DNA of 64,000 bases from Collinsella sp. TF06-26 (GTDB taxonomy: Bacteria > Actinomycetota > Coriobacteriia > Coriobacteriales > Coriobacteriaceae). Positions within the stretch are counted from its first letter, which is position 1. Each line of letters starts with the position of its first letter. Both the position numbers and the translations under genes were made by a program. This document shows, in pieces, positions 1 to 64,000 of the stretch. The notes below the pieces were generated by a model. That model was given only the letters and a program-made list of their open reading frames with translations. It had not been told where the DNA came from and searched no databases. Location of the stretch: the NCBI RefSeq assembly GCF_002232035.1, contig NZ_NKXR01000009.1, positions 267-64,266 of the forward strand, read 5' to 3'.

Positions 1-174
1 GCTGATCCGGTCCGACCGGGCCGCGCGGCAAGGAGATATATTGCCAGACCGGAAGGGCGCCGGGGGCGGGAATCTGGGCGTACACATTTCCTGCACATTT
101 TGGGATCCGGCTAACGTTTGCCAGCCGTTACCTACCGCTCGCCGAGCATCTCTTTATATAAGGCAGCCTCATGG
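1..174. other. Window edge, no gene assigned
   Basis: I see no convincing gene here. A possible AAGGAG followed by TTG at about 43 opens a 45-codon plus-strand frame that runs to about 177, but its composition is not protein-like and I do not call it. Any gene to the left lies outside the window. Confidence 0.4.
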
Positions 175-1575
175 TTAAAGCGGATACGTCCCCCTAGCTA
201 AAGCACAGCCAGCATCGAGCAACTCATCACGTTCTTCCACCGAGAACCCCTCGGCGTAGACGCGCACCACTGGTTCGGTCCCGCTAGGACGGACCAGCAA
301 CCACGTGTCATCCTCGAATGCCAAACGCAAGCCATCCATATGACTAACGTTTTGCGGCACCTTGCCACAAATCGACTTGGGGTTTACGCCCGGCAGCAGG
401 GTTCGCAACGTTTCGGCATCTTCGGCCTCAAGGCGCAAATCGCGTCGACCGTAACTCGTCTTACCAAAACTGTCCTCGAGTTGGTCGACCAGAACGCCCA
501 AAGGCGCGTCCGTCTTTGCCATAAGCTCGCACAGAATCAGACAGGCGAGGATTCCATCGCGCTCGGGCATATGCGCGGCGATGCCGATACCACCGGCTTC
601 TTCGCCGCCCATGAGGACGCCGCCCTTCTTCATCTCCGCCGCTATATATTTGAAACCGACTGGTTTGACGGTCACGCGGCAGCCAAGCGCCTCGGCAATG
701 CGACGCACGAGCGTCGAGCATGAAAGATTGACAACGACGCGCCCCTCCAAATTACGAAATTGAACCAAGTCGCCCAAAACGAGCGCCATGATCTGATGCG
801 GATGTATATATCTGCCGCGCTCGTCAACCGCGCCGATACGGTCGGCGTCGCCGTCGGTCACCAGGCCAGCGCAAGCTCCGTCCTCGATAACCGTGCGCTC
901 GCAAGCGTCCACCCACGGCTCAACGGGGTCGGGGCAGATATCTTCTTGGTCAGGTGCCTGCCCGGCATGAATCTCGTGCACCTCAACGCCAAGCTCGCGC
1001 AGCAAGTCGGCTAGATAGCCCTGGGCTGCGCCGCCCATGGGATCAACAACCACGCGCAGGTGCGCGGCACGGATGGCTTCGGCATCAACAAACGATGCCA
1101 CCGCCTGCATATAGTCAGGAATGATATCCGCGGTGCGATATTGCCCCTCGATCCCCATTGGCTCGGGAGCCATGGTCTCTTCGAGCTCTTCGATGACATC
1201 CTGGTTGGCGGTCGAGCCGTCACCCATGCGAATCTTGAGGCACAGATAACCCTGCGGATGATGGGACCCCGTCACCATGAGCGCGCCGCACGCCTCACCG
1301 TCATAAGCCGCCGCCCACGTAAGGGCAGGGGTCGGAACAGGTCGCGAAGCGAGCACGGCGTCTAGCCCGTGCGCTGCTAGCACACCCGCCGCAAGCTCAG
1401 CGAACTCGCGCGCCAGGGGCCGAGTGTCGAACCCTATATATACCGTTTTGCCCGGATTGGTCTTTTGCCACAACTCGCCGACGGCATCGGCGATACGGGC
1501 AACGTTATCGGCAGTGAAGTCCTCATCGACGCGAGCGCGCCAACCGTCAGTTCCAAAATGAATTATCGTGCACAC
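175..1575 (-). CDS. Phosphoglucomutase/phosphomannomutase family protein
   Basis: This is an alpha-D-phosphohexomutase, which moves phosphate between C1 and C6 of a hexose phosphate through a phosphoserine and feeds wall and polysaccharide precursors. It shows the N-terminal FGTDGWR, a catalytic serine loop TGSHHP (the family usually has TxSHNP), the metal-binding DGDADR, the sugar-binding GGEEAGG and the C-terminal phosphate-binding RPSGTEP. At 466 residues it has the usual family length. I chose GTG at 1575 because GAGGTG lies 7 nt upstream and the conserved FGTDGWR follows at once; the frame is open further upstream to 1659 without a better start. Whether glucose or mannose is preferred cannot be read from the sequence. 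The gene contains several TATATA hexamers, mostly Tyr-Ile encoded as TAT ATA, which is unusual for this G+C-rich DNA. Confidence 0.88.
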   Translation of the reverse strand: MCTIIHFGTDGWRARVDEDFTADNVARIADAVGELWQKTNPGKTVYIGFDTRPLAREFAELAAGVLAAHGLDAVLASRPVPTPALTWAAAYDGEACGALMVTGSHHPQGYLCLKIRMGDGSTANQDVIEELEETMAPEPMGIEGQYRTADIIPDYMQAVASFVDAEAIRAAHLRVVVDPMGGAAQGYLADLLRELGVEVHEIHAGQAPDQEDICPDPVEPWVDACERTVIEDGACAGLVTDGDADRIGAVDERGRYIHPHQIMALVLGDLVQFRNLEGRVVVNLSCSTLVRRIAEALGCRVTVKPVGFKYIAAEMKKGGVLMGGEEAGGIGIAAHMPERDGILACLILCELMAKTDAPLGVLVDQLEDSFGKTSYGRRDLRLEAEDAETLRTLLPGVNPKSICGKVPQNVSHMDGLRLAFEDDTWLLVRPSGTEPVVRVYAEGFSVEERDELLDAGCALARGTYPL

Positions 1576-1697
1576 GCGCAGACACCTCACAGTGTTTGGA
1601 TCATGGTACGCATGAGGTATACCCGCGATACACACTCGGCAACCTGCCGGCACCAGCATTCACCATTTGGGCAAATGCTGCCGAGGACATGCAAGCA

Positions 1698-1727
1698 ATA
1701 AAAAACCGCCCCGTATGGAGCGGTTTT
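1698..1727 (-). terminator. Rho-independent terminator after the homocysteine methyltransferase gene
   Basis: On the minus strand an 11-bp stem (arms 1702-1712 and 1717-1727, including G-U pairing) is followed by a run of T. It lies just past the stop of the gene ending at 1733 and separates it from the mutase gene. Confidence 0.75.
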
Positions 1728-1732
1728 GCCCT

Positions 1733-2626
1733 TTATATATCGAGCGCCTCGGCCATCGCTGCCGTAGTGATTGCCGTGGTTCCACAGCAACTGCCCACCA
1801 TTGCGGCACCGGCATGTCTCCATTCGATGCATGCGCGCGCGAAAGCCTCGGGGTTCTCGTGCCATACGGGGCCATCCTGAGTCTGGACCGGATCGCCCAC
1901 GTTGGGACGCACCGTGACGGGAGTAGTCGCCGATGCAACCATCCTGGGCACTGCCGCGTTCGCAGCCGCAAGCGAACAACAATTAACACCAACCGAGTTT
2001 GCGCCGTGTTTTTCGGCGTACAAAACGGCTGCCTCGATGTTGAGGCCATCGCCCAACAGGTCGCCTTTATCGTCAACGACAAAACTCACCAGGACAGGCA
2101 TGCCGTCGGCGGCATCTCGGGCGCCGGCAAGCATGGGCTGCAAATTACGGATAGACGTCACCGTCTCGATCAGCAGACCGTCAACACCGGCATTGAGCAA
2201 GGCGTGCGCCTGTTCGCGCGCAATGCCTCGGATTTCACGATACTCGGCAGAGTCTTCGGCAAACCACTCAATACCGATCGGGCCCATCGAGCCCAGCAGC
2301 AGCTGAGGGTGCGCCTGGCGGGCATCGTCAACGGCCCCTCGATTGACCTCCGCCACGGACGGCGCAATCTGATCGTGCTTGAGGGCATAGCTTGATGCCT
2401 GAAAGGTGTTGGTAATGAGCACCTGCGCGCCGGCGGCGACATACAAGCGATGAATACGAGAAACGGTCTGCGGCTCTGCCAGATTCCAAAACGCCGGTGG
2501 AATATCGGCGGCGTCGTACTCACTCAACAGAACACTGCCCATGGGGCCCTGCGCCAACAAGGTCTCGCTCGACAAGCGGCGCGTAAGTTCCTCGGCACCA
2601 AAGCGATTGTAATAACTCGTATCCAT
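1733..2626 (-). CDS. Homocysteine S-methyltransferase family protein
   Basis: The product transfers a methyl group to homocysteine to make methionine; S-methylmethionine (MmuM) and betaine-type donors are both possible. The 297-residue protein is a single TIM-barrel domain of the Pfam S-methyl_trans type. It has the QGPMGSVLL opening, the ITNTFQAS segment, and the zinc-ligand cysteines in VNCCS and the C-terminal GSCCGTT. The cobalamin and folate domains of MetH are absent, so it is not a full methionine synthase. It is 10 bp downstream of the DtxR-type regulator on the same strand and may be cotranscribed. The ribosome-binding site ahead of ATG 2626 is weak (GCGGG then TATAT). Confidence 0.85.
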   Translation of the reverse strand: MDTSYYNRFGAEELTRRLSSETLLAQGPMGSVLLSEYDAADIPPAFWNLAEPQTVSRIHRLYVAAGAQVLITNTFQASSYALKHDQIAPSVAEVNRGAVDDARQAHPQLLLGSMGPIGIEWFAEDSAEYREIRGIAREQAHALLNAGVDGLLIETVTSIRNLQPMLAGARDAADGMPVLVSFVVDDKGDLLGDGLNIEAAVLYAEKHGANSVGVNCCSLAAANAAVPRMVASATTPVTVRPNVGDPVQTQDGPVWHENPEAFARACIEWRHAGAAMVGSCCGTTAITTAAMAEALDI

Positions 2627-2636
2627 ATATATCCCG

Positions 2637-3059
2637 CTATTCCTCGACGCTGATTCCCTGCTTTTCGAGATAGGCGAGCCAGCGGTTCATCGTGTCCTCG
2701 GATAGCGCATGCTCCATCATGCAGGCCTCGGAATCGGCTCGCTCAAATTCGACACCGAGCTCCTGAACCAAAAACGTGCGGACGAGGCGATGACGGTACC
2801 AGATAGCCGTGCCAACCTCGCGGCCGCGATCGGTCAGGACTACCTTGCCGTAGTGCGATTGCTCGACAAGCTCGGATGCCTTGAGCGCCGAAACCGCTTT
2901 ATTGACCGATGCCTTGGAGACGCCAAGGCGCTGCGCGATGTCGACCGATCGCACGCCGTTGGTTTCCCCCTCTTCGCTTTCAATGCGAACCATGCACTCC
3001 AAGTAGTCTTCGTTCGCCACCGTCAGATGTAGTTCGCGCGAGCTATTTGTCGTATCCAT
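2637..3059 (-). CDS. DtxR-family metal-dependent transcriptional repressor
   Basis: This is a metal-activated DNA-binding repressor. An N-terminal winged helix (GVRSVDIAQRLGVSKASVNK, about residues 33-52) precedes a dimerisation domain. The segment EACMMEH matches, from memory, the DtxR primary-site pattern with Cys, Glu and His ligands rather than the MntR pattern, and the conserved histidine of YRHRLV is present, so an iron-type response is more likely than manganese. At 140 residues it lacks the C-terminal SH3-like domain of long DtxR proteins. ATG 3059 follows AGAAGGGA; an in-frame ATG at 3080 has no good site. It is divergent from pepT across a perfect palindrome at 3113-3132. Confidence 0.85.
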   Translation of the reverse strand: MDTTNSSRELHLTVANEDYLECMVRIESEEGETNGVRSVDIAQRLGVSKASVNKAVSALKASELVEQSHYGKVVLTDRGREVGTAIWYRHRLVRTFLVQELGVEFERADSEACMMEHALSEDTMNRWLAYLEKQGISVEE

Positions 3060-3112
3060 GATCTTCCGTCCCTTCTGCATTCAATGGCTGATTCTACCCC
3101 ATCCAAGCGTCG

Positions 3113-3132
3113 CGGTATGCCGTGGCATACCG
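3113..3132. promoter_or_regulatory. Perfect palindrome between dtxR-type gene and pepT
   Basis: Arms CGGTATGCC and GGCATACCG are separated by GT. The site lies in the divergent promoter region, 53 bp from the regulator start and 48 bp from the pepT start, a natural place for an operator of the adjacent repressor. The sequence does not resemble the classical DtxR box from memory, so the binding protein is inferred from position only. Confidence 0.45.
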
Positions 3133-3179
3133 TGCTAGAGTTCTTGTTGCACACGACGACCAAGATTGGAGCGGTCTTT

Positions 3180-4427
3180 ATGGAAAACACCACCACGAAC
3201 CCCGATGTCCTCGAGCGCTTTTTGCGCTACGTCCAGATCAACACGCAGTCCGAGGATGCAAACTGCGACCAGGTACCCTCGAGCGTCGTTCAGTTTGACC
3301 TTGCCAACGTGCTGGCTGAAGAGCTGCGCGAGCTTGGTGCGGAAGATGCCCACGTGACCGAGCATGCCTATGTCTGCGCGCATATCCCCGCAAGTGCGGG
3401 CGCTGAGGACAAGCCCGCCCTTGGCCTGATCGCCCATCTCGACACCACCGAAGTTGCACCGGGCGCCGGCGTGAAGCCGCACATCGTACACTACGAAGGC
3501 GGCGACCTGGTCTGCGGCACGGTTGACGGTAAGCCCGTTGCCATGAGTACCGCCAAGCTTCCCGCCCTGAACGACCTCGCGGGTGAGGACCTGGTCTGCA
3601 GCGATGGCACCACGCTGCTGGGCGCGGACGACAAGGCAGGCGTCGCCGAGATCATGTCGCTTGTCGCGCGTATCGCTCAGGACCCCTCTCTGCCCCATCC
3701 CGCACTCGGCATTTGCTTCTGCCCTGACGAGGAGATCGGTCACGGAGCCGAGCTGTTGGATATCGATACCTTTGGCTGCAAGTACGCCTACACGGTCGAC
3801 GGCGGCCCCATCGGCGAGCTGGAGTGGGAGTGCTTTAACGCCGCCGAGGCGACCATCCGCTTTGAGGGCCAGTCCATCCACCCGGGCGACGCCAAGGGCC
3901 GTATGGTCAACGCAGGCAATCTGTTCTGCGACTTCAACGCGTTGCTCCCCTACGTGCAGCGCCCGGAGTATACGGAAGGCTACGAGGGCTTTTATCACCT
4001 TGAGGGTGTATCTGCGACCGTCGATCACGCCACGGCGCGCTATATCGTCCGTGATCACGATGCCGCCAAGTTCCAGCAGAAACTCGACCTTATTGATGCC
4101 GCCGCCTCGATGCTCAACCAGCGTCTGGGTGAGGAGCGCGTGACGGTCGAGATTAAGCAGCAGTATCGAAATATGGCCGAGATCGTTCGTGACTATCCCG
4201 AGCTTATTGATGTTGCCAAGGAAGCCTACCTTGCCTGCGGCGTTGAGCCCCAAGTGCTGCCGATTCGTGGCGGCACCGACGGCGCTCAGCTGTCGTTCCG
4301 CGGTCTGCCCTGCCCCAACCTTTCCACCGGCGGCTATTGCTACCACGGCGTCAACGAGTTCGTCCCGGTCAGTTCGCTCGTCAAGATGACCGACGTGCTC
4401 CAGGAGCTCGTCGCCCGCTTTGCATAA
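3180..4427 (+). CDS. pepT: Peptidase T (tripeptide aminopeptidase)
   Basis: A cytosolic M20B metallopeptidase that removes the N-terminal residue of tripeptides. The metal and catalytic residues are visible: HLDTTEVAPG, LGADDKAG, the general-base pair in CPDEEIGHG, TVDGGPIGELEWE and the C-terminal STGGYCYHGVNEFVP histidine. The 415-residue length is that of the family. I chose ATG 3180 because GGAG lies 8 nt upstream and homology begins there; the frame is open up to 3084 but the extension is not protein-like. A strong terminator follows at 4453. Confidence 0.93.
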   Translation: MENTTTNPDVLERFLRYVQINTQSEDANCDQVPSSVVQFDLANVLAEELRELGAEDAHVTEHAYVCAHIPASAGAEDKPALGLIAHLDTTEVAPGAGVKPHIVHYEGGDLVCGTVDGKPVAMSTAKLPALNDLAGEDLVCSDGTTLLGADDKAGVAEIMSLVARIAQDPSLPHPALGICFCPDEEIGHGAELLDIDTFGCKYAYTVDGGPIGELEWECFNAAEATIRFEGQSIHPGDAKGRMVNAGNLFCDFNALLPYVQRPEYTEGYEGFYHLEGVSATVDHATARYIVRDHDAAKFQQKLDLIDAAASMLNQRLGEERVTVEIKQQYRNMAEIVRDYPELIDVAKEAYLACGVEPQVLPIRGGTDGAQLSFRGLPCPNLSTGGYCYHGVNEFVPVSSLVKMTDVLQELVARFA

Positions 4428-4452
4428 GCCTGGCCGCTCAAGCCTAAAAGAC

Positions 4453-4492
4453 AAACCGCCCCGTCCTCTACAGAGGACGGGGCGGTTTTTGT
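4453..4492 (+). terminator. Rho-independent terminator of pepT
   Basis: A 17-bp perfect stem (arms 4453-4469 and 4472-4488) with a G+C-rich core is followed by TTTTTGT. It starts 25 bp after the pepT stop codon. Confidence 0.92.
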
Positions 4493-4570
4493 ACAGGGAG
4501 TGTCCCTAACTGCCGGCAGAAAAGGAACGTCCCCAAGTGCCGCAAAATGACGAGATCCACTCTCGCTTTG

Positions 4571-4643
4571 TGGGTAGTCATTGGGGACGTTCTTGTTTGA
4601 CTAGTCGTTTAAGAACGTCCCCAATGACTACCCAACGACTAGT
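4571..4643. repeat. Long inverted repeat with alternative hairpins
   Basis: A perfect 24-bp inverted repeat has arms at 4571-4594 and 4611-4634 around a 16-nt loop. A second repeat, ACTAGTCGTT (4600-4609) with AACGACTAGT (4634-4643), overlaps it and would form a mutually exclusive hairpin. Part of the right arm recurs with a few changes at 26163-26194 after the epimerase gene, so this is a dispersed repeat family. Confidence 0.8.
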
Positions 4644-4655
4644 CCGGACCGAGGC

Positions 4656-4823
4656 AACGCCGATGTTTTGGCAACGACAGCGAAAACCCGCCAGAGCGAG
4701 CAAGGTGCCTTGAAACGAGGCGGCATTGATCTTTTGATCATGCCGCCGAAGTTGAAAGGCAGATTGCCGCTCTGGCGGGTTTGCAGCGTCAACTGGTTAC
4801 GCGGGCTGGTAAGCCCGCGTAAC
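4656..4823 (-). ncRNA. 168-bp structured repeat, copy 1 (candidate structured RNA)
   Basis: Read on the minus strand, this starts one base after the LCP gene stop codon. P1 is a hairpin (4796-4823). The fixed octamer GACGCTGC follows (4783-4790). P2 is a 12-bp helix (4768-4779 with 4687-4698). An internal loop carries AATCTG and ACCTTG. P3 pairs TGCCTT with AAGGCA (4756-4761 with 4706-4711), P4 is a hairpin (4719-4747), and a conserved tail contains TTGCC. Copies 2 and 3 have the same length and keep P2, P3 and P4 paired with different bases. P2 here is followed by TTTT, so termination is possible in this copy, but the other copies lack that run. The transcribed strand is inferred from the position behind minus-strand genes. 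Confidence 0.7.
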
Positions 4824-4824
4824 C

Positions 4825-6060
4825 CTAATAATTGGCTTCGTAGCCGTTGCCGTCGCCGGTGGGCTCTTCGTAGTAGTCCGAATCGCTCGAATCGCTTGAG
4901 TCATCGGAATCGTCAGAGCTGACCGATGAGGTTGCGGTACCGTTTGCGTAATCGTCAGACGTGTTGTTGTTCAGGTCGCCGATCGTAGAGCTGGAACCGT
5001 CGGAAAGACCCATGGTGTTGGGACCCTTGGGATCCTTGCCAGCATCGACGCGCTCCATCATTTCCTTGAGCTCGTCCTCGTAGACAAAGACGTAGCTCAC
5101 ACCGTCGATCATGGTGCTGTCGTCGGCGTACGAGGGCAGGTTGGCCGAGTAGATACCGTCGACATCCATACCGCGCATGGCGTTGACCGTAGCCACGATA
5201 TCCTGAACGCTCATATCGGTTACGAGCATATCGGACAGCGAATTAACCAGGCCAAAGATCTTCGTGGCATCGAAGTTATTGAGAATCTGGTTGGCAAGGG
5301 CGCCAAGCACCTGACGCTGGTGGCGCATGCGCGTGTAATCGCCGTCGGCATAGGTGTAGCGGCAGCGGGCATAGGTAAGGGCGGTGGCACCGTCCATATG
5401 CTGCTGGCCAGCGGTAATCTTAATATCCAGGTGCTCGGGGTCGTCAACATCATCGGTTGCGTTAATGTCGATACCGCCAACCGAATCAATCAGCGCCTGC
5501 ATACCGTCGAAGCTGACCTCGGCATAGTGGGAAATCTGAACACCGCACAGCTCGTTGACCGCCTCGACCATGGCCTCGGCGCCGCCAACGGTATGGCAGG
5601 CGTTGATCTTCATGGTCTCGCCCTTGTACTCGACCTTGGTGTCGCGCGGAACGGAAATGAGCGTCGCCTGCTTTTGCGTGGGGTCGATGCGTGCCAGGAT
5701 AATCGAGTCGGCACGATACGTATCCTCGCCCGGACGGCCGTCGGTACCAAGAAGCAGCACGTAGAACGGATCCTTTGCCTCATCGGTGTCAACCAGAACC
5801 CGACGCAGATTGTCGGTAATGACATTAGAATCGCCGAGCTTGCCCATAATGGTGGCAAACCACAGGCCGGCAGCGGTAGTGGCACTCAACAGCACGCCAA
5901 GCACGACAATGAGCGCGACGTGACGAATCGTGTGGCTACGACGACGTTGGCGAGCGCGCTCGGAATAGCGAGCCACGTTATCGCGACTGTAGATCTTGGC
6001 CTGCGCACCAGTTGAGGGTCTTCGGGTGGTGGTATCTGCGAGGGGCTTTTTATTAAACAT
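4825..6060 (-). CDS. LytR-CpsA-Psr (LCP) family wall-polymer ligase
   Basis: A membrane-anchored enzyme of the family that attaches lipid-linked glycopolymers to peptidoglycan. A basic cytoplasmic N-terminus of about 45 residues is followed by one membrane helix (RHVALIVVLGVLL onwards), then the LCP domain. That domain has DPFYVLLLGTDGR, YRADSIILARIDP, LISVPRDTKV and ALTYARCRY, which includes the conserved arginines and aspartates that bind the pyrophosphate lipid. The C-terminal 50 residues form a low-complexity Ser/Asp tail (SSDDSDDSSDSSDSDYYEE). ATG 6060 is chosen; an in-frame TTG at 6066 is possible. It lies 12 bp after murA and is probably cotranscribed with it. Confidence 0.88.
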   Translation of the reverse strand: MFNKKPLADTTTRRPSTGAQAKIYSRDNVARYSERARQRRRSHTIRHVALIVVLGVLLSATTAAGLWFATIMGKLGDSNVITDNLRRVLVDTDEAKDPFYVLLLGTDGRPGEDTYRADSIILARIDPTQKQATLISVPRDTKVEYKGETMKINACHTVGGAEAMVEAVNELCGVQISHYAEVSFDGMQALIDSVGGIDINATDDVDDPEHLDIKITAGQQHMDGATALTYARCRYTYADGDYTRMRHQRQVLGALANQILNNFDATKIFGLVNSLSDMLVTDMSVQDIVATVNAMRGMDVDGIYSANLPSYADDSTMIDGVSYVFVYEDELKEMMERVDAGKDPKGPNTMGLSDGSSSTIGDLNNNTSDDYANGTATSSVSSDDSDDSSDSSDSDYYEEPTGDGNGYEANY

Positions 6061-6072
6061 AGGCAACCTGTA

Positions 6073-7356
6073 TTAGTAGATGACGGGATCGGGGACGGTA
6101 GCATGCTCGACATGCGCGCCGAGCGCCTGCAGCTTTTCGACAAACTGCTCGTAGCCGCGCTTGATGTGATGGATAGCCGAAACCTCGGTCGTCCCGTCGG
6201 CGATCAAGCCCGCTACGACGAGGGCCGCTCCGCCGCGCAGATCGGGCGAGGTAACCTGTGCACCCGAGAAGCCCTTGACGCCATGAATCATGGCATGATG
6301 GCTCTCGATACGAATGTCGGCACCCATGCGCACCAGCTCAGAGGCAAACATAAAGCGATTCTCGAAGATGTTCTCGGTAATAACGGAACTGCCGTCGGCA
6401 AGGGCGGAGAGCACCATAATCTGCGCCTGCATGTCGGTCGGGAAACCGGGGAACGGAAGCGTCTGGATGTCGACCGGCTTGATACGCTCGGCACGGTTCA
6501 CATGGACGCCATCCTCGACGCGCTCGCAGTCGATACCCATGAGCTCCATCTTCTTGAGCACCATGCCCAAATGAATGGGGCAAAAGCCCGTGACATCGAC
6601 ACCGCGATCGTCCGCCATCAACGCACCGGCGACGATAAAGGTACCGGCCTCGATGCGGTCGCCCACCACGCGATGGATAACGGGATGGAGCTCTTCCACG
6701 CCTTCGATAGTCACGACGGGCGTACCGGCGCCAACAATCTTGGCGCCCATCTCGTTGAGCATGTTAGCGAGATCGACGATCTCGGGCTCGCGGGCGGCAT
6801 TGTCGATAACCGTGGTGCCCTGTGCGCGCACAGAGGCCATGATGAGATTCTCGGTCGCACCGACGCTGGCGAACTCGAGCGTGACGGTGGTACCGCGCAG
6901 ACCTTGGGGCGCATTAGCGTTGATGTAACCGTGGGCGGTATCGAACTCAACGCCCAGGGCCTCAAGACCAAGAATGTGCATATCGATCTTACGAGCACCC
7001 AGGTTGCAGCCGCCCGGCATGGCAATTTTGGCGCGATGGAAGCGGCCCAGCAGGGGCCCCATGACGGCGGTGGAAGCGCGCATCTTGGCAACGAGCTCGT
7101 AGGGGGCCTCCCATGAATCGACCTGAGAGGTATCAATCTCGAGCGTGTGCTCGTCGAGAACATCGATCGTAGCGCCCATGCCCTTGAGCACCTTGCCCAT
7201 CACGTGGACATCGGAAATATCGGGCACGTTCTGCAGCGTCGTCTTGCCCGGCGCCAGAAGCGTTGCCGCCATGAGTTTGAGCGCGGAGTTCTTGGCGCCC
7301 GAGACGGGCACGGAGCCTCCGATGGCGTGGCCACCCTCAACGCGGATAATATCCAA
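6073..7356 (-). CDS. murA: UDP-N-acetylglucosamine 1-carboxyvinyltransferase
   Basis: The first committed enzyme of peptidoglycan synthesis, which transfers enolpyruvate from PEP to UDP-GlcNAc in the cytosol. The 427-residue protein starts with the typical VPVSGAKNSALKLMAATLL. It keeps the active-site cysteine in MPGGCNLGARKID, the residue alkylated by fosfomycin, so this copy looks fosfomycin-sensitive in principle. The C-terminal domain with FPTDMQAQ and ENIFENRFMF is complete. It sits between the atp operon terminator and the LCP gene, giving a small wall-synthesis operon. Confidence 0.95.
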   Translation of the reverse strand: MDIIRVEGGHAIGGSVPVSGAKNSALKLMAATLLAPGKTTLQNVPDISDVHVMGKVLKGMGATIDVLDEHTLEIDTSQVDSWEAPYELVAKMRASTAVMGPLLGRFHRAKIAMPGGCNLGARKIDMHILGLEALGVEFDTAHGYINANAPQGLRGTTVTLEFASVGATENLIMASVRAQGTTVIDNAAREPEIVDLANMLNEMGAKIVGAGTPVVTIEGVEELHPVIHRVVGDRIEAGTFIVAGALMADDRGVDVTGFCPIHLGMVLKKMELMGIDCERVEDGVHVNRAERIKPVDIQTLPFPGFPTDMQAQIMVLSALADGSSVITENIFENRFMFASELVRMGADIRIESHHAMIHGVKGFSGAQVTSPDLRGGAALVVAGLIADGTTEVSAIHHIKRGYEQFVEKLQALGAHVEHATVPDPVIY

Positions 7357-7369
7357 GGTCTACCCTTTC

Positions 7370-7408
7370 AAAAAGCATGCCCGGGGTGGCTGGGCCATCC
7401 CGGGCATG
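7370..7408 (-). terminator. Terminator of the atp operon
   Basis: On the minus strand an approximately 15-bp G+C-rich hairpin (arms 7376-7390 and 7393-7408) is followed by CTTTTTG. It lies 37 bp past the atpC stop and just ahead of the murA start, so murA must have its own promoter or rely on read-through. Confidence 0.85.
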
Positions 7409-7444
7409 ATGTGTTCGCAAATGGTCGAACGCTAAATCGTTTGA

Positions 7445-7837
7445 CTATTGGGCAAGCTTGAGCTTACACCATGCGATTTCATTATAGAGGTAGGCGCGGC
7501 GTGCATCATCCTCCGACAAATTACCCAGCTTCTCTTCAAAACCTTGAATATCAGCTTTAAGCTTGTCGGCATCGACGGTCGCCAAATCGCAAGCGCGCTC
7601 GGCGAGAACGGTCACGACATCGTCCGCAACCTGGGCATAGCCGCCGGCCACGGCAAACGTGTGGTCGACAGTGCCCATGGCCTTATCGGAAACGCGAACG
7701 TAACCGCGGTCGATCGTGCAGATCTCGCTGGAGTGAGCAGGCAGAACACCAAACTCGCCATCCGTGGACGGAATCGACACAAACGCAGCGTCGCCCTCAT
7801 AGGCGCAGCTCACGGGGCACACGATGCGGATACGCAT
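7445..7837 (-). CDS. atpC: ATP synthase F1 epsilon subunit
   Basis: The epsilon subunit couples the central stalk to the c-ring and inhibits ATP hydrolysis. The 130-residue product has the N-terminal beta-sandwich (VSIPSTDGEFGVLPAHS) and a C-terminal helical hairpin. It is the last gene of the atp operon, 3 bp after atpD, and is followed by a terminator at 7370-7408. Confidence 0.93.
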   Translation of the reverse strand: MRIRIVCPVSCAYEGDAAFVSIPSTDGEFGVLPAHSSEICTIDRGYVRVSDKAMGTVDHTFAVAGGYAQVADDVVTVLAERACDLATVDADKLKADIQGFEEKLGNLSEDDARRAYLYNEIAWCKLKLAQ

Positions 7838-7840
7838 AAC

Positions 7841-10203
<2,363 letters not shown>

Positions 10204-10208
10204 GGGGC

Positions 10209-11807
10209 TTAGTTCTCCTCTGATCCAGAAACATCCGAATGGTGCTTGGCCATGAACTGCTGCTTGAAGTCGCCGATGACGCGCAAGAGCTCAGCCTTGG
10301 TGTCATCATCGATCTTCTTGGCGCGAACCTTGTCGAGCAGCGAACCAAAGCCATTGTCCATGTACTCGATGAGCTCGGCACGGAAGGGCAGCACGTCGGC
10401 GATCTCCAGGTCATCCAGGAAGCCCTCGTTGCCAGCGAACAGCGTAACGATCTGCTCGCCAACCTCAAACGGCTTGTAACGCGGCTGCTTCAGGAGCTCG
10501 GTCATGCGAGCACCATGGGTCAGCTGCTTCTGAGTAGCCTCGTCGAGGTCGGAGCCGAACTGCGTAAAGCCAGCGAGCTCCTGGTACGAAGCGAGGTCCA
10601 GGCGAAGGTTGCCGGCAACCTGCTTCATAGCCTTGGTCTGAGCGTCGCCACCGACGCGGGACACGGAGATGCCCACGTCGACTGCCGGGCGCTGACCCTG
10701 GAAGAAGAGCTCGGACTGCAGGTAGATCTGACCATCGGTAATGGAAATGACGTTGGTCGGAATGTAGGCCGAGACGTCGCCGTCCTGGGTCTCGATGATC
10801 GGCAGTGCCGTCATGGAGCCGTAACCGTTCTTCTTGGACATCTTGACGGCACGCTCGAGCAGACGAGAGTGCAGGTAGAAGATGTCGCCAGGATAGGCCT
10901 CGCGTCCGGGCGGACGATGCAGCGTCAGCGACATCTGACGGTAGGCCACAGCCTGCTTGGACAGGTCGTCGTAGATGACGAGCACGTGGCCGCCGGGGTT
11001 GGTCTCGCTGGCGGGCTTGCCGTCCTCGCCGTTGTACATGAAGAACTCGCCGATAGCGGCACCGGCCATAGGCGCGATGTACTGCATAGGGGCGGAATCG
11101 GCAGCGGTGGCCGAAACGATGATGGTGTAGTCGAGCGCACCGTGCTGAGCGAGGGTCTCGCGGATGTTGGCAACCGTGGAGGCCTTCTGGCCGATGGCGA
11201 CATAGATGCAGACCATGCCCTTGCCGCGCTGGTTGAGGATAGCGTCGATGGCGATGGCGGTCTTACCGGTCTTACGGTCGCCGATGATGAGCTCACGCTG
11301 ACCGCGGCCAATAGGCACCATGGAGTCGATAGCGAGCAGACCGGTCTGAACCGGCTCGCACACCGGGGTACGATCGATGACGCCGGGAGCCTTGAACTCG
11401 ATGGGGCGACGGTGCGTGGCGACGATGTCGCCCAGGCCGTCGATGGGCTGGCCGAGCGGATTGACGACGCGGCCGAGCATGGCACGGCTCACGGGGATAT
11501 CCATAATGCGGCCAGTGGTGCGGCACTCGTCGCCTTCCTTGATGGAGTCGACGGCACCGAACAGAACGGCGCCGACCTCGTCACGGTCAAGGTTCTGGGC
11601 AAGGCCGAAGACGGTCTCACCGGTATCGGAGCTCTTGAACTCCAGAAGCTCGCCTGCCATGGCGCTCTTGAGGCCGGAGACGCGCGCGATGCCGTCGCCT
11701 ACCTCGTCGACCGTTGAAACCTCATGCGTATCGACCGTCGCGGAGAGGCTCGTGAGCTGCTCCTGCAGTTTCTTGGCGATATCCTGGGCATTGAGGGTTT
11801 CGGACAT
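10209..11807 (-). CDS. atpA: ATP synthase F1 alpha subunit
   Basis: The non-catalytic nucleotide-binding subunit of F1. Its 532 residues carry the P-loop [15 protein letters not shown], the conserved [21 protein letters not shown] and the arginine-finger region [32 protein letters not shown]. The start codon overlaps the atpH stop as TAATG. A C-terminal tail of about 20 residues ([12 protein letters not shown]) goes slightly past the usual end. Confidence 0.97.
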
Positions 11808-12283
11808 TAGGCTTCACCTCCGTACGAATTAGCAGAGTTTGCGAGGGTCTCCTGCGCGATGCGCAGCTGCGTCTTGACGGAAATGTCACGACGCTCGCCG
11901 CGGGCCTCGAGCACCAGGCCGCCCACGATAGACGGGTCAACCTGCTCGATAAGGAATACCTTGCGGCCGAAGTCCTGCTCGCATTTCTTAGTGATGGTTT
12001 GACGCAGCTCGTCGTCGAGCGGGATCGCCGTGGTGACGGTCACGCCCACTACATCCTCGTCTTCCTCGGCAACATACTTAAAGGCAGCTGCCACCTTGGG
12101 AAGAAGGTCGAGCTGGTCGCGCTTGGACATGGTGTCGAGCACGGCGATGATCTCGGGGCTGGCAGAAGCCAAGCGCTCGATCATCTCGAGGTCCTCGAAC
12201 ACATGGTTCTCGGCCTTAGCGGCTTCCAGAAGGGAGCGCGCGTAGGTCTCGAGCACCTTGTCCTGATAGCGGCTAGTCGGCAT
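11807..12283 (-). CDS. atpH: ATP synthase F1 delta subunit
   Basis: The delta subunit joins the top of F1 to the peripheral stalk. The 158-residue product has the family's N-terminal helical bundle ([22 protein letters not shown]) and the C-terminal signature [26 protein letters not shown]. The reading frame overlaps the 3' end of atpF by 11 bp and abuts atpA. Confidence 0.92.
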
Positions 12284-12875
12284 TCAGGCTACCTGCTTCC
12301 TGGATGTAGCGCTCGATGAGCTTCTTCTGCTCGGCATCGTCCTCGAGTGCCTCGCCCACGATCTTGGTGGCGACGGCAACGGACAGGTCGGCGATGGAGC
12401 TCGCGGCACCGGCGTAAATGGACTTGCGCTCGTCCTCGACGGTCGTATGGGCCTTGGCGATGATCTCCTCGGCCTCCTTGTGAGCAGCCTCGATGATACG
12501 GGCGCGCTCGGACTCGGCGTCCTTACGGGCCTCGAGAACGATGTCGGCAGCCTGACGACGGGCGTCGGTGACGATCGAGTCGGACTCAGCGCGCTTGGCG
12601 ATAGCCTCCTGCTTGGTCTTCTCGGCCTCGTCGAGGCTCTCCTCGATCTTCTTGCCGCGCTCCTCCATGGTTTTCATGATGCCCGGCAGGGCGACCTTGG
12701 CCAGCACGATCCAGATAATCAGGAAGGCGATAAGCGCCGGGATGAACTCCGCCATCTTAGGGATGAGGATGTCCGCACCGGCAGCGCCGTCCTCGGCGAA
12801 CGCGGAAACCGGCATGAGCAGCGCGGCCGCGGACGCGGAGAGTGCGATCGCGCTCTTCTGGGATGAAAGATTCAT
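12273..12875 (-). CDS. atpF: ATP synthase Fo subunit b
   Basis: The peripheral-stalk subunit of Fo. A membrane helix (FIPALIAFLIIWIVLAKVALPGI, about residues 44-66) is followed by a long charged coiled coil (ERGKKIEESLDEAEKTKQEA onwards). The first 28 residues look like a cleavable signal peptide (hydrophobic run ending VSAFAEDGA) ahead of the usual b-subunit helix, an arrangement seen in some actinobacterial and spirochaetal b subunits. The product is 200 residues long. Confidence 0.92.
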   Translation of the reverse strand: MNLSSQKSAIALSASAAALLMPVSAFAEDGAAGADILIPKMAEFIPALIAFLIIWIVLAKVALPGIMKTMEERGKKIEESLDEAEKTKQEAIAKRAESDSIVTDARRQAADIVLEARKDAESERARIIEAAHKEAEEIIAKAHTTVEDERKSIYAGAASSIADLSVAVATKIVGEALEDDAEQKKLIERYIQEAGSLNAD

Positions 12876-12890
12876 ACTTGACGCTCCGTG

Positions 12891-13085
12891 CTATTTAACG
12901 ATCAGCGCGACAACGAAGCCGATCAGAGCCAGAGCCTCGCCGAAGGCGGAGCCCATAATGAAGACGGTGAACACGCGGCCCTGGACCTCAGGCTGACGGG
13001 CCATAGCACCCGTAGCACCCAGAGCAGACAGGCCGATAGCAAGACCAGCGCCGATAACACCGAGACCGTAACCGATAACTCCCAC
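12891..13085 (-). CDS. atpE: ATP synthase Fo subunit c
   Basis: A two-helix hairpin protein that forms the rotating ring. The 64 residues include the glycine-rich first helix, the loop RQPE and the second helix with the ion-carrying glutamate in FGEALALIG. The residue after Glu is Ala and no Gln is seen in helix 1, so the Na+-type ligand set is absent and H+ coupling is likely. The start is GTG 13085, preceded by AAAGGAGG four bases upstream. The 124 bp to atpB is the largest gap in the operon. Confidence 0.94.
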   Translation of the reverse strand: MGVIGYGLGVIGAGLAIGLSALGATGAMARQPEVQGRVFTVFIMGSAFGEALALIGFVVALIVK

Positions 13086-13209
13086 GATTCCTCCTTTGTC
13101 GTGCGTGTCTTATTTCACGCAGGATAACCTTTTTATAACTGCCGGGCTCCATGGGTACGGGCACCGGCGGTTTAACGAATTACCTTACCTTTAAGGCGCG
13201 AACGGAAGA

Positions 13210-14013
13210 CTACTCCTCCTCCGCGACCTCCTCTGCCTCGGAGACATACACGGCGGTAAGGACCGTGAAGACGTAAGCCTGGATGGCGCCGACCACAAGT
13301 TCGATCGCATAGATCAGGATGAGGATGGCAAGCCAGGCCAGCGAAGGCAGGGCGCCAACGGCGTGGGCCGCGGAAACCTGCTGAAGCAGCGGCTGCATGA
13401 ACATGCTCGCCATGATGGCGAACGAGCCCATGACCACGTGTCCTGCGAACATGTTGCAGAACAGACGGACGGCGAGCGTGATGAGGCGCAGGAAGGTCGA
13501 GAAAAGCTCGACGACCCACACGAGCACGTTCATCGGGAAGCTCACGCCCTGCGGGGCGAGGCTCTTGATGTAGCCGATCACGCCGTGAGCCTTGCATCCG
13601 TAGTAGATGAAGTACACGAAGGCGAAAATGGCGAGTGCGGCGGTGGAGCCGATTGCGCCGGTGCCGGGCTTCATTCCCGGAATCAGGCCGATCATGTTAT
13701 TGATCAGGATGAACAGGAAAAGCGAGCACAGGAACGGGAAGTGCTTCTTCCAGTTCTCACCCACGACACCCTTGCCGATATCGTTCTCGACGTACTCGAT
13801 GATGTACTCGAAACCGTTGACGAAGAAGCCCTTGGGAACCAGGGTCTGCTTCTTCTTGAACACGGCCAGGACGATCAGGAGCACGATCGTGGAGACGATC
13901 AGCCAAAACGAGTACTGCGTGATGCCGCAGCTCAGATCGCCCACGACAGGGGTGGAGCTGAACTCGCTGACCAGATGATTAATCTCATCAGGCAGCTTTT
14001 CAAAAATTTCCAC
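13210..14013 (-). CDS. atpB: ATP synthase Fo subunit a
   Basis: The integral membrane subunit that forms the half-channels against the c-ring. The 267-residue protein has several membrane helices, the essential arginine in TLAVRLFCNMFAGH, and the conserved C-terminal helix (LAILILIYAIELVVGAIQAYVF). It carries an acidic tail (SEAEEVAEEE). It lies directly downstream of the atpI-like gene. Confidence 0.95.
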   Translation of the reverse strand: MEIFEKLPDEINHLVSEFSSTPVVGDLSCGITQYSFWLIVSTIVLLIVLAVFKKKQTLVPKGFFVNGFEYIIEYVENDIGKGVVGENWKKHFPFLCSLFLFILINNMIGLIPGMKPGTGAIGSTAALAIFAFVYFIYYGCKAHGVIGYIKSLAPQGVSFPMNVLVWVVELFSTFLRLITLAVRLFCNMFAGHVVMGSFAIMASMFMQPLLQQVSAAHAVGALPSLAWLAILILIYAIELVVGAIQAYVFTVLTAVYVSEAEEVAEEE

Positions 14014-14016
14014 GAC

Positions 14017-14328
14017 TTACCTTTCGACCTCATGAGGATCTCGCAGCGCCTTGGCGACACGAACCGCGCAGGCGGCCATAAAGGCCACGAAGCCGATCGC
14101 CTCGCCCAGGAGGAACATGCGAAATGCCTCTCCGAACAACACAAACACAACCAAGGTAAAGACGAGCAGGGCGATTGCCGAGACCGCCAGACTCACCATA
14201 CCCTTGAGCATGTCCGCATTCTGTTTATCGTCAAGAACCGGCTTGAGCGTAAAGACAAAGGGAAGGAAGGCAATTGCGCCCGCGATGGCGCCTGCAACGA
14301 TAGCGAGCAGATCGGCTATCTGAAACAC
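14017..14328 (-). CDS. AtpI-like small membrane protein
   Basis: The first gene of the atp operon, in the position of atpI, and the product has the expected four hydrophobic segments (DLLAIVAGAIAGAIAFLPFV, MVSLAVSAIALLVFTLVVFVLF, AIGFVAFMAACAV). AtpI-type proteins help assemble the c-ring and Fo; similarity here is mostly in size, topology and position. I chose GTG 14328 because GAGG lies 6 nt upstream, giving 103 residues. A longer form from TTG 14403 (128 residues) is open but lacks a ribosome site. Confidence 0.65.
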   Translation of the reverse strand: MFQIADLLAIVAGAIAGAIAFLPFVFTLKPVLDDKQNADMLKGMVSLAVSAIALLVFTLVVFVLFGEAFRMFLLGEAIGFVAFMAACAVRVAKALRDPHEVER

Positions 14329-14532
14329 TGGCGTCCTCACTTTCCTTTTTAACGCTTCACAGAACAGTTCCCGCCAAACATTGGTGACTATTGTACGAGC
14401 CAATCGCTAAAGTACAACCGAAAAAGCATCGGTTAATACGCACCTGTTCGTTTTCTTAAGACCTTCTTTATGCCGCAGGTACGGTAATACGTTTTTCTCG
14501 AACCCTGCAGGGCAAAACGTCCGTTAACAGGA

Positions 14533-14567
14533 GTGCGCGCGGTCGCCTTTTGTTCGTCCGCGCGCAC
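14533..14567 (-). repeat. G+C-rich hairpin downstream of upp
   Basis: Arms GTGCGCGCGG (14533-14542) and CCGCGCGCAC (14558-14567) form a perfect 10-bp stem about 40 bp after the upp stop. No clear T-run follows on either strand, so a terminator role is possible but not shown. Confidence 0.5.
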
Positions 14568-14608
14568 CGTTTCTTCGTATTTGCAGCCGCGGCCGTTTAG
14601 CCCAGCGA

Positions 14609-15256
14609 CTAGAGCGTGCCGTAGATGCGGTCGCCGGCGTCGCCGAGGCCGGGAACGATGTAGGCAGCCTCGTTGAGATGGTCGTCGATGGCGCAGGTAT
14701 AGATATGCACATCTGGGTCCTTCTCGGTCAGCGACTTGAGGCCCTCGGGGGCCGCGACGATGCACAGCATGCGGATGTCCTTGACACCGCGCTCGCGCAG
14801 GTAGCTGATGGCCATCTCGGCCGAACCGCCCGTGGCAAGCATGGGGTCGACGACCAGGCAGATGCGCTGGTCGATATCCTTGGGCATCTTGCAGTAATAC
14901 TCGTGCGGCTCGTGGGTGACCTCGTCGCGCTCCATGCCGATGTGACCCACGCGAGCGGAGGGCACCAGGTCGAGGATGCCGTCGACCATGCCAAGGCCCG
15001 CACGCAGGATGGGCACGATGGCGAGTTTCTTGCCGGCAAGCTGTTTGAACGTGGCGGTAGTGATGGGGGTCTCGACCTCGACGTCTTCCATAGGCAGGTC
15101 GCGCATGGCCTCGTAGCCGTCAAAAAGCGCGAGTTCGCGCACGAGCTGGCGGAACTGGTTGGTGCCGGTGTTTTTGTCGCGCAGGATCGACAGCTTGTGC
15201 TGGACGAGCGGGTGATCGACAAGCGTCACACGGGACGCATCGTAGGTGACGGTCAT
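14609..15256 (-). CDS. upp: Uracil phosphoribosyltransferase
   Basis: A pyrimidine salvage enzyme that converts uracil and PRPP to UMP in the cytosol. The PRPP-binding motif [16 protein letters not shown] and the uracil-binding C-terminus ([16 protein letters not shown]) are visible. The 215 residues match the family. ATG 15256 follows AAAGGGG; the upstream frame to 15316 is non-homologous. It appears to be a single-gene unit between glpK and the atp operon. Confidence 0.95.
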
Positions 15257-15379
15257 GGATTGATTGCCCCTTTCGTTGCGGCCGCAAAACGGCCTTGCTG
15301 ACAAGGCGCGCAGCAATGTTGCCGCCGCACGCCATGCATTAGTTTAGCGGTTTGTTGTATCGAGCAGCCCATCGCAGCC

Positions 15380-16921
15380 CTACTGTGAGGTGCTGAGCGA
15401 GCGCCTGACTGCATCACGCCAGCCCGCAAGGTTTTGCTCGCGGCGCTCGGCGGACATGTGGGGAAGGAAGGTCCTAACGATCTGGGCATTTTGCTCCAGC
15501 TCTTCCAGGTCTTCCCAATAGCCGACGGCAAGACCCGCCAAGTACGCGGCACCGATTGCCGTGGTCTCCACCGTCTCGCATTGCAGCACGGGGATATCCA
15601 GCAGGTCGGCCTGGAATTGCATGATGAACTCGTTGCGCGAGGCACCGCCATCGACAGACAGGCGCTCAATCGAAAGCCCCACGTCCTGCTCCATGGCGCG
15701 CAGCACGTCGTAGCTCTGATATGCCATGGATTCGCAGGCGGCACGTACGATGGTCGCACGGCTCGAGGCGCCGGTCAGACCGCACACGATACCGCGAGCA
15801 TGCGGGTCCCACCAGGGAGCACCCAAACCCGCAAAGGCGGGAACGAAGTAGCAGCCCTCGTTGTCGCTAATCGAAGCAGCGAGTTGTGCCGACTCGCTCA
15901 CGCTCGAGATGATGCCCATGTTGTTGCGAAGCCAGTTCATCGTTGAGCCGGCGGCAAAAATAGAGCCCTCGAGCGCATAGCTGACTTTGCCGTCCGCAGC
16001 AATACCGATGGTGGAGACCAGGCCATTCTTGGATTCGACGATCTCGTCGCCGGTGTTCATGAGCATAAAGCAACCCGTGCCATAGGTGTTTTTGGTCTGG
16101 CCGGGACGGAAACAGCAGTGGCCGAACAGCGACGCCTGTTGGTCACCCGCCACGCCCATGATGGGCGGCATGTTGGTCATGATGTCGCTCGCGACGCGGC
16201 CGTAGTCGCCCGAGCTCCAGCGAACCTCGGGCATCATGGAACGTGGAACGTCAAAGAGTGCCAGCAGGTCGTCGTCCCAATCGAGCGTATGGATATTAAA
16301 GAGTGCCGTGCGGCTGGCATTGGTGTAGTCGGTGGCAAAGACCTGGCCGCCGGTGAGGTTGTAGATGAGCCAGGTGTCGATGGTGCCAAACATGAGGTCG
16401 CCCGCCGCCGCGCTTTCGCGTGCGCCGTCGACGTTGTCGAGAATCCACTGCACCTTGGAGGCCGAGAAATACGGGTCGAGCGTGAGTCCCGTGCGGGAGC
16501 GCACCAGCCCTTCTGCGCCCTGCTCGACAAGCTCGTCGATCAGAGGTGCGGTACGGCGGCACTGCCATACGATAGCGTTATAGATCGGCTGACCGCTCAC
16601 GCGATCCCAGACCACCGTGGTCTCGCGCTGGTTGGAGATGCCGATGGCGGCAATGCGGTCGGAGTGGATACCGCTCTTAAACTGGACTTCCATCATGACG
16701 GCGATCTGGCTAGCAAGGACCGCCATGGGGTCTTGCTCCACCCAGCCGGGACGCGGGAAGCTGGTTTTGACGCTGCGACGTGCCTGCGCGACGATGCATC
16801 CGTACTCGTCGACGATGGTCGCAAGTACCGAGGTGGTGCCGCAGTCGAGCGCCATGATGTAGGAACCGCCAAAGTCAAACGAGGCATCTTCCATGCCCAG
16901 GCTGCCCAGATTCAACGACAT
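15380..16921 (-). CDS. glpK: Glycerol kinase
   Basis: A FGGY-family kinase that phosphorylates glycerol to glycerol 3-phosphate. Nucleotide and substrate motifs are IMALDCGTTSVLATIVDEYG, AIGISNQRETTVVWDR, PIYNAIVWQCRRT, the GVAGDQQASLFGHCCF loop and the C-terminal SVDGGASRNEFIMQFQADLL. The 513 residues include about 17 extra N-terminal residues before the usual start; internal ATG codons at residues 10 and 23 are alternatives. No glpF or glpD is adjacent. The tsaC-like gene ends 13 bp upstream on the same strand. Confidence 0.92.
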   Translation of the reverse strand: MSLNLGSLGMEDASFDFGGSYIMALDCGTTSVLATIVDEYGCIVAQARRSVKTSFPRPGWVEQDPMAVLASQIAVMMEVQFKSGIHSDRIAAIGISNQRETTVVWDRVSGQPIYNAIVWQCRRTAPLIDELVEQGAEGLVRSRTGLTLDPYFSASKVQWILDNVDGARESAAAGDLMFGTIDTWLIYNLTGGQVFATDYTNASRTALFNIHTLDWDDDLLALFDVPRSMMPEVRWSSGDYGRVASDIMTNMPPIMGVAGDQQASLFGHCCFRPGQTKNTYGTGCFMLMNTGDEIVESKNGLVSTIGIAADGKVSYALEGSIFAAGSTMNWLRNNMGIISSVSESAQLAASISDNEGCYFVPAFAGLGAPWWDPHARGIVCGLTGASSRATIVRAACESMAYQSYDVLRAMEQDVGLSIERLSVDGGASRNEFIMQFQADLLDIPVLQCETVETTAIGAAYLAGLAVGYWEDLEELEQNAQIVRTFLPHMSAERREQNLAGWRDAVRRSLSTSQ

Positions 16922-16934
16922 CGCTTAAACCTTT

Positions 16935-17678
16935 CTATTGCATCGGGTCGGACAGGACCCGTTCGATCTCTGATGCGGGAAGTGCGCCTTGGCGCAGGAT
17001 CTGGAGCTCGCCGTGCTGAAACGACACGATGGTCGAGGCGTCGCGACACGGGGTCTCACCGGCGTCGACGGCAACATCGACCCCCTCCAGGATGCGACCC
17101 TCCACCGTGATAAAACTTGCCGGCGCGGGCGCGCCATGCGTGTTGGCGCTGGTGCAGGCAAGGGGGCTGCCACAGGCGCGAATGAGCGCCTGCACCACGG
17201 GCGAGGCCGAAGCGCGAAGTGCCACCGTGTCGTCGGCAGCGCGCATAAAGGTCGGCACGCAGGGAGCTGCCTTGACCACGATAGTCAGGGCTCCCGGCCA
17301 GCATCGTCGCGCGAGTATGCGGGCATCTTCCGGGATATCCACGCCATAGCGGTCGAGTGCTTCGACGCCATCGACCAGCCAAGCGACGGTTTGCGTGAGT
17401 TCACGTTGCTTGAGAGTGAAGATACGGCGATAGCCGGTGCCGAGCGCAGGAACTGCGGCGCCATTGACGGCAGCCTGCGGATCGCGCGGCCACGATGGGA
17501 ATTCGCTTGTATCTTGGGGCACGGCGTCCGAGAAGGCGTTGACTGCCACGGCGACACCGTAGACGGTCTCGGTCGGGATCAAAGCCAGGCCGCCGCGGCC
17601 GAGCACCTCGGCCGTGCGCTCGACGGCAAGCCGATGCGGCTCGCGCGTTCCCTCGTATACCCGATAGACCGTCTGCAT
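16935..17678 (-). CDS. L-threonylcarbamoyladenylate synthase (Sua5/YrdC/YciO family)
   Basis: This enzyme makes threonylcarbamoyl-AMP from threonine, bicarbonate and ATP, the first step of t6A37 modification of ANN-decoding tRNAs. The YrdC fold is seen in GGLALIPTETVYGVAVAVNAF, ILARRCWPGALTIVVKAAP, VALRASASPVVQALIRACGSPLACTSANTHGAPAPASF and the late GASTIVSF-like segment DASTIVSF. The 247 residues fit a Sua5-like form lacking the C-terminal Sua5 domain. It precedes glpK with 13 bp between them. Confidence 0.85.
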   Translation of the reverse strand: MQTVYRVYEGTREPHRLAVERTAEVLGRGGLALIPTETVYGVAVAVNAFSDAVPQDTSEFPSWPRDPQAAVNGAAVPALGTGYRRIFTLKQRELTQTVAWLVDGVEALDRYGVDIPEDARILARRCWPGALTIVVKAAPCVPTFMRAADDTVALRASASPVVQALIRACGSPLACTSANTHGAPAPASFITVEGRILEGVDVAVDAGETPCRDASTIVSFQHGELQILRQGALPASEIERVLSDPMQ

Positions 17679-17812
17679 GTGTATGCCAGCCCCTTACGCT
17701 CTGGTGCAAGTTTGTTTACTGTGGGGCATTCTCGCACGAAACGTTCAACCTATTTGCCCAGAGCGCATGTTGGTTTGGTGAGCGGCTCTAGTAGTCGGTG
17801 AAAGTGAGGGGG

Positions 17813-18259
17813 TTATTGGACTGCGACGAACTTCTTTGGCCTGCCGGCGTGACGTTCTTGGGCGGCGTAACGCTCGATGCTGTCTATCGTTATCATCCGA
17901 CGGCCGTCGACGAGTTCAACATCGAGCTTTCCGGCTTTGACCAGCGCGGTAATCCGCGGAGCGGAGACTTTGAGGTCCAGCGCTGCGTCTTTAAATGTTC
18001 GGCACGCCGCTTCCCGAGCGTCCTCGTGGTCGATTTCGACTGAAAGGGCCACGACCTCGGCCGAGCGTTCGTACCCTGCCGGAGTCAAACCGTTGTTGAG
18101 GTCGTCGGCCAAAAACGCCATCAGTGCCTCGGTGGCATGGGCAATCGCTTCTTCGCGCGTATCGCCATCGGCAAAGGCGCCGGGAATCTGCGGGAAGCTA
18201 GCGCAGTAACCATCGTCTTCTTTTATGAGAACGCAGTCATAGGTAAATCGCTGCCTCAT
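17813..18259 (-). CDS. hicB: HicB-type antitoxin
   Basis: The antitoxin of a type II HicAB module. The N-terminal half is the partial RNase-H-like HicB fold (YDCVLIKEDDGYCASFPQIPGAFADGDTREEAIAHATEALMAFL). The C-terminal half includes a helix-turn-helix-like stretch (FKDAALDLKVSAPRITALVKAGKLDVELVDGRRMITIDSIERY) followed by a basic tail. ATG 18259 has GGAGG six bases upstream, so the open frame to 18304 is not used. It starts 11 bp after the hicA stop and is expected to repress the pair through the palindrome at 18481-18502. Confidence 0.85.
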   Translation of the reverse strand: MRQRFTYDCVLIKEDDGYCASFPQIPGAFADGDTREEAIAHATEALMAFLADDLNNGLTPAGYERSAEVVALSVEIDHEDAREAACRTFKDAALDLKVSAPRITALVKAGKLDVELVDGRRMITIDSIERYAAQERHAGRPKKFVAVQ

Positions 18260-18270
18260 TTTGCCTCCAA

Positions 18271-18456
18271 CTACCATCCAGCTTGGCGACGAATACTTGC
18301 CCACGTGCCCTTCTTTGGTCGATCACCACCAGAGCCGTTCACGGTGACAACGCGGTCACCAGAAACATACTTAGCATGACTACCGACTTGCGCGACCTTC
18401 ACGAATCCATCGTGCTTGAGTAGGGCAATGATTTCCCGAAAGGTAGGAGGTTGCAT
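18271..18456 (-). CDS. hicA: HicA-type mRNA interferase toxin
   Basis: A 61-residue HicA toxin, predicted to cleave mRNA with a catalytic histidine in VGSHAKYVSGDRVVTV. The fold's opening TFREIIALLKHDGFVKV and the C-terminal KKGTWASIRRQAGW are typical. AGAGG precedes ATG 18456 by 7 nt. The toxin is upstream of the antitoxin, the usual hicAB order. Confidence 0.85.
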   Translation of the reverse strand: MQPPTFREIIALLKHDGFVKVAQVGSHAKYVSGDRVVTVNGSGGDRPKKGTWASIRRQAGW

Positions 18457-18480
18457 GGGCCGACCTCTTTCAGCCGTCCT

Positions 18481-18502
18481 AATTATAAACTACTTTATAA
18501 TT
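18481..18502 (-). promoter_or_regulatory. hicAB operator palindrome
   Basis: AATTATAAA and TTTATAATT form a perfect 9-bp inverted repeat around CTAC. It lies 25 bp upstream of the hicA start and includes TATAAT-like sequence, so a repressor bound here would cover the -10 element. The A+T-rich site stands out against the G+C-rich surroundings. Confidence 0.65.
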
Positions 18503-18524
18503 TTTGCTAACCAGTTAATAAATA

Positions 18525-19799
18525 TTACTGGCGTTGCTTGGGCTCGGTGACGATGGCTCGGACAATGCGGGGGCGATCGGTGAGGTCGTGGACGATACGC
18601 ACGTCCGAAAGGCCTGCTTGACGACAGAGCTCGGCCGCGGCGTCGAGCGCGCCCTCGTAGAGCTCGCAGGCAAACAGGCCGCCGGCACGCAGCATGTAGG
18701 GCGCCGCGTTGAGCAGGCGGCGGAAGATATCGAGACCGTCGGCACCGCCCTCGAGCGCCAGATCGGGCTCAAAGTCCTTGACCTCATGCGGCAGCGAGCG
18801 CATGACGTCGGTCGGGATGTAAGGTGGGTTGGAGACGAGCACATCAAAGGTGCCCCACTCTTCGCGGGGAATGGAACTCACCAGGTTTGTGAGGCTGAAG
18901 GCGACCTCGTCGGACGTGAGGCCAAGCGCATCACGGTTTTTGGTGGCCAGATCGATGGCGCGCGGCTCGATATCGGTAGCAGTGCAGGTAACGTGGCCGC
19001 GGCGCTCCCAGGCAAGGGAGAGCGAAATGCAGCCCGTGCCGCAGCCGACCTCGAGAACGCGGGCAGTGCGGGGCTCGGCTGGGGCAGATACGTTGGCCTC
19101 GGCGGCATCTTGCGCGGGAGTCGCCTGTTGGTCGTTGTCCTCAATGGCGATGCCGTATTCGTCGAGCTCGGGCTCGGGGGTTTCCATGGCCTCTGCTTCT
19201 GCCGCTTCGGCTTCTGCCGCCTGCGCGGCGGCTTCCTCGGCCTCGCGATCGGCCAGTTCCTCGGCATAAGCGCGACTGCCCAGCACATCGCCGCCTAGCG
19301 CCGCCTCGTCGGCAGCTGTGAGGTTGGCGGCACGGCGCTCGGCCGTCGCTCGCTCGTCGGCCAATGCGGCCTCGGCCTTGCGTGCCTGCTCGACCTCATC
19401 GTTCCAAGGCAGCTCAACACGCTGACGGGCAGCGGCCTCGGGGCTCAGTACCTCGGCATCCAGATAATTGAGGACTTCCTCGACGAGCATCTCGGTCTCG
19501 GGGCGCGGAATGAGCACACCGGGGGCGCACGCGACGTCGATCATGCGAAACTGCGTGCTGCCCGTGATGTATTGCAGCGGCTCGCCCTTAGCGCGGCGGA
19601 CAACGGCCGCATGCATGGTCTCGAGCTGGGCCGCGTTAAGCGTCTCGTCCATACGCATATATAGGTCAATGCGCGCCAGGCCCGTGGCGGCGCACAGCAG
19701 CCACTCGGCAGAAAGACGGGGGTGCTCCTCGCCGCGCTCGGCCAGGTACTCCTTGGTCCACTCGAGACAACGCTTGATGGTCCAAATCTCGTTTGCCAT
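18525..19799 (-). CDS. prmC: Release factor glutamine methyltransferase with a large acidic insertion
   Basis: PrmC methylates the Gln of the GGQ motif in release factors; prfA lies just upstream on the same strand. The N-terminal helical domain ends with PGVLIPRPETEMLVEEVL. The SAM motif VLEVGCGTGCISLSLA and the catalytic VSNPPYIP follow in the C-terminal domain. Between these, about residues 116-243, is an Ala/Glu-rich low-complexity insertion (for example REAEEAAAQAAEAEAAEAEA). Ordinary PrmC proteins are about 280 residues; this one is 424. ATG 19799 follows GGGGAGGG. The frame stays open through the insert with no stop, so it is probably translated. Confidence 0.88.
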   Translation of the reverse strand: MANEIWTIKRCLEWTKEYLAERGEEHPRLSAEWLLCAATGLARIDLYMRMDETLNAAQLETMHAAVVRRAKGEPLQYITGSTQFRMIDVACAPGVLIPRPETEMLVEEVLNYLDAEVLSPEAAARQRVELPWNDEVEQARKAEAALADERATAERRAANLTAADEAALGGDVLGSRAYAEELADREAEEAAAQAAEAEAAEAEAMETPEPELDEYGIAIEDNDQQATPAQDAAEANVSAPAEPRTARVLEVGCGTGCISLSLAWERRGHVTCTATDIEPRAIDLATKNRDALGLTSDEVAFSLTNLVSSIPREEWGTFDVLVSNPPYIPTDVMRSLPHEVKDFEPDLALEGGADGLDIFRRLLNAAPYMLRAGGLFACELYEGALDAAAELCRQAGLSDVRIVHDLTDRPRIVRAIVTEPKQRQ

Positions 19800-20220
19800 G
19801 GGGCCCTCCCCTCTTAAGCGCCGGACGGCGCGCGAATGTCGGAGCAGATTGTAAGCGAGGCCAGCGCTTGGCAAGGGGCGATTGAAGGCGATTATCGAGA
19901 ATCAGCCCAGAATTTTGCACCGAGCTCGCTCAAAGTGTTCATTCGCTGACGTCTAAATTTGCATTCGTCAAGCTTTTGGCAAGGTTGCCCCAAAACTGAC
20001 CAATATCTAACCAAGAACTTGCCACATCGCTTGACGCACGACCCATCAAAAATCGCTCCGCGACTTCTTGAACGATATTTTGAGCAATATTTTCGATAGC
20101 GAACTTATGCCGTCAATTACCTTAAGCAGGTAAGCAGCTCAAATGACATCACAGCCGACTGAATAAAATATCAAGGCAATGTCACCAATGACTCCCTACG
20201 AATCATTTGACAACCAAGGA
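19800..20220. other. Intergenic region, no gene seen
   Basis: About 420 bp between prmC and repeat copy 2. It is clearly richer in A+T than its neighbours and contains no frame with coding character and no tRNA-like fold that I can recognise. The prmC promoter may lie here, because repeat copy 2 separates prmC from prfA. Confidence 0.4.
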
Positions 20221-20388
20221 AACGCCGATGTTTTGGCAATGTCAGCGAGCGACGTCCAGAGCGAACAAGTTGGCATGAAAAAGGCAAGGCATAGACCTTC
20301 TGGTCATGCCTTGCCTTTTGAATGACAAATTGTCGCTCTGGGCGGCGCGCAGCGTCGAGTCGTTACGCGGTTTGTAAAACCGCGTAAC
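20221..20388 (-). ncRNA. 168-bp structured repeat, copy 2 (candidate structured RNA)
   Basis: Same length and order of parts as copy 1. It begins at the base next to the prfA stop codon. P1 is GTTACGCGG/CCGCGTAAC, then comes GACGCTGC, P2 uses CCAGAGCGA/TCGCTCTGG, and P4 is a long hairpin (20283-20317) with a different sequence from copy 1 but the same position. P3 is TGTCAT with ATGCCA, one mismatch. The sequence shared with copy 1 is concentrated in loops and linkers, while the helices differ, as expected of a selected RNA fold. Confidence 0.7.
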
Positions 20389-21456
20389 CTACACGGCCTG
20401 TGCCAGCTTCTCGGCTCGCTCGGCGGCGGCGAGCGCCTCGATGACCGTGCCGAGCTGATCGCCTAGAAGGACGCCGTTGTAGGTGGAGTTGAAACCGATG
20501 CGGTGATCGGTCACGCGGTCCTGGGGCTGGTTGTAGGTGCGGATCTTCTCGGAACGGTTGCCGTGGCCGATCTGGCTCTGGCGCTCGGCACCGAGCTCTG
20601 CCTGCTGACGCTCGAGCTCCATCTCGTACAGACGAGCACGCAGCATCTGCATGCAGACCTCGCGGTTCTGGATCTGGGAACGCTGCTCCTGCGACTGCAC
20701 CACGGTGTTGGTGGGCAGGTGGGTGATGCGCACGGCGGAGTAGGTGGTGTTAACGCACTGACCGCCAGGGCCGGAGGCGCAGTAGGTATCGATGCGCAGG
20801 TCGGACTGGTTGATCTGAACGTCAATCTCCTCGGCCTCGGGAAGCACGGCGACGGTTGCCGTGGAGGTCTGGATACGGCCCTGGGACTCGGTCTTGGGAA
20901 CGCGCTGGACGCGGTGCACGCCGGACTCGAACTTCATGACGGAGTAGACGCGGTCGCCCTCGACCTTGAACTCGATGGACTTAAAGCCGCCGGCCTCGCT
21001 AGGGCTGGAGTCGAGCACGGTGGTCTTCCAGCCGCGCGACTCGCAGAAGCGCTGGTACATCTTGTACAGATCGCCGGCAAAGATGGCCGCCTCGTCGCCA
21101 CCGGCGGCGGAGCGGATTTCGACGATAGTGTTCTTGTCGTCGTTGGGGTCGCTCGGGATGAGCATGTACTTAATGTCTTCCTCGAGCTGGGGAAGCTTGG
21201 CCTCGTTTTCGGAGATGTCCATCTGGAGCATCTCCTTCTCATCGGCATCGGTGGTATCGTGCAGCATTTCCTTGGCAGCCTCGATGTCATCGAGCGCACC
21301 GATGTACTCGCGCGAAGCGGCGATGAGGTCGGACTGGTGCGCGTACTCCTTGTTGAGACGCGTGAACTCCTTAATATCGGAGGCGACGGCCGGGTCGGAG
21401 AGCTTCTTCTCGAGCTCCTCGTAGGCCTTGATAATCTTTTCGAGCTTGTCGCGCAT
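20389..21456 (-). CDS. prfA: Peptide chain release factor 1
   Basis: RF1 ends translation at UAA and UAG. The PxT anticodon-like motif appears as PKT in HRVQRVPKTESQGRI, and the catalytic GGQ is in SGPGGQCVNTTYSAVRI, the residue modified by PrmC. The 355-residue length is normal. AAGGAG lies 7 nt before ATG 21456. The gene's own stop is TAG. Confidence 0.96.
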   Translation of the reverse strand: MRDKLEKIIKAYEELEKKLSDPAVASDIKEFTRLNKEYAHQSDLIAASREYIGALDDIEAAKEMLHDTTDADEKEMLQMDISENEAKLPQLEEDIKYMLIPSDPNDDKNTIVEIRSAAGGDEAAIFAGDLYKMYQRFCESRGWKTTVLDSSPSEAGGFKSIEFKVEGDRVYSVMKFESGVHRVQRVPKTESQGRIQTSTATVAVLPEAEEIDVQINQSDLRIDTYCASGPGGQCVNTTYSAVRITHLPTNTVVQSQEQRSQIQNREVCMQMLRARLYEMELERQQAELGAERQSQIGHGNRSEKIRTYNQPQDRVTDHRIGFNSTYNGVLLGDQLGTVIEALAAAERAEKLAQAV

Positions 21457-21653
21457 GGCGGGACTCCTTTATATGCGTGAAGGTGAAAATCGGCAGAATT
21501 GATGGGGCGCGGGGCGCCGATGCGGGGGTAAGCCCGGCTAGAACATGTCGATCTTCAGATACATGCGCATCCCTTCGCGTATGGGGGTACATAGTTGCGG
21601 TCTAACCCATACATGATAGCGTGCGCAGGCAAACCTGCATACAACCCGCACGG

Positions 21654-21686
21654 AATCCGACAAAGGGAGAGTCCCTTTGTCGGATT
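21654..21686. repeat. ACAAAGGGA palindrome, after the M20 peptidase gene
   Basis: Perfect 15-bp arms (21654-21668 and 21672-21686) with core CAAAGGGA/TCCCTTTG and a 3-nt centre. It begins at the base next to the stop codon of the peptidase gene at 21687. It is one of at least six copies in this window, all at the 3' ends of minus-strand genes. Confidence 0.85.
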
Positions 21687-23102
21687 CTAGAGCGTATGGA
21701 GCAGGGCGATGAGGAAGCGAACACCCTGGAGGTAGGCGCGGCGGGTGATGCGCTCGTTGGTGCCGTGGACGCCGCGGTCGCACTCGTCATCGTCGACCAC
21801 AAACGCCGAAAAACGAATGCATTCGGAGCAAATGTGCTGGTAGTTGGCAGCGTCGGTCGCGCCGATCACGGTCGAGGGGACAATCGCCAACGGCTCGGAT
21901 GATCCGTTTTCCTCCGTCCCCTTTGGATCGCAGAAATAGCGGGCGGCGATGGAGCGAACCGCCTCGAGGCCGGGACCACCGATGCGCGGGGACGGCGAGG
22001 GCTCGGAGCTGCCGGGGCCCAGCTCCACTTCGACACGACCGGCAAGGTCCGCCCCGGCAACCGCCTCACGGCAGCGCGCCACAACGTCGGCCACGCTCGT
22101 GCCCTCGAGCATGCGGAAGTTAATGTTGGCCCACATATCCTGCGGCATCACGTTGGCGCCGGCGCTGCCTCCCTCGATCTGCGTGGGCGCGCAGGTGGTC
22201 GTCACCAGCGGATAGAGCTTCTTGCTGGCGAGGCAATCGCGGACAATGGCGCCCCCGTTGGCGGCAATCTCATCCGCCGTGTAGAGCCCCAGCTCGACAA
22301 GCTGCGCGGCAAGCAGATCGGTCACGCGCGTCGGCCACTCGATATCGCAGATTGCGGCGATGGCACGGCTGAGCACCTCGAGCGACGTGCCGCCGTAGGG
22401 GTTAGACGAATGCCCGCCCGCGCTCTTCGTCTTGAGCACGATATCGGCATAGCCCTTTTCGGCCAGGTCGGCATGCATAAGCCAGCCCTCGCCCGCGCCG
22501 TACTCGGCAGCCGGAACGATGCGGTAGTCGCCCTCGTCGATCAGGAACTCGAGCTCAACACCGCGCTCCTCGAGCACGCGGCCGATAGCTCCAGCGCCGT
22601 ACTGCGTGGTTTCCTCGTCCTGGCCAAAGGCGAGCAACAGCGAACGCTTGTGCTCCCAACCGTGCGCCAATGCATACTCAACCGCCTCGAGAATGCCTGC
22701 GACCTGATCCTTCATGTCGATAGCGCCGCGGCCCCAAATGTAGGTGTCGTCCACGTGCCCGCTAAAGGGGGCGTGCGTCCAGTCGGCCTCGGTACCCGGC
22801 ACCACGGGGACCACGTCCATGTGGCCCATGAGCATAACGGGATTGAGAGCAGGGTCGGAGCCGACAAGCGTCACCAACAGCGAGTGGTCGATAAGCTCGA
22901 CCTCGCCCGCCGCAAACACGCGCGGCCAGGCCTGCTGCATATAGGCGCGCAGGTCGTCGAAGGGCTGCCAGTCCACCGCCTCGGCATCCATGCTCGAAAT
23001 GGTCGGAAACGACAGCACGCGGCCCAAGCGCTCGCACGCGCTGACCTCGTCTATATCGGCAAAATCGTCCTCATGCGCAAAGAAGCGCCAAACCTCGGCC
23101 AT
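21687..23102 (-). CDS. M20 family metallopeptidase
   Basis: A zinc-dependent exopeptidase or deacylase of the ArgE/DapE/carboxypeptidase family. Metal motifs are MLMGHMDVVPV, WGRGAIDMKD, the glutamate pair in FGQDEETT and the C-terminal VHGTNERI histidine. The 471 residues are close to the longer PM20D1-like members. A loop with CDPKGTEENGSSEP (21904-21945) interrupts a region that is usually short and is encoded by DNA similar to an intergenic repeat near 53560. The substrate is unknown. The ABC amino-acid importer ends upstream of it at 23175 but is separated by about 70 bp. Confidence 0.85.
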   Translation of the reverse strand: MAEVWRFFAHEDDFADIDEVSACERLGRVLSFPTISSMDAEAVDWQPFDDLRAYMQQAWPRVFAAGEVELIDHSLLVTLVGSDPALNPVMLMGHMDVVPVVPGTEADWTHAPFSGHVDDTYIWGRGAIDMKDQVAGILEAVEYALAHGWEHKRSLLLAFGQDEETTQYGAGAIGRVLEERGVELEFLIDEGDYRIVPAAEYGAGEGWLMHADLAEKGYADIVLKTKSAGGHSSNPYGGTSLEVLSRAIAAICDIEWPTRVTDLLAAQLVELGLYTADEIAANGGAIVRDCLASKKLYPLVTTTCAPTQIEGGSAGANVMPQDMWANINFRMLEGTSVADVVARCREAVAGADLAGRVEVELGPGSSEPSPSPRIGGPGLEAVRSIAARYFCDPKGTEENGSSEPLAIVPSTVIGATDAANYQHICSECIRFSAFVVDDDECDRGVHGTNERITRRAYLQGVRFLIALLHTL

Positions 23103-23174
23103 GACATCCTTTCGATTGTGACGACAAAGGCCGCCCCACGGGAGCGGCCCTGCAACGTAAGCGTTTGCGGTCGG

Positions 23175-23960
23175 TTATTTGTCCTCGAGATAGCGAGAGA
23201 GGAACTCACGAGTGCGCTGGTGTTTGGGGTTGCCGAAGAGCTCGGCCGGCGCGGCATCCTCGAGCACCACGCCCTTGTCCATAAAGACCACGCGGTCGGA
23301 CACCGTGCGGGCAAAGGCCATCTCGTGCGTGACGACGACCATGGTCATGCCGTCGGCGGCGAGCTTGCGCATGACCTCGAGCACCTCGCCCACGATCTCG
23401 GGGTCGAGCGCGGAGGTCGGCTCGTCGAACAGCATGATCTGCGGATTCATACATAGGGCACGAGCGATGGCCACGCGCTGTTTTTGACCACCGGACAGGC
23501 GGCCAACGGCGGCGTGCGCGAACTTTTCGAGTCCCACGCTCGTCAGATGCTCCATCGCGACCTTCTCGGCCTCGGCCTTGCTCATCTTTTTGAGCGTGAC
23601 GGGCGCGAGCGTGCAGTTGTCGAGCACATCCATGTTGTTGAACAGGTTAAAGCCCTGGAACACCATGCCGATGTCCTCGCGCAATTTGTTGATGTTGCAG
23701 CGCTCGGCCGTGAGGTCCTGGCCGTGGAACCAGATGTGGCCCGCGTCCGGGGTCTCGAGCAGGTTGAGGCAGCGCAGGAAGGTCGATTTGCCCGAGCCCG
23801 AGGCGCCGATGATGGTGACAACCTCACCGGAATTGACGGACAGGTCGATGCCCTTGAGTACCTCGAGTGAGCCAAAGCTCTTGCGCAGGCCCTCGACGCG
23901 GATAAGCGGCTCTTGGTTTTGCACGGCTGCCGCAGTGCCGGTAGTGGCGGTATCTGCCAT
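23175..23960 (-). CDS. Polar amino acid ABC transporter ATP-binding protein
   Basis: The ATPase of an amino-acid importer of the GlnQ/HisP type. Walker A is GASGSGKST, the signature is [15 protein letters not shown], Walker B is [14 protein letters not shown], and the switch histidine is in [10 protein letters not shown]. Homology starts at [25 protein letters not shown] 23960 follows GAGGAG; upstream frame to 24035 overlaps the permease and is not used. It is the third gene of a binding protein-permease-ATPase operon. Confidence 0.93.
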
Positions 23961-23982
23961 GATGATTCTCCTCGTCTTGCGC

Positions 23983-25131
23983 CTAGTTGGAGCTGGGCAG
24001 CGTGGCAGGGGCCTCGGCGCCCAGCTTTTTGCCAAAGGCTTCGAGCAGGCGGCTCGCCACGAGTGTCAGGATCAGGTAGACCACGAGCGCCACGCAGTAG
24101 ACCTCCATCTGGCGGTAGTACACGCCGGCGACCGTGGTAGTAGCGTACATAAGGTCGAACACGCCGATGACCGAGAGCACCGACGAGTCCTTAATGTTGA
24201 TGATGAGCTCGTTGGTGAGCGCCGGAATCGCGTTTTTAATGCCTTGGGGGAACACGACTTTGCGCATGGCCTGCCACTGCGACAGGCCCAGCGAGCGCGC
24301 TGCCTCGGCCTGGCCGGGATCGATGGACTCGATGCCGCCGCGCAGGACCTCCATCATGTAGGCGGTGGAGTTGAGCGAGATGGTGACGAGGCCGGCGGTG
24401 AAGGTACTCCAGATCTGGTTGGCCTGAGCGGTCTCGAAGCCCATGCCGCGCAAAACGGTAAAGCCCGCGTAATAGATGAGCAGGCCCTGGACCATCATGG
24501 GCGTGCCGCGCACGATGGTGGAGTAGATGGTCGCAAAGCCGCGGCCGATACTCTTAAAGAAGCGCACCAGGTCGTTGTCCACGCGGTCAAAGGTCTGAAT
24601 ACGCAGGAACACAAAGAGCAGCGCCAGGAAGAATGCGATGACGGTACCGAAGGTCGCAAGCGCGATGGTGATCTCGATACCGCGGATAAAGAAGTCGCCA
24701 CTCTTGTAGGTCATGTAGACCAAGCTCGACAAAAAGTCGCTGGGGTTGGAATCCGAGACAATGCTCACCTGCACCAGGTCGATAAACGACATGACGCAGC
24801 GGTCGATAAAGAAGATCGCCGCGATAGCGACCACAACATAGCTACCCAGGCGCGCGCCGCGGCGGAAACGCTCGGATGCGAACGGCGACTTTTCGCGATA
24901 GTCACTCCAGTGCATAAGCTTGGTGACAAGCGCCGCTGCCGACACGACAATCCAGGCCCAAAGAATCGCCCAAAGGCAATCCTGGAAGATACCGGTGGGG
25001 GCTAAGAAGCTCAGCGGTGTGGGGTTGCGCTGGCTAAACGCCAGGCCGAGCGCCGCGATGACGCTCGTGCCCAGGTATACATAACGGTGGTCGGCCTTGA
25101 TAAAGGAGGCCAGACGGTTGATGGCTTTCAT
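23983..25131 (-). CDS. Polar amino acid ABC transporter permease, extended N-terminus
   Basis: The membrane subunit of the importer, of the HisM/GlnP type. The C-terminal half holds the permease domain ([25 protein letters not shown] onwards) with the EAA loop [31 protein letters not shown]. The usual subunit is about 220 residues; this one is 382. The extra 150 N-terminal residues carry two or three predicted membrane helices ([55 protein letters not shown]). No second permease gene is present, so it presumably homodimerises. Confidence 0.9.
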
Positions 25132-25140
25132 GCTGCCTCC

Positions 25141-26067
25141 CTATGCCGGCTGACGGTCGAGGCACGCGTCCCACATTTGGTCGCGCTCCTCTTGGCTAAT
25201 GCCCTTGAGTGTCTTGTCGATGAGCTTAAGCAGTTTGTCCGAGCCCTTGCGGCAACCGACATTTGCCGTGACCTCCTGCTTAAAGCCCTCGCCCTCGGCA
25301 AAGTGGATGGGGACGATACCGGGATTTTGGGCCATATAGCCCTTTTCGTTCTCAGTGTTGTAGGTCACGGCGTCGCACGTGCCCTGCAGCAGATTCGAGA
25401 ACACCGTGGGGACCGAATCGACCGGGTTCTTGTGCACAACGCCCGGAATCTCGTCGATGACGGTATCGAGCATGGTGTCCTTTTGGCCGAGCACCGTGGC
25501 ACCGCTGAAGTCGCTGAGCTTGGTGGCGTTTTGGTAGGGCGAGCCCTCTTTTACGAACAGGCCAAAGTAGCCAATGAAGTACGGGTCGGAAAAGCCGACG
25601 GACTCCTCGCGCTCGGGCGTGGCGCTCATGCCGGCGATGATGAGGTCAATCTGGCCGTTGTTGAGCGAGTCGATAAGGCCCGAGAAGCTCTGCTTGACGG
25701 CAACGGGCTCGCCGCCGAGAGCCTTGCAGACGATCTTGGCGATCTGCACGTCGTAGCCATCGGCGTAGGCTCCCTGCACGTTATCGATGGGGATCGTGAC
25801 CTCGCTGGCCTCGGAAACCTGCCAGTTGTACGGGGCGTAGGCCGCCTCCATGCCAATGCGGATCTTATCCTTGCCGATCACAGAATCGGACAGGTCATCG
25901 CGACCGCCGCCCGTCGTGGGCTGGACCACCTTGAGTGTGGACGGACGCTGGCAGCCGGCAAGCGCGCCGGCGACAACGGTTGCGCTCGCAGCGAGGGCGC
26001 TACCCAAGAAGATGCGACGACTGCACACCGGCTGGGCCTGCGCGTCGCGCTGTAGTCGAGGTTGCAT
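25141..26067 (-). CDS. Amino acid ABC transporter substrate-binding lipoprotein
   Basis: The extracytoplasmic receptor of the importer (SBP_bac_3 type). A signal with twin arginines (SRRIFLGSALAASATVVAGALAGC) combines a Tat-like motif with a lipobox cysteine, so export as a lipoprotein by Tat is likely. The mature domain has RIGMEAAYAPYNW, YDVQIAKIVCKALGGEP and DLIIAGMSATPEREESVGFSDPY. ATG 26067 has AGGAAGG 6 nt upstream. The ligand cannot be told from the sequence. Confidence 0.92.
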   Translation of the reverse strand: MQPRLQRDAQAQPVCSRRIFLGSALAASATVVAGALAGCQRPSTLKVVQPTTGGGRDDLSDSVIGKDKIRIGMEAAYAPYNWQVSEASEVTIPIDNVQGAYADGYDVQIAKIVCKALGGEPVAVKQSFSGLIDSLNNGQIDLIIAGMSATPEREESVGFSDPYFIGYFGLFVKEGSPYQNATKLSDFSGATVLGQKDTMLDTVIDEIPGVVHKNPVDSVPTVFSNLLQGTCDAVTYNTENEKGYMAQNPGIVPIHFAEGEGFKQEVTANVGCRKGSDKLLKLIDKTLKGISQEERDQMWDACLDRQPA

Positions 26068-26162
26068 CTGATGCCTTCCTGTTTTGCTTTGCTGACAATA
26101 AGACAGGATATACGCCCGCAACCAGCAACGCGGCATGTGCGCGAAAAATTAATAGACACACA

Positions 26163-26194
26163 GTAGTCGTTTAAGAACATCCCCAATGGCTACC
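26163..26194. repeat. Partial copy of the 4571-4643 repeat
   Basis: The sequence AGTCGTTTAAGAACATCCCC followed by AATGGCTACC matches the right half of the inverted repeat near 4605-4634 with two differences. Only one arm is present here. Confidence 0.7.
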
Positions 26195-26198
26195 TACC

Positions 26199-26233
26199 AA
26201 AAAGCCTCCCTGCCGGATGTGGCAGGGAGGCTT
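26199..26233 (-). terminator. Terminator of the epimerase-like gene
   Basis: A perfect 13-bp stem (26202-26214 with 26221-26233) is followed on the minus strand by TTTTTGG. It lies about 40 bp past the stop codon at 26275, after the palindrome at 26248-26270. Confidence 0.88.
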
Positions 26234-26247
26234 AGCGGGCAGGAAGG

Positions 26248-26270
26248 GACAAAGGGACTGTCCCTTTGTC
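26248..26270. repeat. ACAAAGGGA palindrome, after the epimerase-like gene
   Basis: Arms GACAAAGGGA and TCCCTTTGTC surround CTG. It sits 4 bp beyond the stop codon at 26275 and just upstream of a separate, ordinary terminator, so termination is not its only possible purpose. Confidence 0.85.
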
Positions 26271-26274
26271 ACAT

Positions 26275-27168
26275 CTAGAGCAAGGTGACGCTAAAGCTAC
26301 GTTTATCGGTAGCGCCCGGTGCCAACGTGATGGTGTTGACCTTGTGCTCAAAGACATCGTCCTCGGTGTCCATGGTGGTGTGGCCGGTCCAGGGCTCGAG
26401 CGCCACAAACGGAGCGTCGTTGGCGGCAGACCACACGCCGATGTACTTAAAGCCCTCAAAGTCGATCTTGACGCCGTGGCCCGACTTGCGGCCGCGCAGC
26501 GTGAGCGTGGAGCCCGGAGTATCGGTGAACATGATGGCATCGTTATCGAAGCTGCGGTGCGTGATGGGCAGCACGTCCGAGTTATCGGGAGCCTTGTAGC
26601 TACCCTCGAACGTCATGAGACCGTCGGGCGTGATGATGGGAGCCTCGTTCGTCCAGGCCTCGGTAAACGCCAGCTCGTAATCCTCGAATACCTCGTCCTC
26701 GGCACCGGGGGCGGGCACGTTAAATGCGGGGTGGCCGCCCACCGAGAACGGCAGGTCCACGTCGCCGGTGTTCGTAACGGCAAAGGTCTGGGTAAGCGTG
26801 GCGTCGCCGGTCAGGGCATAGGTCATGTTGAGCTTAAAGTGGAACGGGAACGCCTTGAGCGACTCGGGCGTGTCAGTGATCTCGTACGTTACCGAGGAGC
26901 CGTCCTCCGAAACCTCGACCAACTTGTGCTCGACGATGCGAGCGAGTCCGTGGCGCGGCATCTCGCAGGTGCCGGCCGCAGATGTCGCCATGTTGTTGCG
27001 CAGCGATCCCACGATGGGGAACAGGATAGGCGCATGCTTGCCCCAAAAGGCCGGGTCGCCCTGCCACAGATACTCGTTGCCGTTGAGGGCAAGGCTCGTG
27101 AGCTGGGCACCCATGGAATCGATGGCCGCGGTGAGGCCGCCGCGCTTGATGGTAGTGACGGTGGACAT
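26275..27168 (-). CDS. Aldose 1-epimerase family protein (LacX-like)
   Basis: A galactose-mutarotase-fold protein, close to the LacX/YeaD-type group that acts on sugars or sugar phosphates. The fold is visible in GGLTAAIDSMGAQLTSLALNGNEYLWQGDPAFWGKHAPILFPIVGSL, the arginine/histidine pair of MPRHGLAR, and FSVGGHPAFNVP. ATG 27168 follows GGAGG by 7 nt and gives 297 residues. No sugar-operon partner is adjacent, so its substrate is unclear. Confidence 0.85.
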   Translation of the reverse strand: MSTVTTIKRGGLTAAIDSMGAQLTSLALNGNEYLWQGDPAFWGKHAPILFPIVGSLRNNMATSAAGTCEMPRHGLARIVEHKLVEVSEDGSSVTYEITDTPESLKAFPFHFKLNMTYALTGDATLTQTFAVTNTGDVDLPFSVGGHPAFNVPAPGAEDEVFEDYELAFTEAWTNEAPIITPDGLMTFEGSYKAPDNSDVLPITHRSFDNDAIMFTDTPGSTLTLRGRKSGHGVKIDFEGFKYIGVWSAANDAPFVALEPWTGHTTMDTEDDVFEHKVNTITLAPGATDKRSFSVTLL

Positions 27169-27247
27169 GCTACTTCCTCCAATAGTAAACAACGGTGTCG
27201 AGGGCTATTGTCCCACTCTTGGCGGCGGGGTTGAGCGACAGGTGCAG

Positions 27248-28117
27248 TTATTGAGCAATAGCGTAAAGGTCAAACCCGCCCTGCGGCGTGCTATCGACCG
27301 TATCGGGCGCCTGTGAATTAAAACTCACCGGAACCATGCGCTTTGAGGCACGGTAACGCGTGCCGTCGGTGGCGACGGGCGGCTCATCGACCGTGAGCTC
27401 GTAGTCGCCGGGCTTGAGCTCGATGCCGTCACCTTCGGAATTGACGTATTGGTACTCGTCGATCGCTTGCCCCTTGAGCGTGCGACCCACGATATGGACG
27501 AGCATCTGGCTGTCGCCGCGCGCGGTGTCCCACGTCGCGCCGTCCTTGACTTCGACCGATACATGCACCGAGCGCGTGCGGCTGAGCGATTGTTCGACGG
27601 ACATCTCGACCTTGGCGGCGTCTTTTCGTTGTTGTTCAACATGGCTCCAGACGTTTCCAATTACCGAGCATGCGATAACGCCGGCCATGAAGGCGATGAG
27701 GATGGGGCCGAGCGGAGAGCGACGGCCCGCGTCCTCCTCGCGAGCCAGGTCGGGGCGACGTGTGGGCGCGGGTGCCTGGGCACCCTGCGCGGGCACGTCG
27801 AGTATGCTGAAGGATGCCGTGCTGCCGGGGTCGATGTTATGGCGCGGCTGTGGGGTCTTTGCCGGCGAGATCGACATATCAGCCGGCTCGCCGAGCGTGG
27901 CCGTGGCATCGGCCTTCGCCTCGTCGGCCTCGGCCTGGGCCCAGGCCTGTTCAAAGGTCAGGGACTCGGCGGCATCGGAGGCGGCGTCAGGCTCGACAGC
28001 GGTATCGTTGCCGGTCTCGTCCTCGTCGCTCGACATGTCACACGGCGCGGGCTCGTCCCACTCTTCGTCCGGAGCCTCGCCCTCGCTATACCACCATTCA
28101 AAGTTATCGATATCCAT
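27248..28117 (-). CDS. Uncharacterised single-pass membrane protein
   Basis: I do not recognise the family. The first 130 residues are acidic and disordered-looking (for example MSSDEDETGNDTAVEPDAASDAAES), then one membrane helix (LGPILIAFMAGVIACSVIGNVW, about 136-157). The last 130 residues form a folded extracytoplasmic domain with beta-like pattern (SVHVSVEVKDGATWDTARGDSQMLVHIVGRTLKGQAIDEYQYV, then IELKPGDYELTVDEPPVA). That segment resembles small surface-lipoprotein domains in general but no specific function follows. The gene stands alone. Confidence 0.7.
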   Translation of the reverse strand: MDIDNFEWWYSEGEAPDEEWDEPAPCDMSSDEDETGNDTAVEPDAASDAAESLTFEQAWAQAEADEAKADATATLGEPADMSISPAKTPQPRHNIDPGSTASFSILDVPAQGAQAPAPTRRPDLAREEDAGRRSPLGPILIAFMAGVIACSVIGNVWSHVEQQRKDAAKVEMSVEQSLSRTRSVHVSVEVKDGATWDTARGDSQMLVHIVGRTLKGQAIDEYQYVNSEGDGIELKPGDYELTVDEPPVATDGTRYRASKRMVPVSFNSQAPDTVDSTPQGGFDLYAIAQ

Positions 28118-28193
28118 ACGGGGCGCCCCTTAGGCCTCGCAAATAAAACACTTGCTAGCCTTATACCCCCAGATGGCACGGCGGCTCGCATGG

Positions 28194-28226
28194 AATGTGA
28201 CAAAGGGACTATCCCTTTGTCACATT
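28194..28226. repeat. ACAAAGGGA palindrome, after the first DUF4143 ATPase
   Basis: Perfect 15-bp arms (28194-28208 and 28212-28226), reading AATGTGACAAAGGGA on the left, with centre CTA. It lies 6 bp after the ATPase stop codon at 28233. Confidence 0.88.
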
Positions 28227-28232
28227 TTGCGT

Positions 28233-29549
28233 TTAGCCGTGGGCGATCTTGTTTCTCAGCAAGAAGTCGACCGCCCCTACGATTCTGATGCCGTCGATGT
28301 CTGTTGGATGCTCACCATCCCTGACGATCAGGATCTTCTCGTACGAATCAGGGATTTTTCCCAGCGTGTTTAGTTTGAGCGGTCGCAGCTCGCGCTCTCT
28401 GGTCGCCTCGGCATCGATCCGTTCGGTAACCTGGATATATTTACGGTCCGATCCCTCGCCGATTGCGACAAAGTCGATTTCCCCCGCGCGCAGATGGCCG
28501 CAAAACACTTCGTATCCTTCAAAGACAAGCTGGTTGTAGATAACGTTCTCGAGCATCCTTCCGCTATCGCTGCCTCTATATCCGTCAAGATAGCTGCGGA
28601 TTCCCGTATCGGCTATGTAATATTTACCGCCTGTCTTGAGAAGCTCCCGCCCCTTGACGTCATACCTTTTTACCTTGGTAAACAGGTACGTCTCTTCCAG
28701 AGCGTCAATATACGCCGACACCGTCAGTGCGTTGGTCTTACCGCCCGATGATTCGTTGAGCGTCCCTACGATTTTGTTGACCGAGGTTTGATTGGAGATG
28801 TTGTCTGCCAGATACGCACAGAGCCGCTCGAGAACGTCGCGCTTGGTGATAGCTCCGCGACCTCTACGCGTCGCGCGCAATAGGATATCGCGCGCGACAA
28901 TCGTCTGATAGAGGCTGCGGATGTAGTCGCGGCACGGTTCGCGTCTCGGCTCGTCATGAGCCAGAAACGGCATGCCGCCATAGGTTATGTACTGCTCGAG
29001 CACGGTGTTTGAATTAAGGCGATCGCCCGTCTTGGAAACGAGCTCGGCCCTCTCGCCGAGCCCTTCGGCGACGACCGCATCAATCGAGCGAAAATCAAGA
29101 TACTCGCCAAACGTGAGCGGCTGCATCTTGACCTCGATATACCGGCCCGAGATAAGCGTTGCAAGCTCGCTCGATAGCAAAAAGGCATTGGAGCCCGTGA
29201 CATAGATATCGCACGGCAAATCAATTCGAAGCGAGTTAACCGCCTTTTCCCAGCCCTCGACATTCTGGAGCTCGTCAAAGAATAGATAGGGGCGATCGAC
29301 ACCGTCAACGCGCTCCCGAACCATGCGATAAAACGTCAGGTAATCTGTAATCCCCGCATACTCTAGAGATTCCATCTTAAAGGTCAGCAAACGCTCGGCC
29401 GGCACCCCCTGTTGCGCCAGGTGCTCCCTCATCATGTCCAATAACGTGGATTTGCCGCAACGGCGTATACCCGTCACGATTTTGATGAGGTCGGTATCCT
29501 GAAAAGCAATGAGTCGATCGAGATAGCGGCTTCGGCGAACGATGTTCAT
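28233..29549 (-). CDS. ATPase of the AAA_14/DUF4143 family
   Basis: A 438-residue P-loop ATPase of a family common in gut bacteria whose role is unknown. Walker A is GIRRCGKST and Walker B is YLFFDELQN, followed by the sensor-like VTGSNAFLLSSELATLISGRY. The C-terminal DUF4143 part is nuclease-like (GYRGSDSGRMLENVIYNQLVFEGYEVFCG, then IDFVAIGEGSDRKYIQVTERI). The gene is headed by two palindromes at 29583-29615 and 29624-29654 and followed by a palindromic repeat. A second family member is at 50396 and a remnant at 59330. Confidence 0.85.
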   Translation of the reverse strand: MNIVRRSRYLDRLIAFQDTDLIKIVTGIRRCGKSTLLDMMREHLAQQGVPAERLLTFKMESLEYAGITDYLTFYRMVRERVDGVDRPYLFFDELQNVEGWEKAVNSLRIDLPCDIYVTGSNAFLLSSELATLISGRYIEVKMQPLTFGEYLDFRSIDAVVAEGLGERAELVSKTGDRLNSNTVLEQYITYGGMPFLAHDEPRREPCRDYIRSLYQTIVARDILLRATRRGRGAITKRDVLERLCAYLADNISNQTSVNKIVGTLNESSGGKTNALTVSAYIDALEETYLFTKVKRYDVKGRELLKTGGKYYIADTGIRSYLDGYRGSDSGRMLENVIYNQLVFEGYEVFCGHLRAGEIDFVAIGEGSDRKYIQVTERIDAEATRERELRPLKLNTLGKIPDSYEKILIVRDGEHPTDIDGIRIVGAVDFLLRNKIAHG

Positions 29550-29582
29550 AGAGTCTCCCTAGCGCCCGTCCAGACATGAAAA

Positions 29583-29615
29583 CTTATAAACTTGCATTAT
29601 TTGCAAGTTTATAAG
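29583..29615. promoter_or_regulatory. TGCA-centred palindrome 1 ahead of the DUF4143 ATPase
   Basis: An inverted repeat with arm CTTATAAACTTGCA and its complement around a short centre. It is 33 bp long and lies about 35 bp upstream of the ATPase start. A sister palindrome follows 41 bp away. Confidence 0.65.
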
Positions 29616-29623
29616 ATGCCACC

Positions 29624-29654
29624 TTAGAAACTTGCAGATTTTGCATGTTTCTAA
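29624..29654. promoter_or_regulatory. TGCA-centred palindrome 2 ahead of the DUF4143 ATPase
   Basis: Arms TTAGAAACTTGCA and TGCATGTTTCTAA with a 5-nt centre. It has the same plan as palindrome 1 (outer A+T arms, inner AAACTTGCA) but different outer bases that still pair, which suggests selection for symmetry. The MerR gene ends next to it at 29693. Confidence 0.65.
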
Positions 29655-29668
29655 GAAATGGACGTGGC

Positions 29669-29697
29669 TGTGACAAAGGGACTGTCCCTTTGTCACA
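29669..29697. repeat. ACAAAGGGA palindrome overlapping the MerR gene stop
   Basis: Arms TGTGACAAAGGGA and TCCCTTTGTCACA around CTG. The stop codon TGA of the MerR-type gene (29693-29695) and most of the preceding Met codon are inside the right arm. Confidence 0.88.
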
Positions 29698-30562
29698 TTG
29701 CGAGGGTGACGGGGATTTGGATGCAGCAGAAGTCCTCTTGGTGGGACTCGTCGTAGCTCGTGGTATCGAGGTAGCAAAAGTCGAAGGCGTTGCCAATGGG
29801 CAGGAGCGCGTGCTTGTCCATGCAGGCAACGATGGCGCGGATGCCCTCAGGCTCGTACGGCATACCCCAGCGGCTCATGCACAGATACGTGCCTGCGGGC
29901 AGCACCTCGATGCCAATCTCTGCCAGCTCGGCGGGATCGCTCGGCAGCAGCTCCTCGGCACCGCGCGGCAGCACGGCAAAGGAGCCGGCGCCGGCAATAG
30001 GGTCGTCGGAATGCAGCGCCTCGCGACGCAGCATGGCGCCCCAGCCGCGCATGGGGCGCGTGCCCGTCAACGTACGCATGCGCAGAATCGCCCGCATGAG
30101 CGTGGGGTGAAGCATCGAGCGGCCGCGCTCGATATCGCCCGGAAACTCCTCAAAGACCACGTAGCGGCGCTCAAACTGTTTGAGCTCCGGCTTGCCCTCG
30201 CGCTCGCGCCAGTAAACCGCCTCGTCGTAAAAGCTCAGACGCTCCTGCACACTCGCGCGCTCGGCTTTGAGCCCGGCGATCTGTTCATCGAGCGCCTGCA
30301 CCCGCGAGCGCAGGTGATCGGTCATCTCGCCAATGTCGAACGTCGAGGTCAGGCGGTCAATCTCGTCGAGTTCGAGCCCCAGGTCGCGCAGCATGCAGAT
30401 CAGACGCATGAGCGGGATCTGCGTGGGCGAATAGAAACGGTAGCCTTTTTCGTTAACCACGGCGGGCTTAAACAGGCCGATCTTGTCGTAGTAGATGAGC
30501 GTTTGGCGCGAAACGTTAAACAAGCTCGCCATCTCGCTAATCGCATACATGCCCGTCTGCAT
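29693..30562 (-). CDS. MerR-family transcriptional regulator with effector domain
   Basis: A one-component regulator. The N-terminal MerR winged helix is clear (YAISEMASLFNVSRQTLIYYDKIGLFKPAVVNEKGYRFYS), followed by a dimerising coiled coil (LRSRVQALDEQIAGLKAERASVQERL) and a GyrI/BmrR-like ligand domain of about 160 residues (YVVFEEFPG, then GTYLCMSRWGMPYEPEGIRAIV). No cysteine set for metals is seen near the coiled coil, so an organic ligand is likely. ATG 30562 has GGGAGG six bases upstream. The protein ends LAM with the stop supplied by the palindromic repeat. It lies directly downstream of ubiX. Confidence 0.88.
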   Translation of the reverse strand: MQTGMYAISEMASLFNVSRQTLIYYDKIGLFKPAVVNEKGYRFYSPTQIPLMRLICMLRDLGLELDEIDRLTSTFDIGEMTDHLRSRVQALDEQIAGLKAERASVQERLSFYDEAVYWREREGKPELKQFERRYVVFEEFPGDIERGRSMLHPTLMRAILRMRTLTGTRPMRGWGAMLRREALHSDDPIAGAGSFAVLPRGAEELLPSDPAELAEIGIEVLPAGTYLCMSRWGMPYEPEGIRAIVACMDKHALLPIGNAFDFCYLDTTSYDESHQEDFCCIQIPVTLAM

Positions 30563-30642
30563 AGATCCTCCCGACACACCAAAGCCCGCCGCCCACAGGG
30601 GCAGCGGGCTTAAACACTATTCGTATCCTACCCTAAAGACGC

Positions 30643-31221
30643 CTATGACCAGCGCTTATAGTTTGCACATGGCACGCCGACGGCCTCGAGCGCCTTGGCG
30701 GCGATGTGATGCACCGCGTCATCGAGCGTGGCGGGGCCGTTGTAAAACGTGAGCATAGGCGGCATGAGCATGATGCCGGGCACGCGCGCCAGGCGCGCCA
30801 TGTTATCGACGTGAATGGCGCTGAAGGGCGTCTCGCGCACCATGAGCACCAGGCGGCGCTGCTCTTTCATCTGCACGTCGGCCGCGCGCAGCAGCAGGTT
30901 TTCGCTGTAGCCGCTCGCGATGCCGGCGAGGGTCTTCATGGAGCAGGGCGCCACGATCATGCCGTCGACCGGATAGGTTCCGCTTGCGATGGCGGCGCCG
31001 ATGTTTTTGTTGTCGTAGACCACATCGGCATAGCACGCAAACTCGTCGAGCGTCATGCCGAGCTCCTGCTCGATGGTGATCTCTCCCCCGCGTGTGACGA
31101 CAAGCGCCGACTCGGCGCCAGCCTGACGCAGGCATTTGAGACACTCAAGACCCAGCGCGGCACCGCTGGCGCCAGACACGCCAACAACAATGCGACGGGG
31201 ACGGACAGAAGGCTCAGGCAT
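30643..31221 (-). CDS. ubiX: Flavin prenyltransferase UbiX
   Basis: UbiX joins the dimethylallyl group of dimethylallyl phosphate to FMN and forms prenyl-FMN, the cofactor of UbiD decarboxylases. The 192-residue flavoprotein has VVGVSGASGAALGLECL, the active-site APCSMKTLAGIASGYSENLLLRAADV and the C-terminal RLVLMVRETPFSAIHVDNMARL with MLMPPMLTFYNGP. It is downstream of ubiD on the same strand, separated by structured repeat copy 3. The genus does not need it for ubiquinone, so it presumably serves the neighbouring UbiD. Confidence 0.93.
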   Translation of the reverse strand: MPEPSVRPRRIVVGVSGASGAALGLECLKCLRQAGAESALVVTRGGEITIEQELGMTLDEFACYADVVYDNKNIGAAIASGTYPVDGMIVAPCSMKTLAGIASGYSENLLLRAADVQMKEQRRLVLMVRETPFSAIHVDNMARLARVPGIMLMPPMLTFYNGPATLDDAVHHIAAKALEAVGVPCANYKRWS

Positions 31222-31266
31222 GACAACTCCTTGACTACTTGGTAGGGCTTACCAGCAACAACAAAA

Positions 31267-31434
31267 TGGCGGCTATAGGTCGGGCAATGTCAGCGAGCGC
31301 GCGCCTGGCGAGACAAGGTGCCCCGAAACAAGAAGGCATAGGGCTTATGCCCATGCCTTCGCAGCTGAGGGGCAGATTGTCCGCCAGGCGCGGGCGCAGC
31401 GTCGACCGGTGCGGCGTTTGTTAAAACGCCGCAA
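31267..31434 (-). ncRNA. 168-bp structured repeat, copy 3 (candidate structured RNA)
   Basis: The third full copy, again 168 bp, placed between ubiD and ubiX. Here P1 (31411-31432, GCGGCGTTT arms) is entered by the ubiD reading frame, and the ubiD stop codon TAA is in its loop. P2 has an entirely different sequence from copies 1 and 2 (CGCGCCTGGCG with CGCCAGGCGCG) yet pairs fully. P3 is TGCCCC with GGGGCA, and P4 is GAAGGCAT...ATGCCTTC. GACGCTGC, ACCTTG and GACATTGCC are kept. Confidence 0.72.
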
Positions 31435-32911
31435 TCTCCCTAGCCCATTTGTCCTTGTCGATTTCCATGAACTGCGAGCGGATGAAGTTCTTCTTAAGGT
31501 TGAACGGGACCGTGCAGTCGAAGATGGCCTTGCAGGCGATGCCGTGCTCGCGGATCGTGGGATCGAACGCGGGATCGTTGGACGGGTCGAGCACGTGGCA
31601 GTGGCAGCCGGGAATGGTGATGAGGTCCACGTCGGCCTGGAAGCGCGTGGTCATGGCCCACATCACGTCGCTCATGTCGAAGATGTCGACATCCTCGTCG
31701 ACCAGGATCACGTGCTTGAGCTCGGAGAACGCCGAGAAGGCGAGCATGGCGGCGTTGCGCTGGCGGCCCTCGTCATTTTTGCTCGACTTCTTGAACTGCA
31801 TGATAGCAACGAACTTGCCGCCGCCGCAGGGAGCGGCGTGGACGTTGAGCAGGCGGCCCGGGATAGCGGTCTCGACCATCTTGTAGATGGAAGCCTCGGT
31901 GGGGATACCGGCCATGGAAACGTGCTCGTGCGAAGGTCCGATGCAGCTCTCCATAATGGGGTTGACGCGCGTGGTGACGGCGGTGATCTTGATCACCGGG
32001 CATACCTTGGCGCCGCCGGTGTAGCCGGGGAACTCGGGCATGGCGTAGCCGTGGCCGTTGACGTCCTCGTTGATGGTCTCGTCGTGCATGAGGTAGCCCT
32101 CGAGCACGTACTCGGCATTGGCAATGCACTTTTGCGGAACGGTGACGCAGTCGGCAAGCTCGACAGCGTGGCCGCGCAGGGCGCCGGCGATCTGCAGCTC
32201 GTTAAAGCCGAGCGGCGTGGTGGGAGCCTCGAAGCCGCAGCACATGTACACGGCGGGGTCCAGGCCGATGGAGATGGAAATGGGCATGTCCTCGCCGCGC
32301 TGGCAGTACTCGTCAAAGAAAGCGCCAAGGTGACGGCTGCCCGGGGTGATCCACATGGCGAGCTTGTCCTTGTCGACGCAGGAGAAGCGGTGGATGGTCA
32401 CGTCGGACTGAGAGCCGTCGGGGCTCGTGCCATAGGCGAGACCCATGGTGATGTAGGGGCCGCCGTCGACGGGCGTGTTGGTGGGAGCGGGGACGATCCT
32501 GCGCAGGTCAAAGCCCTCGTCGTTCGCCTTGTACACAACCTCCTGGCAGTCGATGTGCGCGCCCTCGGCGATCTGCTTGGGCGCGATCAGGTTCTCGAAG
32601 CGCTTGCCGATCTCGAGGCCCAGGTGCTCCTCGTCCAGGTCGAGCAGGGCGGCAACGCGCTTGCGGCTGGCAAGCATGCCGATGCAGACCTTGGCATCGT
32701 CAAAGCCCTTGACGTTGTTGAAGACCATCGCCGGACCCTCTTTGGTCGGACGCATAACGGTACCGCCGGCACCGACGTGGCGATAGACGCCCGAGACCTC
32801 GGCGTCCGGGTCGACCTGGGTGTCGGTCTCGAGCAGCTGGCCCGGCATCTCGCGCAAAAAGTCGAGTGCGGAGCGCAGGTCGTGGATCTGGGAAGCATCG
32901 GTAGTGGACAT
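31421..32911 (-). CDS. UbiD family prenyl-FMN-dependent decarboxylase
   Basis: A 496-residue UbiD-type (de)carboxylase that acts on aromatic or alpha,beta-unsaturated acids by cycloaddition with prenyl-FMN. The family is seen in DLRSALDFLREMPGQLLETDTQVDP, the cofactor/metal region DVTIHRF and SRHLGAFFDEYCQRGEDMPISISIGLDP, the conserved PTEASIYKMVETAIPGRLLNVH and the late DVDIFDMSDVMWAMTTRFQADVDLITIPG. ATG 32911 follows AAAGGAG; the long open frame further upstream is a G+C artefact. The last codons (Ile-Ala-Ala-Phe-stop) are within the hairpin of repeat copy 3. The neighbouring DASS carrier may import its substrate, which I cannot name. Confidence 0.9.
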   Translation of the reverse strand: MSTTDASQIHDLRSALDFLREMPGQLLETDTQVDPDAEVSGVYRHVGAGGTVMRPTKEGPAMVFNNVKGFDDAKVCIGMLASRKRVAALLDLDEEHLGLEIGKRFENLIAPKQIAEGAHIDCQEVVYKANDEGFDLRRIVPAPTNTPVDGGPYITMGLAYGTSPDGSQSDVTIHRFSCVDKDKLAMWITPGSRHLGAFFDEYCQRGEDMPISISIGLDPAVYMCCGFEAPTTPLGFNELQIAGALRGHAVELADCVTVPQKCIANAEYVLEGYLMHDETINEDVNGHGYAMPEFPGYTGGAKVCPVIKITAVTTRVNPIMESCIGPSHEHVSMAGIPTEASIYKMVETAIPGRLLNVHAAPCGGGKFVAIMQFKKSSKNDEGRQRNAAMLAFSAFSELKHVILVDEDVDIFDMSDVMWAMTTRFQADVDLITIPGCHCHVLDPSNDPAFDPTIREHGIACKAIFDCTVPFNLKKNFIRSQFMEIDKDKWAREIAAF

Positions 32912-33054
32912 AGCGTGCTCCTTTCGGGAGAGTGCCCGGCGACGGGAGTGCCGCCGGGCTGGGTAACGTAGTGGGGCCGCAGCGCTTATAGATTGAGCGC
33001 TTGGCAACTCGCGGTTCAAGCACTCGGCTGTTTGCAGCCCAAGCGCTCGGCCGC

Positions 33055-34512
33055 TTACATCAGGCCAAAGAGATGGAACCAGGCGGCCTCGACCAGCACG
33101 ACGATAAAGACGACCGCGGTGAGGGGAATACCCATGCGCATGGCCTCTTTGGAGGTGTAGCCGCCGGCGTCCTTGCCCTCGCCGATAAGGATCGGCAGGT
33201 TGTGGAACGGCAGGATGTAGTGGATGTTGATGGACGTGAAGACGATGAGCGCCACGGCAAGCGGGCTTACGCTGGAGCCGGCCGCGAAGCTGATGAACGC
33301 CGGCACGCACACACCGAGCACGGCCATGACCGAGCCCATGAACATGTGGATGATCATGGAGAGCGCGGCGACGAGCAGGGCGAACAGGAAGATGTTCTCG
33401 GGCACGGAGCTGGGAAGCACGACGTCGGCGATCCAGGCGTTCATGCCGGTGGCGCCGCCCACGGAACCCACGGCCATGGCGGCCGTCAGGAACATGAGGG
33501 ACTTGATGTCGACAGCGTTCCAGCTGGCAGGAGTGAGAACCTCGCCGATGATGGGCATGGCGAGCGCGACACCGATGGCAAGTGTCACCCAGCCGATGTA
33601 ATCGCCCGAGACGGTAAGCCACAGCGCGATGGCGATGACAAGCCACACGATGGCGCGGATCTCCTTGACGGAGAGCTTGCCGAGCGCGGCCTGCTTGGCC
33701 ACGATCTGCTCGCGATCGTAAACGAGCTCCTTGCTGGGCTTAAAGAGGAAGAGGCCCAGGAACAGGGTGCACAGCAGCGCGACCAGCATAGGCACGCTCA
33801 TGTACAGGAACCAGTCGACGAAGGACGGGCTCATGCCGCCGGCCTCGGCGCTGTACTGCGCGACGAGCGGGTTGAGTGTGGAGTCGCCCGTCAGGAAGAA
33901 CATGGAGCCCGGGGCAGCAGCGGCAAACACGAGGAAGCCGAGCTTACCCTTGTCGTCGTCACCGTAGCCGGCGGACTCGGCGATGACCGAGACGACGGCG
34001 AGGATGAGGAAGGCGCGGGGGAACGGATGCGGGATCAGCAGCGACAGCACAAAGGTGAGCGCGAAGATCGAGATGATGAGCGACTTGGCGTCGCGCACGA
34101 ACTTGAGCATAAACGCATAGGCGATGCGCTCGCCCAGGCCTGACTCCTTGACCGCGCTGGCGATGAGGTAGGCACCAATGACGAGCCACATGGTGGCTTT
34201 GGTCCACGAGCTAAACGTGGAGGCGACCGTCGCCGAGATGCTCGCGGCACCCGTGTCGTCCACGCACACCTTGAACAGAACGAGCAGCGCGCAATAGAGC
34301 AGGCCCACAAAGCCCGGCTGCGCCACGCCACACGCCCAGAACACCACCGTGGCGAGCGTCAACGCCAGACAGGTCTGACCGCCGACCGTAAGCTCGACCG
34401 TCGAGCTCAGCTCCGCCAAAGGAAGAAACTTCACCAGCAAAAAGACAACGATACCCAGCACAAAGCCAATTTCGCGCTTGGTGATCTTAAACGCCTTCTT
34501 TTCCGCTTCCAT
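33055..34512 (-). CDS. DASS (SLC13) family anion/dicarboxylate transporter
   Basis: An integral membrane carrier of the divalent anion:Na+ symporter family. About 12 hydrophobic segments fill 485 residues, including GFVLGIVVFLLVKFLPL, the SSWTKATMWLVIGAYLIASAV region, AAAAPGSMFFLTGDSTLNPLVAQYS (a likely SNT-like substrate motif as GDSTLNP) and HYILPFHNLPILIGEG. ATG 34512 has AAAGGTGGGGAG directly upstream. It is cotranscribed with or just ahead of ubiD and is a good candidate importer for the acid that UbiD decarboxylates. Confidence 0.87.
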   Translation of the reverse strand: MEAEKKAFKITKREIGFVLGIVVFLLVKFLPLAELSSTVELTVGGQTCLALTLATVVFWACGVAQPGFVGLLYCALLVLFKVCVDDTGAASISATVASTFSSWTKATMWLVIGAYLIASAVKESGLGERIAYAFMLKFVRDAKSLIISIFALTFVLSLLIPHPFPRAFLILAVVSVIAESAGYGDDDKGKLGFLVFAAAAPGSMFFLTGDSTLNPLVAQYSAEAGGMSPSFVDWFLYMSVPMLVALLCTLFLGLFLFKPSKELVYDREQIVAKQAALGKLSVKEIRAIVWLVIAIALWLTVSGDYIGWVTLAIGVALAMPIIGEVLTPASWNAVDIKSLMFLTAAMAVGSVGGATGMNAWIADVVLPSSVPENIFLFALLVAALSMIIHMFMGSVMAVLGVCVPAFISFAAGSSVSPLAVALIVFTSINIHYILPFHNLPILIGEGKDAGGYTSKEAMRMGIPLTAVVFIVVLVEAAWFHLFGLM

Positions 34513-34565
34513 CTCCCCACCTTTCTTGTTGGGGGCGCTCCGGATTCGCAACCACGTTGCCGCTT

Positions 34566-34595
34566 AAAAAGGGGCGCCCGTTATCGGACGCCCCT
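34566..34595 (-). terminator. Terminator after ptb
   Basis: On the minus strand a 10-bp stem within 34571-34594 (GGGGCGTCCG with CGGGCGCCCC) is followed by TTTTTAAG. It ends the acyltransferase-buk-ptb transcript about 180 bp after the ptb stop and separates it from the DASS-ubiD unit. Confidence 0.85.
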
Positions 34596-34770
34596 TACGT
34601 TGCGCTGTGTTGTTGCAATACAGTCAAGCGGGATTTTTTGGATGGGAAGAAAAAAATCCGCGCCATTGATTCCATTGACGAGCTGCGGCTTTCGGCCCCG
34701 GCGTTGCCCCGGAGACAAATTGAGCAACAAGGCGCGAAAACCGCACTCATCGAGAGAGGGAGAGGAACAA

Positions 34771-35670
34771 TTAGAGCGTCTTGGCGATTGCCACCAAAAT
34801 CGAGTAGTACTTATCCTCGGGCGTATCGGTTCGGCTCGTCATGACCACGGGATGAGTCGTGCCGTTGAGCGAACCGGCGCTCTTGAGCTCGGCGAAAAAC
34901 GTCAGGCTCTTGGTAAAGATGTTGCCGGACGGCAGATCGGGGACAATGAGCACGTCGCATTTACCGGCTGCCGGGTGCGTGACGCCCTTCAGGGCCGCCG
35001 CCTCCGGCGAAATGGCGTTATCAAGCGCAAAGGGACCGCCCACGCAAGCGTCGGGCCAATCCATATCGGCAATCGCGCGTGCATCGACCGTACTCGGGAT
35101 TTTGTCCTTAACGACCTCGAGGGCACTGAGCACGCCAACGTTGGGATGCTCGTAGCCCAGCAGGTGTGCCAAATCTATGGCGTTGCGGGTGATCTGAACC
35201 TTTTGGTCCAAATTGGGCGAAATGTTCACGGCGCAGTCAGAAATGACCATCATCTTGTTCTGTGCCGGCCACTCCAAAACCGTCGCCTGCGACAGCAACT
35301 TGCCCGGGGGCAGCAGGCCATCCTGCTTATCCAAGATGGCGCGCATGAAGTTCGCCGTCATCATAAGGCCCTTCATGGGAATATCGGCCTCGCCGGAGCG
35401 AACCATCGATACCGCCATCTTGCCAGCGGCGAGCTCATCGTCGCATGCGATGATCGTGTATTCGTCCGCATTCTCACCCGCGGCGCTCAGGAGCTCCTGG
35501 ATTCTGTCGACATCGCCAATGAGCGTAGCCTCGATAACGCCGCGCCGATGCGCATCGACAACGGCGGCGAGACCGTCGGGGTCCTGCGCACATGCCATGG
35601 CGATGCGCGCCTTTTTCCCCGATTCGAGCACCGCGCGCTCGATATCGTCAAACGACTTATATACCGTCAT
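34771..35670 (-). CDS. ptb: Phosphate butyryltransferase-type acyltransferase
   Basis: Converts an acyl-CoA (classically butyryl-CoA) and phosphate to acyl phosphate and CoA. The 299-residue PTA_PTB domain shows ARIAMACAQDPDGLAAVVDAHRRG, GEADIPMKGLMMTANFMRAILD, DCAVNISPNLDQKVQITRNAIDLA and the late VLIVPDLPSGNIFTKSLTFFA. It is 3 bp downstream of buk, and the pair would conserve thioester energy as ATP. Butyrate is the textbook product, but branched-chain or aromatic acyl groups are used by some homologues. Confidence 0.9.
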   Translation of the reverse strand: MTVYKSFDDIERAVLESGKKARIAMACAQDPDGLAAVVDAHRRGVIEATLIGDVDRIQELLSAAGENADEYTIIACDDELAAGKMAVSMVRSGEADIPMKGLMMTANFMRAILDKQDGLLPPGKLLSQATVLEWPAQNKMMVISDCAVNISPNLDQKVQITRNAIDLAHLLGYEHPNVGVLSALEVVKDKIPSTVDARAIADMDWPDACVGGPFALDNAISPEAAALKGVTHPAAGKCDVLIVPDLPSGNIFTKSLTFFAELKSAGSLNGTTHPVVMTSRTDTPEDKYYSILVAIAKTL

Positions 35671-35673
35671 CTC

Positions 35674-36789
35674 CTACCACACCCATTCGGGAACGATTTG
35701 CTGGGGCTTAAACTCCTTGAGCTCGATCTGGCCGGAAAGCGCACGGTACGCGTTGGTTCCGAGCGATTCCATCTCGCGCTCTCCGGGCATAACGACCACG
35801 GGGGCGATAAAGCCGACGCGCTCGATGATACGGTCGACCAGATACGCGGCGTTGGCCATGCCACCGGTCAGCACAATGGCATCGACCTTGCCACACAGAA
35901 CAGTCGCGTGGGCGCCGATGTCCTTGGACGCCTGGTAGCACATAGCGTCGAGCGCCTCGGCGACCTTGCTGTCGCCCGCCTCGGCACGGGACACGAGCGC
36001 ACGGATATCCGTAGTGCCCGTATAGGCCATGAGGCCCGCCTCGCCGTTGAGGTGACGCTTCATCTGCTCGTGCGTAAACTCGCCCGAGTAGCACAGGTCA
36101 ACCAGGGCCGCGCTGGGAACGCCGCAGCAGCGGTTGTTGGAGAACGCGCCGTCTCCGCCCAGGCCGTCCTGAGCGTCGACCATCAGGCCGCGCTTGTGAC
36201 TCGCGACGGTAATGCCGCCGCCCATCATGACCATGATCAAGTTCAGGTCCTCGTATGCGCGGCCAATCTTATCGGCGTAGGCACGTGCCATGGCACGGTG
36301 GTTAAGGGCCTGAAACTTGCTCTCGCGCTGAATCTCGACCAGACCGGTATAGCGAGCAAGCGGCTCAAACTCATCGGTCGTGGGAAGATCGGTCGTTACG
36401 GGCACCGCATGGTCGGAGCGCTCCGTCAGACGGAAGGCGATCTCGACGCCCAGGTGGCTCACGTGCGTTCCCCACAGGCAGCTGCGGGTCTCGGAGCGCA
36501 TGGCCTGGTTAATGCGGTAGGTGCCGCCCGTCGTCGGCTCGATATTGCCGCCACGGCTGCTGATGGCATCGAGCTCGTCGAGCTCAATACCGTGCTCTTC
36601 CATAAAGGCCAGGACAGACTGCTCGCGCAGGTCATACTGTGCCCAAATGTCGGAACCACATGCAGCCAATGCATCGGCATCGTGCGAAAGCGACTCGCGG
36701 ATCTTGCACTCATCGTTCTCGAAATACGCGATCTTGGTGCTCGTGGAACCCAGATTGATAGCGAGGATCTTGTACGTCTTATCTTCCAT
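35674..36789 (-). CDS. buk: Butyrate kinase-type acyl kinase
   Basis: Transfers phosphate from acyl phosphate to ADP. The ASKHA fold is evident in ILAINLGSTSTKIAYFEND, ISSRGGNIEPTTGGTYRIN, SHLGVEIA, MMGGGITVASHKRGLMVDAQDGLGGDGAF and IVLTGGMANAAYLVDRIIERVGFIAPVVVMPGE. The 371 residues are normal. It lies between the acyltransferase and ptb with 3 to 9 bp gaps, which indicates a single operon. Confidence 0.92.
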   Translation of the reverse strand: MEDKTYKILAINLGSTSTKIAYFENDECKIRESLSHDADALAACGSDIWAQYDLREQSVLAFMEEHGIELDELDAISSRGGNIEPTTGGTYRINQAMRSETRSCLWGTHVSHLGVEIAFRLTERSDHAVPVTTDLPTTDEFEPLARYTGLVEIQRESKFQALNHRAMARAYADKIGRAYEDLNLIMVMMGGGITVASHKRGLMVDAQDGLGGDGAFSNNRCCGVPSAALVDLCYSGEFTHEQMKRHLNGEAGLMAYTGTTDIRALVSRAEAGDSKVAEALDAMCYQASKDIGAHATVLCGKVDAIVLTGGMANAAYLVDRIIERVGFIAPVVVMPGEREMESLGTNAYRALSGQIELKEFKPQQIVPEWVW

Positions 36790-36797
36790 AATTAGAC

Positions 36798-38063
36798 CTA
36801 CGCAGCCTTCTGGGCAGCTGCGGCGCGCTCCTCCTCGCCGCGCTTGGTCGCGGCCTGAATGTTGGCGTCGAGCTTATAGAGCAGCGGCTGAATGCCCTTC
36901 TTGCAGATGAACATGGCCACCAGGCCGGCAACAGCGGTAATCGCAAACGCAATGGCAAGCGAAGAATAGTAATCGTTTGCGGTCGGGACCATCGGATAGT
37001 ACTTGTTGAACAGCTCGAGGATGGGCATGTGGCAGATGAAGAAGTAGAGCGAGTACTCACCGAGCGTGGAGAAGATCTTGTGGTTGAGGACCTTACTCGT
37101 GAGGTAATCCTGGTTGGCAATCGCAAATGCGCAGGTGATAACGGCCCAAATATCGATGAACATCTCGGCGGTGCCACGCCAGGTGTTACCGACGACCTCC
37201 CAGTACACGAGCGTGCAGAAGAAGAAGAGGTGGACGATAGTGAGGATGGTCTTGCCCTTGTTGGTGAGGACCATGGTGCGAAGACGCTCGTAAGGCTTGT
37301 AGCAGACCACGCCGATGCACATACCCCAAACGCCGAAGGCCAGGGCGTTCTCGACGATGCCGCAGAACAGGACGCGGCGGTCGTTCATCTCGAGGCCCTC
37401 GTTGAGGCACCAGACGGCGGCGAAGGAAACGACGATAAACGGAGCGATGAAGCCGGTGAAAATGTCCTCGTTCTTGGCAAGCAGGTAGTAAAGGAAGTAG
37501 CCGCCCACGAAGATGGCAGAGATGTACCACAGCGGAATGTTCCAAGCGAAGCTGATGCCGAGCTGGCCAAGGATGCCCGTGGCGTCGAGGCCGGCAAACT
37601 GCAGGATAGACGACAAGAGGTTGTACATCACGTCAGCGATGCCGCCGAACGACTCGCCGTTGGTGTAGATGAGGTTGCCCATGCTGTGACCGTCGTACTC
37701 GGCAAAGACGTTAACGACAAAACCGATGACGACGCCCAGGAAAAGCGCCGGCCAGAGGCCGAGGTAACGGGTCTTAAGGTAGTCGACCGCCTGGGTGCGC
37801 GCGGGCTTATTCGTGAGACCGCGACGCTTCTTGCCCTCATAGGACTTCATCATGAAGAAGCCGGTGAAGATCAGGAAGACGCCCAGGATATTACCCTCGG
37901 TAAAGAGAATGCCCTCGGCATTCCAGGAATGATCCTGCATAAACGTGAATCGATAGTTGAGCTGGTAGTGTCCCCAAAAGACCGCCAGCGTGGCAAAGAA
38001 TCGCCAAAAGTCGACCGCATAGTTGCGCTGCTTCTTGGGCTTTGCAATGGCAGTTTCCGCCAT
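36798..38063 (-). CDS. Acyltransferase 3 family membrane protein
   Basis: A multi-pass membrane O-acyltransferase of the AT3 group, which usually decorates cell-surface sugars. It begins with the typical YAVDFWRFFATLAVFWGHYQLN and FTEGNILGVFLIFTGFFMMKSY, and keeps about ten hydrophobic segments and the late EYSLYFFICHMPILELF. A C-terminal cytosolic helix rich in Ala, Lys and Glu follows. ATG 38063 is preferred (AGGTGGG upstream); GTG 38072 is possible. It heads the buk-ptb operon, and whether it uses the acyl groups handled by those enzymes is a guess. Confidence 0.85.
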   Translation of the reverse strand: MAETAIAKPKKQRNYAVDFWRFFATLAVFWGHYQLNYRFTFMQDHSWNAEGILFTEGNILGVFLIFTGFFMMKSYEGKKRRGLTNKPARTQAVDYLKTRYLGLWPALFLGVVIGFVVNVFAEYDGHSMGNLIYTNGESFGGIADVMYNLLSSILQFAGLDATGILGQLGISFAWNIPLWYISAIFVGGYFLYYLLAKNEDIFTGFIAPFIVVSFAAVWCLNEGLEMNDRRVLFCGIVENALAFGVWGMCIGVVCYKPYERLRTMVLTNKGKTILTIVHLFFFCTLVYWEVVGNTWRGTAEMFIDIWAVITCAFAIANQDYLTSKVLNHKIFSTLGEYSLYFFICHMPILELFNKYYPMVPTANDYYSSLAIAFAITAVAGLVAMFICKKGIQPLLYKLDANIQAATKRGEEERAAAAQKAA

Positions 38064-38145
38064 CGTTCCCACCTTTCCGTTTTGCTCATAGTTGCGAGCA
38101 GTTTCACATTGAGAAATGACCCCGGCCAGGCTGTTTCGTTGATTG

Positions 38146-38180
38146 TTTCTTTATACGAAACGTCATTTCTTATTACGAAC
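38146..38180. promoter_or_regulatory. Twin IclR-type operator
   Basis: Two direct copies of a short palindrome, TTTCTTTATACGAAA (38146-38160) and TTTCTTATTACGAAC (38166-38180), are exactly 20 bp apart, about two helical turns. They lie between the divergent acyltransferase-buk-ptb operon and the IclR gene. IclR proteins bind such sites as pairs of dimers, so the neighbour is the likely ligand. The site is A+T-rich against a G+C-rich background. Confidence 0.65.
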
Positions 38181-38299
38181 CATTATTTACCATAGATTTC
38201 TTGGTATGTGAACGAGAATCCCTTCAACGTAGAATATTTTCTGTGAACGTTGCTTTTTGCTATGATTTGTTTGTTACGCATAGAGAAACGGGTGATTTT

Positions 38300-39094
38300 A
38301 TGGCAGAACGGACCTCCGGATCAGACGACAAGTATCTGTTGGGTTCCGTCAATAACACGCTTTCGCTTTTGGACACGCTCGCCGTCAAGGGCCCCATGAC
38401 GCTCGCCGAGCTCGATCGATCGACGTCCTTTGGCAAAACATCGCTGTTCCGCATGCTGCACACGCTGGAAGTGAACGACTTCATCTGTAAGGATTCCGAG
38501 GCACGATACTCGCTGGGGCTTAAGCTGCTCTATCTGGGTAGCTCCGTTATCGCACGACAAGATCTTGCCGATACGGCACGACCCCGGCTGAGAGAGTTTT
38601 GCACGGAGCAAGGCCTGTCTACGCACCTGGCAAGGCTCTCGGGCTCTCGAGCCGTCACCATCGACGTCGAGACTCCGCTCCGCGACCTGCAGATCACCGG
38701 CCGCGTTGGCATGAGCCCGCGCGCGCACTCGACCGCCATGGGGCGTGCCATTCTCGCGAACCTTCCCGATTCCGAGCGAGAGGAGCACCTGCGCGGCGTT
38801 GACTACGTCAGCTATACGAACAGCTCGGTTACAAGCGAAGCGGAGCTCGCCGCACTTCTCGAGCAGGTAAAACGCGACGGTTATGCCTTGGATGTCAACG
38901 ATCGCTACCCCGGCTTTGGCAGTATCGCCGCACCTATTTTCGATTACCGAGGCACCTGCGTGGCCGCATGCGGCATCGTCGCGCTCTCGCAAACGATTGC
39001 CGAGCGCACGGACGAACTGTCACAAGCCGTTATCGCGCTTGCCGCCGATATTTCCGGTGACCTGGGCTACCATCCAGACGCTCAGCAGATGTGA
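38300..39094 (+). CDS. IclR-family transcriptional regulator
   Basis: A 264-residue IclR protein. The N-terminal winged helix is NTLSLLDTLAVKGPMTLAELDRSTSFGKTSLFRMLHTLEVNDFIC, and the C-terminal effector domain holds GRVGMSPRAHSTAMGRAILANLP and VNDRYPGFGSIAAPIFDYRGTCVAACGIV. IclR regulators often control catabolism of aromatic and other acids, which fits the UbiD/buk surroundings. ATG 38300 has GGGTGA upstream. The twin palindrome lies 120 bp upstream. The gene ends ATG TGA inside the palindromic repeat at 39089-39119. Confidence 0.9.
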   Translation: MAERTSGSDDKYLLGSVNNTLSLLDTLAVKGPMTLAELDRSTSFGKTSLFRMLHTLEVNDFICKDSEARYSLGLKLLYLGSSVIARQDLADTARPRLREFCTEQGLSTHLARLSGSRAVTIDVETPLRDLQITGRVGMSPRAHSTAMGRAILANLPDSEREEHLRGVDYVSYTNSSVTSEAELAALLEQVKRDGYALDVNDRYPGFGSIAAPIFDYRGTCVAACGIVALSQTIAERTDELSQAVIALAADISGDLGYHPDAQQM

Positions 39095-39119
39095 CAAAGG
39101 GGCCATCCCTTTGTCACAT
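39089..39119. repeat. ACAAAGGGA palindrome shared by two convergent stop codons
   Basis: ATGTGACAAAGGG and its complement form the arms around a short centre. The left arm supplies the Met and TGA stop of the IclR gene (39089-39094), and the right arm supplies the Met and TGA stop of the convergent fusion gene (39114-39119). Confidence 0.9.
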
Positions 39120-40061
39120 GGCGAGGGCCGTACGGATGGATGGGTCGCCGAGAGCCTCGCGGAGCCAGGGGGCCAGCTGCTCGGGGTGACCCTGCAGGTA
39201 GCCTTTGAGCTCGGACGGAGCCACGCGGCGCACTTCCGAGATCTCCTCTTGGTTGATATGCAGCTCGCCCGGCTCAACATGGGCTGCGAACACCTCGCAC
39301 CATTCGCACTCGCAGCGGCCGTCGCCATGGTCCTCGCGGTACACCACGTGACCGAGGTGCTTGAGCTGATCGGGCCCGCGCGTAACGCCAAGCTCTTCGT
39401 TGATGCGACGCGCCGTGGCGGCGGCAACGTCTTCCCCGGGGAGCGGATGGCCGGCGCAGCTGTCGGCCAGCACCCCGCCCCACAGGCGCTTGAGCGGACT
39501 GCGACGGCAGAGCAGCAGGCGCGCGCCCTCGCCCCACCCCTCGACCAGAAGCGTCAGAAATGCCTGGTGCAGGACGCCCTCCCCCGTATGGGCTTCGATG
39601 CGATCGACGGGGCCAAGCGCCTCGCCGGTCGCGGCATCGACCGCCACGACCTCGGCGCCCGCGCCGCCCTCATCCCAGCCGGCACGCAGAATGCGGGCGG
39701 CGTCTTCCTCGAGCGCGGCGATGAGCTCCTTGGTGGTGTCGAGCACGCGCTGCAGGTCGTCCCCGCTCGCCTGTTCAACATGAAAACCCGTGCTTGCAAC
39801 GACCGGCACGCCAAAGCGCGTGGCCAGCGCCGCCGCGATATCGTGCGCCGGGATCTCGTCTCGATGGCACGGAACGGCCAGGATGCTCACCGTCGCCGTA
39901 CGGCCGGGCTCGGGACGCGGAATGGCCTGTGCCGTGGCGCCCAGGTGCGCAAACTCCGGCGAGCAGGCGTACACCGCCATGCCTCGCGGCGTCACCGTCA
40001 ACTGGGCCTCGAGCGCAAACTTGCCCTCGCCCACTACAACCTTTGTCGTGTGCATACCCAT
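39114..40061 (-). CDS. LpdD-like prenylated-flavin chaperone domain fused to an IPP-isomerase-like Nudix domain
   Basis: The 315-residue product has two parts. Residues 1-120 resemble LpdD/VdcD-type proteins that accompany UbiD decarboxylases: HLGATAQAIPRPEPGRTATVSILAV, DIAAALATRFGVPVVASTGFHVEQAS and DLQRVLDTTKELIAAL. Residues 136-305 resemble type I isopentenyl-diphosphate isomerase: AHT and LHQAF histidines (158, 165), WGGVLADSCAGHPLPGE, the Nudix-like RRINEELGV and the CECEWCEVF glutamates (251, 253). Compared from memory with E. coli Idi, metal ligands are kept but the catalytic cysteine position is Ala203, with Cys one residue earlier. ATG 40061 follows AGGAG by 6 nt. The last codon and stop come from the palindrome at 39089. 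Assignments are by motif only. Confidence 0.72.
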   Translation of the reverse strand: MGMHTTKVVVGEGKFALEAQLTVTPRGMAVYACSPEFAHLGATAQAIPRPEPGRTATVSILAVPCHRDEIPAHDIAAALATRFGVPVVASTGFHVEQASGDDLQRVLDTTKELIAALEEDAARILRAGWDEGGAGAEVVAVDAATGEALGPVDRIEAHTGEGVLHQAFLTLLVEGWGEGARLLLCRRSPLKRLWGGVLADSCAGHPLPGEDVAAATARRINEELGVTRGPDQLKHLGHVVYREDHGDGRCECEWCEVFAAHVEPGELHINQEEISEVRRVAPSELKGYLQGHPEQLAPWLREALGDPSIRTALAM

Positions 40062-40101
40062 GGGATCTCCTGTCGCCCGCAATGTACCTGAGACCATCTT
40101 C

Positions 40102-40124
40102 GCCTGTATTGCGACTATACAGGC
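40102..40124. promoter_or_regulatory. Palindrome between the fusion gene and the MFS gene
   Basis: GCCTGTAT and ATACAGGC are separated by 7 nt in the divergent intergenic region, 41 bp from the fusion gene start. Position and symmetry suggest an operator; the protein is unknown. A variant repeat (GACAAAGGAGGCAGGCACC) lies beside it at about 40138-40156. Confidence 0.4.
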
Positions 40125-40222
40125 AAGCGCAGCCTGCGACAAAGGAGGCAGGCACCTGACACATTCTGTTAGAGTTGCAGGGATTGAATCCCGCTTATTC
40201 ATGCGACATTGGAGTGACAACC

Positions 40223-41452
40223 TTGACCGCCGCAACCACGCCTAAAAGTAAGTCAACCGCCGCCGCGCTCTCCCCCGCGCGCACCAGGCTCTGCCTGGCG
40301 CTGCTCGTGCTGCTGGGATTCTCGCTCGGCTGCTCCGAGTTCGTGGTCATCGGCATCGAAAGTGACTTGGCGACGGAACTCGGCATATCGCTTGCCGCTG
40401 CGGGCCAGCTCATCAGCGTTTTTGCACTGGTCTACGCCATCGCGACGCCGGTGCTTGCGCTCAGCACGGGGCGCTTCCGTCGTTACCAGCTGCTCGTGTG
40501 CTACAGCATTATCTTTGTGCTCGGCAATCTGGTCATGGCGTTGGCGCCCAACTTCCAGGTACTGTTTATCTCGCGCATTGTCCTGGGATCCGTCTCGGGC
40601 GCACTGCTCGCCGTGGGCGTGACGTACATCCCCGAGCTGCTGTCCCCGCAGCAAACTTCGCTTGCCATCTCGGTCGTGTACGGCGCGTTTTCCGTGGCGA
40701 TGGTCTTTGTGACCTCGATTGGCAAGTTTGTGGCCGACACGCTCGACTGGCACGTGGCCATGTACGGCACGCTGACCTTTGCCGTTTTGATCTGCGGAGC
40801 GCTCGTGGCGTTTATGCCGCGCGCCGGACAGACCGACGAACCCGCTACCTTCCGCGAGCAGGCGGGTCTGCTACGCGAACCGAGCATCATCACCGGCATG
40901 CTCATCTTTTTGTTTGGCGTGGGATCGGTCTATGTGTTCTACGGCTACGTGACGCCTTATCTTGAGCAGGTGCTGGGCATGGGCACTGTTCAGGCGAGCA
41001 CCACGCTTATGGCCTACGGCGTGTTCTGCCTGGTCTCGAACATCTTGGGCGGATGGATCGACGCGCGCTTTGGCATGAAGGCGCTGCTTGTGACGTTTGT
41101 GCTGCAAGCTGCGGCGTTACTCGGGCTGTTTGCCGTGGGCGACACCATGCCGCTCGCGCTGGTCTTTGTCTTTAGCCTAGCGCTGCTCATGTACCTGTTC
41201 TCGGTGTCATGCATCACGCACTTTATGGACGTGGCGCGCAGCCGCCATCCCAAATCGATGGTACTCGCGAGCTCGGTAGAACCCATGGCGTTTAACGTCG
41301 GCATTTCGTTTGGCACCGCAGTGGGCGGCGCCGTGGTGAGCAGCGTTGGCATTGCCTACGTAGGCGCCGTGGGCGCTGCGTTCTCGCTTGTAGCCTGGGC
41401 ACTTACACTGGTGACGATTAAGCTGGCTCGCTGGGAGCGCCACCGCGGGTAG
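40223..41452 (+). CDS. MFS transporter, drug/arabinose efflux type
   Basis: A 12-helix major facilitator of the AraJ/DHA1 kind. It begins after a short polar segment with LCLALLVLLGFSLGCSEFVVIGIESDLATELGISLAAAGQLISVFALVYAIATPVL and has the family motif A-like loop STGRFRRYQLLV. The second half mirrors the first (GYVTPYLEQVLGMG, GWIDARFGMKALLV). I chose TTG 40223, with GGAG 8 nt upstream, giving 409 residues; the frame is open from 40175. It is divergent from the LpdD-Nudix gene. Export of a small organic compound is likely, but the substrate is unknown. Confidence 0.87.
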   Translation: MTAATTPKSKSTAAALSPARTRLCLALLVLLGFSLGCSEFVVIGIESDLATELGISLAAAGQLISVFALVYAIATPVLALSTGRFRRYQLLVCYSIIFVLGNLVMALAPNFQVLFISRIVLGSVSGALLAVGVTYIPELLSPQQTSLAISVVYGAFSVAMVFVTSIGKFVADTLDWHVAMYGTLTFAVLICGALVAFMPRAGQTDEPATFREQAGLLREPSIITGMLIFLFGVGSVYVFYGYVTPYLEQVLGMGTVQASTTLMAYGVFCLVSNILGGWIDARFGMKALLVTFVLQAAALLGLFAVGDTMPLALVFVFSLALLMYLFSVSCITHFMDVARSRHPKSMVLASSVEPMAFNVGISFGTAVGGAVVSSVGIAYVGAVGAAFSLVAWALTLVTIKLARWERHRG

Positions 41453-41695
41453 CGCAATTGCAGCCAAAAGCCGCAGCACCGCCCACCATCTTTTGACCGT
41501 GTGGCGTTCGCTCCTGCAGCCATGCAACACGTCGTCTGCCGCCCAAGTCAGCATCTTTCCCGGCGCTATTTAACCACGCAAAACGCATCCTGTTAAGATT
41601 ATCGCTATCGTTTTTCGCAATCTGAAAATCGATGGAATCGCAGGTAGAGCTTTCGTAGTCTGAAGTGGTCAATCCACACGAAAGGGGTTTACCAC

Positions 41696-43021
41696 ATGGA
41701 CAAGAAAGCAGTTGTAATCGCCGGAGCCGGCAGCACCCACACTCCCGGCATCATCCAGAGCCTGTTGCAGAAGAAAAACGAATTACCGCTGCGCAAACTC
41801 GCCCTGTACGACATCGACGAGAAGCGCATGCATCTCGTCTACGACATCATGAAGCAGTTCATCGAGCAGGAAGCTCCTGACATCGAAGTTGTCGTGACGA
41901 CCGATCCCGAAAAGGCATTCACCGATGTCGACTTCGTCTTCGCGCAAATCCGCCAGGGTGGCCTTCAGATGCGTCGCCAGGACGAGCGCATCCCTCTCAA
42001 GTACGGTTGCGTGGGACAGGAAACCTGCGGCGCCGGCGGTTCGATCTCCTATGGCATCAGGTCCATCCCCGGCGTCTTCGACCTCGTACGCTACGCCAAG
42101 AAATATAGTCCAGACGCCTGGATCCTCAACTATTCCAACCCCGCCGCAGTTGTCGCCGAGGCCACACGTCGCGAGTTTGGCAACGACCATATCCTTAACA
42201 TCTGCGATATGCCCACGGCTATCTTGCTCTCGTACTCTAAGATGCTCGGACTTCCCAGCTGGCGCGATATCGACCCCATGTATTTTGGACTCAATCACTT
42301 TGGCTGGTTTACCAAAATATACGACAAGCAGGGGCGCGATCGTCTGCCGGAGCTCCGTCAGATGATTCTCGAGCACGGCATGGCCGTGAGCGACAAGCAT
42401 CACAAGGACAAGGACTGGATGCACACCTGGGGTCAATACGTCAAGATTGTGAAGGACTATCCCGAGTATCTGCCCAACAGCTACCTGCAGTACTACCTGT
42501 ACTCCAAAGACATGGCAGATGACATGGACCCCAACTGGACGCGCGCCGACAACGTCATCAACGGACGCGAGAAGGAGATGTTTGCCGAGCACGACAAGTA
42601 CCTGGCAGATCCCGCCAATTACAAGAGCCCCGTACAGAGCTTCACGGTCTTTGGCGACTTTATCGTCGACGCAGCCGCCTCTATCGCCTACAACAAGTGC
42701 GAACGTTATCTCGTAATCGTCGAGAATAACGGCGCCATCCCCAATCTGCCCGACGACGCCATGGTCGAGGTCCCCGCCTACCTGCGCTCCTGGGGTCCCG
42801 AACCCATCAGCCAGCCTGCTATCCCCACCTTCTACAAGGGGCTTATCGAAGAGCAGAATGCCAGTGAGAAGCTCGCCGTCGACGCATATTACGAGCATTC
42901 CTACCAGAAGGCGCTCGAAGCCATCGCAATCAACAAGACCGTCCCTTCGACTACCGTCGCGCGCCAAATCCTCGACGACCTGATCGAAGCGAACGGCGAT
43001 TATTGGCCGACCCTGTCCTAA
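41696..43021 (+). CDS. GH4 6-phospho-alpha-glucosidase, cassette 1
   Basis: An NAD- and Mn-dependent family 4 glycosidase that cleaves 6-phospho-alpha-glucosides delivered by the PTS. The Rossmann motif AGAGSTHTPGIIQSLL opens the protein. The metal cysteine is in NICDMPTA and the metal histidine in GLNHFGWF. The CDMP form of the motif is, from the literature on GlvA-type enzymes, the alpha-specific version. The 441-residue length is standard. GAAAGGGG precedes ATG 41696. It is followed by the matching PTS gene after 24 bp. Confidence 0.92.
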   Translation: MDKKAVVIAGAGSTHTPGIIQSLLQKKNELPLRKLALYDIDEKRMHLVYDIMKQFIEQEAPDIEVVVTTDPEKAFTDVDFVFAQIRQGGLQMRRQDERIPLKYGCVGQETCGAGGSISYGIRSIPGVFDLVRYAKKYSPDAWILNYSNPAAVVAEATRREFGNDHILNICDMPTAILLSYSKMLGLPSWRDIDPMYFGLNHFGWFTKIYDKQGRDRLPELRQMILEHGMAVSDKHHKDKDWMHTWGQYVKIVKDYPEYLPNSYLQYYLYSKDMADDMDPNWTRADNVINGREKEMFAEHDKYLADPANYKSPVQSFTVFGDFIVDAAASIAYNKCERYLVIVENNGAIPNLPDDAMVEVPAYLRSWGPEPISQPAIPTFYKGLIEEQNASEKLAVDAYYEHSYQKALEAIAINKTVPSTTVARQILDDLIEANGDYWPTLS

Positions 43022-43045
43022 CTCCCCGCGCATCGAAGGAACATC

Positions 43046-44626
43046 ATGAAAGAAAGCAAGCTCTACAGCGAGTTCCAGAGACTCGGCAAGGTGCTCATGG
43101 CGCCGGTCCTCCTCCTGCCCGTTTCCGGCATTTTGGTCGGTCTGGGCTCCGCCCTTTCCAATGCTAACCTCATCTCGCTCTGCCCGTTTTTGGGCACCGA
43201 GCCGATGGTGATCTTTAGCACGCTCATCAAAGCAGCCGGCAACGTTATCAATGGTAACATCTCGGTTCTCTTTGCGATCTGCATCGCCTACGGTTACGCC
43301 AAGGCCGAGAAGGCGACCGCCGCACTCTCGGGCTTCATCGGCTACATGACCATGAACACGATCATGGGTCAGCTGCTTATCCTGCTGGGCACCATCGATC
43401 CCGCCAACCTGCAGACCGGTCAGAACGCCATCCTGGGCGTAACCACACTCGACACCGGCGTATTCGGCGGCATCATCATCGGCTTGGTAGTCGCATGGAT
43501 CCACAACCGATTCTATAAGGTGCAGCTTCCGCCGGTGCTCGGCATCTTCAACGGCACGCGCTGCGTCCCCGCCCTCACCGTCGTTTTCGCAAGCCTGGTG
43601 GGCGTTGCGCTCGCCTTCGTGTTTCCGTTTGTGCAAACCGGCCTAAAGGCCGCCTCGACACTCATCGATTCCACCGGGGTGTTTGGCGCGTTCATCTATG
43701 GCTTCTCCGAGCGCATGCTTCTGCCCTTCGGCCTGCATCATTTCATCTACCTGCCGTTTTTCTTCACTTCTCTGGGCGGTAGCATCCAGGTTGACGGCCA
43801 GACCGTCGAGGGTGCTGTCAACATCTACAACGCCATGCTCAACACGCCCGGCATGATGTACGACATCGACATCTCAAAATACGTCATGAACGGCAAGGTG
43901 CTGTTCGCCATGTGCGGCCTGCCCGCGGCGGCGCTCGCCATCTACCACTGTGCCCGTCCCGAGAATAAAAAGAAGGTCGGCTCCCTCATGATCGCCGCCG
44001 TTATTCCGGCCGCCATCATGGGCATAACCGAACCGCTCGAGTACTCCTTCCTCTTTGTAGCGCCCGTACTCTATGTGGTCCACGCCCTGCTGTGCGGCAT
44101 CGCGTATGTACTCACCTACCTGGTACAGTTCAATGTACCCGGACCTTCCGCCTTCGGCGGACCGCTCCTCTCGTGGATCTTCAACGGCATCATGAACGCC
44201 GATAAAGGCTCCAACTGGTTCTGGCTTATTCCGCTCGGCATCGCTTACTTCGGGATTTATTACGTACTGTTCCGCACCTTTATCAAGAAATTTAACCTCA
44301 AAACCCCGGGCCGCGAGGATGATGACACGCAGGCAGCGGATGACACGTCGGCCATCGACTCCAAAGCACCTGTCCAGGTAAGCGAGCTCATCCCGCAGAT
44401 CGTGGAAGCCGTGGGCGGCGCCGATAACATCTCGGGTGTCAACGCTTGCTTCACTCGCCTGAGGCTCAGCCTCAAAGACACCGCCCTGGTCAAGGACGAT
44501 AGCGTCTTCACCAAAGACCTCGGCGCCAGCGCCATCGTGCACGTTGGCGGCGGTGTTCAGATCGTTTACGGCAATAAAGCTTCTGTCTACAAAGTCGAAA
44601 TGAGAGAATACTTGGGCATGGAATAA
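43046..44626 (+). CDS. PTS EIICB for alpha-glucosides, cassette 1
   Basis: A 526-residue fused EIIC-EIIB of the glucose/maltose superfamily that takes up and phosphorylates an alpha-glucoside. The EIIC part has about ten membrane segments and MGITEPLEYSFLFVAP, the conserved substrate motif. The EIIB part at the C-terminus carries the phosphorylated cysteine in VNACFTRLRLSLKD. There is no EIIA domain, so a separate EIIA must serve it. It is nearly the same as the product at 45698, its paralogue in the second cassette. Confidence 0.92.
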   Translation: MKESKLYSEFQRLGKVLMAPVLLLPVSGILVGLGSALSNANLISLCPFLGTEPMVIFSTLIKAAGNVINGNISVLFAICIAYGYAKAEKATAALSGFIGYMTMNTIMGQLLILLGTIDPANLQTGQNAILGVTTLDTGVFGGIIIGLVVAWIHNRFYKVQLPPVLGIFNGTRCVPALTVVFASLVGVALAFVFPFVQTGLKAASTLIDSTGVFGAFIYGFSERMLLPFGLHHFIYLPFFFTSLGGSIQVDGQTVEGAVNIYNAMLNTPGMMYDIDISKYVMNGKVLFAMCGLPAAALAIYHCARPENKKKVGSLMIAAVIPAAIMGITEPLEYSFLFVAPVLYVVHALLCGIAYVLTYLVQFNVPGPSAFGGPLLSWIFNGIMNADKGSNWFWLIPLGIAYFGIYYVLFRTFIKKFNLKTPGREDDDTQAADDTSAIDSKAPVQVSELIPQIVEAVGGADNISGVNACFTRLRLSLKDTALVKDDSVFTKDLGASAIVHVGGGVQIVYGNKASVYKVEMREYLGME

Positions 44627-44647
44627 ATCCGTCCCATAGCTTCACCA

Positions 44648-44697
44648 CAATGCTCCGGAGATGGCATATCCGCTCCGGGGCATTATTGTTTGGAGTG
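44648..44697 (+). terminator. Terminator or attenuator between PTS gene and rpiR-type gene
   Basis: A 12-bp stem (about 44649-44660 with 44673-44684) with one G-U pair is followed by ATTATTGTTT. It lies between the PTS stop and the regulator start and would reduce read-through into the regulator. Confidence 0.7.
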
Positions 44698-44703
44698 ATT
44701 TGA

Positions 44704-45504
44704 ATGTCGATGTACGAGGTCTATTCGAACCTCAGGTCTTGTATCGAAGACGTCGAGAAGGGCGGCAGCCTTGACGCCCACATCGCACTCTACGCCCTTT
44801 CCCATCACGACGAGGTCCCAGAGCTCTCAATAGAAGAACTTGCCCGCGCGTGCAATACATCGCCCGCGACCATCTCGCGCTTCTGCAGGCGCGTAAACGG
44901 CTCGAGCTTTCGATCGTTCAAAGAGCAAGTTGACGACTTCAACGCTTGGCTCCAGCGTGAGACAACCGAGGCAAGGGCTCATAAGCAAATCGATATACCC
45001 TGGTATTTCGATATCGTAGAGACCTCTTTGCTTGAAACAAAACGCCTGCTCACTGAGGATCGACTCGAGCAGGCCGTTGACTGGCTTCTCGATGCGCAAA
45101 ATGTCTACGTATACGGAAGCTCATTCTCCAATCTCGCCGCCCGCTCACTCTGCGAAAAGCTGAGCCGCGTAAACCGACTGTGCTTTTCATTTGGCTCCGT
45201 CAAGGGACAGGAGACGTCGCTCTGTCTGCTCCAACCCGACGATCTAACCATCTTTGTATCGTTCTCAGGGAAGACGAGCCACATCTTCAATCTTTACGTT
45301 GAGGCCAAGCGGCGAGGTTGCCGCGTTATTTGGATATCGAGCAACATGGCATTCGATAACAACGGGGCGCGCGAGCTCTTGCTACCCGTGAGCGCGGAGT
45401 CACTCAGCGAGTACTCGACCGCCTTGGTTGAGGGCATGAGCCTACAAAGCGCGGTTAACGCTCTGTATATCAGCTGTGCAAATCGACTTCGGGCGCAGCG
45501 CTAG
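44704..45504 (+). CDS. RpiR-family transcriptional regulator, cassette 1
   Basis: A 266-residue sugar-phosphate-sensing regulator. The N-terminal helix-turn-helix is LSIEELARACNTSPATISRFCRRVNGSSFRSFKEQV, and the C-terminal SIS domain is VYVYGSSFSNLAARSLCEKLSRV with ISFSGKTSHIF-like IFVSFSGKTSHIFNLYVEAKRRG. It probably responds to the phosphorylated disaccharide and controls the GH4-PTS genes just upstream. It is on the same strand, 77 bp after the PTS gene. Confidence 0.88.
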   Translation: MSMYEVYSNLRSCIEDVEKGGSLDAHIALYALSHHDEVPELSIEELARACNTSPATISRFCRRVNGSSFRSFKEQVDDFNAWLQRETTEARAHKQIDIPWYFDIVETSLLETKRLLTEDRLEQAVDWLLDAQNVYVYGSSFSNLAARSLCEKLSRVNRLCFSFGSVKGQETSLCLLQPDDLTIFVSFSGKTSHIFNLYVEAKRRGCRVIWISSNMAFDNNGARELLLPVSAESLSEYSTALVEGMSLQSAVNALYISCANRLRAQR

Positions 45505-45631
45505 CCGCAAACACGCTAGAACCGAAAAAAAACGCACCTCACCGTCGCAAGGCGTCCGAATACACGATAGTCAGCGCCAAAAGAGTGCAGCGAGCACGTC
45601 ATGTACTTGCCCATTCGCCCCAAAACAGCAC

Positions 45632-45667
45632 AGGTCGGCGCCCGATTGAAGGATCGGGCGCCGACCT
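45632..45667. terminator. Strong hairpin between convergent genes
   Basis: A perfect 15-bp stem (45632-45646 with 45653-45667) with a 6-nt loop lies between the RpiR gene of cassette 1 and the PTS gene of cassette 2. It can act on both strands. On the plus strand GTATTAATCTT follows, and on the minus strand there is GTGCTG, so neither T-run is strong. Confidence 0.75.
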
Positions 45668-45697
45668 GTATTAATCTTGATTGTGTGTTTGAGTCGT

Positions 45698-47260
45698 TTA
45701 CTCCATACCCAGCAGCTCGCGCATCTGGGTTGCGTAGTTAGATGCCATGTTGCCGTAGACAATCTGCACGCCGCCGTTGACATGCACGATGCCACGCGCT
45801 TCGAGCTTTTCGGTAAACTCGGCGTCATCAACCACCTTGTCACAGTCATTGAGCTGGATGCGCAGACGGGTGAAGCAGGCCTCGACAGACTTAATATTGT
45901 TGTCGCCGCCCACTGCCTCAACGATGGCGGGAATGAGGTCGCTAATCACGGTCTTGGGAGCCTTTTCGGCCTCATCGTCGGACTCTTCCTCGCGGCCGGG
46001 AGTCTTAAGGTCCTTCTTAAGAATGATGAACTTGAAGACGAAGTAGTACACCACGAAGTAGATGGGGCCGAGGAACAGGATAACCTGCCAGTTGGAGCCC
46101 TTGGCTGCACCCATAATGCCGTTAAAGATCAACGACAAGAGCGGGCCGCCGAAGGACGCGGAGCCAGCCACGTTGAACTGCAGGATATAGGTCAGCGCAT
46201 AGGCAAGACCAGCCATGAGAGCGTGGAACACGTAGAGGATGGGCGCGATAAACAGGAAGGAGTACTCGAGCGGCTCGGTAATGCCGGAGAGGATGCAAGG
46301 CACCACGATGGCAATCATGAGCGCTGCGGTCTTCTTCTTATTCTTGGGAAGCGCCGTCTTGTAGAAGGCGAGCGCAGCGCCAGGCAGGCCGAACATGGCG
46401 AAGATAACCTTGCCGTTCATGACAAAACGGCTGACCTCGATGTTAAACGGCGTGCTGGGAGAGCCCAGGATCGCGTTGTAGATATTGATAGCGCCCTGAA
46501 CAGTCTGGCCGTCGATGGTCTCGACGCCACCGAGCGACGTGAAGAAGAACGGCAAATAGACAAAGTGATGCAGGCCAAAAGGCAGGAGCATGCGCTCGCC
46601 GGCGCCGTAGACAAATGCACCAAAGGCACCCGTAGTCTTGATGAACTCGGACAGCGCACCGAGAGCGTTCTGAATAAACGGGAAAACAAAGGACATGACC
46701 AATGCGAGGATGCTGCATGAGAGCAGCGTCACCGCCGGGATAAAGCGCGTGCCGTTGAAAATGGAGAACACGGCAGGCAGCTCAATCTTGTAGTAACGGT
46801 TATGCAACCATGCGACGATTGCGCCCACCAGAAGACCGCCGATAACGCCAGTGTCGAGCGTGGTGATACCGAGGATCGTGCTCTGGCCAGTCGTAAGATT
46901 CGCGGGATCGATGACACCAGTCGCCGTAAGGAACGTGCCCATCACGGAGTTCATGCACATGTAGCCCAAAAAGCCACAAAGCGCCGCGGTAGCCTTCTCG
47001 GACTTGGCGAAGCCATAGGCGAGACAAATCGAGAAGATAACCGGGATGTTGCTCATGACGATGCCGGCCGCGGCCTTGAGAATCGAAAAGAAAATCGCAA
47101 AGCCCGGAGCAGCAAGCCAGGGAACAGCTGCCGTAAGGGTGGGGCTGGTAAAGGCATTGCCAAAGCCCTGAAGGATGCCGGCGATTGGCAGGATCAAGAC
47201 AGGCGTCATGAGGACTTTGCCCAGGCGCTGGAACTTTGCCAGCAGCTCATCTTTGTTCAT
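45698..47260 (-). CDS. PTS EIICB for alpha-glucosides, cassette 2
   Basis: A 520-residue paralogue of the EIICB at 43046 with the same architecture. It has LAGITEPLEYSFLFIAP-type sequence in EIIC (seen as LSGITEPLEYSFLFIAPILYV) and the EIIB cysteine in VEACFTRLRIQLND. No EIIA is fused. It lies downstream of the GH4 gene of cassette 2, separated by 82 bp that contain a GGGGCGTG/CACGCCCC hairpin (47283-47313), which may tune the ratio of the two proteins. Confidence 0.92.
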   Translation of the reverse strand: MNKDELLAKFQRLGKVLMTPVLILPIAGILQGFGNAFTSPTLTAAVPWLAAPGFAIFFSILKAAAGIVMSNIPVIFSICLAYGFAKSEKATAALCGFLGYMCMNSVMGTFLTATGVIDPANLTTGQSTILGITTLDTGVIGGLLVGAIVAWLHNRYYKIELPAVFSIFNGTRFIPAVTLLSCSILALVMSFVFPFIQNALGALSEFIKTTGAFGAFVYGAGERMLLPFGLHHFVYLPFFFTSLGGVETIDGQTVQGAINIYNAILGSPSTPFNIEVSRFVMNGKVIFAMFGLPGAALAFYKTALPKNKKKTAALMIAIVVPCILSGITEPLEYSFLFIAPILYVFHALMAGLAYALTYILQFNVAGSASFGGPLLSLIFNGIMGAAKGSNWQVILFLGPIYFVVYYFVFKFIILKKDLKTPGREEESDDEAEKAPKTVISDLIPAIVEAVGGDNNIKSVEACFTRLRIQLNDCDKVVDDAEFTEKLEARGIVHVNGGVQIVYGNMASNYATQMRELLGME

Positions 47261-47282
47261 GGGATACCCCTCTTAAAGAAAC

Positions 47283-47313
47283 GGGGCGTGCAGCTCTACA
47301 GCCCACACGCCCC
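47283..47313 (-). promoter_or_regulatory. Intercistronic hairpin between GH4 and PTS genes
   Basis: GGGGCGTG (47283-47290) and CACGCCCC (47306-47313) form a perfect 8-bp stem within the 82-bp space of an otherwise tight operon. It has no T-run, so mRNA processing or partial attenuation is more likely than full termination. Confidence 0.55.
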
Positions 47314-47342
47314 ATAACAGTTATCAAGCGCTATGGAACTAG

Positions 47343-48668
47343 CTACTTAAGCTCCGGCCAGTAATCCTTATTGGCCTCGATGAGCTTGTCGAGCACTTTG
47401 CGAGCCTTCTTGGCGTCACCGACCAGACGATTAAGCGTGAGTGCCTGCAGAGCCTTCTCGTAGGAACCCTCCATCCAAGCCTCAACAGTCAGGCGCTCAT
47501 AGGCGTACTGGTTCTCCATAAGGCCGCGATAGAAGGTACCGATCTTGCCAACAGCATAGGGCTGCGGGCCATTGGCGCCCACGCTTGCCGCGACCTCGAC
47601 CATGGCGTCATCGGGCATGCCCTCGATAATGCCGTTGTTGGGCACGATGACAATGAAGGTCTTGTTGGTGTTGCGATAAATGGCCGAGGTGATTTCCACG
47701 ATCATATCGCCATGAGCGTCGTTTTGCACAACCGAGGAGTTCTTTGCGGTGCCGACTTTGGCAACACGCTCGCACTCGGCGAACACGCGCTTTTCACGAC
47801 CGTTGATAACCTCGTCGGAGCGAGTGTAGTCGGGGTCGAGGTGAGCGACCTTGTACTCGGGATACAGATAGTACTGCAGATAAGTGTTGGGCAGATAGTC
47901 GGGGAAGTCCTCGAGCATGTCCTTGACCATGGCGTAGGTATCAAGCCAGGACTGGTCACGCTGCTCGGCATCGGCAGGAAGGAAGCCGTTCTTCTCCGTG
48001 TATTCCTTAATCTGCGGGACGAGGTCATGGCCCTCTTCATCGTAGATGTGCTTGAACCAACCGAAGTGATTGAGGCCGAAGTACACGGGCTCCGTCTTGC
48101 TCATATCGCGACCGAGCAGGCGACCGTAAGAGCGCATGAGGTTGACAGGCTGGTCGCAGATGTTGAGGACGCGATGCTCATCGGGCAGGACGCGCTCGAG
48201 ACCATATGCCACAATAGCAGCCGGGTTGGTGTAGTTGATAATCCACGCCTCCGGGCTATGAGCGCGAACGTCGTTGACGATCTCAACCATGTCATGCATG
48301 GAGCGCATACCGTAAGCCATGCCGCCAGGGCCCACCGTTTCCTGGCCGATGATTCCCATATGCAGCGGAATCTTCTCGTCCTTGCTGCGCATCTCGTAGC
48401 CGCCGGTACGAATCTGGCAGAGCACAAAGTCAACGTCGGTGTATGCCTCGTCCTTATCGGTGGTGTAACCAAACTCCACACCGGGCTCCTCCTCGGCAAA
48501 GAGGATCTTGCCAAACTCGCCGATCGGACGCTGACGCTCGGCATCGATGTCATAGAGCATCACGCGGTTCAGCGGCAGAATGTCCATGTGCTTGGTCAGG
48601 GCTTTAAGAATGCCAGGGCACCACGTGGAGCCGCCGCCAACGATCACAATATTGAGCTTATCCTTCAT
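47343..48668 (-). CDS. GH4 6-phospho-glucosidase, cassette 2
   Basis: A 441-residue family 4 glycosidase, paralogue of the gene at 41696. The NAD site is IVGGGSTWCPGILKAL, the metal cysteine is in NICDQPVNL and the histidine is in GLNHFGWF. The motif is CDQP rather than CDMP; the Asp suggests the alpha class but the third residue differs, so the substrate may not be the same as in cassette 1. It is divergent from an RpiR gene at 48967. Confidence 0.9.
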   Translation of the reverse strand: MKDKLNIVIVGGGSTWCPGILKALTKHMDILPLNRVMLYDIDAERQRPIGEFGKILFAEEEPGVEFGYTTDKDEAYTDVDFVLCQIRTGGYEMRSKDEKIPLHMGIIGQETVGPGGMAYGMRSMHDMVEIVNDVRAHSPEAWIINYTNPAAIVAYGLERVLPDEHRVLNICDQPVNLMRSYGRLLGRDMSKTEPVYFGLNHFGWFKHIYDEEGHDLVPQIKEYTEKNGFLPADAEQRDQSWLDTYAMVKDMLEDFPDYLPNTYLQYYLYPEYKVAHLDPDYTRSDEVINGREKRVFAECERVAKVGTAKNSSVVQNDAHGDMIVEITSAIYRNTNKTFIVIVPNNGIIEGMPDDAMVEVAASVGANGPQPYAVGKIGTFYRGLMENQYAYERLTVEAWMEGSYEKALQALTLNRLVGDAKKARKVLDKLIEANKDYWPELK

Positions 48669-48780
48669 GTTCCGTCCCTCCAGGGTTGGCTGATCGGTGT
48701 TCTCGAAGACCTTGGGCTACGCGGTTGTCCTCGGCTTGCTTCGTTTCGATTGATATTTTGCGACATAAGGTCATTTGCGA

Positions 48781-48811
48781 GTCCCCGTGTGGGCCAATGC
48801 GAAACGGGGAC
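48781..48811. promoter_or_regulatory. Inverted repeat in the divergent GH4/RpiR promoter region
   Basis: GTCCCCGT (48781-48788) and ACGGGGAC (48804-48811) form a perfect 8-bp inverted repeat about 113 bp from the GH4 start and 156 bp from the RpiR start. It could be an operator or a leader hairpin; nothing else in the 298-bp gap stands out. Confidence 0.4.
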
Positions 48812-48966
48812 ACATGATTTCGCTCACGACACAGATATGTGTAGGCAAACACGCGCGTTTGCCCAGTTCATGGGCAATAGGCAATCTTGACCGATTACCG
48901 ATTTCTCACCTGGCTACACAAAGCGGTACCATATATACGGCGAGGTGCGAGGGGCTGAAACATCTT

Positions 48967-49716
48967 ATGAAAGATCAAGAATCTTTTTATGATCATGTGC
49001 GAGCTGGCGAGAGCAAGCTCAACGATCTCGAAAGCGAGATCATGCGCTACATCATCGAGCTGCGTGATGATATTGACGATGTCACGCTTAAGAGCGTTGC
49101 TGAACGGTTCTTCGTCGCTCCCAATACAATCGTCAGGCTTGCCCATAAGCTTGGCTTCTCGGGGTTTACGGAGCTCAAACAATCGTATTCCGCCTCGCTC
49201 GACCGCAATCGATTCACTATCGAGGCACTTCCTCTTGATACCCAGCTCGTACAGACCAAAGATCTGCTTAACGACCGGGTCATCGATTCGGTTGTGAGTC
49301 TTATCCAGGACGCCTCGCATATCGTGTTCTTCTGCTCGGGTTTTTCGAAGTACCCGTGCCTCGAAATGGCTGAAAAGCTCAAAATAATGGGCAAGAATAC
49401 CGACACGCTCAGTGAACGCCACGTCATGAGGCATTACGCAGAACTGCTTGGCAAAAACGACCTGGTCTTCAGCGTTTCAGTCAGCGGTGAGACGCAGGTG
49501 TCTATTGACGCCACATCGATAGCCAAAACGCGCGGATGCAAGGTCGTCACGCTCACCGGCTTTTCTCGAAATTCTCTCTCGAAACTAGCCGACTACCCCA
49601 TCTACACCGTGCAAAAAGAAATCCGCTTGGGCAGCATGGACCTCGACAGTCGATTGATGTTCTATTACGTTTTCGAATTGATATTTGAGCGTTACTTCAA
49701 ACTGGCCAAGAAATAA
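48967..49716 (+). CDS. RpiR-family transcriptional regulator, cassette 2
   Basis: A 249-residue RpiR/SIS protein. The helix-turn-helix is VTLKSVAERFFVAPNTIVRLAHKLGFSGFTELKQSY, and the SIS domain includes IVFFCSGFSKYPCLEMAEKLKIMGKNTD and FSVSVSGETQVSIDATSIAKTRG. ATG 48967 is chosen because homology begins there, although the nearest GAGGGG is rather far (12 nt). It is divergent from the GH4-PTS genes of cassette 2 and presumably controls them. Confidence 0.86.
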   Translation: MKDQESFYDHVRAGESKLNDLESEIMRYIIELRDDIDDVTLKSVAERFFVAPNTIVRLAHKLGFSGFTELKQSYSASLDRNRFTIEALPLDTQLVQTKDLLNDRVIDSVVSLIQDASHIVFFCSGFSKYPCLEMAEKLKIMGKNTDTLSERHVMRHYAELLGKNDLVFSVSVSGETQVSIDATSIAKTRGCKVVTLTGFSRNSLSKLADYPIYTVQKEIRLGSMDLDSRLMFYYVFELIFERYFKLAKK

Positions 49717-49776
49717 AACTTGGCATGCGTCCGGCTTCGACCCTTTAGCAGCCTTCTATATGAAAGGTATCGTCCT

Positions 49777-50223
49777 ATGCAACGCGTACTGTTTATCTGT
49801 CATGGGAACATCTGCCGCTCGACGATGGCTGAGTCCGTGTTTACCGAGCTGGTGCGCCGCGCTGGGCGCGCGGGCGAGTTTGTCATCGATTCTGCAGTGA
49901 CCTCGACCGAGGAGATCGGCAACCCGCCGCACCACGGTACCGTTGCCAAGCTACGCGAGGTCGGAATCCCCGTCGTCGCCCACCGCGCGCGCCAGGTGCG
50001 TCGCGCGGAGTATGGCGACTGGGATCGCATTGTCTATATGGATGCTGAGAACGCGCGCGGCCTGCGTCGCATCTTTGGCGACGACCCCGACGGCAGGATT
50101 ACGCGCTTGCTCGACTGGACCGATCGCCCCGGCGACGTGGCCGATCCCTGGTATACCGGCAATTTCGATGCCACCTACCGCGACGTGCTCGCCGGTTGCG
50201 CCGCTATGCTCGAGCAGCTGTAG
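49777..50223 (+). CDS. Low-molecular-weight protein tyrosine phosphatase
   Basis: A 148-residue LMW-PTP, often linked to control of exopolysaccharide tyrosine kinases. The catalytic P-loop is VLFICHGNICRSTMAESVF (Cys-X5-Arg-Ser) near the N-terminus, and the general acid is in DVADPWYTGNFDATY. Both active-site parts are intact. GAAAGG precedes ATG 49777 by 9 nt. No cognate kinase lies nearby. Confidence 0.92.
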   Translation: MQRVLFICHGNICRSTMAESVFTELVRRAGRAGEFVIDSAVTSTEEIGNPPHHGTVAKLREVGIPVVAHRARQVRRAEYGDWDRIVYMDAENARGLRRIFGDDPDGRITRLLDWTDRPGDVADPWYTGNFDATYRDVLAGCAAMLEQL

Positions 50224-50271
50224 GTTCGCGGAGGCACGAACCTCGCGAGCCGCGTCATCGGCATACAGATC

Positions 50272-50335
50272 GAGCGTGGATTTTCTCCCACTTTGAGCAT
50301 TCAAGTGCGCTCTAGACGGGAGAAAATCCACGCTC
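50272..50335. repeat. GAGCGTGGATTTTCTCCC inverted repeat, left copy
   Basis: Perfect 18-bp arms (50272-50289 and 50318-50335) around a 28-nt centre that starts ACTTTGAG. A related copy lies at 51941-52036 on the other side of the second DUF4143 ATPase gene. Confidence 0.88.
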
Positions 50336-50354
50336 ATTATCTCGGATAGCGGAT

Positions 50355-50381
50355 GCGACAAAGGCACTATCCCTTTGTCGC
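50355..50381. repeat. ACAAAGG palindrome after the second DUF4143 ATPase
   Basis: Arms GCGACAAAGG and CCTTTGTCGC with one internal mismatch in the full palindrome. A further GGGACAGTCCC-like palindrome fills the space up to the ATPase stop codon at 50396. Confidence 0.8.
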
Positions 50382-50395
50382 GTCGGGGACTGTCC

Positions 50396-51757
50396 CTAGA
50401 CCGGCTTGACCTCCAGCTTTATCCCCTCGGCACAGGAGTCACCCAAAACATCCGAAAGGGCCCAGGTCGCATATAGCGGCAAATAAAGAACAGCTCCGCT
50501 GCGTTCAACGTTGCCTCTCGAGAAAACAATCCCGAGCCTTACACCATATTCGGCCGTATCAAGCACATGGCCGAGCGCGGCGTGCGCGTGGTAATAGGAA
50601 CCCGATTTAACCTCGATCGGAACAGCTGTTCCATCCGGTCCGTCGACCACAAAGTCCACTTCGCCGCGCTTCTTTGTCTGATAGTAGTAAAGCTGGCGAT
50701 TTTGGGCAGCCAGCTGCTGGGCCACCACGTTTTCGTAAATACCGCCCAGATTGGGTTCCTTGCTATCAAGATACGCCGCCTGGGCGACGCCAACGGGGTA
50801 GCGCGCCATCAACATGCCCGTATCCGATTGGTATAGCTTGAACTGCGATGGCCGTGCCGTCTTGAGCAGGGGCGACTTTGGCTCGGTTACGATATCCGCC
50901 TTGAGAGCAACGCCGGCATCGACAAGCCAGACAAAATCTCGCTGGTACTTGTCGTAATGCGCCTTGGGGTCAATGGAATTGAGCACGAAGCGTTTGTTTT
51001 CGCCCTCGAGCATAATAGGGAGCTGATCGTAAATGCTCTGCACCTGAAGGGCTCGCCCGCTTGCATACTTGGAGATATCCCGCCGGTACTGTTCGTTGAG
51101 CTCTGACTGTAGCTGACGAACAGAGGCAAGGTCGCCCCGCGTGTCAAGGAAACGCTGCACGACCTCTGGCATTCCACCGACAACGGTATAGGTCCTGAAG
51201 TTTGCCATCATCGCGTCGTGAATGTAATCAGGAATGGGCTTCTCGCTGATACACGCGTCGCGTATCGTTTGGCGAGCTCCCTCGCTCACCCCGATCGCCC
51301 AGCAAAACTCCTCAAAATCGAGCGGGAACATCCTAAGCTCGTGAACATATCCCACGGGATAGGACCTAACGCCCTTGAACTGGGTCCCGAGCATTGACCC
51401 CGAAAACGCCCAGCGGCACCTCCCGTCCTCAACAAGGAACTTTGCCATCGTCATGATGTCGGGGGCCTCTTGGACCTCATCGATAAACACGAGCGTTTTG
51501 CCCGGTGCTATCGGCTTTCCCGAGAGAAGCGTCACCCTGCTGATGAAATCGTCGGCATCCCGTGCCTCGAGAAGAGCATCTTTTGCCTGGCGATTTTCCG
51601 CGAGATTGAGCTCGATATAGGTTGCGTAGTTTGACTTACCGAACTCGCGAATCGAGTAGCTCTTACCGATTTGGCGAGAACCCGTGACGAACAACGCCTT
51701 TCGTTCAATGGATCTCTGCCAACAATCAAGCTCATCAGCGATTTTCCTGCGCAACAT
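50396..51757 (-). CDS. ATPase of the AAA/DUF4143 family, second copy
   Basis: A 453-residue P-loop protein with Walker A TGSRQIGKSYSIREF and Walker B TLVFIDEVQEAPDIM. Then come AFSGSMLGTQFKGVRSYPVGYVHELRMFPLDFEEF and a C-terminal DUF4143/nuclease-like part with the EVDFVVDGPDGTAVPIEVKSGSYY motif (Asp...Glu-X-Lys). ATG 51757 has GGGAG 5 nt upstream; the frame is open to 51886 but that part is made of 33-bp repeats. Similarity to the gene at 28233 is only at domain level. The gene is flanked by inverted repeats, which suggests that it can move as a unit. Confidence 0.86.
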   Translation of the reverse strand: MLRRKIADELDCWQRSIERKALFVTGSRQIGKSYSIREFGKSNYATYIELNLAENRQAKDALLEARDADDFISRVTLLSGKPIAPGKTLVFIDEVQEAPDIMTMAKFLVEDGRCRWAFSGSMLGTQFKGVRSYPVGYVHELRMFPLDFEEFCWAIGVSEGARQTIRDACISEKPIPDYIHDAMMANFRTYTVVGGMPEVVQRFLDTRGDLASVRQLQSELNEQYRRDISKYASGRALQVQSIYDQLPIMLEGENKRFVLNSIDPKAHYDKYQRDFVWLVDAGVALKADIVTEPKSPLLKTARPSQFKLYQSDTGMLMARYPVGVAQAAYLDSKEPNLGGIYENVVAQQLAAQNRQLYYYQTKKRGEVDFVVDGPDGTAVPIEVKSGSYYHAHAALGHVLDTAEYGVRLGIVFSRGNVERSGAVLYLPLYATWALSDVLGDSCAEGIKLEVKPV

Positions 51758-51780
51758 AAGCTCTCCCATCGCCTCGATAA

Positions 51781-51879
51781 ATGAAATGCAGATATTTATA
51801 TCGACTATTATCGATGAAATGCAGAGATTTTTAGTACCGAAATTTGATGAAATGCAGAAATTTGAGCTTACTCGCGCAT
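51781..51879. repeat. Three 33-bp direct repeats ahead of the second DUF4143 ATPase
   Basis: ATGAAATGCAGA recurs at 51781, 51814 and 51847, exactly 33 bp apart, about three helical turns. The parts after the core differ between units, though each begins with an A+T-rich stretch. The repeats end 24 bp from the ATPase start, an operator-like position. Because 33 is a multiple of three, the open frame upstream encodes a repeated CIS peptide, but the ribosome site favours a start after the repeats. Confidence 0.8.
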
Positions 51880-51940
51880 AGAACAACGACGCGTGCGCCT
51901 AAGCATGGGCATAAGTGAGGTCGGGATTCTCGCATACAAA

Positions 51941-52036
51941 TCGAGCGAGGACTATCTCCCACTTTGAGTGCGAAATTGCGCCCAAAACGGGAGATAATCC
52001 ACGCTCGATATTTCGACGGGAGAAAATCCACGCTCA
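51941..52036. repeat. GAGCGTGGATTTTCTCCC inverted repeat, right copy plus extra arm
   Basis: An imperfect copy (arms about 51942-51960 and 51989-52007, two mismatches) with the same ACTTTGAG centre, followed by one more arm GGGAGAAAATCCACGCTC at 52018-52035. The last arm ends 2 bp from the stop codon of the next gene. Confidence 0.82.
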
Positions 52037-52037
52037 T

Positions 52038-52367
52038 CTATTCGTCGACGATCTCGGCAAGCCAGACGTTGAGGGTGTCGACCTCGGGGCAGCAGAACTT
52101 TGCCGTACCAGGCTCGTTGCCAGGCACGGTTCCGCCATAGCGCAGGATATCAATATAGGGAAAGCCCACATGGCAGGCCATGGCGCACATCTTGCCGCGG
52201 TCTCGGTCGAAGTCAAAGACGTCGCCTGGCTTGTGACCATGGTGGCAGCGGCACGCACCCAGCTGGTCCACGCAGCTCACGCGGATACGCGGACGCTTGC
52301 CACGCGGCGCGCCGAGCGGCTTGTTCTCGCCCGCAGGCTTGACGCCGCCCTCGCCAGCGTTACTCAT
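52038..52367 (-). CDS. TIGR04076-like cysteine-rich small protein
   Basis: A 109-residue protein that resembles the TIGR04076 group of unknown function. Cysteines are in VSCVDQLGACRCHHGHKPGDVFDFD, KMCAMACHVGFPYIDILRYGG and TAKFCCPEVDTLNVWLAEI. The GHKPGD segment and the CCPD-like end are shared with that group from memory. It overlaps the 3' end of the pyridoxamine kinase gene by 8 bp and is probably translationally coupled to it. Metal binding is likely from the cysteines but not shown. Confidence 0.6.
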   Translation of the reverse strand: MSNAGEGGVKPAGENKPLGAPRGKRPRIRVSCVDQLGACRCHHGHKPGDVFDFDRDRGKMCAMACHVGFPYIDILRYGGTVPGNEPGTAKFCCPEVDTLNVWLAEIVDE

Positions 52368-53184
52368 GGTCGATCACGTCCAGGCAGGCCTCGATGGGCA
52401 GGCCGGCCGACTTGTCCTCTTGGTCGGCATTGCGTTCGATAAGCTCAGCCACCACACGCATGGCATCGGACGTCGCGCGCTGCAGACTCCAACCTGCCAT
52501 AACGCGGCCGACGAGCACCGCCGAGAACGTGTCGCCCGTGCCCGGGAAATAGACCGGAATGAGCTCAAAGGGAATCGTGAAGTACTCCCCCGCTACATGG
52601 TCGTAACCGATAACCGCGTTCGTGCCATTGACCACGGCGCTCGTAATGACCACCGACCTGGCACCCAACTCGCGCACGGCGTCCACAAGGGCGCGGGCCT
52701 CATCGGGCGTGATCTGCTCTGCAATAGGCGTATCGGCGAGCAGACAGGCCTCGGTGTAGTTGGGCACCGCGTAGTCTGCGCACTCCAGCAGGTGCCGCAT
52801 GAGGCCAATCGTGGACTCGGGCACGCCGGCATAGAGCTTGCCGTTGTCACCCATGATGGGATCGACGAACACCTTGGTGCCCTTTTGCGCACGGCGGTGG
52901 CAAAAGTCCGAGATGATGCGCGTCTCTTCCTCGGTCACGATAAAGCCGGTCGAGATGGCGTCGAACTCAAAGCCGAGCTCTTCCCAGATGGCAAGACTCT
53001 GACGCACGTACTCCGTGGTGTCGTGGATGTAGAACTTGGGATAGTTGAGCGTATCGGACACAAGTGCCGTCGGCAGATTGTGGATACGGTAACCCATGTG
53101 CGACAGCACCGGCAGCATGGCAGAAAGCGCGACCTTGCCGTAGCCGCACATATCGTTAATCAGCAGCAGCTGAGTGTTCTTCAT
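52360..53184 (-). CDS. pdxY: Pyridoxamine/pyridoxal kinase
   Basis: A PfkB-like (ribokinase superfamily) vitamin B6 kinase for PLP salvage. Signatures are LLINDMCGYGKVALSAMLPVLSHMGY, VFVDPIMGDNGKLY, the VPNYTEACLL stretch and the ATP/anion-hole PVYFPGTGDTFSAVLVG with the catalytic Asp. The 274 residues from ATG 53184 (AAGGGGG upstream) fit the family. The open frame to 53322 is not used. PdxY and PdxK cannot be separated with certainty here. Confidence 0.88.
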   Translation of the reverse strand: MKNTQLLLINDMCGYGKVALSAMLPVLSHMGYRIHNLPTALVSDTLNYPKFYIHDTTEYVRQSLAIWEELGFEFDAISTGFIVTEEETRIISDFCHRRAQKGTKVFVDPIMGDNGKLYAGVPESTIGLMRHLLECADYAVPNYTEACLLADTPIAEQITPDEARALVDAVRELGARSVVITSAVVNGTNAVIGYDHVAGEYFTIPFELIPVYFPGTGDTFSAVLVGRVMAGWSLQRATSDAMRVVAELIERNADQEDKSAGLPIEACLDVIDHE

Positions 53185-53359
53185 GAGTGTCCCCCTTGGG
53201 TCGGGCGCGGCGGCGCCATAGTGCGACTTAGTGTAGCGCAGGGGACGTTGTGAGCAGAGGCGAGCGGTGCGAAGTGCAAATTGTTGCGGAAAGGTTTCGG
53301 AAATGGGGGCTGTTTGCTCCATGGCGGCCTAGTTAATGCTACTCATATAGTGCCATTTC

Positions 53360-53511
53360 AAAACTATGCCTATTTACTACGTTTAACCGCCCACCTCCAA
53401 CCACAACAAATTTCGCTCCGACAAAACCGCAGGTAGATAGCTTGCGCTTTTTCAGAAACAGCTGTTGTGGTCGGGGATGCCGGATTCATCGTAGTAATTA
53501 GGCATAGTTTT
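53360..53511. mobile_element. MITE-like 152-bp palindromic element
   Basis: 22-bp terminal inverted repeats (53360-53381 and 53490-53511, one mismatch, AAAACTATGCC ends) bound a segment with a second, inner inverted repeat (CCACAACA with TGTTGTGG). It has no reading frame. It lies in a gene-free stretch of about 550 bp that also holds a truncated structured repeat. Non-autonomous transposition by a transposase elsewhere is the simplest explanation. Confidence 0.65.
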
Positions 53512-53578
53512 TGGCGAGGCCGCTTCGAAAGGCGTCATCGCAGCCCAAAGTAATCCCTTTTCCTCCGTCCCCAAGGGA

Positions 53579-53643
53579 TCAGATTGCCGCTTAGGAGCGT
53601 TTGCAGCGTCGAGCGGTTACGGCGTTTGGTAAAACGCCGCAAC
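53579..53643 (-). ncRNA. Truncated copy 4 of the structured repeat
   Basis: Only the first 65 bp of the element (in minus-strand reading) remain: P1 (GCGGCGTTTTACC hairpin), TCGACGCTGC, and the 5' strand of P2 running to CGGCAATCTG. The rest is replaced by DNA resembling another repeat (TTTTCCTCCGTCCCC at 53558-53572). No minus-strand gene ends here, unlike the three full copies. Confidence 0.7.
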
Positions 53644-53660
53644 TTAATAAGTTTGGTACC

Positions 53661-53689
53661 TTGACATTCATTTCTTGCACTCCTAGATT
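53661..53689 (+). promoter_or_regulatory. Sigma-70-type promoter of the marR-ABC operon
   Basis: TTGACA (53661-53666) and TAGATT (53684-53689) are separated by 17 bp, which is close to consensus. It is 51 bp upstream of the marR start, and the MarR-like operator begins at the -10 element. Confidence 0.75.
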
Positions 53690-53723
53690 AGTTAGGCACA
53701 AAACAATTGCACTACCTAACTAA
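53688..53723. promoter_or_regulatory. MarR-type operator
   Basis: TTAGTTAGG (53688-53696) and CCTAACTAA (53715-53723) form a perfect 9-bp inverted repeat with an 18-bp spacer. It starts in the -10 element and ends 16 bp before the marR start, so occupancy would block transcription. Autoregulation by the adjacent MarR protein is the natural reading. Confidence 0.7.
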
Positions 53724-53739
53724 AGAAAGGAGCGACACC

Positions 53740-54246
53740 ATGTGCGATGACCACATCGGCCTCTGCCCCCACACGCCGGGCGGCGACCCCCATGAACCCG
53801 CAGATGCGCCCGCGGCACAGTCCCAATCAGACGCGCTCGCCAAGCACATCCTAAACGGGCTGGGCTTCTGCGGCCACTTTCTGCACTTTCACGGTGGCGG
53901 TGCCTCGGGAAAGGCGCCCATCGTCTGCCTGCTCGCCAAGCAGCCAAACGGCGAGATGTCACAGCAGGAACTAGGCCTGCACTTTGATCTTAAGCCCGGT
54001 TCGCTTTCCGAGATTCTCTCCAAGATCGAATGCGCCGGCCTTATCGAGCGCAGCCGCAATCCCAAAGACCGGCGGCAGCTCACCATTCGCCTGACCGAAG
54101 CGGGATGGGAAAAGGCCCACGTAGAGCAGGCTGCCCGCCTGCGCTTTAGAGAACGGGCCTTTAGCGCGCTCACCCACGACGAGCGCGAGGACCTCGCCGA
54201 AATGCTCGATAAAATCCGCGTAACCTGGGAGGAACTGGATGATTAA
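53740..54246 (+). CDS. MarR-family transcriptional repressor
   Basis: A 168-residue winged-helix regulator. The DNA-binding part is APIVCLLAKQPNGEMSQQELGLHFDLKPGSLSEILSKIECAGLIERSRNPKDRRQLTIRLTEAG, which includes the wing with DRR. Its N-terminal 30 residues are rich in Cys and His (MCDDHIGLCPHTPGGDPHE), which is unusual and might bind a metal. AAAGGAG precedes ATG 53740. The 3' end overlaps the first ABC gene by 8 bp, so it is cotranscribed with the exporter it presumably represses. Confidence 0.9.
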   Translation: MCDDHIGLCPHTPGGDPHEPADAPAAQSQSDALAKHILNGLGFCGHFLHFHGGGASGKAPIVCLLAKQPNGEMSQQELGLHFDLKPGSLSEILSKIECAGLIERSRNPKDRRQLTIRLTEAGWEKAHVEQAARLRFRERAFSALTHDEREDLAEMLDKIRVTWEELDD

Positions 54247-56053
54247 AACCCTCATGGGCAGCATCCGCGACTATATGAAAGTCACCGTTGCTACGCCGTT
54301 GCTTGTGCTTGGCGAGGTGCTCTGCGAGATGCTGATTCCATTTATCACTGCCAACCTGATCGACGCCATCAAAGACGGCGCCACCGTAGCCGAGATGCTT
54401 CCCACCGCAGGCTTTTTGGTGCTCATCGCGCTGACGTCGCTTGCTTTTGGTGCCGCTGCCGGCGTCACCTGCAGCCATGCGAGCTGCGGGTTCGCCAAGA
54501 ACCTGCGTCACGACCTGTTCTACAAGATCCAGACGTTCAGCTTTGCCAACATCGATGAGTTCTCGAGCTCCTCGCTCGTCACGCGCCTGACCACCGATAT
54601 CAACAACGTGCAGCAGGCCTTTATGATGATCATCCGTATCGCCGTGCGCGCGCCGCTGGTATTGATTTTCGCCTTTACCATGGCGTTTATCATGGGCGGC
54701 AGCGTCGCCATGGTCTACCTGGTCATCATTCCGCTGCTAGGCTTTGGACTGTTCTTTATCATCTTTAAGGTGCGCCCCATCTTCTCGCGCGTGTTCCACA
54801 AGTACGACGCCCTTAACGAGTCCGTTGAGGAAAACGTCACCGGCATGCGCGTGGTCAAGAGCTATGTGCGCGAAGACTTTGAGAAGGAGAAGTTCGCGAC
54901 CGCCGCGCGCGACGTCCAGATGGACTTCACCCGCGCCGAGAAGCTGCTCGCCTTTAACAACCCCATGATGAACATCTGCGTCAACGGCGCGTTTGTCGTC
55001 ATCATCTACCTGGGCTCCAAGCTCATCATCACGAGCCAGGGCACGCTGTTCGACGTGGGCCAGCTCTCCTCGACCTTTACCTATGGTTTCCAGATTCTCA
55101 TGAGCCTGATGCAGCTGTCGATGATCTTTGTCATGGTGACCATGGCCGACGAATCGGCACACCGCATTGCCGAGGTGCTGGCCGCCGAGCCCACGATCGC
55201 CGGTCCCGCCGAGCCCGTGCTCGAGGTTGCCGACGGTTCCATCGACTTTGACCACGTGAGCTTTAAGTATTCCAAGCATGCGAAGCGCCAGGCGCTCGAC
55301 GATATCGACCTGCACATTACGAGCGGCGAGACCATCGGCATCATCGGCGGCACCGGCTCGGCCAAGTCCACGCTCGTTAACCTCATCGCCCGCCTGTACG
55401 ACACCACCGAAGGCGCTGTGCGCGTGGGCGGCGTGGACGTGCGCGACTACGACCTGGACGCGCTGCGTCACCAGGTCGCCATGGTGCTGCAGAAAAACGT
55501 GCTGTTTAGCGGCACCATCGCCGAGAACCTGCGTTGGGGCGACCCGAACGCCACCGACGAGGAAGTCCGCGAGGCAGCGCATCTGGCCTGCGCCGACGAG
55601 TTTGTCGACGGTTTCCCCAAGGGCTACGACACCTGGATCGAACAGGGCGGCTCCAACGTTTCCGGCGGTCAGAAGCAGCGCCTGTGCATTGCACGCGCCC
55701 TGCTGCGTCGCCCCAAGATCTTGATCCTGGACGACTCCACCAGCGCCGTCGACACCAAGACCGACGCCAAGATCCGCGCAGGGCTGGCAAGCTATCTGCC
55801 CAACACGACCAAGCTCATCATCGCCCAGCGCATCAGCTCCGTACAGGACGCAGACCGCATCATCGTCATGGAGGGCGGCCGTATCGCGCAGATCGGCAAC
55901 CATGACGAGCTACTCAAGACGAGCGAGATCTACCGCGAGACCTTTACCTCGCAAAACAAGATGTCTGCCGAGGGCGAAGGGGCCGTCGAGGCCGACACCG
56001 AGGCATCCGCAACGCAAGCTCAGACCCAGGAAGGAGGCGAGGCACATGAGTAA
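54239..56053 (+). CDS. Heterodimeric ABC exporter subunit A (degenerate ATP site)
   Basis: A 604-residue permease-ATPase half of a multidrug-type exporter. Six membrane helices precede the nucleotide-binding domain. Walker A reads GGTGSAKSTL (Ala where most have Gly), the signature is NVSGGQKQRLCIARALL, and the Walker B end is ILILDDSTSAVD, with Asp in place of the catalytic Glu. This is the pattern of the degenerate-site subunit in LmrCD/BmrCD-like pairs. A 20-residue Ala/Glu-rich C-terminal tail follows. The start overlaps marR and the end overlaps subunit B by 8 bp. Confidence 0.92.
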   Translation: MIKTLMGSIRDYMKVTVATPLLVLGEVLCEMLIPFITANLIDAIKDGATVAEMLPTAGFLVLIALTSLAFGAAAGVTCSHASCGFAKNLRHDLFYKIQTFSFANIDEFSSSSLVTRLTTDINNVQQAFMMIIRIAVRAPLVLIFAFTMAFIMGGSVAMVYLVIIPLLGFGLFFIIFKVRPIFSRVFHKYDALNESVEENVTGMRVVKSYVREDFEKEKFATAARDVQMDFTRAEKLLAFNNPMMNICVNGAFVVIIYLGSKLIITSQGTLFDVGQLSSTFTYGFQILMSLMQLSMIFVMVTMADESAHRIAEVLAAEPTIAGPAEPVLEVADGSIDFDHVSFKYSKHAKRQALDDIDLHITSGETIGIIGGTGSAKSTLVNLIARLYDTTEGAVRVGGVDVRDYDLDALRHQVAMVLQKNVLFSGTIAENLRWGDPNATDEEVREAAHLACADEFVDGFPKGYDTWIEQGGSNVSGGQKQRLCIARALLRRPKILILDDSTSAVDTKTDAKIRAGLASYLPNTTKLIIAQRISSVQDADRIIVMEGGRIAQIGNHDELLKTSEIYRETFTSQNKMSAEGEGAVEADTEASATQAQTQEGGEAHE

Positions 56054-57965
56054 GGCAACGACCGCCGAGCGCGCGCTCAACCGTAAGGGCGGCACCATGT
56101 CGCGCCTCATCAAGACGCTCTTTGGCTTCTATCCTGTGCTTTTGCCCCTCGTCGTCGCCGGCGTGGTGCTCTGTGCCATCATCAACTCCATCGGCGCGAC
56201 CTTCCTGCAGAGCGCCCTGCAAATTATTAGCGAATCGTGGCAGTCGGGCGATTGGGAAGCCGCACAGCCCAAGATCGCACAGCTCGTGACCACCCTCGCC
56301 TGCATCTACGGCGTCGGCGTCCTGTCCTCGCTCTTCTGGAACCGCGCCATGGCTATTGTCACGCAGGGCTCGCTCGAGAAGCTGCGCGAGATGATGTTCA
56401 ACCGCATGCAGGACCTGCCGATTCGCTACTTCGACACGCACCAGCGCGGCGACATCATGAGCCACTACACCAACGACATCGACACGCTGCGCCAGATGAT
56501 CAGCCAGTCGCTGCCCAACCTGCTCATGACGATCATCATCATCGTCACGGTGTTCTTTATCATGCTGTACTACAGCGTGTGGATGTGCCTGGTCATCATC
56601 GCCGGCGTCGCCTTTATGACCTTTATGACCAAGCTGCTCGGATCCAACTCCGCGCGCTTCTTCATTGCGCAGCAGACCGAGCTTGGCGTGGTCGAGGGCC
56701 ATATCGAGGAGGTCATGAACGGCCAGAAGGTCGTCAAGGCGTTCTGCCATGAGTCTGCCGCCGAGGCCGATTTTGACGAGCGCAACGAAAAGCTCTTCGA
56801 GGTCTCCCAGAAGGCCAACATGTACGCCAACATCCTCATGCCCATCCTTATGAACCTGGGCAACCTGCTCTACGTGCTGGTCGCACTGGCGGGCGGCATT
56901 TTCCTGGCGCTGGGCGTGCCCAACCTGAGTATCTCGGGCATGGCGCTGTCCATCGCCGTCGTGGTGCCGTTCCTCAACATGACCAAGCAGTTCTGCGGAC
57001 AGATCGGCCAGATCTCGCAGCAGATCAACGCCGTGGTCATGGGCCTCGCCGGCGCCGACCGCATCTTTGAGCTCATCGACGAGAAGCCCGAGGCCGACGA
57101 AGGCTACGTGACGCTCGTCAACGCACAGGTGAACCCCGAGACTTGGGAGTTCGAGGAGGCTGACCACCACACCGGCATGTGGGCATGGAAACATCCGCAC
57201 CGCGCAACCGGCGAGATCGAGTACGTGCCGCTGCGCGGCGATCTGGTTATGAACAACGTGGACTTTGGTTACACGCCCGACCACGAGGTGCTGCACGGCG
57301 TGTCTGTGTTTGCCAAGCCGGGCCAGAAGGTCGCGTTTGTCGGCGCAACCGGTGCCGGCAAGACGACCATCACCAACCTCATCAACCGCTTCTACGACAT
57401 CGCCGACGGCAAGATCCGCTACGACGGCATCAACGTCAACAAGATCCGCAAGGCCGACCTGCGCCGAAGCCTGGGCGTCGTGCTGCAGGACGTGAACCTG
57501 TTCACCGGCACCGTGATGGATAACATCCGCTACGGCAACCTAGACGCCACCGACGAGGAGTGCATCGCGGCGGCAAAGCTCGCGGGCGCGGACGACTTTA
57601 TCACCCGCCTACCCGACGGCTATGACACCATGCTCACCGGCAACGGCGCCCAGCTGTCGCAGGGCCAGCGCCAGCTGATTTCAATCGCGCGCGCCGCCGT
57701 CGCCGATCCGCCGGCAATGATTCTGGACGAAGCAACGAGTTCCATCGACACCCGCACCGAGGCCATCGTGCAGGCGGGCATGGACAAGCTCATGGAGGGC
57801 CGCACGACGTTTGTCATCGCGCACCGCTTGTCCACCGTGCGCAACTCCGACGCGATCATCTGTCTGGATCACGGCCGCATCATCGAGCGCGGCAACCACG
57901 ACGAGCTGATCGCCAAGCGCGGGTATTACTACCAGCTGTACACGGGTGCGTTTGAGCTCGAGTAG
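56046..57965 (+). CDS. Heterodimeric ABC exporter subunit B (catalytic ATP site)
   Basis: The 639-residue partner of subunit A. Walker A is GATGAGKTTITNL, the signature is QLSQGQRQLISIARAA, and the Walker B end ILDEATSSID has the catalytic Glu that subunit A lacks. About 60 extra residues lie between the membrane domain and the ATPase domain (VNPETWEFEEADHHTGMWAWKHPHRATGEIEYVPLRG), a feature of some long exporter halves. ATG 56046 follows GGAGG within the end of subunit A. Confidence 0.92.
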   Translation: MSKATTAERALNRKGGTMSRLIKTLFGFYPVLLPLVVAGVVLCAIINSIGATFLQSALQIISESWQSGDWEAAQPKIAQLVTTLACIYGVGVLSSLFWNRAMAIVTQGSLEKLREMMFNRMQDLPIRYFDTHQRGDIMSHYTNDIDTLRQMISQSLPNLLMTIIIIVTVFFIMLYYSVWMCLVIIAGVAFMTFMTKLLGSNSARFFIAQQTELGVVEGHIEEVMNGQKVVKAFCHESAAEADFDERNEKLFEVSQKANMYANILMPILMNLGNLLYVLVALAGGIFLALGVPNLSISGMALSIAVVVPFLNMTKQFCGQIGQISQQINAVVMGLAGADRIFELIDEKPEADEGYVTLVNAQVNPETWEFEEADHHTGMWAWKHPHRATGEIEYVPLRGDLVMNNVDFGYTPDHEVLHGVSVFAKPGQKVAFVGATGAGKTTITNLINRFYDIADGKIRYDGINVNKIRKADLRRSLGVVLQDVNLFTGTVMDNIRYGNLDATDEECIAAAKLAGADDFITRLPDGYDTMLTGNGAQLSQGQRQLISIARAAVADPPAMILDEATSSIDTRTEAIVQAGMDKLMEGRTTFVIAHRLSTVRNSDAIICLDHGRIIERGNHDELIAKRGYYYQLYTGAFELE

Positions 57966-57979
57966 GACCAGTTACTGAC

Positions 57980-58087
57980 GGAGGGTGCCCCGGGGTCGGC
58001 GGGGTAATTCCTCCGTGCTCAAACATTCTCGCTGCACTGCGAAACTGCGCGCGGAGGAAATACCCCGCCGACCCCGGGGCACCCTCC
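57980..58087. repeat. Very long G+C-rich inverted repeat
   Basis: 36-bp arms (57980-58015 and 58052-58087) with one mismatch enclose a 36-nt centre. It begins 15 bp after the exporter stop codon. As DNA it could form a cruciform; as RNA it would be an exceptionally stable hairpin. It has no T-run, and a separate ordinary terminator follows at 58131. Confidence 0.85.
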
Positions 58088-58130
58088 TGCGCGCAATCAG
58101 TCCGTCGTTTGGAGCGGAATGAAAGTTAGT

Positions 58131-58164
58131 GAGGCCCTGGCCGTTTGGCCAGGGCCTCGTTTTG
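58131..58164 (+). terminator. Terminator of the ABC exporter operon
   Basis: GAGGCCCTGGCC (58131-58142) and GGCCAGGGCCTC (58147-58158) form a perfect 12-bp stem with a GTTT loop, followed by GTTTTG. It also lies just past the end of the convergent GGDEF gene. Confidence 0.85.
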
Positions 58165-58169
58165 TGGGC

Positions 58170-59261
58170 TCAGCGGTCCTCGCGTTGCGGCCCAGCTGCC
58201 TCGGCTTTCTTTACGCGGTTCTTGTCGATGTACATGTTTTTGTCGGCCTGGGAAAAGAGCTCGCGCATCGTAGGCGGTTCATCATAATCACTAGAAAGCG
58301 CATAACCCACTGCATAGCTGATAGGCATGTCAGGGTGAGCCTCAGAATACTCGTTCACATTCACGCGAATCCAAGCGAGACAGGACTCCACGGCGGCTCG
58401 ATCGGCATCCCACAGCACCGCGATAAACTCATCGCCGCCGTCGCGGCCCACAAAGCAGGTCTCGGACGCCACGCGCCCCAGCTGATGGGCAAAAGAACGG
58501 ATGTATTCGTCACCCTTCTCGTGGCCAAAGCGGTTATTGACCGTATGCAGATTGTTAAGATCGAAGACACACAGCGCAACGGGCGCTTCAGCGGAAACGG
58601 GATGCTCCTGGCCCAAGATTTCCTCGCACTTGTTCTTGTTGGGCAGTCCCGTAGCTTCGTCGAGATAAACTTTGCTCTGCAGCTCGCGATTGAGTGCGGC
58701 AGTGCGCACCGCGCGAACAAGTTCGACCGCAAAGGTCGCCACCAAGCCCACGATGTCGATGATCACCAAGCCCTCGAGATAGTTGAGCGCCGTAGCCTTC
58801 TCCTGGGAGTAGTCCTCAGCGAGCCTCGTGGCGTCGTCACAAATACCAAAGAACTCCTCGCTCATGGCGATGATGTCGGTGTTCTCGTAGCCGACTTCGC
58901 GCACGCGGGCAATCTCGGTTCGAAGCTCGTCAAAATAGCCCGCGAGTTCGGTCATCTTTGCCTGATACTCATCGTCATCCAGACGGACGAGATTGAGGTC
59001 GTCGCTTCCGTAGCGCAAACCATTAATGTATGAATCAACGGCCTTGAGCAGGTCGTCTTGTGGCTGGCCTGCGTCCTCGAGCTTAACGATTCGCTGCGTG
59101 GTGCCGCGCACCAGACCGGCGTAGTTGACCACGCGCGCCGTGCCCTGGATGTCGGAGACGAGCAGCATAACATTGATGAAGAAGAAGATGAGAACTGCCG
59201 TGAGCGCCATCATGAGAAGGCGCACCGCCTGGCTGACCTTCTTGGCAACAGAAGCATTCAC
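58170..59261 (-). CDS. Membrane-bound GGDEF (diguanylate cyclase) protein
   Basis: A 363-residue sensor enzyme predicted to make c-di-GMP. A first membrane helix (RLLMMALTAVLIFFFINVMLLV) leads into an extracytoplasmic helical domain of about 120 residues resembling the PilJ/nitrate-sensor type (YAGLVRGTTQRIVKLE). A second helix (GLVIIDIVGLVATFAVELV) precedes a GGDEF domain with intact GRDGGDEFIAV. The RxxD inhibitory site is not seen. GTG 59261 has GGAGAG 7 nt upstream and places the first helix near the start, so I prefer it to ATG 59336. Confidence 0.85.
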   Translation of the reverse strand: MNASVAKKVSQAVRLLMMALTAVLIFFFINVMLLVSDIQGTARVVNYAGLVRGTTQRIVKLEDAGQPQDDLLKAVDSYINGLRYGSDDLNLVRLDDDEYQAKMTELAGYFDELRTEIARVREVGYENTDIIAMSEEFFGICDDATRLAEDYSQEKATALNYLEGLVIIDIVGLVATFAVELVRAVRTAALNRELQSKVYLDEATGLPNKNKCEEILGQEHPVSAEAPVALCVFDLNNLHTVNNRFGHEKGDEYIRSFAHQLGRVASETCFVGRDGGDEFIAVLWDADRAAVESCLAWIRVNVNEYSEAHPDMPISYAVGYALSSDYDEPPTMRELFSQADKNMYIDKNRVKKAEAAGPQREDR

Positions 59262-59329
59262 AAGCTCACTCTCCAAATGGTAAAAGCGCAGATAGCGCGC
59301 AGTGTGCCGAAATTCACGCGCGGACAACT

Positions 59330-59563
59330 CTACCATGATGGACCGAGAGCCTCAAACTTGATGCAGCCTATGGGGCGCAGCTTTGGGAGCGATTCCACCG
59401 CGTAGAGGGGCAAGTCGATGATTGCACCGTCCCGAGATGGCTTACCCGCCGAAAAACGAATGGCCAAATCATAACCAAATCGCTTAATACTCGCCGCCAG
59501 GCTCTTCGCCTTAAGGTTGGTCCCCGACTTCACCTCGACGGGAACCGCACGCGCCCCTGTGGG
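59330..59563 (-). pseudogene. C-terminal remnant of a third DUF4143 ATPase
   Basis: The minus-strand frame encodes GARAVPVEVKSGTNLKAKSLAASIKRFGYDLAIRFS and ends with IIDLPLYAVESLP, the C-terminal end typical of DUF4143 ATPases (compare VPIEVKSGSYY in the gene at 50396). The Walker motifs and most of the protein are missing. Directly upstream are two 33-bp-spaced repeats, as ahead of the intact family member, so the middle of the gene appears to be deleted. Confidence 0.75.
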
Positions 59564-59567
59564 TTTT

Positions 59568-59619
59568 GGCAGTTTTCATAGGGAAAAGGTAAGAAAACAT
59601 GGCAGTTTTCATAGGGAAA
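59568..59619. repeat. Two 33-bp-spaced direct repeats ahead of the ATPase remnant
   Basis: GGCAGTTTTCATAGGGAAA occurs at 59568-59586 and again at 59601-59619, a period of exactly 33 bp. The period is the same as at 51781-51879 although the sequence is different. Confidence 0.8.
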
Positions 59620-59725
59620 GCGGGCTTTCTGTGGCTATTTTCTCACGCATCCGTTGTGGGTCTTCTTTTTTACCAGGGGACTAGGGCTCGTTTTATGTGG
59701 GTGTTTTGACTGGCAGGTGCTGCAT

Positions 59726-59739
59726 ATTATTCGTATAAT
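59726..59739 (+). promoter_or_regulatory. Putative promoter/operator of the toxin-antitoxin pair
   Basis: ATTAT and ATAAT flank TCGT and include the only good TATAAT in this gap, 37 bp ahead of the antitoxin start. Antitoxins of this class repress their own promoter, so a palindrome over the -10 element is expected. A matching -35 is not clear. Confidence 0.4.
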
Positions 59740-59775
59740 TTATCGTAAGTTCCCGTACATCGATTGGAGCCTTAC

Positions 59776-60039
59776 ATGCCCGCCATTAAACCTGTTTCCG
59801 ATTTGCGCAATTACAACGAGGTGCTCTCCGATGTCCACGAGGGCTCCCCGGTGTTCCTGACCAAAAACGGGCACGGTTGCTACGCGGTGCTCGACATGAA
59901 AGATTACGACCGGTTTTGCGCCATCAGCACGCTGATGTCGGAGCTTGAGCGCGGGCGCAGCTCGGGTGATGAGAGCGGATGGGTCTCGTCGGACAACGTC
60001 GCCGCACACTTCCGCCGCAAGGCCGCAAACCATGCATAG
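59776..60039 (+). CDS. Phd/YefM-type antitoxin
   Basis: An 87-residue antitoxin. The N-terminal DNA-binding half is IKPVSDLRNYNEVLSDVHEGSPVFLTKNGHGCYAVLDMKDYDR, characteristic of the Phd/YefM family, and the C-terminal half is the toxin-binding tail. GGAG precedes ATG 59776. The 3' end overlaps the toxin gene by 8 bp. Confidence 0.88.
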   Translation: MPAIKPVSDLRNYNEVLSDVHEGSPVFLTKNGHGCYAVLDMKDYDRFCAISTLMSELERGRSSGDESGWVSSDNVAAHFRRKAANHA

Positions 60040-60346
60040 CTGCGAGGTCGTCTACTCTCCGCTGGCTCTGCAAGATCTCGACGACATCTGGGACTACATT
60101 GCCGTCGAAAAGGACAATCCCGCAGCAGCTGATAGGATCGTAGGGGGCATTCTCGCTCGGATAGACCTGCTCTCCAGCTTCCCCGAGTCTGGTACACCAC
60201 TCTCCTCGATCTATCCCCTACGCTCCGATTACCGGTTCGTGGTCTGTGACAACCATCTCGCGTTTTACCGTTTTCACCAGAAGGTCTATATCGACCGCGT
60301 CCTCCACAGAAAGCGCGATTACCTGCAGGTGCTACTTGCCGAATAA
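60032..60346 (+). CDS. ParE/RelE-superfamily toxin
   Basis: A 104-residue toxin with the fold pattern VVYSPLALQDLDDIWDYIAVEKDNPAAADRIVGGILARIDLLSSFPESG and the C-terminal strands YRFVVCDNHLAFYRFHQKVYIDRVLHRKRDY. The C-terminal Arg/His/Tyr set is compatible with RelE-like ribosome-dependent cleavage, while the overall sequence looks closer to ParE, so the target is undecided. It is translationally coupled to the antitoxin. Confidence 0.86.
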   Translation: MHSCEVVYSPLALQDLDDIWDYIAVEKDNPAAADRIVGGILARIDLLSSFPESGTPLSSIYPLRSDYRFVVCDNHLAFYRFHQKVYIDRVLHRKRDYLQVLLAE

Positions 60347-60420
60347 ACAGGCCCCGATATAATTCGACCCCTTATCCGGGACCATGCCCGATGCAGCTAA
60401 AAAGCCCCGTCCTAAATGAG

Positions 60421-61299
60421 CTAGTTGAGGAGTTGGGCCATGGCGTTGACGAATTTTTGGACTTGGAGGGTGGGCTCGAGCGGGTAGTGCAGAAAGACCG
60501 GCACCTCGCGGCCGCACAGAAACGGCACGCCCACAAAGGCCGGGTGCACGCCCGACCACGCTCCGCAGGTGAGCACCGCGTCACCCTTTTCCTCCGCATC
60601 GTTAAAGAGCGCAAAGTCGAAGCTATCCACGTCGATCACGTCCACACCGCCGTCGGCCAACAGGTCGATGCGCAGGCTGTCCATAGCGTCGTTGCCGTGA
60701 CGGAGCACGCGCAGGCGCATGCCCTCCAGGTCGGCAACCGTGATGCGCGTCTTGCGCGCAAGCGGGCTCGTGCGCGGCACATCAATATAAAACGGTACGT
60801 TGACGATAAGGAGCTTTTGGCAGGCGTCGCCCCAGCGCGGGGTCGAAAAACTCGACTGCACCACATCCACTTCGCGACCAAGACTGCGCATGACGGCCTC
60901 GCGCTCATCGTAGAGGTCACTCACCGGCACAATCTCAAAGCGCAGCGACGGCTCCAACTCGTGCACACTCGACCACATCGACAGCGTCTGGCGCCCCGGG
61001 CACATCATCGACACGCCCAGGCGCACGGCGCCGCCATCGCCCGCCGCGCGTCGGGCGCGGCGCAACGCATCCTCAGACTGGCGCATAATCGATCGCGCAT
61101 CGTCCACCAGCAAAGCGCCCGCCGGCGTCACCTTGACGCCCGAATGTGAGCGCTCGAACAATGTAATGCCAAACTCGGCCTCGAATCCTGACACCTGTTT
61201 GACGAGCGCTGGTGTCGACACGCGCAGTTTTGCCGCCGCACGCGAGAAGCTTCCCAGCTCCGCGGCGGCCGTTATGGCCTCGAGTCGCCGATCGTACAC
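60421..61299 (-). CDS. LysR-family transcriptional regulator
   Basis: A 292-residue LysR protein. The N-terminal helix-turn-helix is LEAITAAAELGSFSRAAAKLRVSTPALVKQVSGFEAEFGITLFERSHSGVKVTPAG, and a periplasmic-binding-like effector domain follows (VRLGVSMMCPGRQTLSMWSSV). It is divergent from the SDR-MFS-oxidoreductase genes and probably activates them from the shared 233-bp region, which contains TAAAC-N5-GTTTA at 61398-61412. Confidence 0.9.
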   Translation of the reverse strand: MYDRRLEAITAAAELGSFSRAAAKLRVSTPALVKQVSGFEAEFGITLFERSHSGVKVTPAGALLVDDARSIMRQSEDALRRARRAAGDGGAVRLGVSMMCPGRQTLSMWSSVHELEPSLRFEIVPVSDLYDEREAVMRSLGREVDVVQSSFSTPRWGDACQKLLIVNVPFYIDVPRTSPLARKTRITVADLEGMRLRVLRHGNDAMDSLRIDLLADGGVDVIDVDSFDFALFNDAEEKGDAVLTCGAWSGVHPAFVGVPFLCGREVPVFLHYPLEPTLQVQKFVNAMAQLLN

Positions 61300-61397
61300 G
61301 TCAATCTCCCGTTTCCAGAGGTATGGCCATGCGCTGCCAAAGGGGGTCGTTTTGGCAGGTCACACACTCAATTAAGAACAAATCTTCTTGCAAGCTA

Positions 61398-61412
61398 TAA
61401 ACCATTAGTTTA
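61398..61412. promoter_or_regulatory. Candidate LysR-type binding site
   Basis: TAAAC and GTTTA around CATTA form a short palindrome of the T-Nx-A kind, 98 bp from the LysR start and 120 bp from the SDR start. The region is A+T-rich. This is a position-based guess. Confidence 0.35.
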
Positions 61413-61532
61413 CGCCATTCTAACAAATATGCAATTCACCTGCGCAAATCCAAAGCATACGATAACCAGCGAAAACCACGTGGGTCGATTAATGGGAGCG
61501 ACCCACCGGGAGGCACAAGAAGGGAAGTTCCT

Positions 61533-62414
61533 ATGAGCAATTGGCTTAAGCTCGAGGGCGATGTATGCGCCGTTACCGGCGCACTCGGCGGCATGGGCGT
61601 CGAGATTTGCCGAGAGTTCGCCCGCAACGGCGCCAACGTCGTCCTGCTCGACCTAGACGAGGAAAAGGTCAAGGCCGCAGCCGCCGACCTCGCCGCCGAG
61701 TTTGGTATCCATGCCGAGGGCTACAAGATGAACGCCTGCAACGAGGGCGAGGTTCAGGCCGCCGTCGACGCCACCATCGCCGACTTCGGCCGCGTCGACG
61801 TCCTCGTCAACACCGCCGGCATCCTGCGCTTCGCAGCCATGGAGGACCTGCCGTTGAGTGACTGGAACGACGTCATCAACGTCAACCTTACCGGCTACTT
61901 CATCACCTCGCAGCGCTTTGGTCGCGAGATGATCAAGGCTGGTCAGGGTCGCCTGGTGCACATCTCGACCGTTGCCAGCCACTCCCCCGAGACGTTCTCG
62001 GGCGTGTACAGCTCCACCAAGGCGGGCGTCAACATGATGTCGAAGATGTTGGCTGCCGAGTGGGGTCCCTACGGCGTGCGTTCCAATTGCGTCGAGCCCT
62101 GCTTTGTTAAGACCCCCATGTCGGCGAGCTTTTACGCCGACCCCGAGGTCGAGAAGAGCCGCAGCCGTCTCATCGCCACGCGCCGCATCGGCGAGGTCAG
62201 CGATATCGCCAACGCCGTCATGTTCCTGGCGTCCAAGCGCTCGGACTTTACCACCGGCGACGCCATCAAGGTCGACGGCGGTTTCTCCAATATGATGGGC
62301 GACCTCACCGCCAAGCCCGGCGGCCGTCGAGCCTTTGCCGACAACTACCTCAAGAACAAGGGCGTCGAGCTTTGGTCCGACGAGTCCGGCGTCGCAAAAC
62401 CGACCGACCAGTAA
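61533..62414 (+). CDS. SDR family oxidoreductase
   Basis: A 293-residue short-chain dehydrogenase. The cofactor motif TGALGGMG, the acidic VLLDLDEEK (Asp after the second strand favours NAD), NTAGILR, and the catalytic Ser and YSSTK motif are all present. A C-terminal extension of about 40 residues (GGFSNMMGDLTAKPGGRRAFADNYLKNKGVELW) follows the usual VDGG end. Preceding sequence AAGGGAAG lies 8 bp from ATG 61533. It is the first gene of a run with an MFS carrier and a Gfo/Idh oxidoreductase, so a sugar, polyol or keto-acid substrate is plausible. Confidence 0.88.
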   Translation: MSNWLKLEGDVCAVTGALGGMGVEICREFARNGANVVLLDLDEEKVKAAAADLAAEFGIHAEGYKMNACNEGEVQAAVDATIADFGRVDVLVNTAGILRFAAMEDLPLSDWNDVINVNLTGYFITSQRFGREMIKAGQGRLVHISTVASHSPETFSGVYSSTKAGVNMMSKMLAAEWGPYGVRSNCVEPCFVKTPMSASFYADPEVEKSRSRLIATRRIGEVSDIANAVMFLASKRSDFTTGDAIKVDGGFSNMMGDLTAKPGGRRAFADNYLKNKGVELWSDESGVAKPTDQ

Positions 62415-62480
62415 ACCAGCCTGCCAGGGAGGCCCCGCGGACGCACCCGCCCCTCCCCCGCATCGATTAGAAAGAGTCCA

Positions 62481-63737
62481 ATGGCTTCCACCAACTCCAA
62501 CAAGGGTCGCGCCGCCGTGCTTTCCGCCGCGTGCGTCACCATGTTCTTCATCAGCTCCATCGCGCTGTATTCCGTCGTGAGCAAAAATCTGCTCGCCGTC
62601 TACCCCGAGTGGTCGAGCGCCCTCACCTGGGCTTTCCCGGTCTTTCAGACCATCATGGCCGTGACGGGTATTTTCGCCGGCCGCATCTCCGATAAGATCG
62701 GCCCCCGCAACGTCGTGATCGCCGCCGCCGTGTGCTACGGCCTGGGCTGGTTCATGTCCGGCACCGTCACCGAGCCGTGGCAGTTCTACCTGTGGTTCTC
62801 GCTCGTCGCCGCCATCGGCAACGGCCTGGGCTACAACCCCGCGCTCACCACCGGTCAAAAGTGGTTCATCGACAAGAAGGGCCTCGCCTCCGGCATCACC
62901 CTGGCCGCTTCGACCGCCGGCCCCGCCGTGCTGTCCCCGGTGCTCGCCTCGCTGCTCATCCCGAGCCTCGGCATCTTTGGCGCCCTCAAGGCACTCGGCG
63001 TCATCTTCTTTGTGATGATCGCCGCCTCCGCCCTGTTCCTGAAGGCCCCCGAGGCCGGCTGGCTGCCCGAGGGCTTCGAGGCCCCCAAGGGTGGCGCGCA
63101 CGCCGGCACCTTCGGCGACCTCACCCCGGGCGAGATGGTCAAGACCCCGCGCTTCTGGGTCCTCATCATCACCTTCGCCTTTGCCGCCACCGCCGGCACC
63201 CTGCTCGTGGGCAAGGTTGCCTCCATCGCCGCCGTCCAGCTCTTCGCCGACCCCACGAGCGCCGCGGCCGTCGCCCTCGGCGGTGTGGTGGTCTCCGTCA
63301 ACACCTGCGCCAACCTGGTCGGCCGTCTGTCCTTTGGCCAGATCATCGACAAGCTCGGCGCCTACAAGTCGCTGCTCATCAGCCTTGTCGTCACCATCGT
63401 CGCGCTCGTCATCATGTCGATAAGCTTTACGCAGAGCATGTTCTTTGTGGCACTCGCCCTGCTCGGCTTTAGCTTTGGCGCCCTGCTCGTCATCTACCCG
63501 CCGCTCACCGGTGGCGCCTTCGGTACCAGCAACATCGGCGTCAACTACGGCATCATGTTCCTGGGCTACGCCGCTTCTACCTGGATCAGCCAGCCCATCA
63601 CTGCCGTGCTGTATCACGCTGAGGCCGGCAGCGCCGCCTACCAGCAGTCCTTCTACGGCGCCATCGTGATCGCCGCCATCGCCGTCGTGCTCACCGTCTA
63701 CATGATGGTCTCCGACAGCAAGAAGAAGTCCGCCTAG
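62481..63737 (+). CDS. MFS transporter, OxlT-like
   Basis: A 418-residue major facilitator with the features of the oxalate:formate antiporter group: YSVVSKNLLAVYPEWSSALTWAFPVFQTIMAVTGIFAGRISDKIGPRNVV, the GLGYNPALTTGQKWFIDKKGLASGI loop, and LAPPLTGGAFGTSNIGVNYGIMFLGYA-like sequence near the end (seen as IYPPLTGGAFGTSNIGVNYGIMF). The group carries monocarboxylates and related anions. It lies 66 bp after the SDR gene on the same strand, and GAAAGAG precedes its ATG. Confidence 0.88.
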   Translation: MASTNSNKGRAAVLSAACVTMFFISSIALYSVVSKNLLAVYPEWSSALTWAFPVFQTIMAVTGIFAGRISDKIGPRNVVIAAAVCYGLGWFMSGTVTEPWQFYLWFSLVAAIGNGLGYNPALTTGQKWFIDKKGLASGITLAASTAGPAVLSPVLASLLIPSLGIFGALKALGVIFFVMIAASALFLKAPEAGWLPEGFEAPKGGAHAGTFGDLTPGEMVKTPRFWVLIITFAFAATAGTLLVGKVASIAAVQLFADPTSAAAVALGGVVVSVNTCANLVGRLSFGQIIDKLGAYKSLLISLVVTIVALVIMSISFTQSMFFVALALLGFSFGALLVIYPPLTGGAFGTSNIGVNYGIMFLGYAASTWISQPITAVLYHAEAGSAAYQQSFYGAIVIAAIAVVLTVYMMVSDSKKKSA

Positions 63738-63805
63738 TTTTGCTTGACGCGGCAAGGGCCGTTCTCTTGCCGCATTCCACCGGTCACCAGTATTAAGGAG
63801 TCGAA

Positions 63806-64000
63806 ATGTCTGAGCTCAACCCCGTCCGCATTGCCGTTATCGGCGCCGGCGCCATGGGCCGCAACCACATCCGCTTTGTCACCGAGGAGCCCGAGGCCGA
63901 GCTCGTCGCCATCGCCGACGCCTTTGAGGGCGCCCGCGCCACGGCCGAGGCCGCCGGCGTGCCGTTCTTCACCGATCCCGCCCAGATGATGGACGAGGTC
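63806..64000 (+). CDS. Gfo/Idh/MocA family oxidoreductase, 5' end only
   Basis: The first 65 codons of an NAD(P)-dependent sugar or cyclitol dehydrogenase. The Rossmann motif VIGAGAMGRNHIRFV follows the start, then AELVAIADAFEGARATAEAAGVPFFTD. AAGGAG lies 5 nt before ATG 63806. It is cut by the window end. It continues the SDR-MFS operon, 68 bp after the MFS gene. Confidence 0.88.
   Translation, partial: MSELNPVRIAVIGAGAMGRNHIRFVTEEPEAELVAIADAFEGARATAEAAGVPFFTDPAQMMDEV

Follow-up and report, generated by a model that had tools for sequence, protein, structure and literature searches.

Private, evenly spaced repeats precede AAA_14/DUF4143 ATPase-nuclease genes, move with them and may serve as their own operators

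The window analysed here, 64,000 nucleotides of a contig of Collinsella sp. TF06-26, contains two genes of the AAA_14/DUF4143 ATPase family and the remnant of a third (Table 1). The second ATPase, which is the main subject of this analysis, matches PF13173 (84.7 bits, cut-off 27) and PF13635 (94.4 bits, cut-off 28.1) within one protein and the PADLOC system PDC-S01 with an E-value of 1.2e-189; the PDC-S01 models are also matched by the other three family members tested. Its closest relative, from Collinsella sp. WCA1-178-WT-3, is 96% identical. Immediately 5' of the gene lie three copies of the core ATGAAATGCAGATATTT, 94–100% identical to one another, and the exact 33-bp spacing read there in an earlier note on this DNA is confirmed. 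Aligned with itself, this leader scores 20, compared with 12 for the best of 500 shuffles. The two cores, unrelated in sequence to these but also 33 bp apart, that the same note had placed before the remnant were likewise found; the remnant itself is 29% identical to a genomic paralogue (pairwise E 2e-7). The two palindromes described before the first ATPase are present, with a score reached by none of 500 shuffles, at a spacing of 40 bp and not the 41 bp claimed. The leaders of the first ATPase, the second ATPase and the remnant are three differing sets of sequences. Adjoining the remnant, at 59764–60346, is a gene pair judged by eye to be a Phd/YefM-like antitoxin and a ParE/RelE-like toxin. 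Long intergenic inverted repeats are found at 57980–58087 and 53360–53511 (in the order listed, 42 nt, 93% and 49 nt, 80%).

Table 1 Positions of the genes, repeats and protein features in the window
Feature	Position	Strand	Remark
Array of the second ATPase, three 17-nt cores ATGAAATGCAGATATTT	51781–51797, 51814–51830, 51847–51863	(-)	Period exactly 33 bp
Second ATPase, AAA_14 + DUF4143 ATPase-nuclease gene, 453 aa	50396–51757	(-)	PF13173 + PF13635
Walker A region, residues 26–33	51659–51682	(-)	G26, G31, K32 invariant in 52 homologues
Predicted winged helix in DUF4143, residues 232–310	50828–51064	(-)	Helix-helix-helix-strand-strand order, AlphaFold
Turn and start of putative recognition helix, residues 259–271	50945–50983	(-)	Covaries with repeats
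PD-(D/E)XK motif ExD...ExK, residues 366–384	50606–50662	(-)	E366, D368, E382, K384 invariant in 52 homologues
Inserted unit (array, ATPase and flanking hairpin repeats), missing from empty sites	50338–52014		23 Collinsella genomes
Left copy of 23-bp direct repeat ATGAGCGTGGATTTTCTCCCGTC flanking the unit	52015–52037	(-)	
Right copy of 23-bp direct repeat ATGAGCGTGGATTTTCTCCCGTC	50315–50337	(-)	
First ATPase, AAA_14/DUF4143, palindromic-leader class	28233–29549	(-)	PDC-S01 match
Private leader of first ATPase, two 33-nt palindromes	29583–29615, 29623–29655	(-)	40 bp apart
Third DUF4143 ATPase, C-terminal remnant	59330–59533	(-)	Similarity to genomic paralogue
Private leader of remnant, two identical 20-nt copies at 59567 and 59600	59567–59619	(-)	33-bp period

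Spaced leader repeats are general in the AAA_14/DUF4143 family. The source genome (2.26 Mb, 41 contigs) has 11 DUF4143 genes, most of them with their own differing spaced repeats directly before the open reading frame. The period is 33 bp at loci L002, L007 and L008, 34 bp at L006 and L009 and 23 bp at L001, L003 and L004, and the leader of L011 has palindromes. Further leaders were sampled within the genus and the phylum, at 80 loci of wider bacterial origin (Bacteroidales, Clostridia, Akkermansia, Spirochaetia, Bifidobacterium and others) and among the paralogues of 65 genomes; the cross-phylum sets carry a sampling bias, since they were picked by similarity to the 33-bp subfamily. A self-alignment score of at least 12 is reached by 66.5% of the first 158 distinct leaders, compared with 6.5% of 325 control leaders from other reading frames at the same loci and 1.6% of Markov shuffles, and a fresh set of 53 leaders gave spaced repeats in 88.7%. 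Over all 284 distinct leaders, 76.8% score at least 12 and 87.7% at least 10. Thus, the fixed-period repeats that the earlier note suggested looking for upstream of many such genes are carried by the majority. In ~12% of leaders no direct array exceeds a score of 10, and some of these have inverted repeats instead. Periods among the 284 leaders are sharply quantised, with 32, 33 and 34 bp at 52, 118 and 15 loci and 22, 23 and 46 bp at 4, 16 and 7 loci. Plasmid copies from Glaesserella, Vibrio, Acinetobacter and Fusobacterium have arrays too, as does a faecal contig recorded as phage.

Chance, low complexity and coding were weighed as sources of these repeats. The shuffles, the controls and the recurrence across phyla rule out chance, and in-frame coding repeats are ruled out by periods of 22, 23, 32 and 34 bp, which are not multiples of 3. 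The near-identical 23-bp-class units at L001 and L017 (99.7% at the protein level) have four and five repeat copies, respectively, indicating that arrays expand or contract.

The repeats are private to their genes. Allowing up to two mismatches, ATGAAATGCAGATATTT has only three matches in the 2.26-Mb genome, all in the window array, and the paralogues have different repeats, so that the earlier suggestion of a private leader for each member holds. The repeats also vary with the protein, as proposed there, and neither outcome that the note had named as refuting was seen. Below 50% protein identity, the repeats of two loci are no more alike than by chance; their similarity then increases to 8.6, 12.0 and 21.8 with rising identity. 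Among related loci (55–85% protein identity) the repeat cores are conserved (75% identical) while the spacers drift (42%). Of the 140 arrays of the 32–34-bp class, 105 are built on a weak core common to the family, TTGGAAAAA(T/C)G(T/G)nnAAAT, and the sites are therefore variations on a theme rather than unrelated sequences. Paralogue pairs of 50–60% identity within one genome have similar repeats in 1 of 17 cases, compared with 39% across genomes. The excess of within-genome divergence is absent at 60–70% identity and, the numbers being small, is only a hint of a possible incompatibility rule.

Both catalytic centres of the window ATPase are conserved, although activity is only predicted: in addition to the Walker A and nuclease residues of Table 1, D93 and E94 of Walker B are invariant in the 52 homologues. 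The full-length AlphaFold model (pLDDT 90, pTM 0.90) has the predicted winged helix flanked by the AAA core and the nuclease fold; modelled as an isolated fragment, the winged helix is poor (pLDDT 67). Foldseek matches of the model include Orc/Cdc6, the MuB filament, Avs3 and NRC-type STAND ATPases, and one paralogue has a weak match to PF01637. The covariation of repeats and protein was explored with kinship handled by a 75% identity filter alone. At 47 non-redundant loci, residues 259–271 came top among 397 windows for the core positions of the repeat, with a score of 3.62 (mean 0.95, SD 0.60). With the held-out loci included, giving 76 non-redundant loci, the same residues still ranked first for repeat position 11 at 4.1 SD, and positions 12 and 13 covaried with residues 313–342, likewise within DUF4143. 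At residue 267, Arg goes with T at 30 of the 76 loci and Lys with G at 13, with exceptions, a provisional rule that had appeared clean-cut in the first set; in the held-out set Arg accompanies T in 12 of 14 loci and there is a single Lys. The earlier note had left open whether the protein or a partner binds the repeats. The covariation at the predicted winged helix favours the ATPase itself as the putative reader of its array, and a partner less so.

The position of the arrays relative to the promoter bears on what they may do. In the 32–34-bp class, 108 leaders have TTGNAW within the array. For 18 of these, the distance from the last TTGNAW to a −10 box downstream is exactly 17 bp, compared with 0–4 at each other spacing from 10 to 29 bp. 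This unique peak identifies the last repeat as the −35 box in a subset of leaders. In others the arrays are slightly upstream or downstream of the promoter, and in some the last repeat falls between promoter and ATG, where repression and activation are not distinguishable. The −35/−10 geometry fits an operator and agrees poorly with an RNA element or a transposon end. Of the functions raised in the earlier note, control is therefore favoured by this geometry, clearly so in part of the leaders.

From these observations we think it probable that each ATPase-nuclease uses its own winged helix to bind the operator array before its gene and controls the promoter that drives that gene. The unit would consist of a private array of two to seven evenly spaced sites in or around the promoter, followed by the ATPase with its winged helix and PD-(D/E)XK nuclease. 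The winged helix, forming the first part of DUF4143, would recognise the array, and ATP-dependent oligomers may occupy the sites cooperatively at 32–34 bp or, in a second subfamily, at 22–23 bp. As the gene-proximal site overlaps the promoter, binding there would most likely repress transcription rather than activate it. Tight control is to be expected since both catalytic centres are conserved, and repression may keep down the level of an ATPase-nuclease that could do harm, which would stay parked at its own address until some trigger is received. Site and reader would diverge and move jointly because they are linked.

The array and ATPase move between sites as one unit. The window site is empty in 11 of 23 Collinsella genomes and filled in 12, the source genome among them; in the empty sites a position near 52016 is joined directly to one near 50336, leaving one copy of the 23-bp repeat. 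The units of two other loci are missing at their sites in ~22 of 23 genomes (L200) and 18 of 23 (L161), and near-identical ATPases, with up to 98–99% amino acid identity, occur in differing surroundings. Homology between units stops near the outer edge of the array and 0–30 nt past the stop codon, and the boundaries contain a single open reading frame. Direct repeats flank 21 of 150 units, compared with 6 of 204 controls, of which 2 are the same ATPase loci. Their length varies from 18 to more than 100 bp with junctions that are not base-precise, and a target duplication of constant length was not found at these 21 of 150 loci. Downstream of the ATPase, 44 of 47 loci lack array copies; the one-gene unit encodes no DDE, tyrosine or serine recombinase. 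The transposition mentioned in the earlier note is thus upheld as far as mobility goes; against it, repeats are present at one end only and the unit encodes no recombinase.

At two loci (L103, 4307–4360, and L126, 5440–5490) the ATPase stop codon is followed directly by another, partial copy of the array, which lies inside a direct repeat of 71 or 111 bp. Hairpin repeats GAGCGTGGATTTTCTCCC and ATGTGACAAAGGGACTGTCCCTTTGTCACAT are found at 50272–50335 and 51935–52035, and likewise at L070, L171 and L212; they recur between Collinsella genes, lie on both sides of several ATPase units and may be common recombination sites for them. ATPase units often adjoin other, different ATPase units (L070, L093, L199, L212, L213 and L260), as if at common insertion hot spots. 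We rejected the flanking direct repeats as long target duplications, many of those in Collinsella being common hairpins that accompanied or attracted the insert. Apparent within-genome copies were also discounted as transposition events: L368 and L369 are identical through their flanks and are likely assembly duplicates, and L364 and L365, bounded by runs of N, were left out.

The mobility of the unit allows another reading: a one-gene mobile element whose functional end, or targeting site, would be the array and whose ATPase-nuclease, assembled there, would excise or copy the unit, with promoter control secondary. The end of homology near the array, the empty sites at three loci, the excess of flanking direct repeats over controls and the MuB filament among the Foldseek matches would all agree with this, but an array at one end, the lack of a recombinase and the variable, imprecise junctions do not. 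Moreover, since the flanking repeats in Collinsella are largely common hairpins, recombination between them is a sufficient mechanism of movement for which the array is not needed, and on balance we regard this reading as rather unlikely. It is much more doubtful still that the repeats are iterons of a replication origin with the ATPase as initiator. Directly repeated sites beside the gene of a likely binder, the matches to Orc/Cdc6 initiators and the plasmid location of some relatives would suit an origin. The units, however, are chromosomal with empty sites, a single genome has 11 such genes, and the only domains found are AAA_14 and DUF4143, with a nuclease motif in place of a Rep-family domain; the iteron or replication reading of the earlier note thus gained no positive support.

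The remaining alternatives separate the array from the protein. Binding by a host or other regulator would account for the placement of arrays at promoters, and a general factor might recognise the weak core TTGGAAAAA(T/C)G(T/G) that recurs throughout the family; yet a repeat that differs for each gene within one genome, that in the window is unique in its genome and that tracks protein identity and covaries with the winged helix of the ATPase makes such a factor improbable. A function in the 5' leader RNA is in keeping with those loci whose last copy falls after the promoter and before the ATG. Elsewhere, though, the last copy holds the −35 box and the earlier copies are upstream of it, so that transcription from that promoter misses most of them; together with the fixed, DNA-like periods and the absence of an Rfam match, this leaves an RNA element with very little to recommend it.

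Self-binding by the ATPase, the reading we prefer, has parallels in several known systems. In the plasmid iteron/Rep systems, evenly spaced direct repeats lie beside the gene of the putative binder, and occupancy of the promoter gives autorepression. The AAA_14 units share the spaced direct repeats beside the gene of the presumed binder and probably the promoter occupancy, but have AAA_14 and a nuclease instead of Rep, are chromosomal and belong to other period classes. Toxin–antitoxin and restriction control proteins bind an operator in their own promoter that is linked to them and diverges with them. The AAA_14 arrangement is alike in its linked, co-diverging putative operator and differs in having one gene rather than two, with the ATPase as likely reader, and sites in long arrays at 23 or 32–34 bp. 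In Tn7-like elements, ATPase and nuclease subunits assemble on the element ends. Compared with Tn7 and Mu ends (TnsC, MuB), an AAA+ ATPase, a nuclease, several sites at one end and a mobile unit are held in common, whereas the AAA_14 unit has no transposase, a one-ended array and no fixed target duplication. The STAND and archaeal ATPases (Avs, ATPase_2/PF01637) are similar at the level of the fold to this ATPase, as are ORC-type ATPases; AAA_14/DUF4143 proteins, however, have no sensor repeats and have a private cis array. By the tests applied, the unit is outside the iteron, toxin–antitoxin and transposon families, and by analogy it would work like a self-binding operator array.

PDC-S01, whose ATPase and PD-(D/E)XK layout the window ATPase shares, is a single-gene PADLOC phage-defence candidate (PMC12988326, PMC13356809). 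In the available passages of the first of these papers it ranks fourth among the most common defence candidates in prokaryotes, with ~39,000 copies, its domain is given as ‘PD-(D/E)-X-K’ and it is described as experimentally unvalidated (PMC12988326). The label of candidate defence system comes from genomic context and not from an assay, and the passages on PDC-S01 available from the two papers report no antiviral activity and make no mention of upstream arrays, self-recognition or mobility of the unit (PMC12988326, PMC13356809). Any role of the window ATPase in defence would accordingly be putative. In open-licence full text, no report of leader repeats of AAA_14/DUF4143 genes was found, and the name DUF4143 was found in a single mention.

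We tentatively propose that the AAA_14/DUF4143 unit (PDC-S01) could be a minimal self-recognising element of one gene and its cis array, kept orthogonal to its paralogues by co-divergence in an incompatibility-like rule, and that its abundance could owe as much to selfish spread as to phage defence, or more. A family-wide cis array that tracks the protein, apparently unreported, gives a first handle on the binding and control of PDC-S01. It also offers thousands of natural protein/site pairs from which the recognition code may be worked out. Assays in which a PDC-S01 gene is cloned without its leader, or under a foreign promoter, may lose regulation, and the mobility of the unit raises the question of whether PDC-S01 is abundant through defence or through its own spread.
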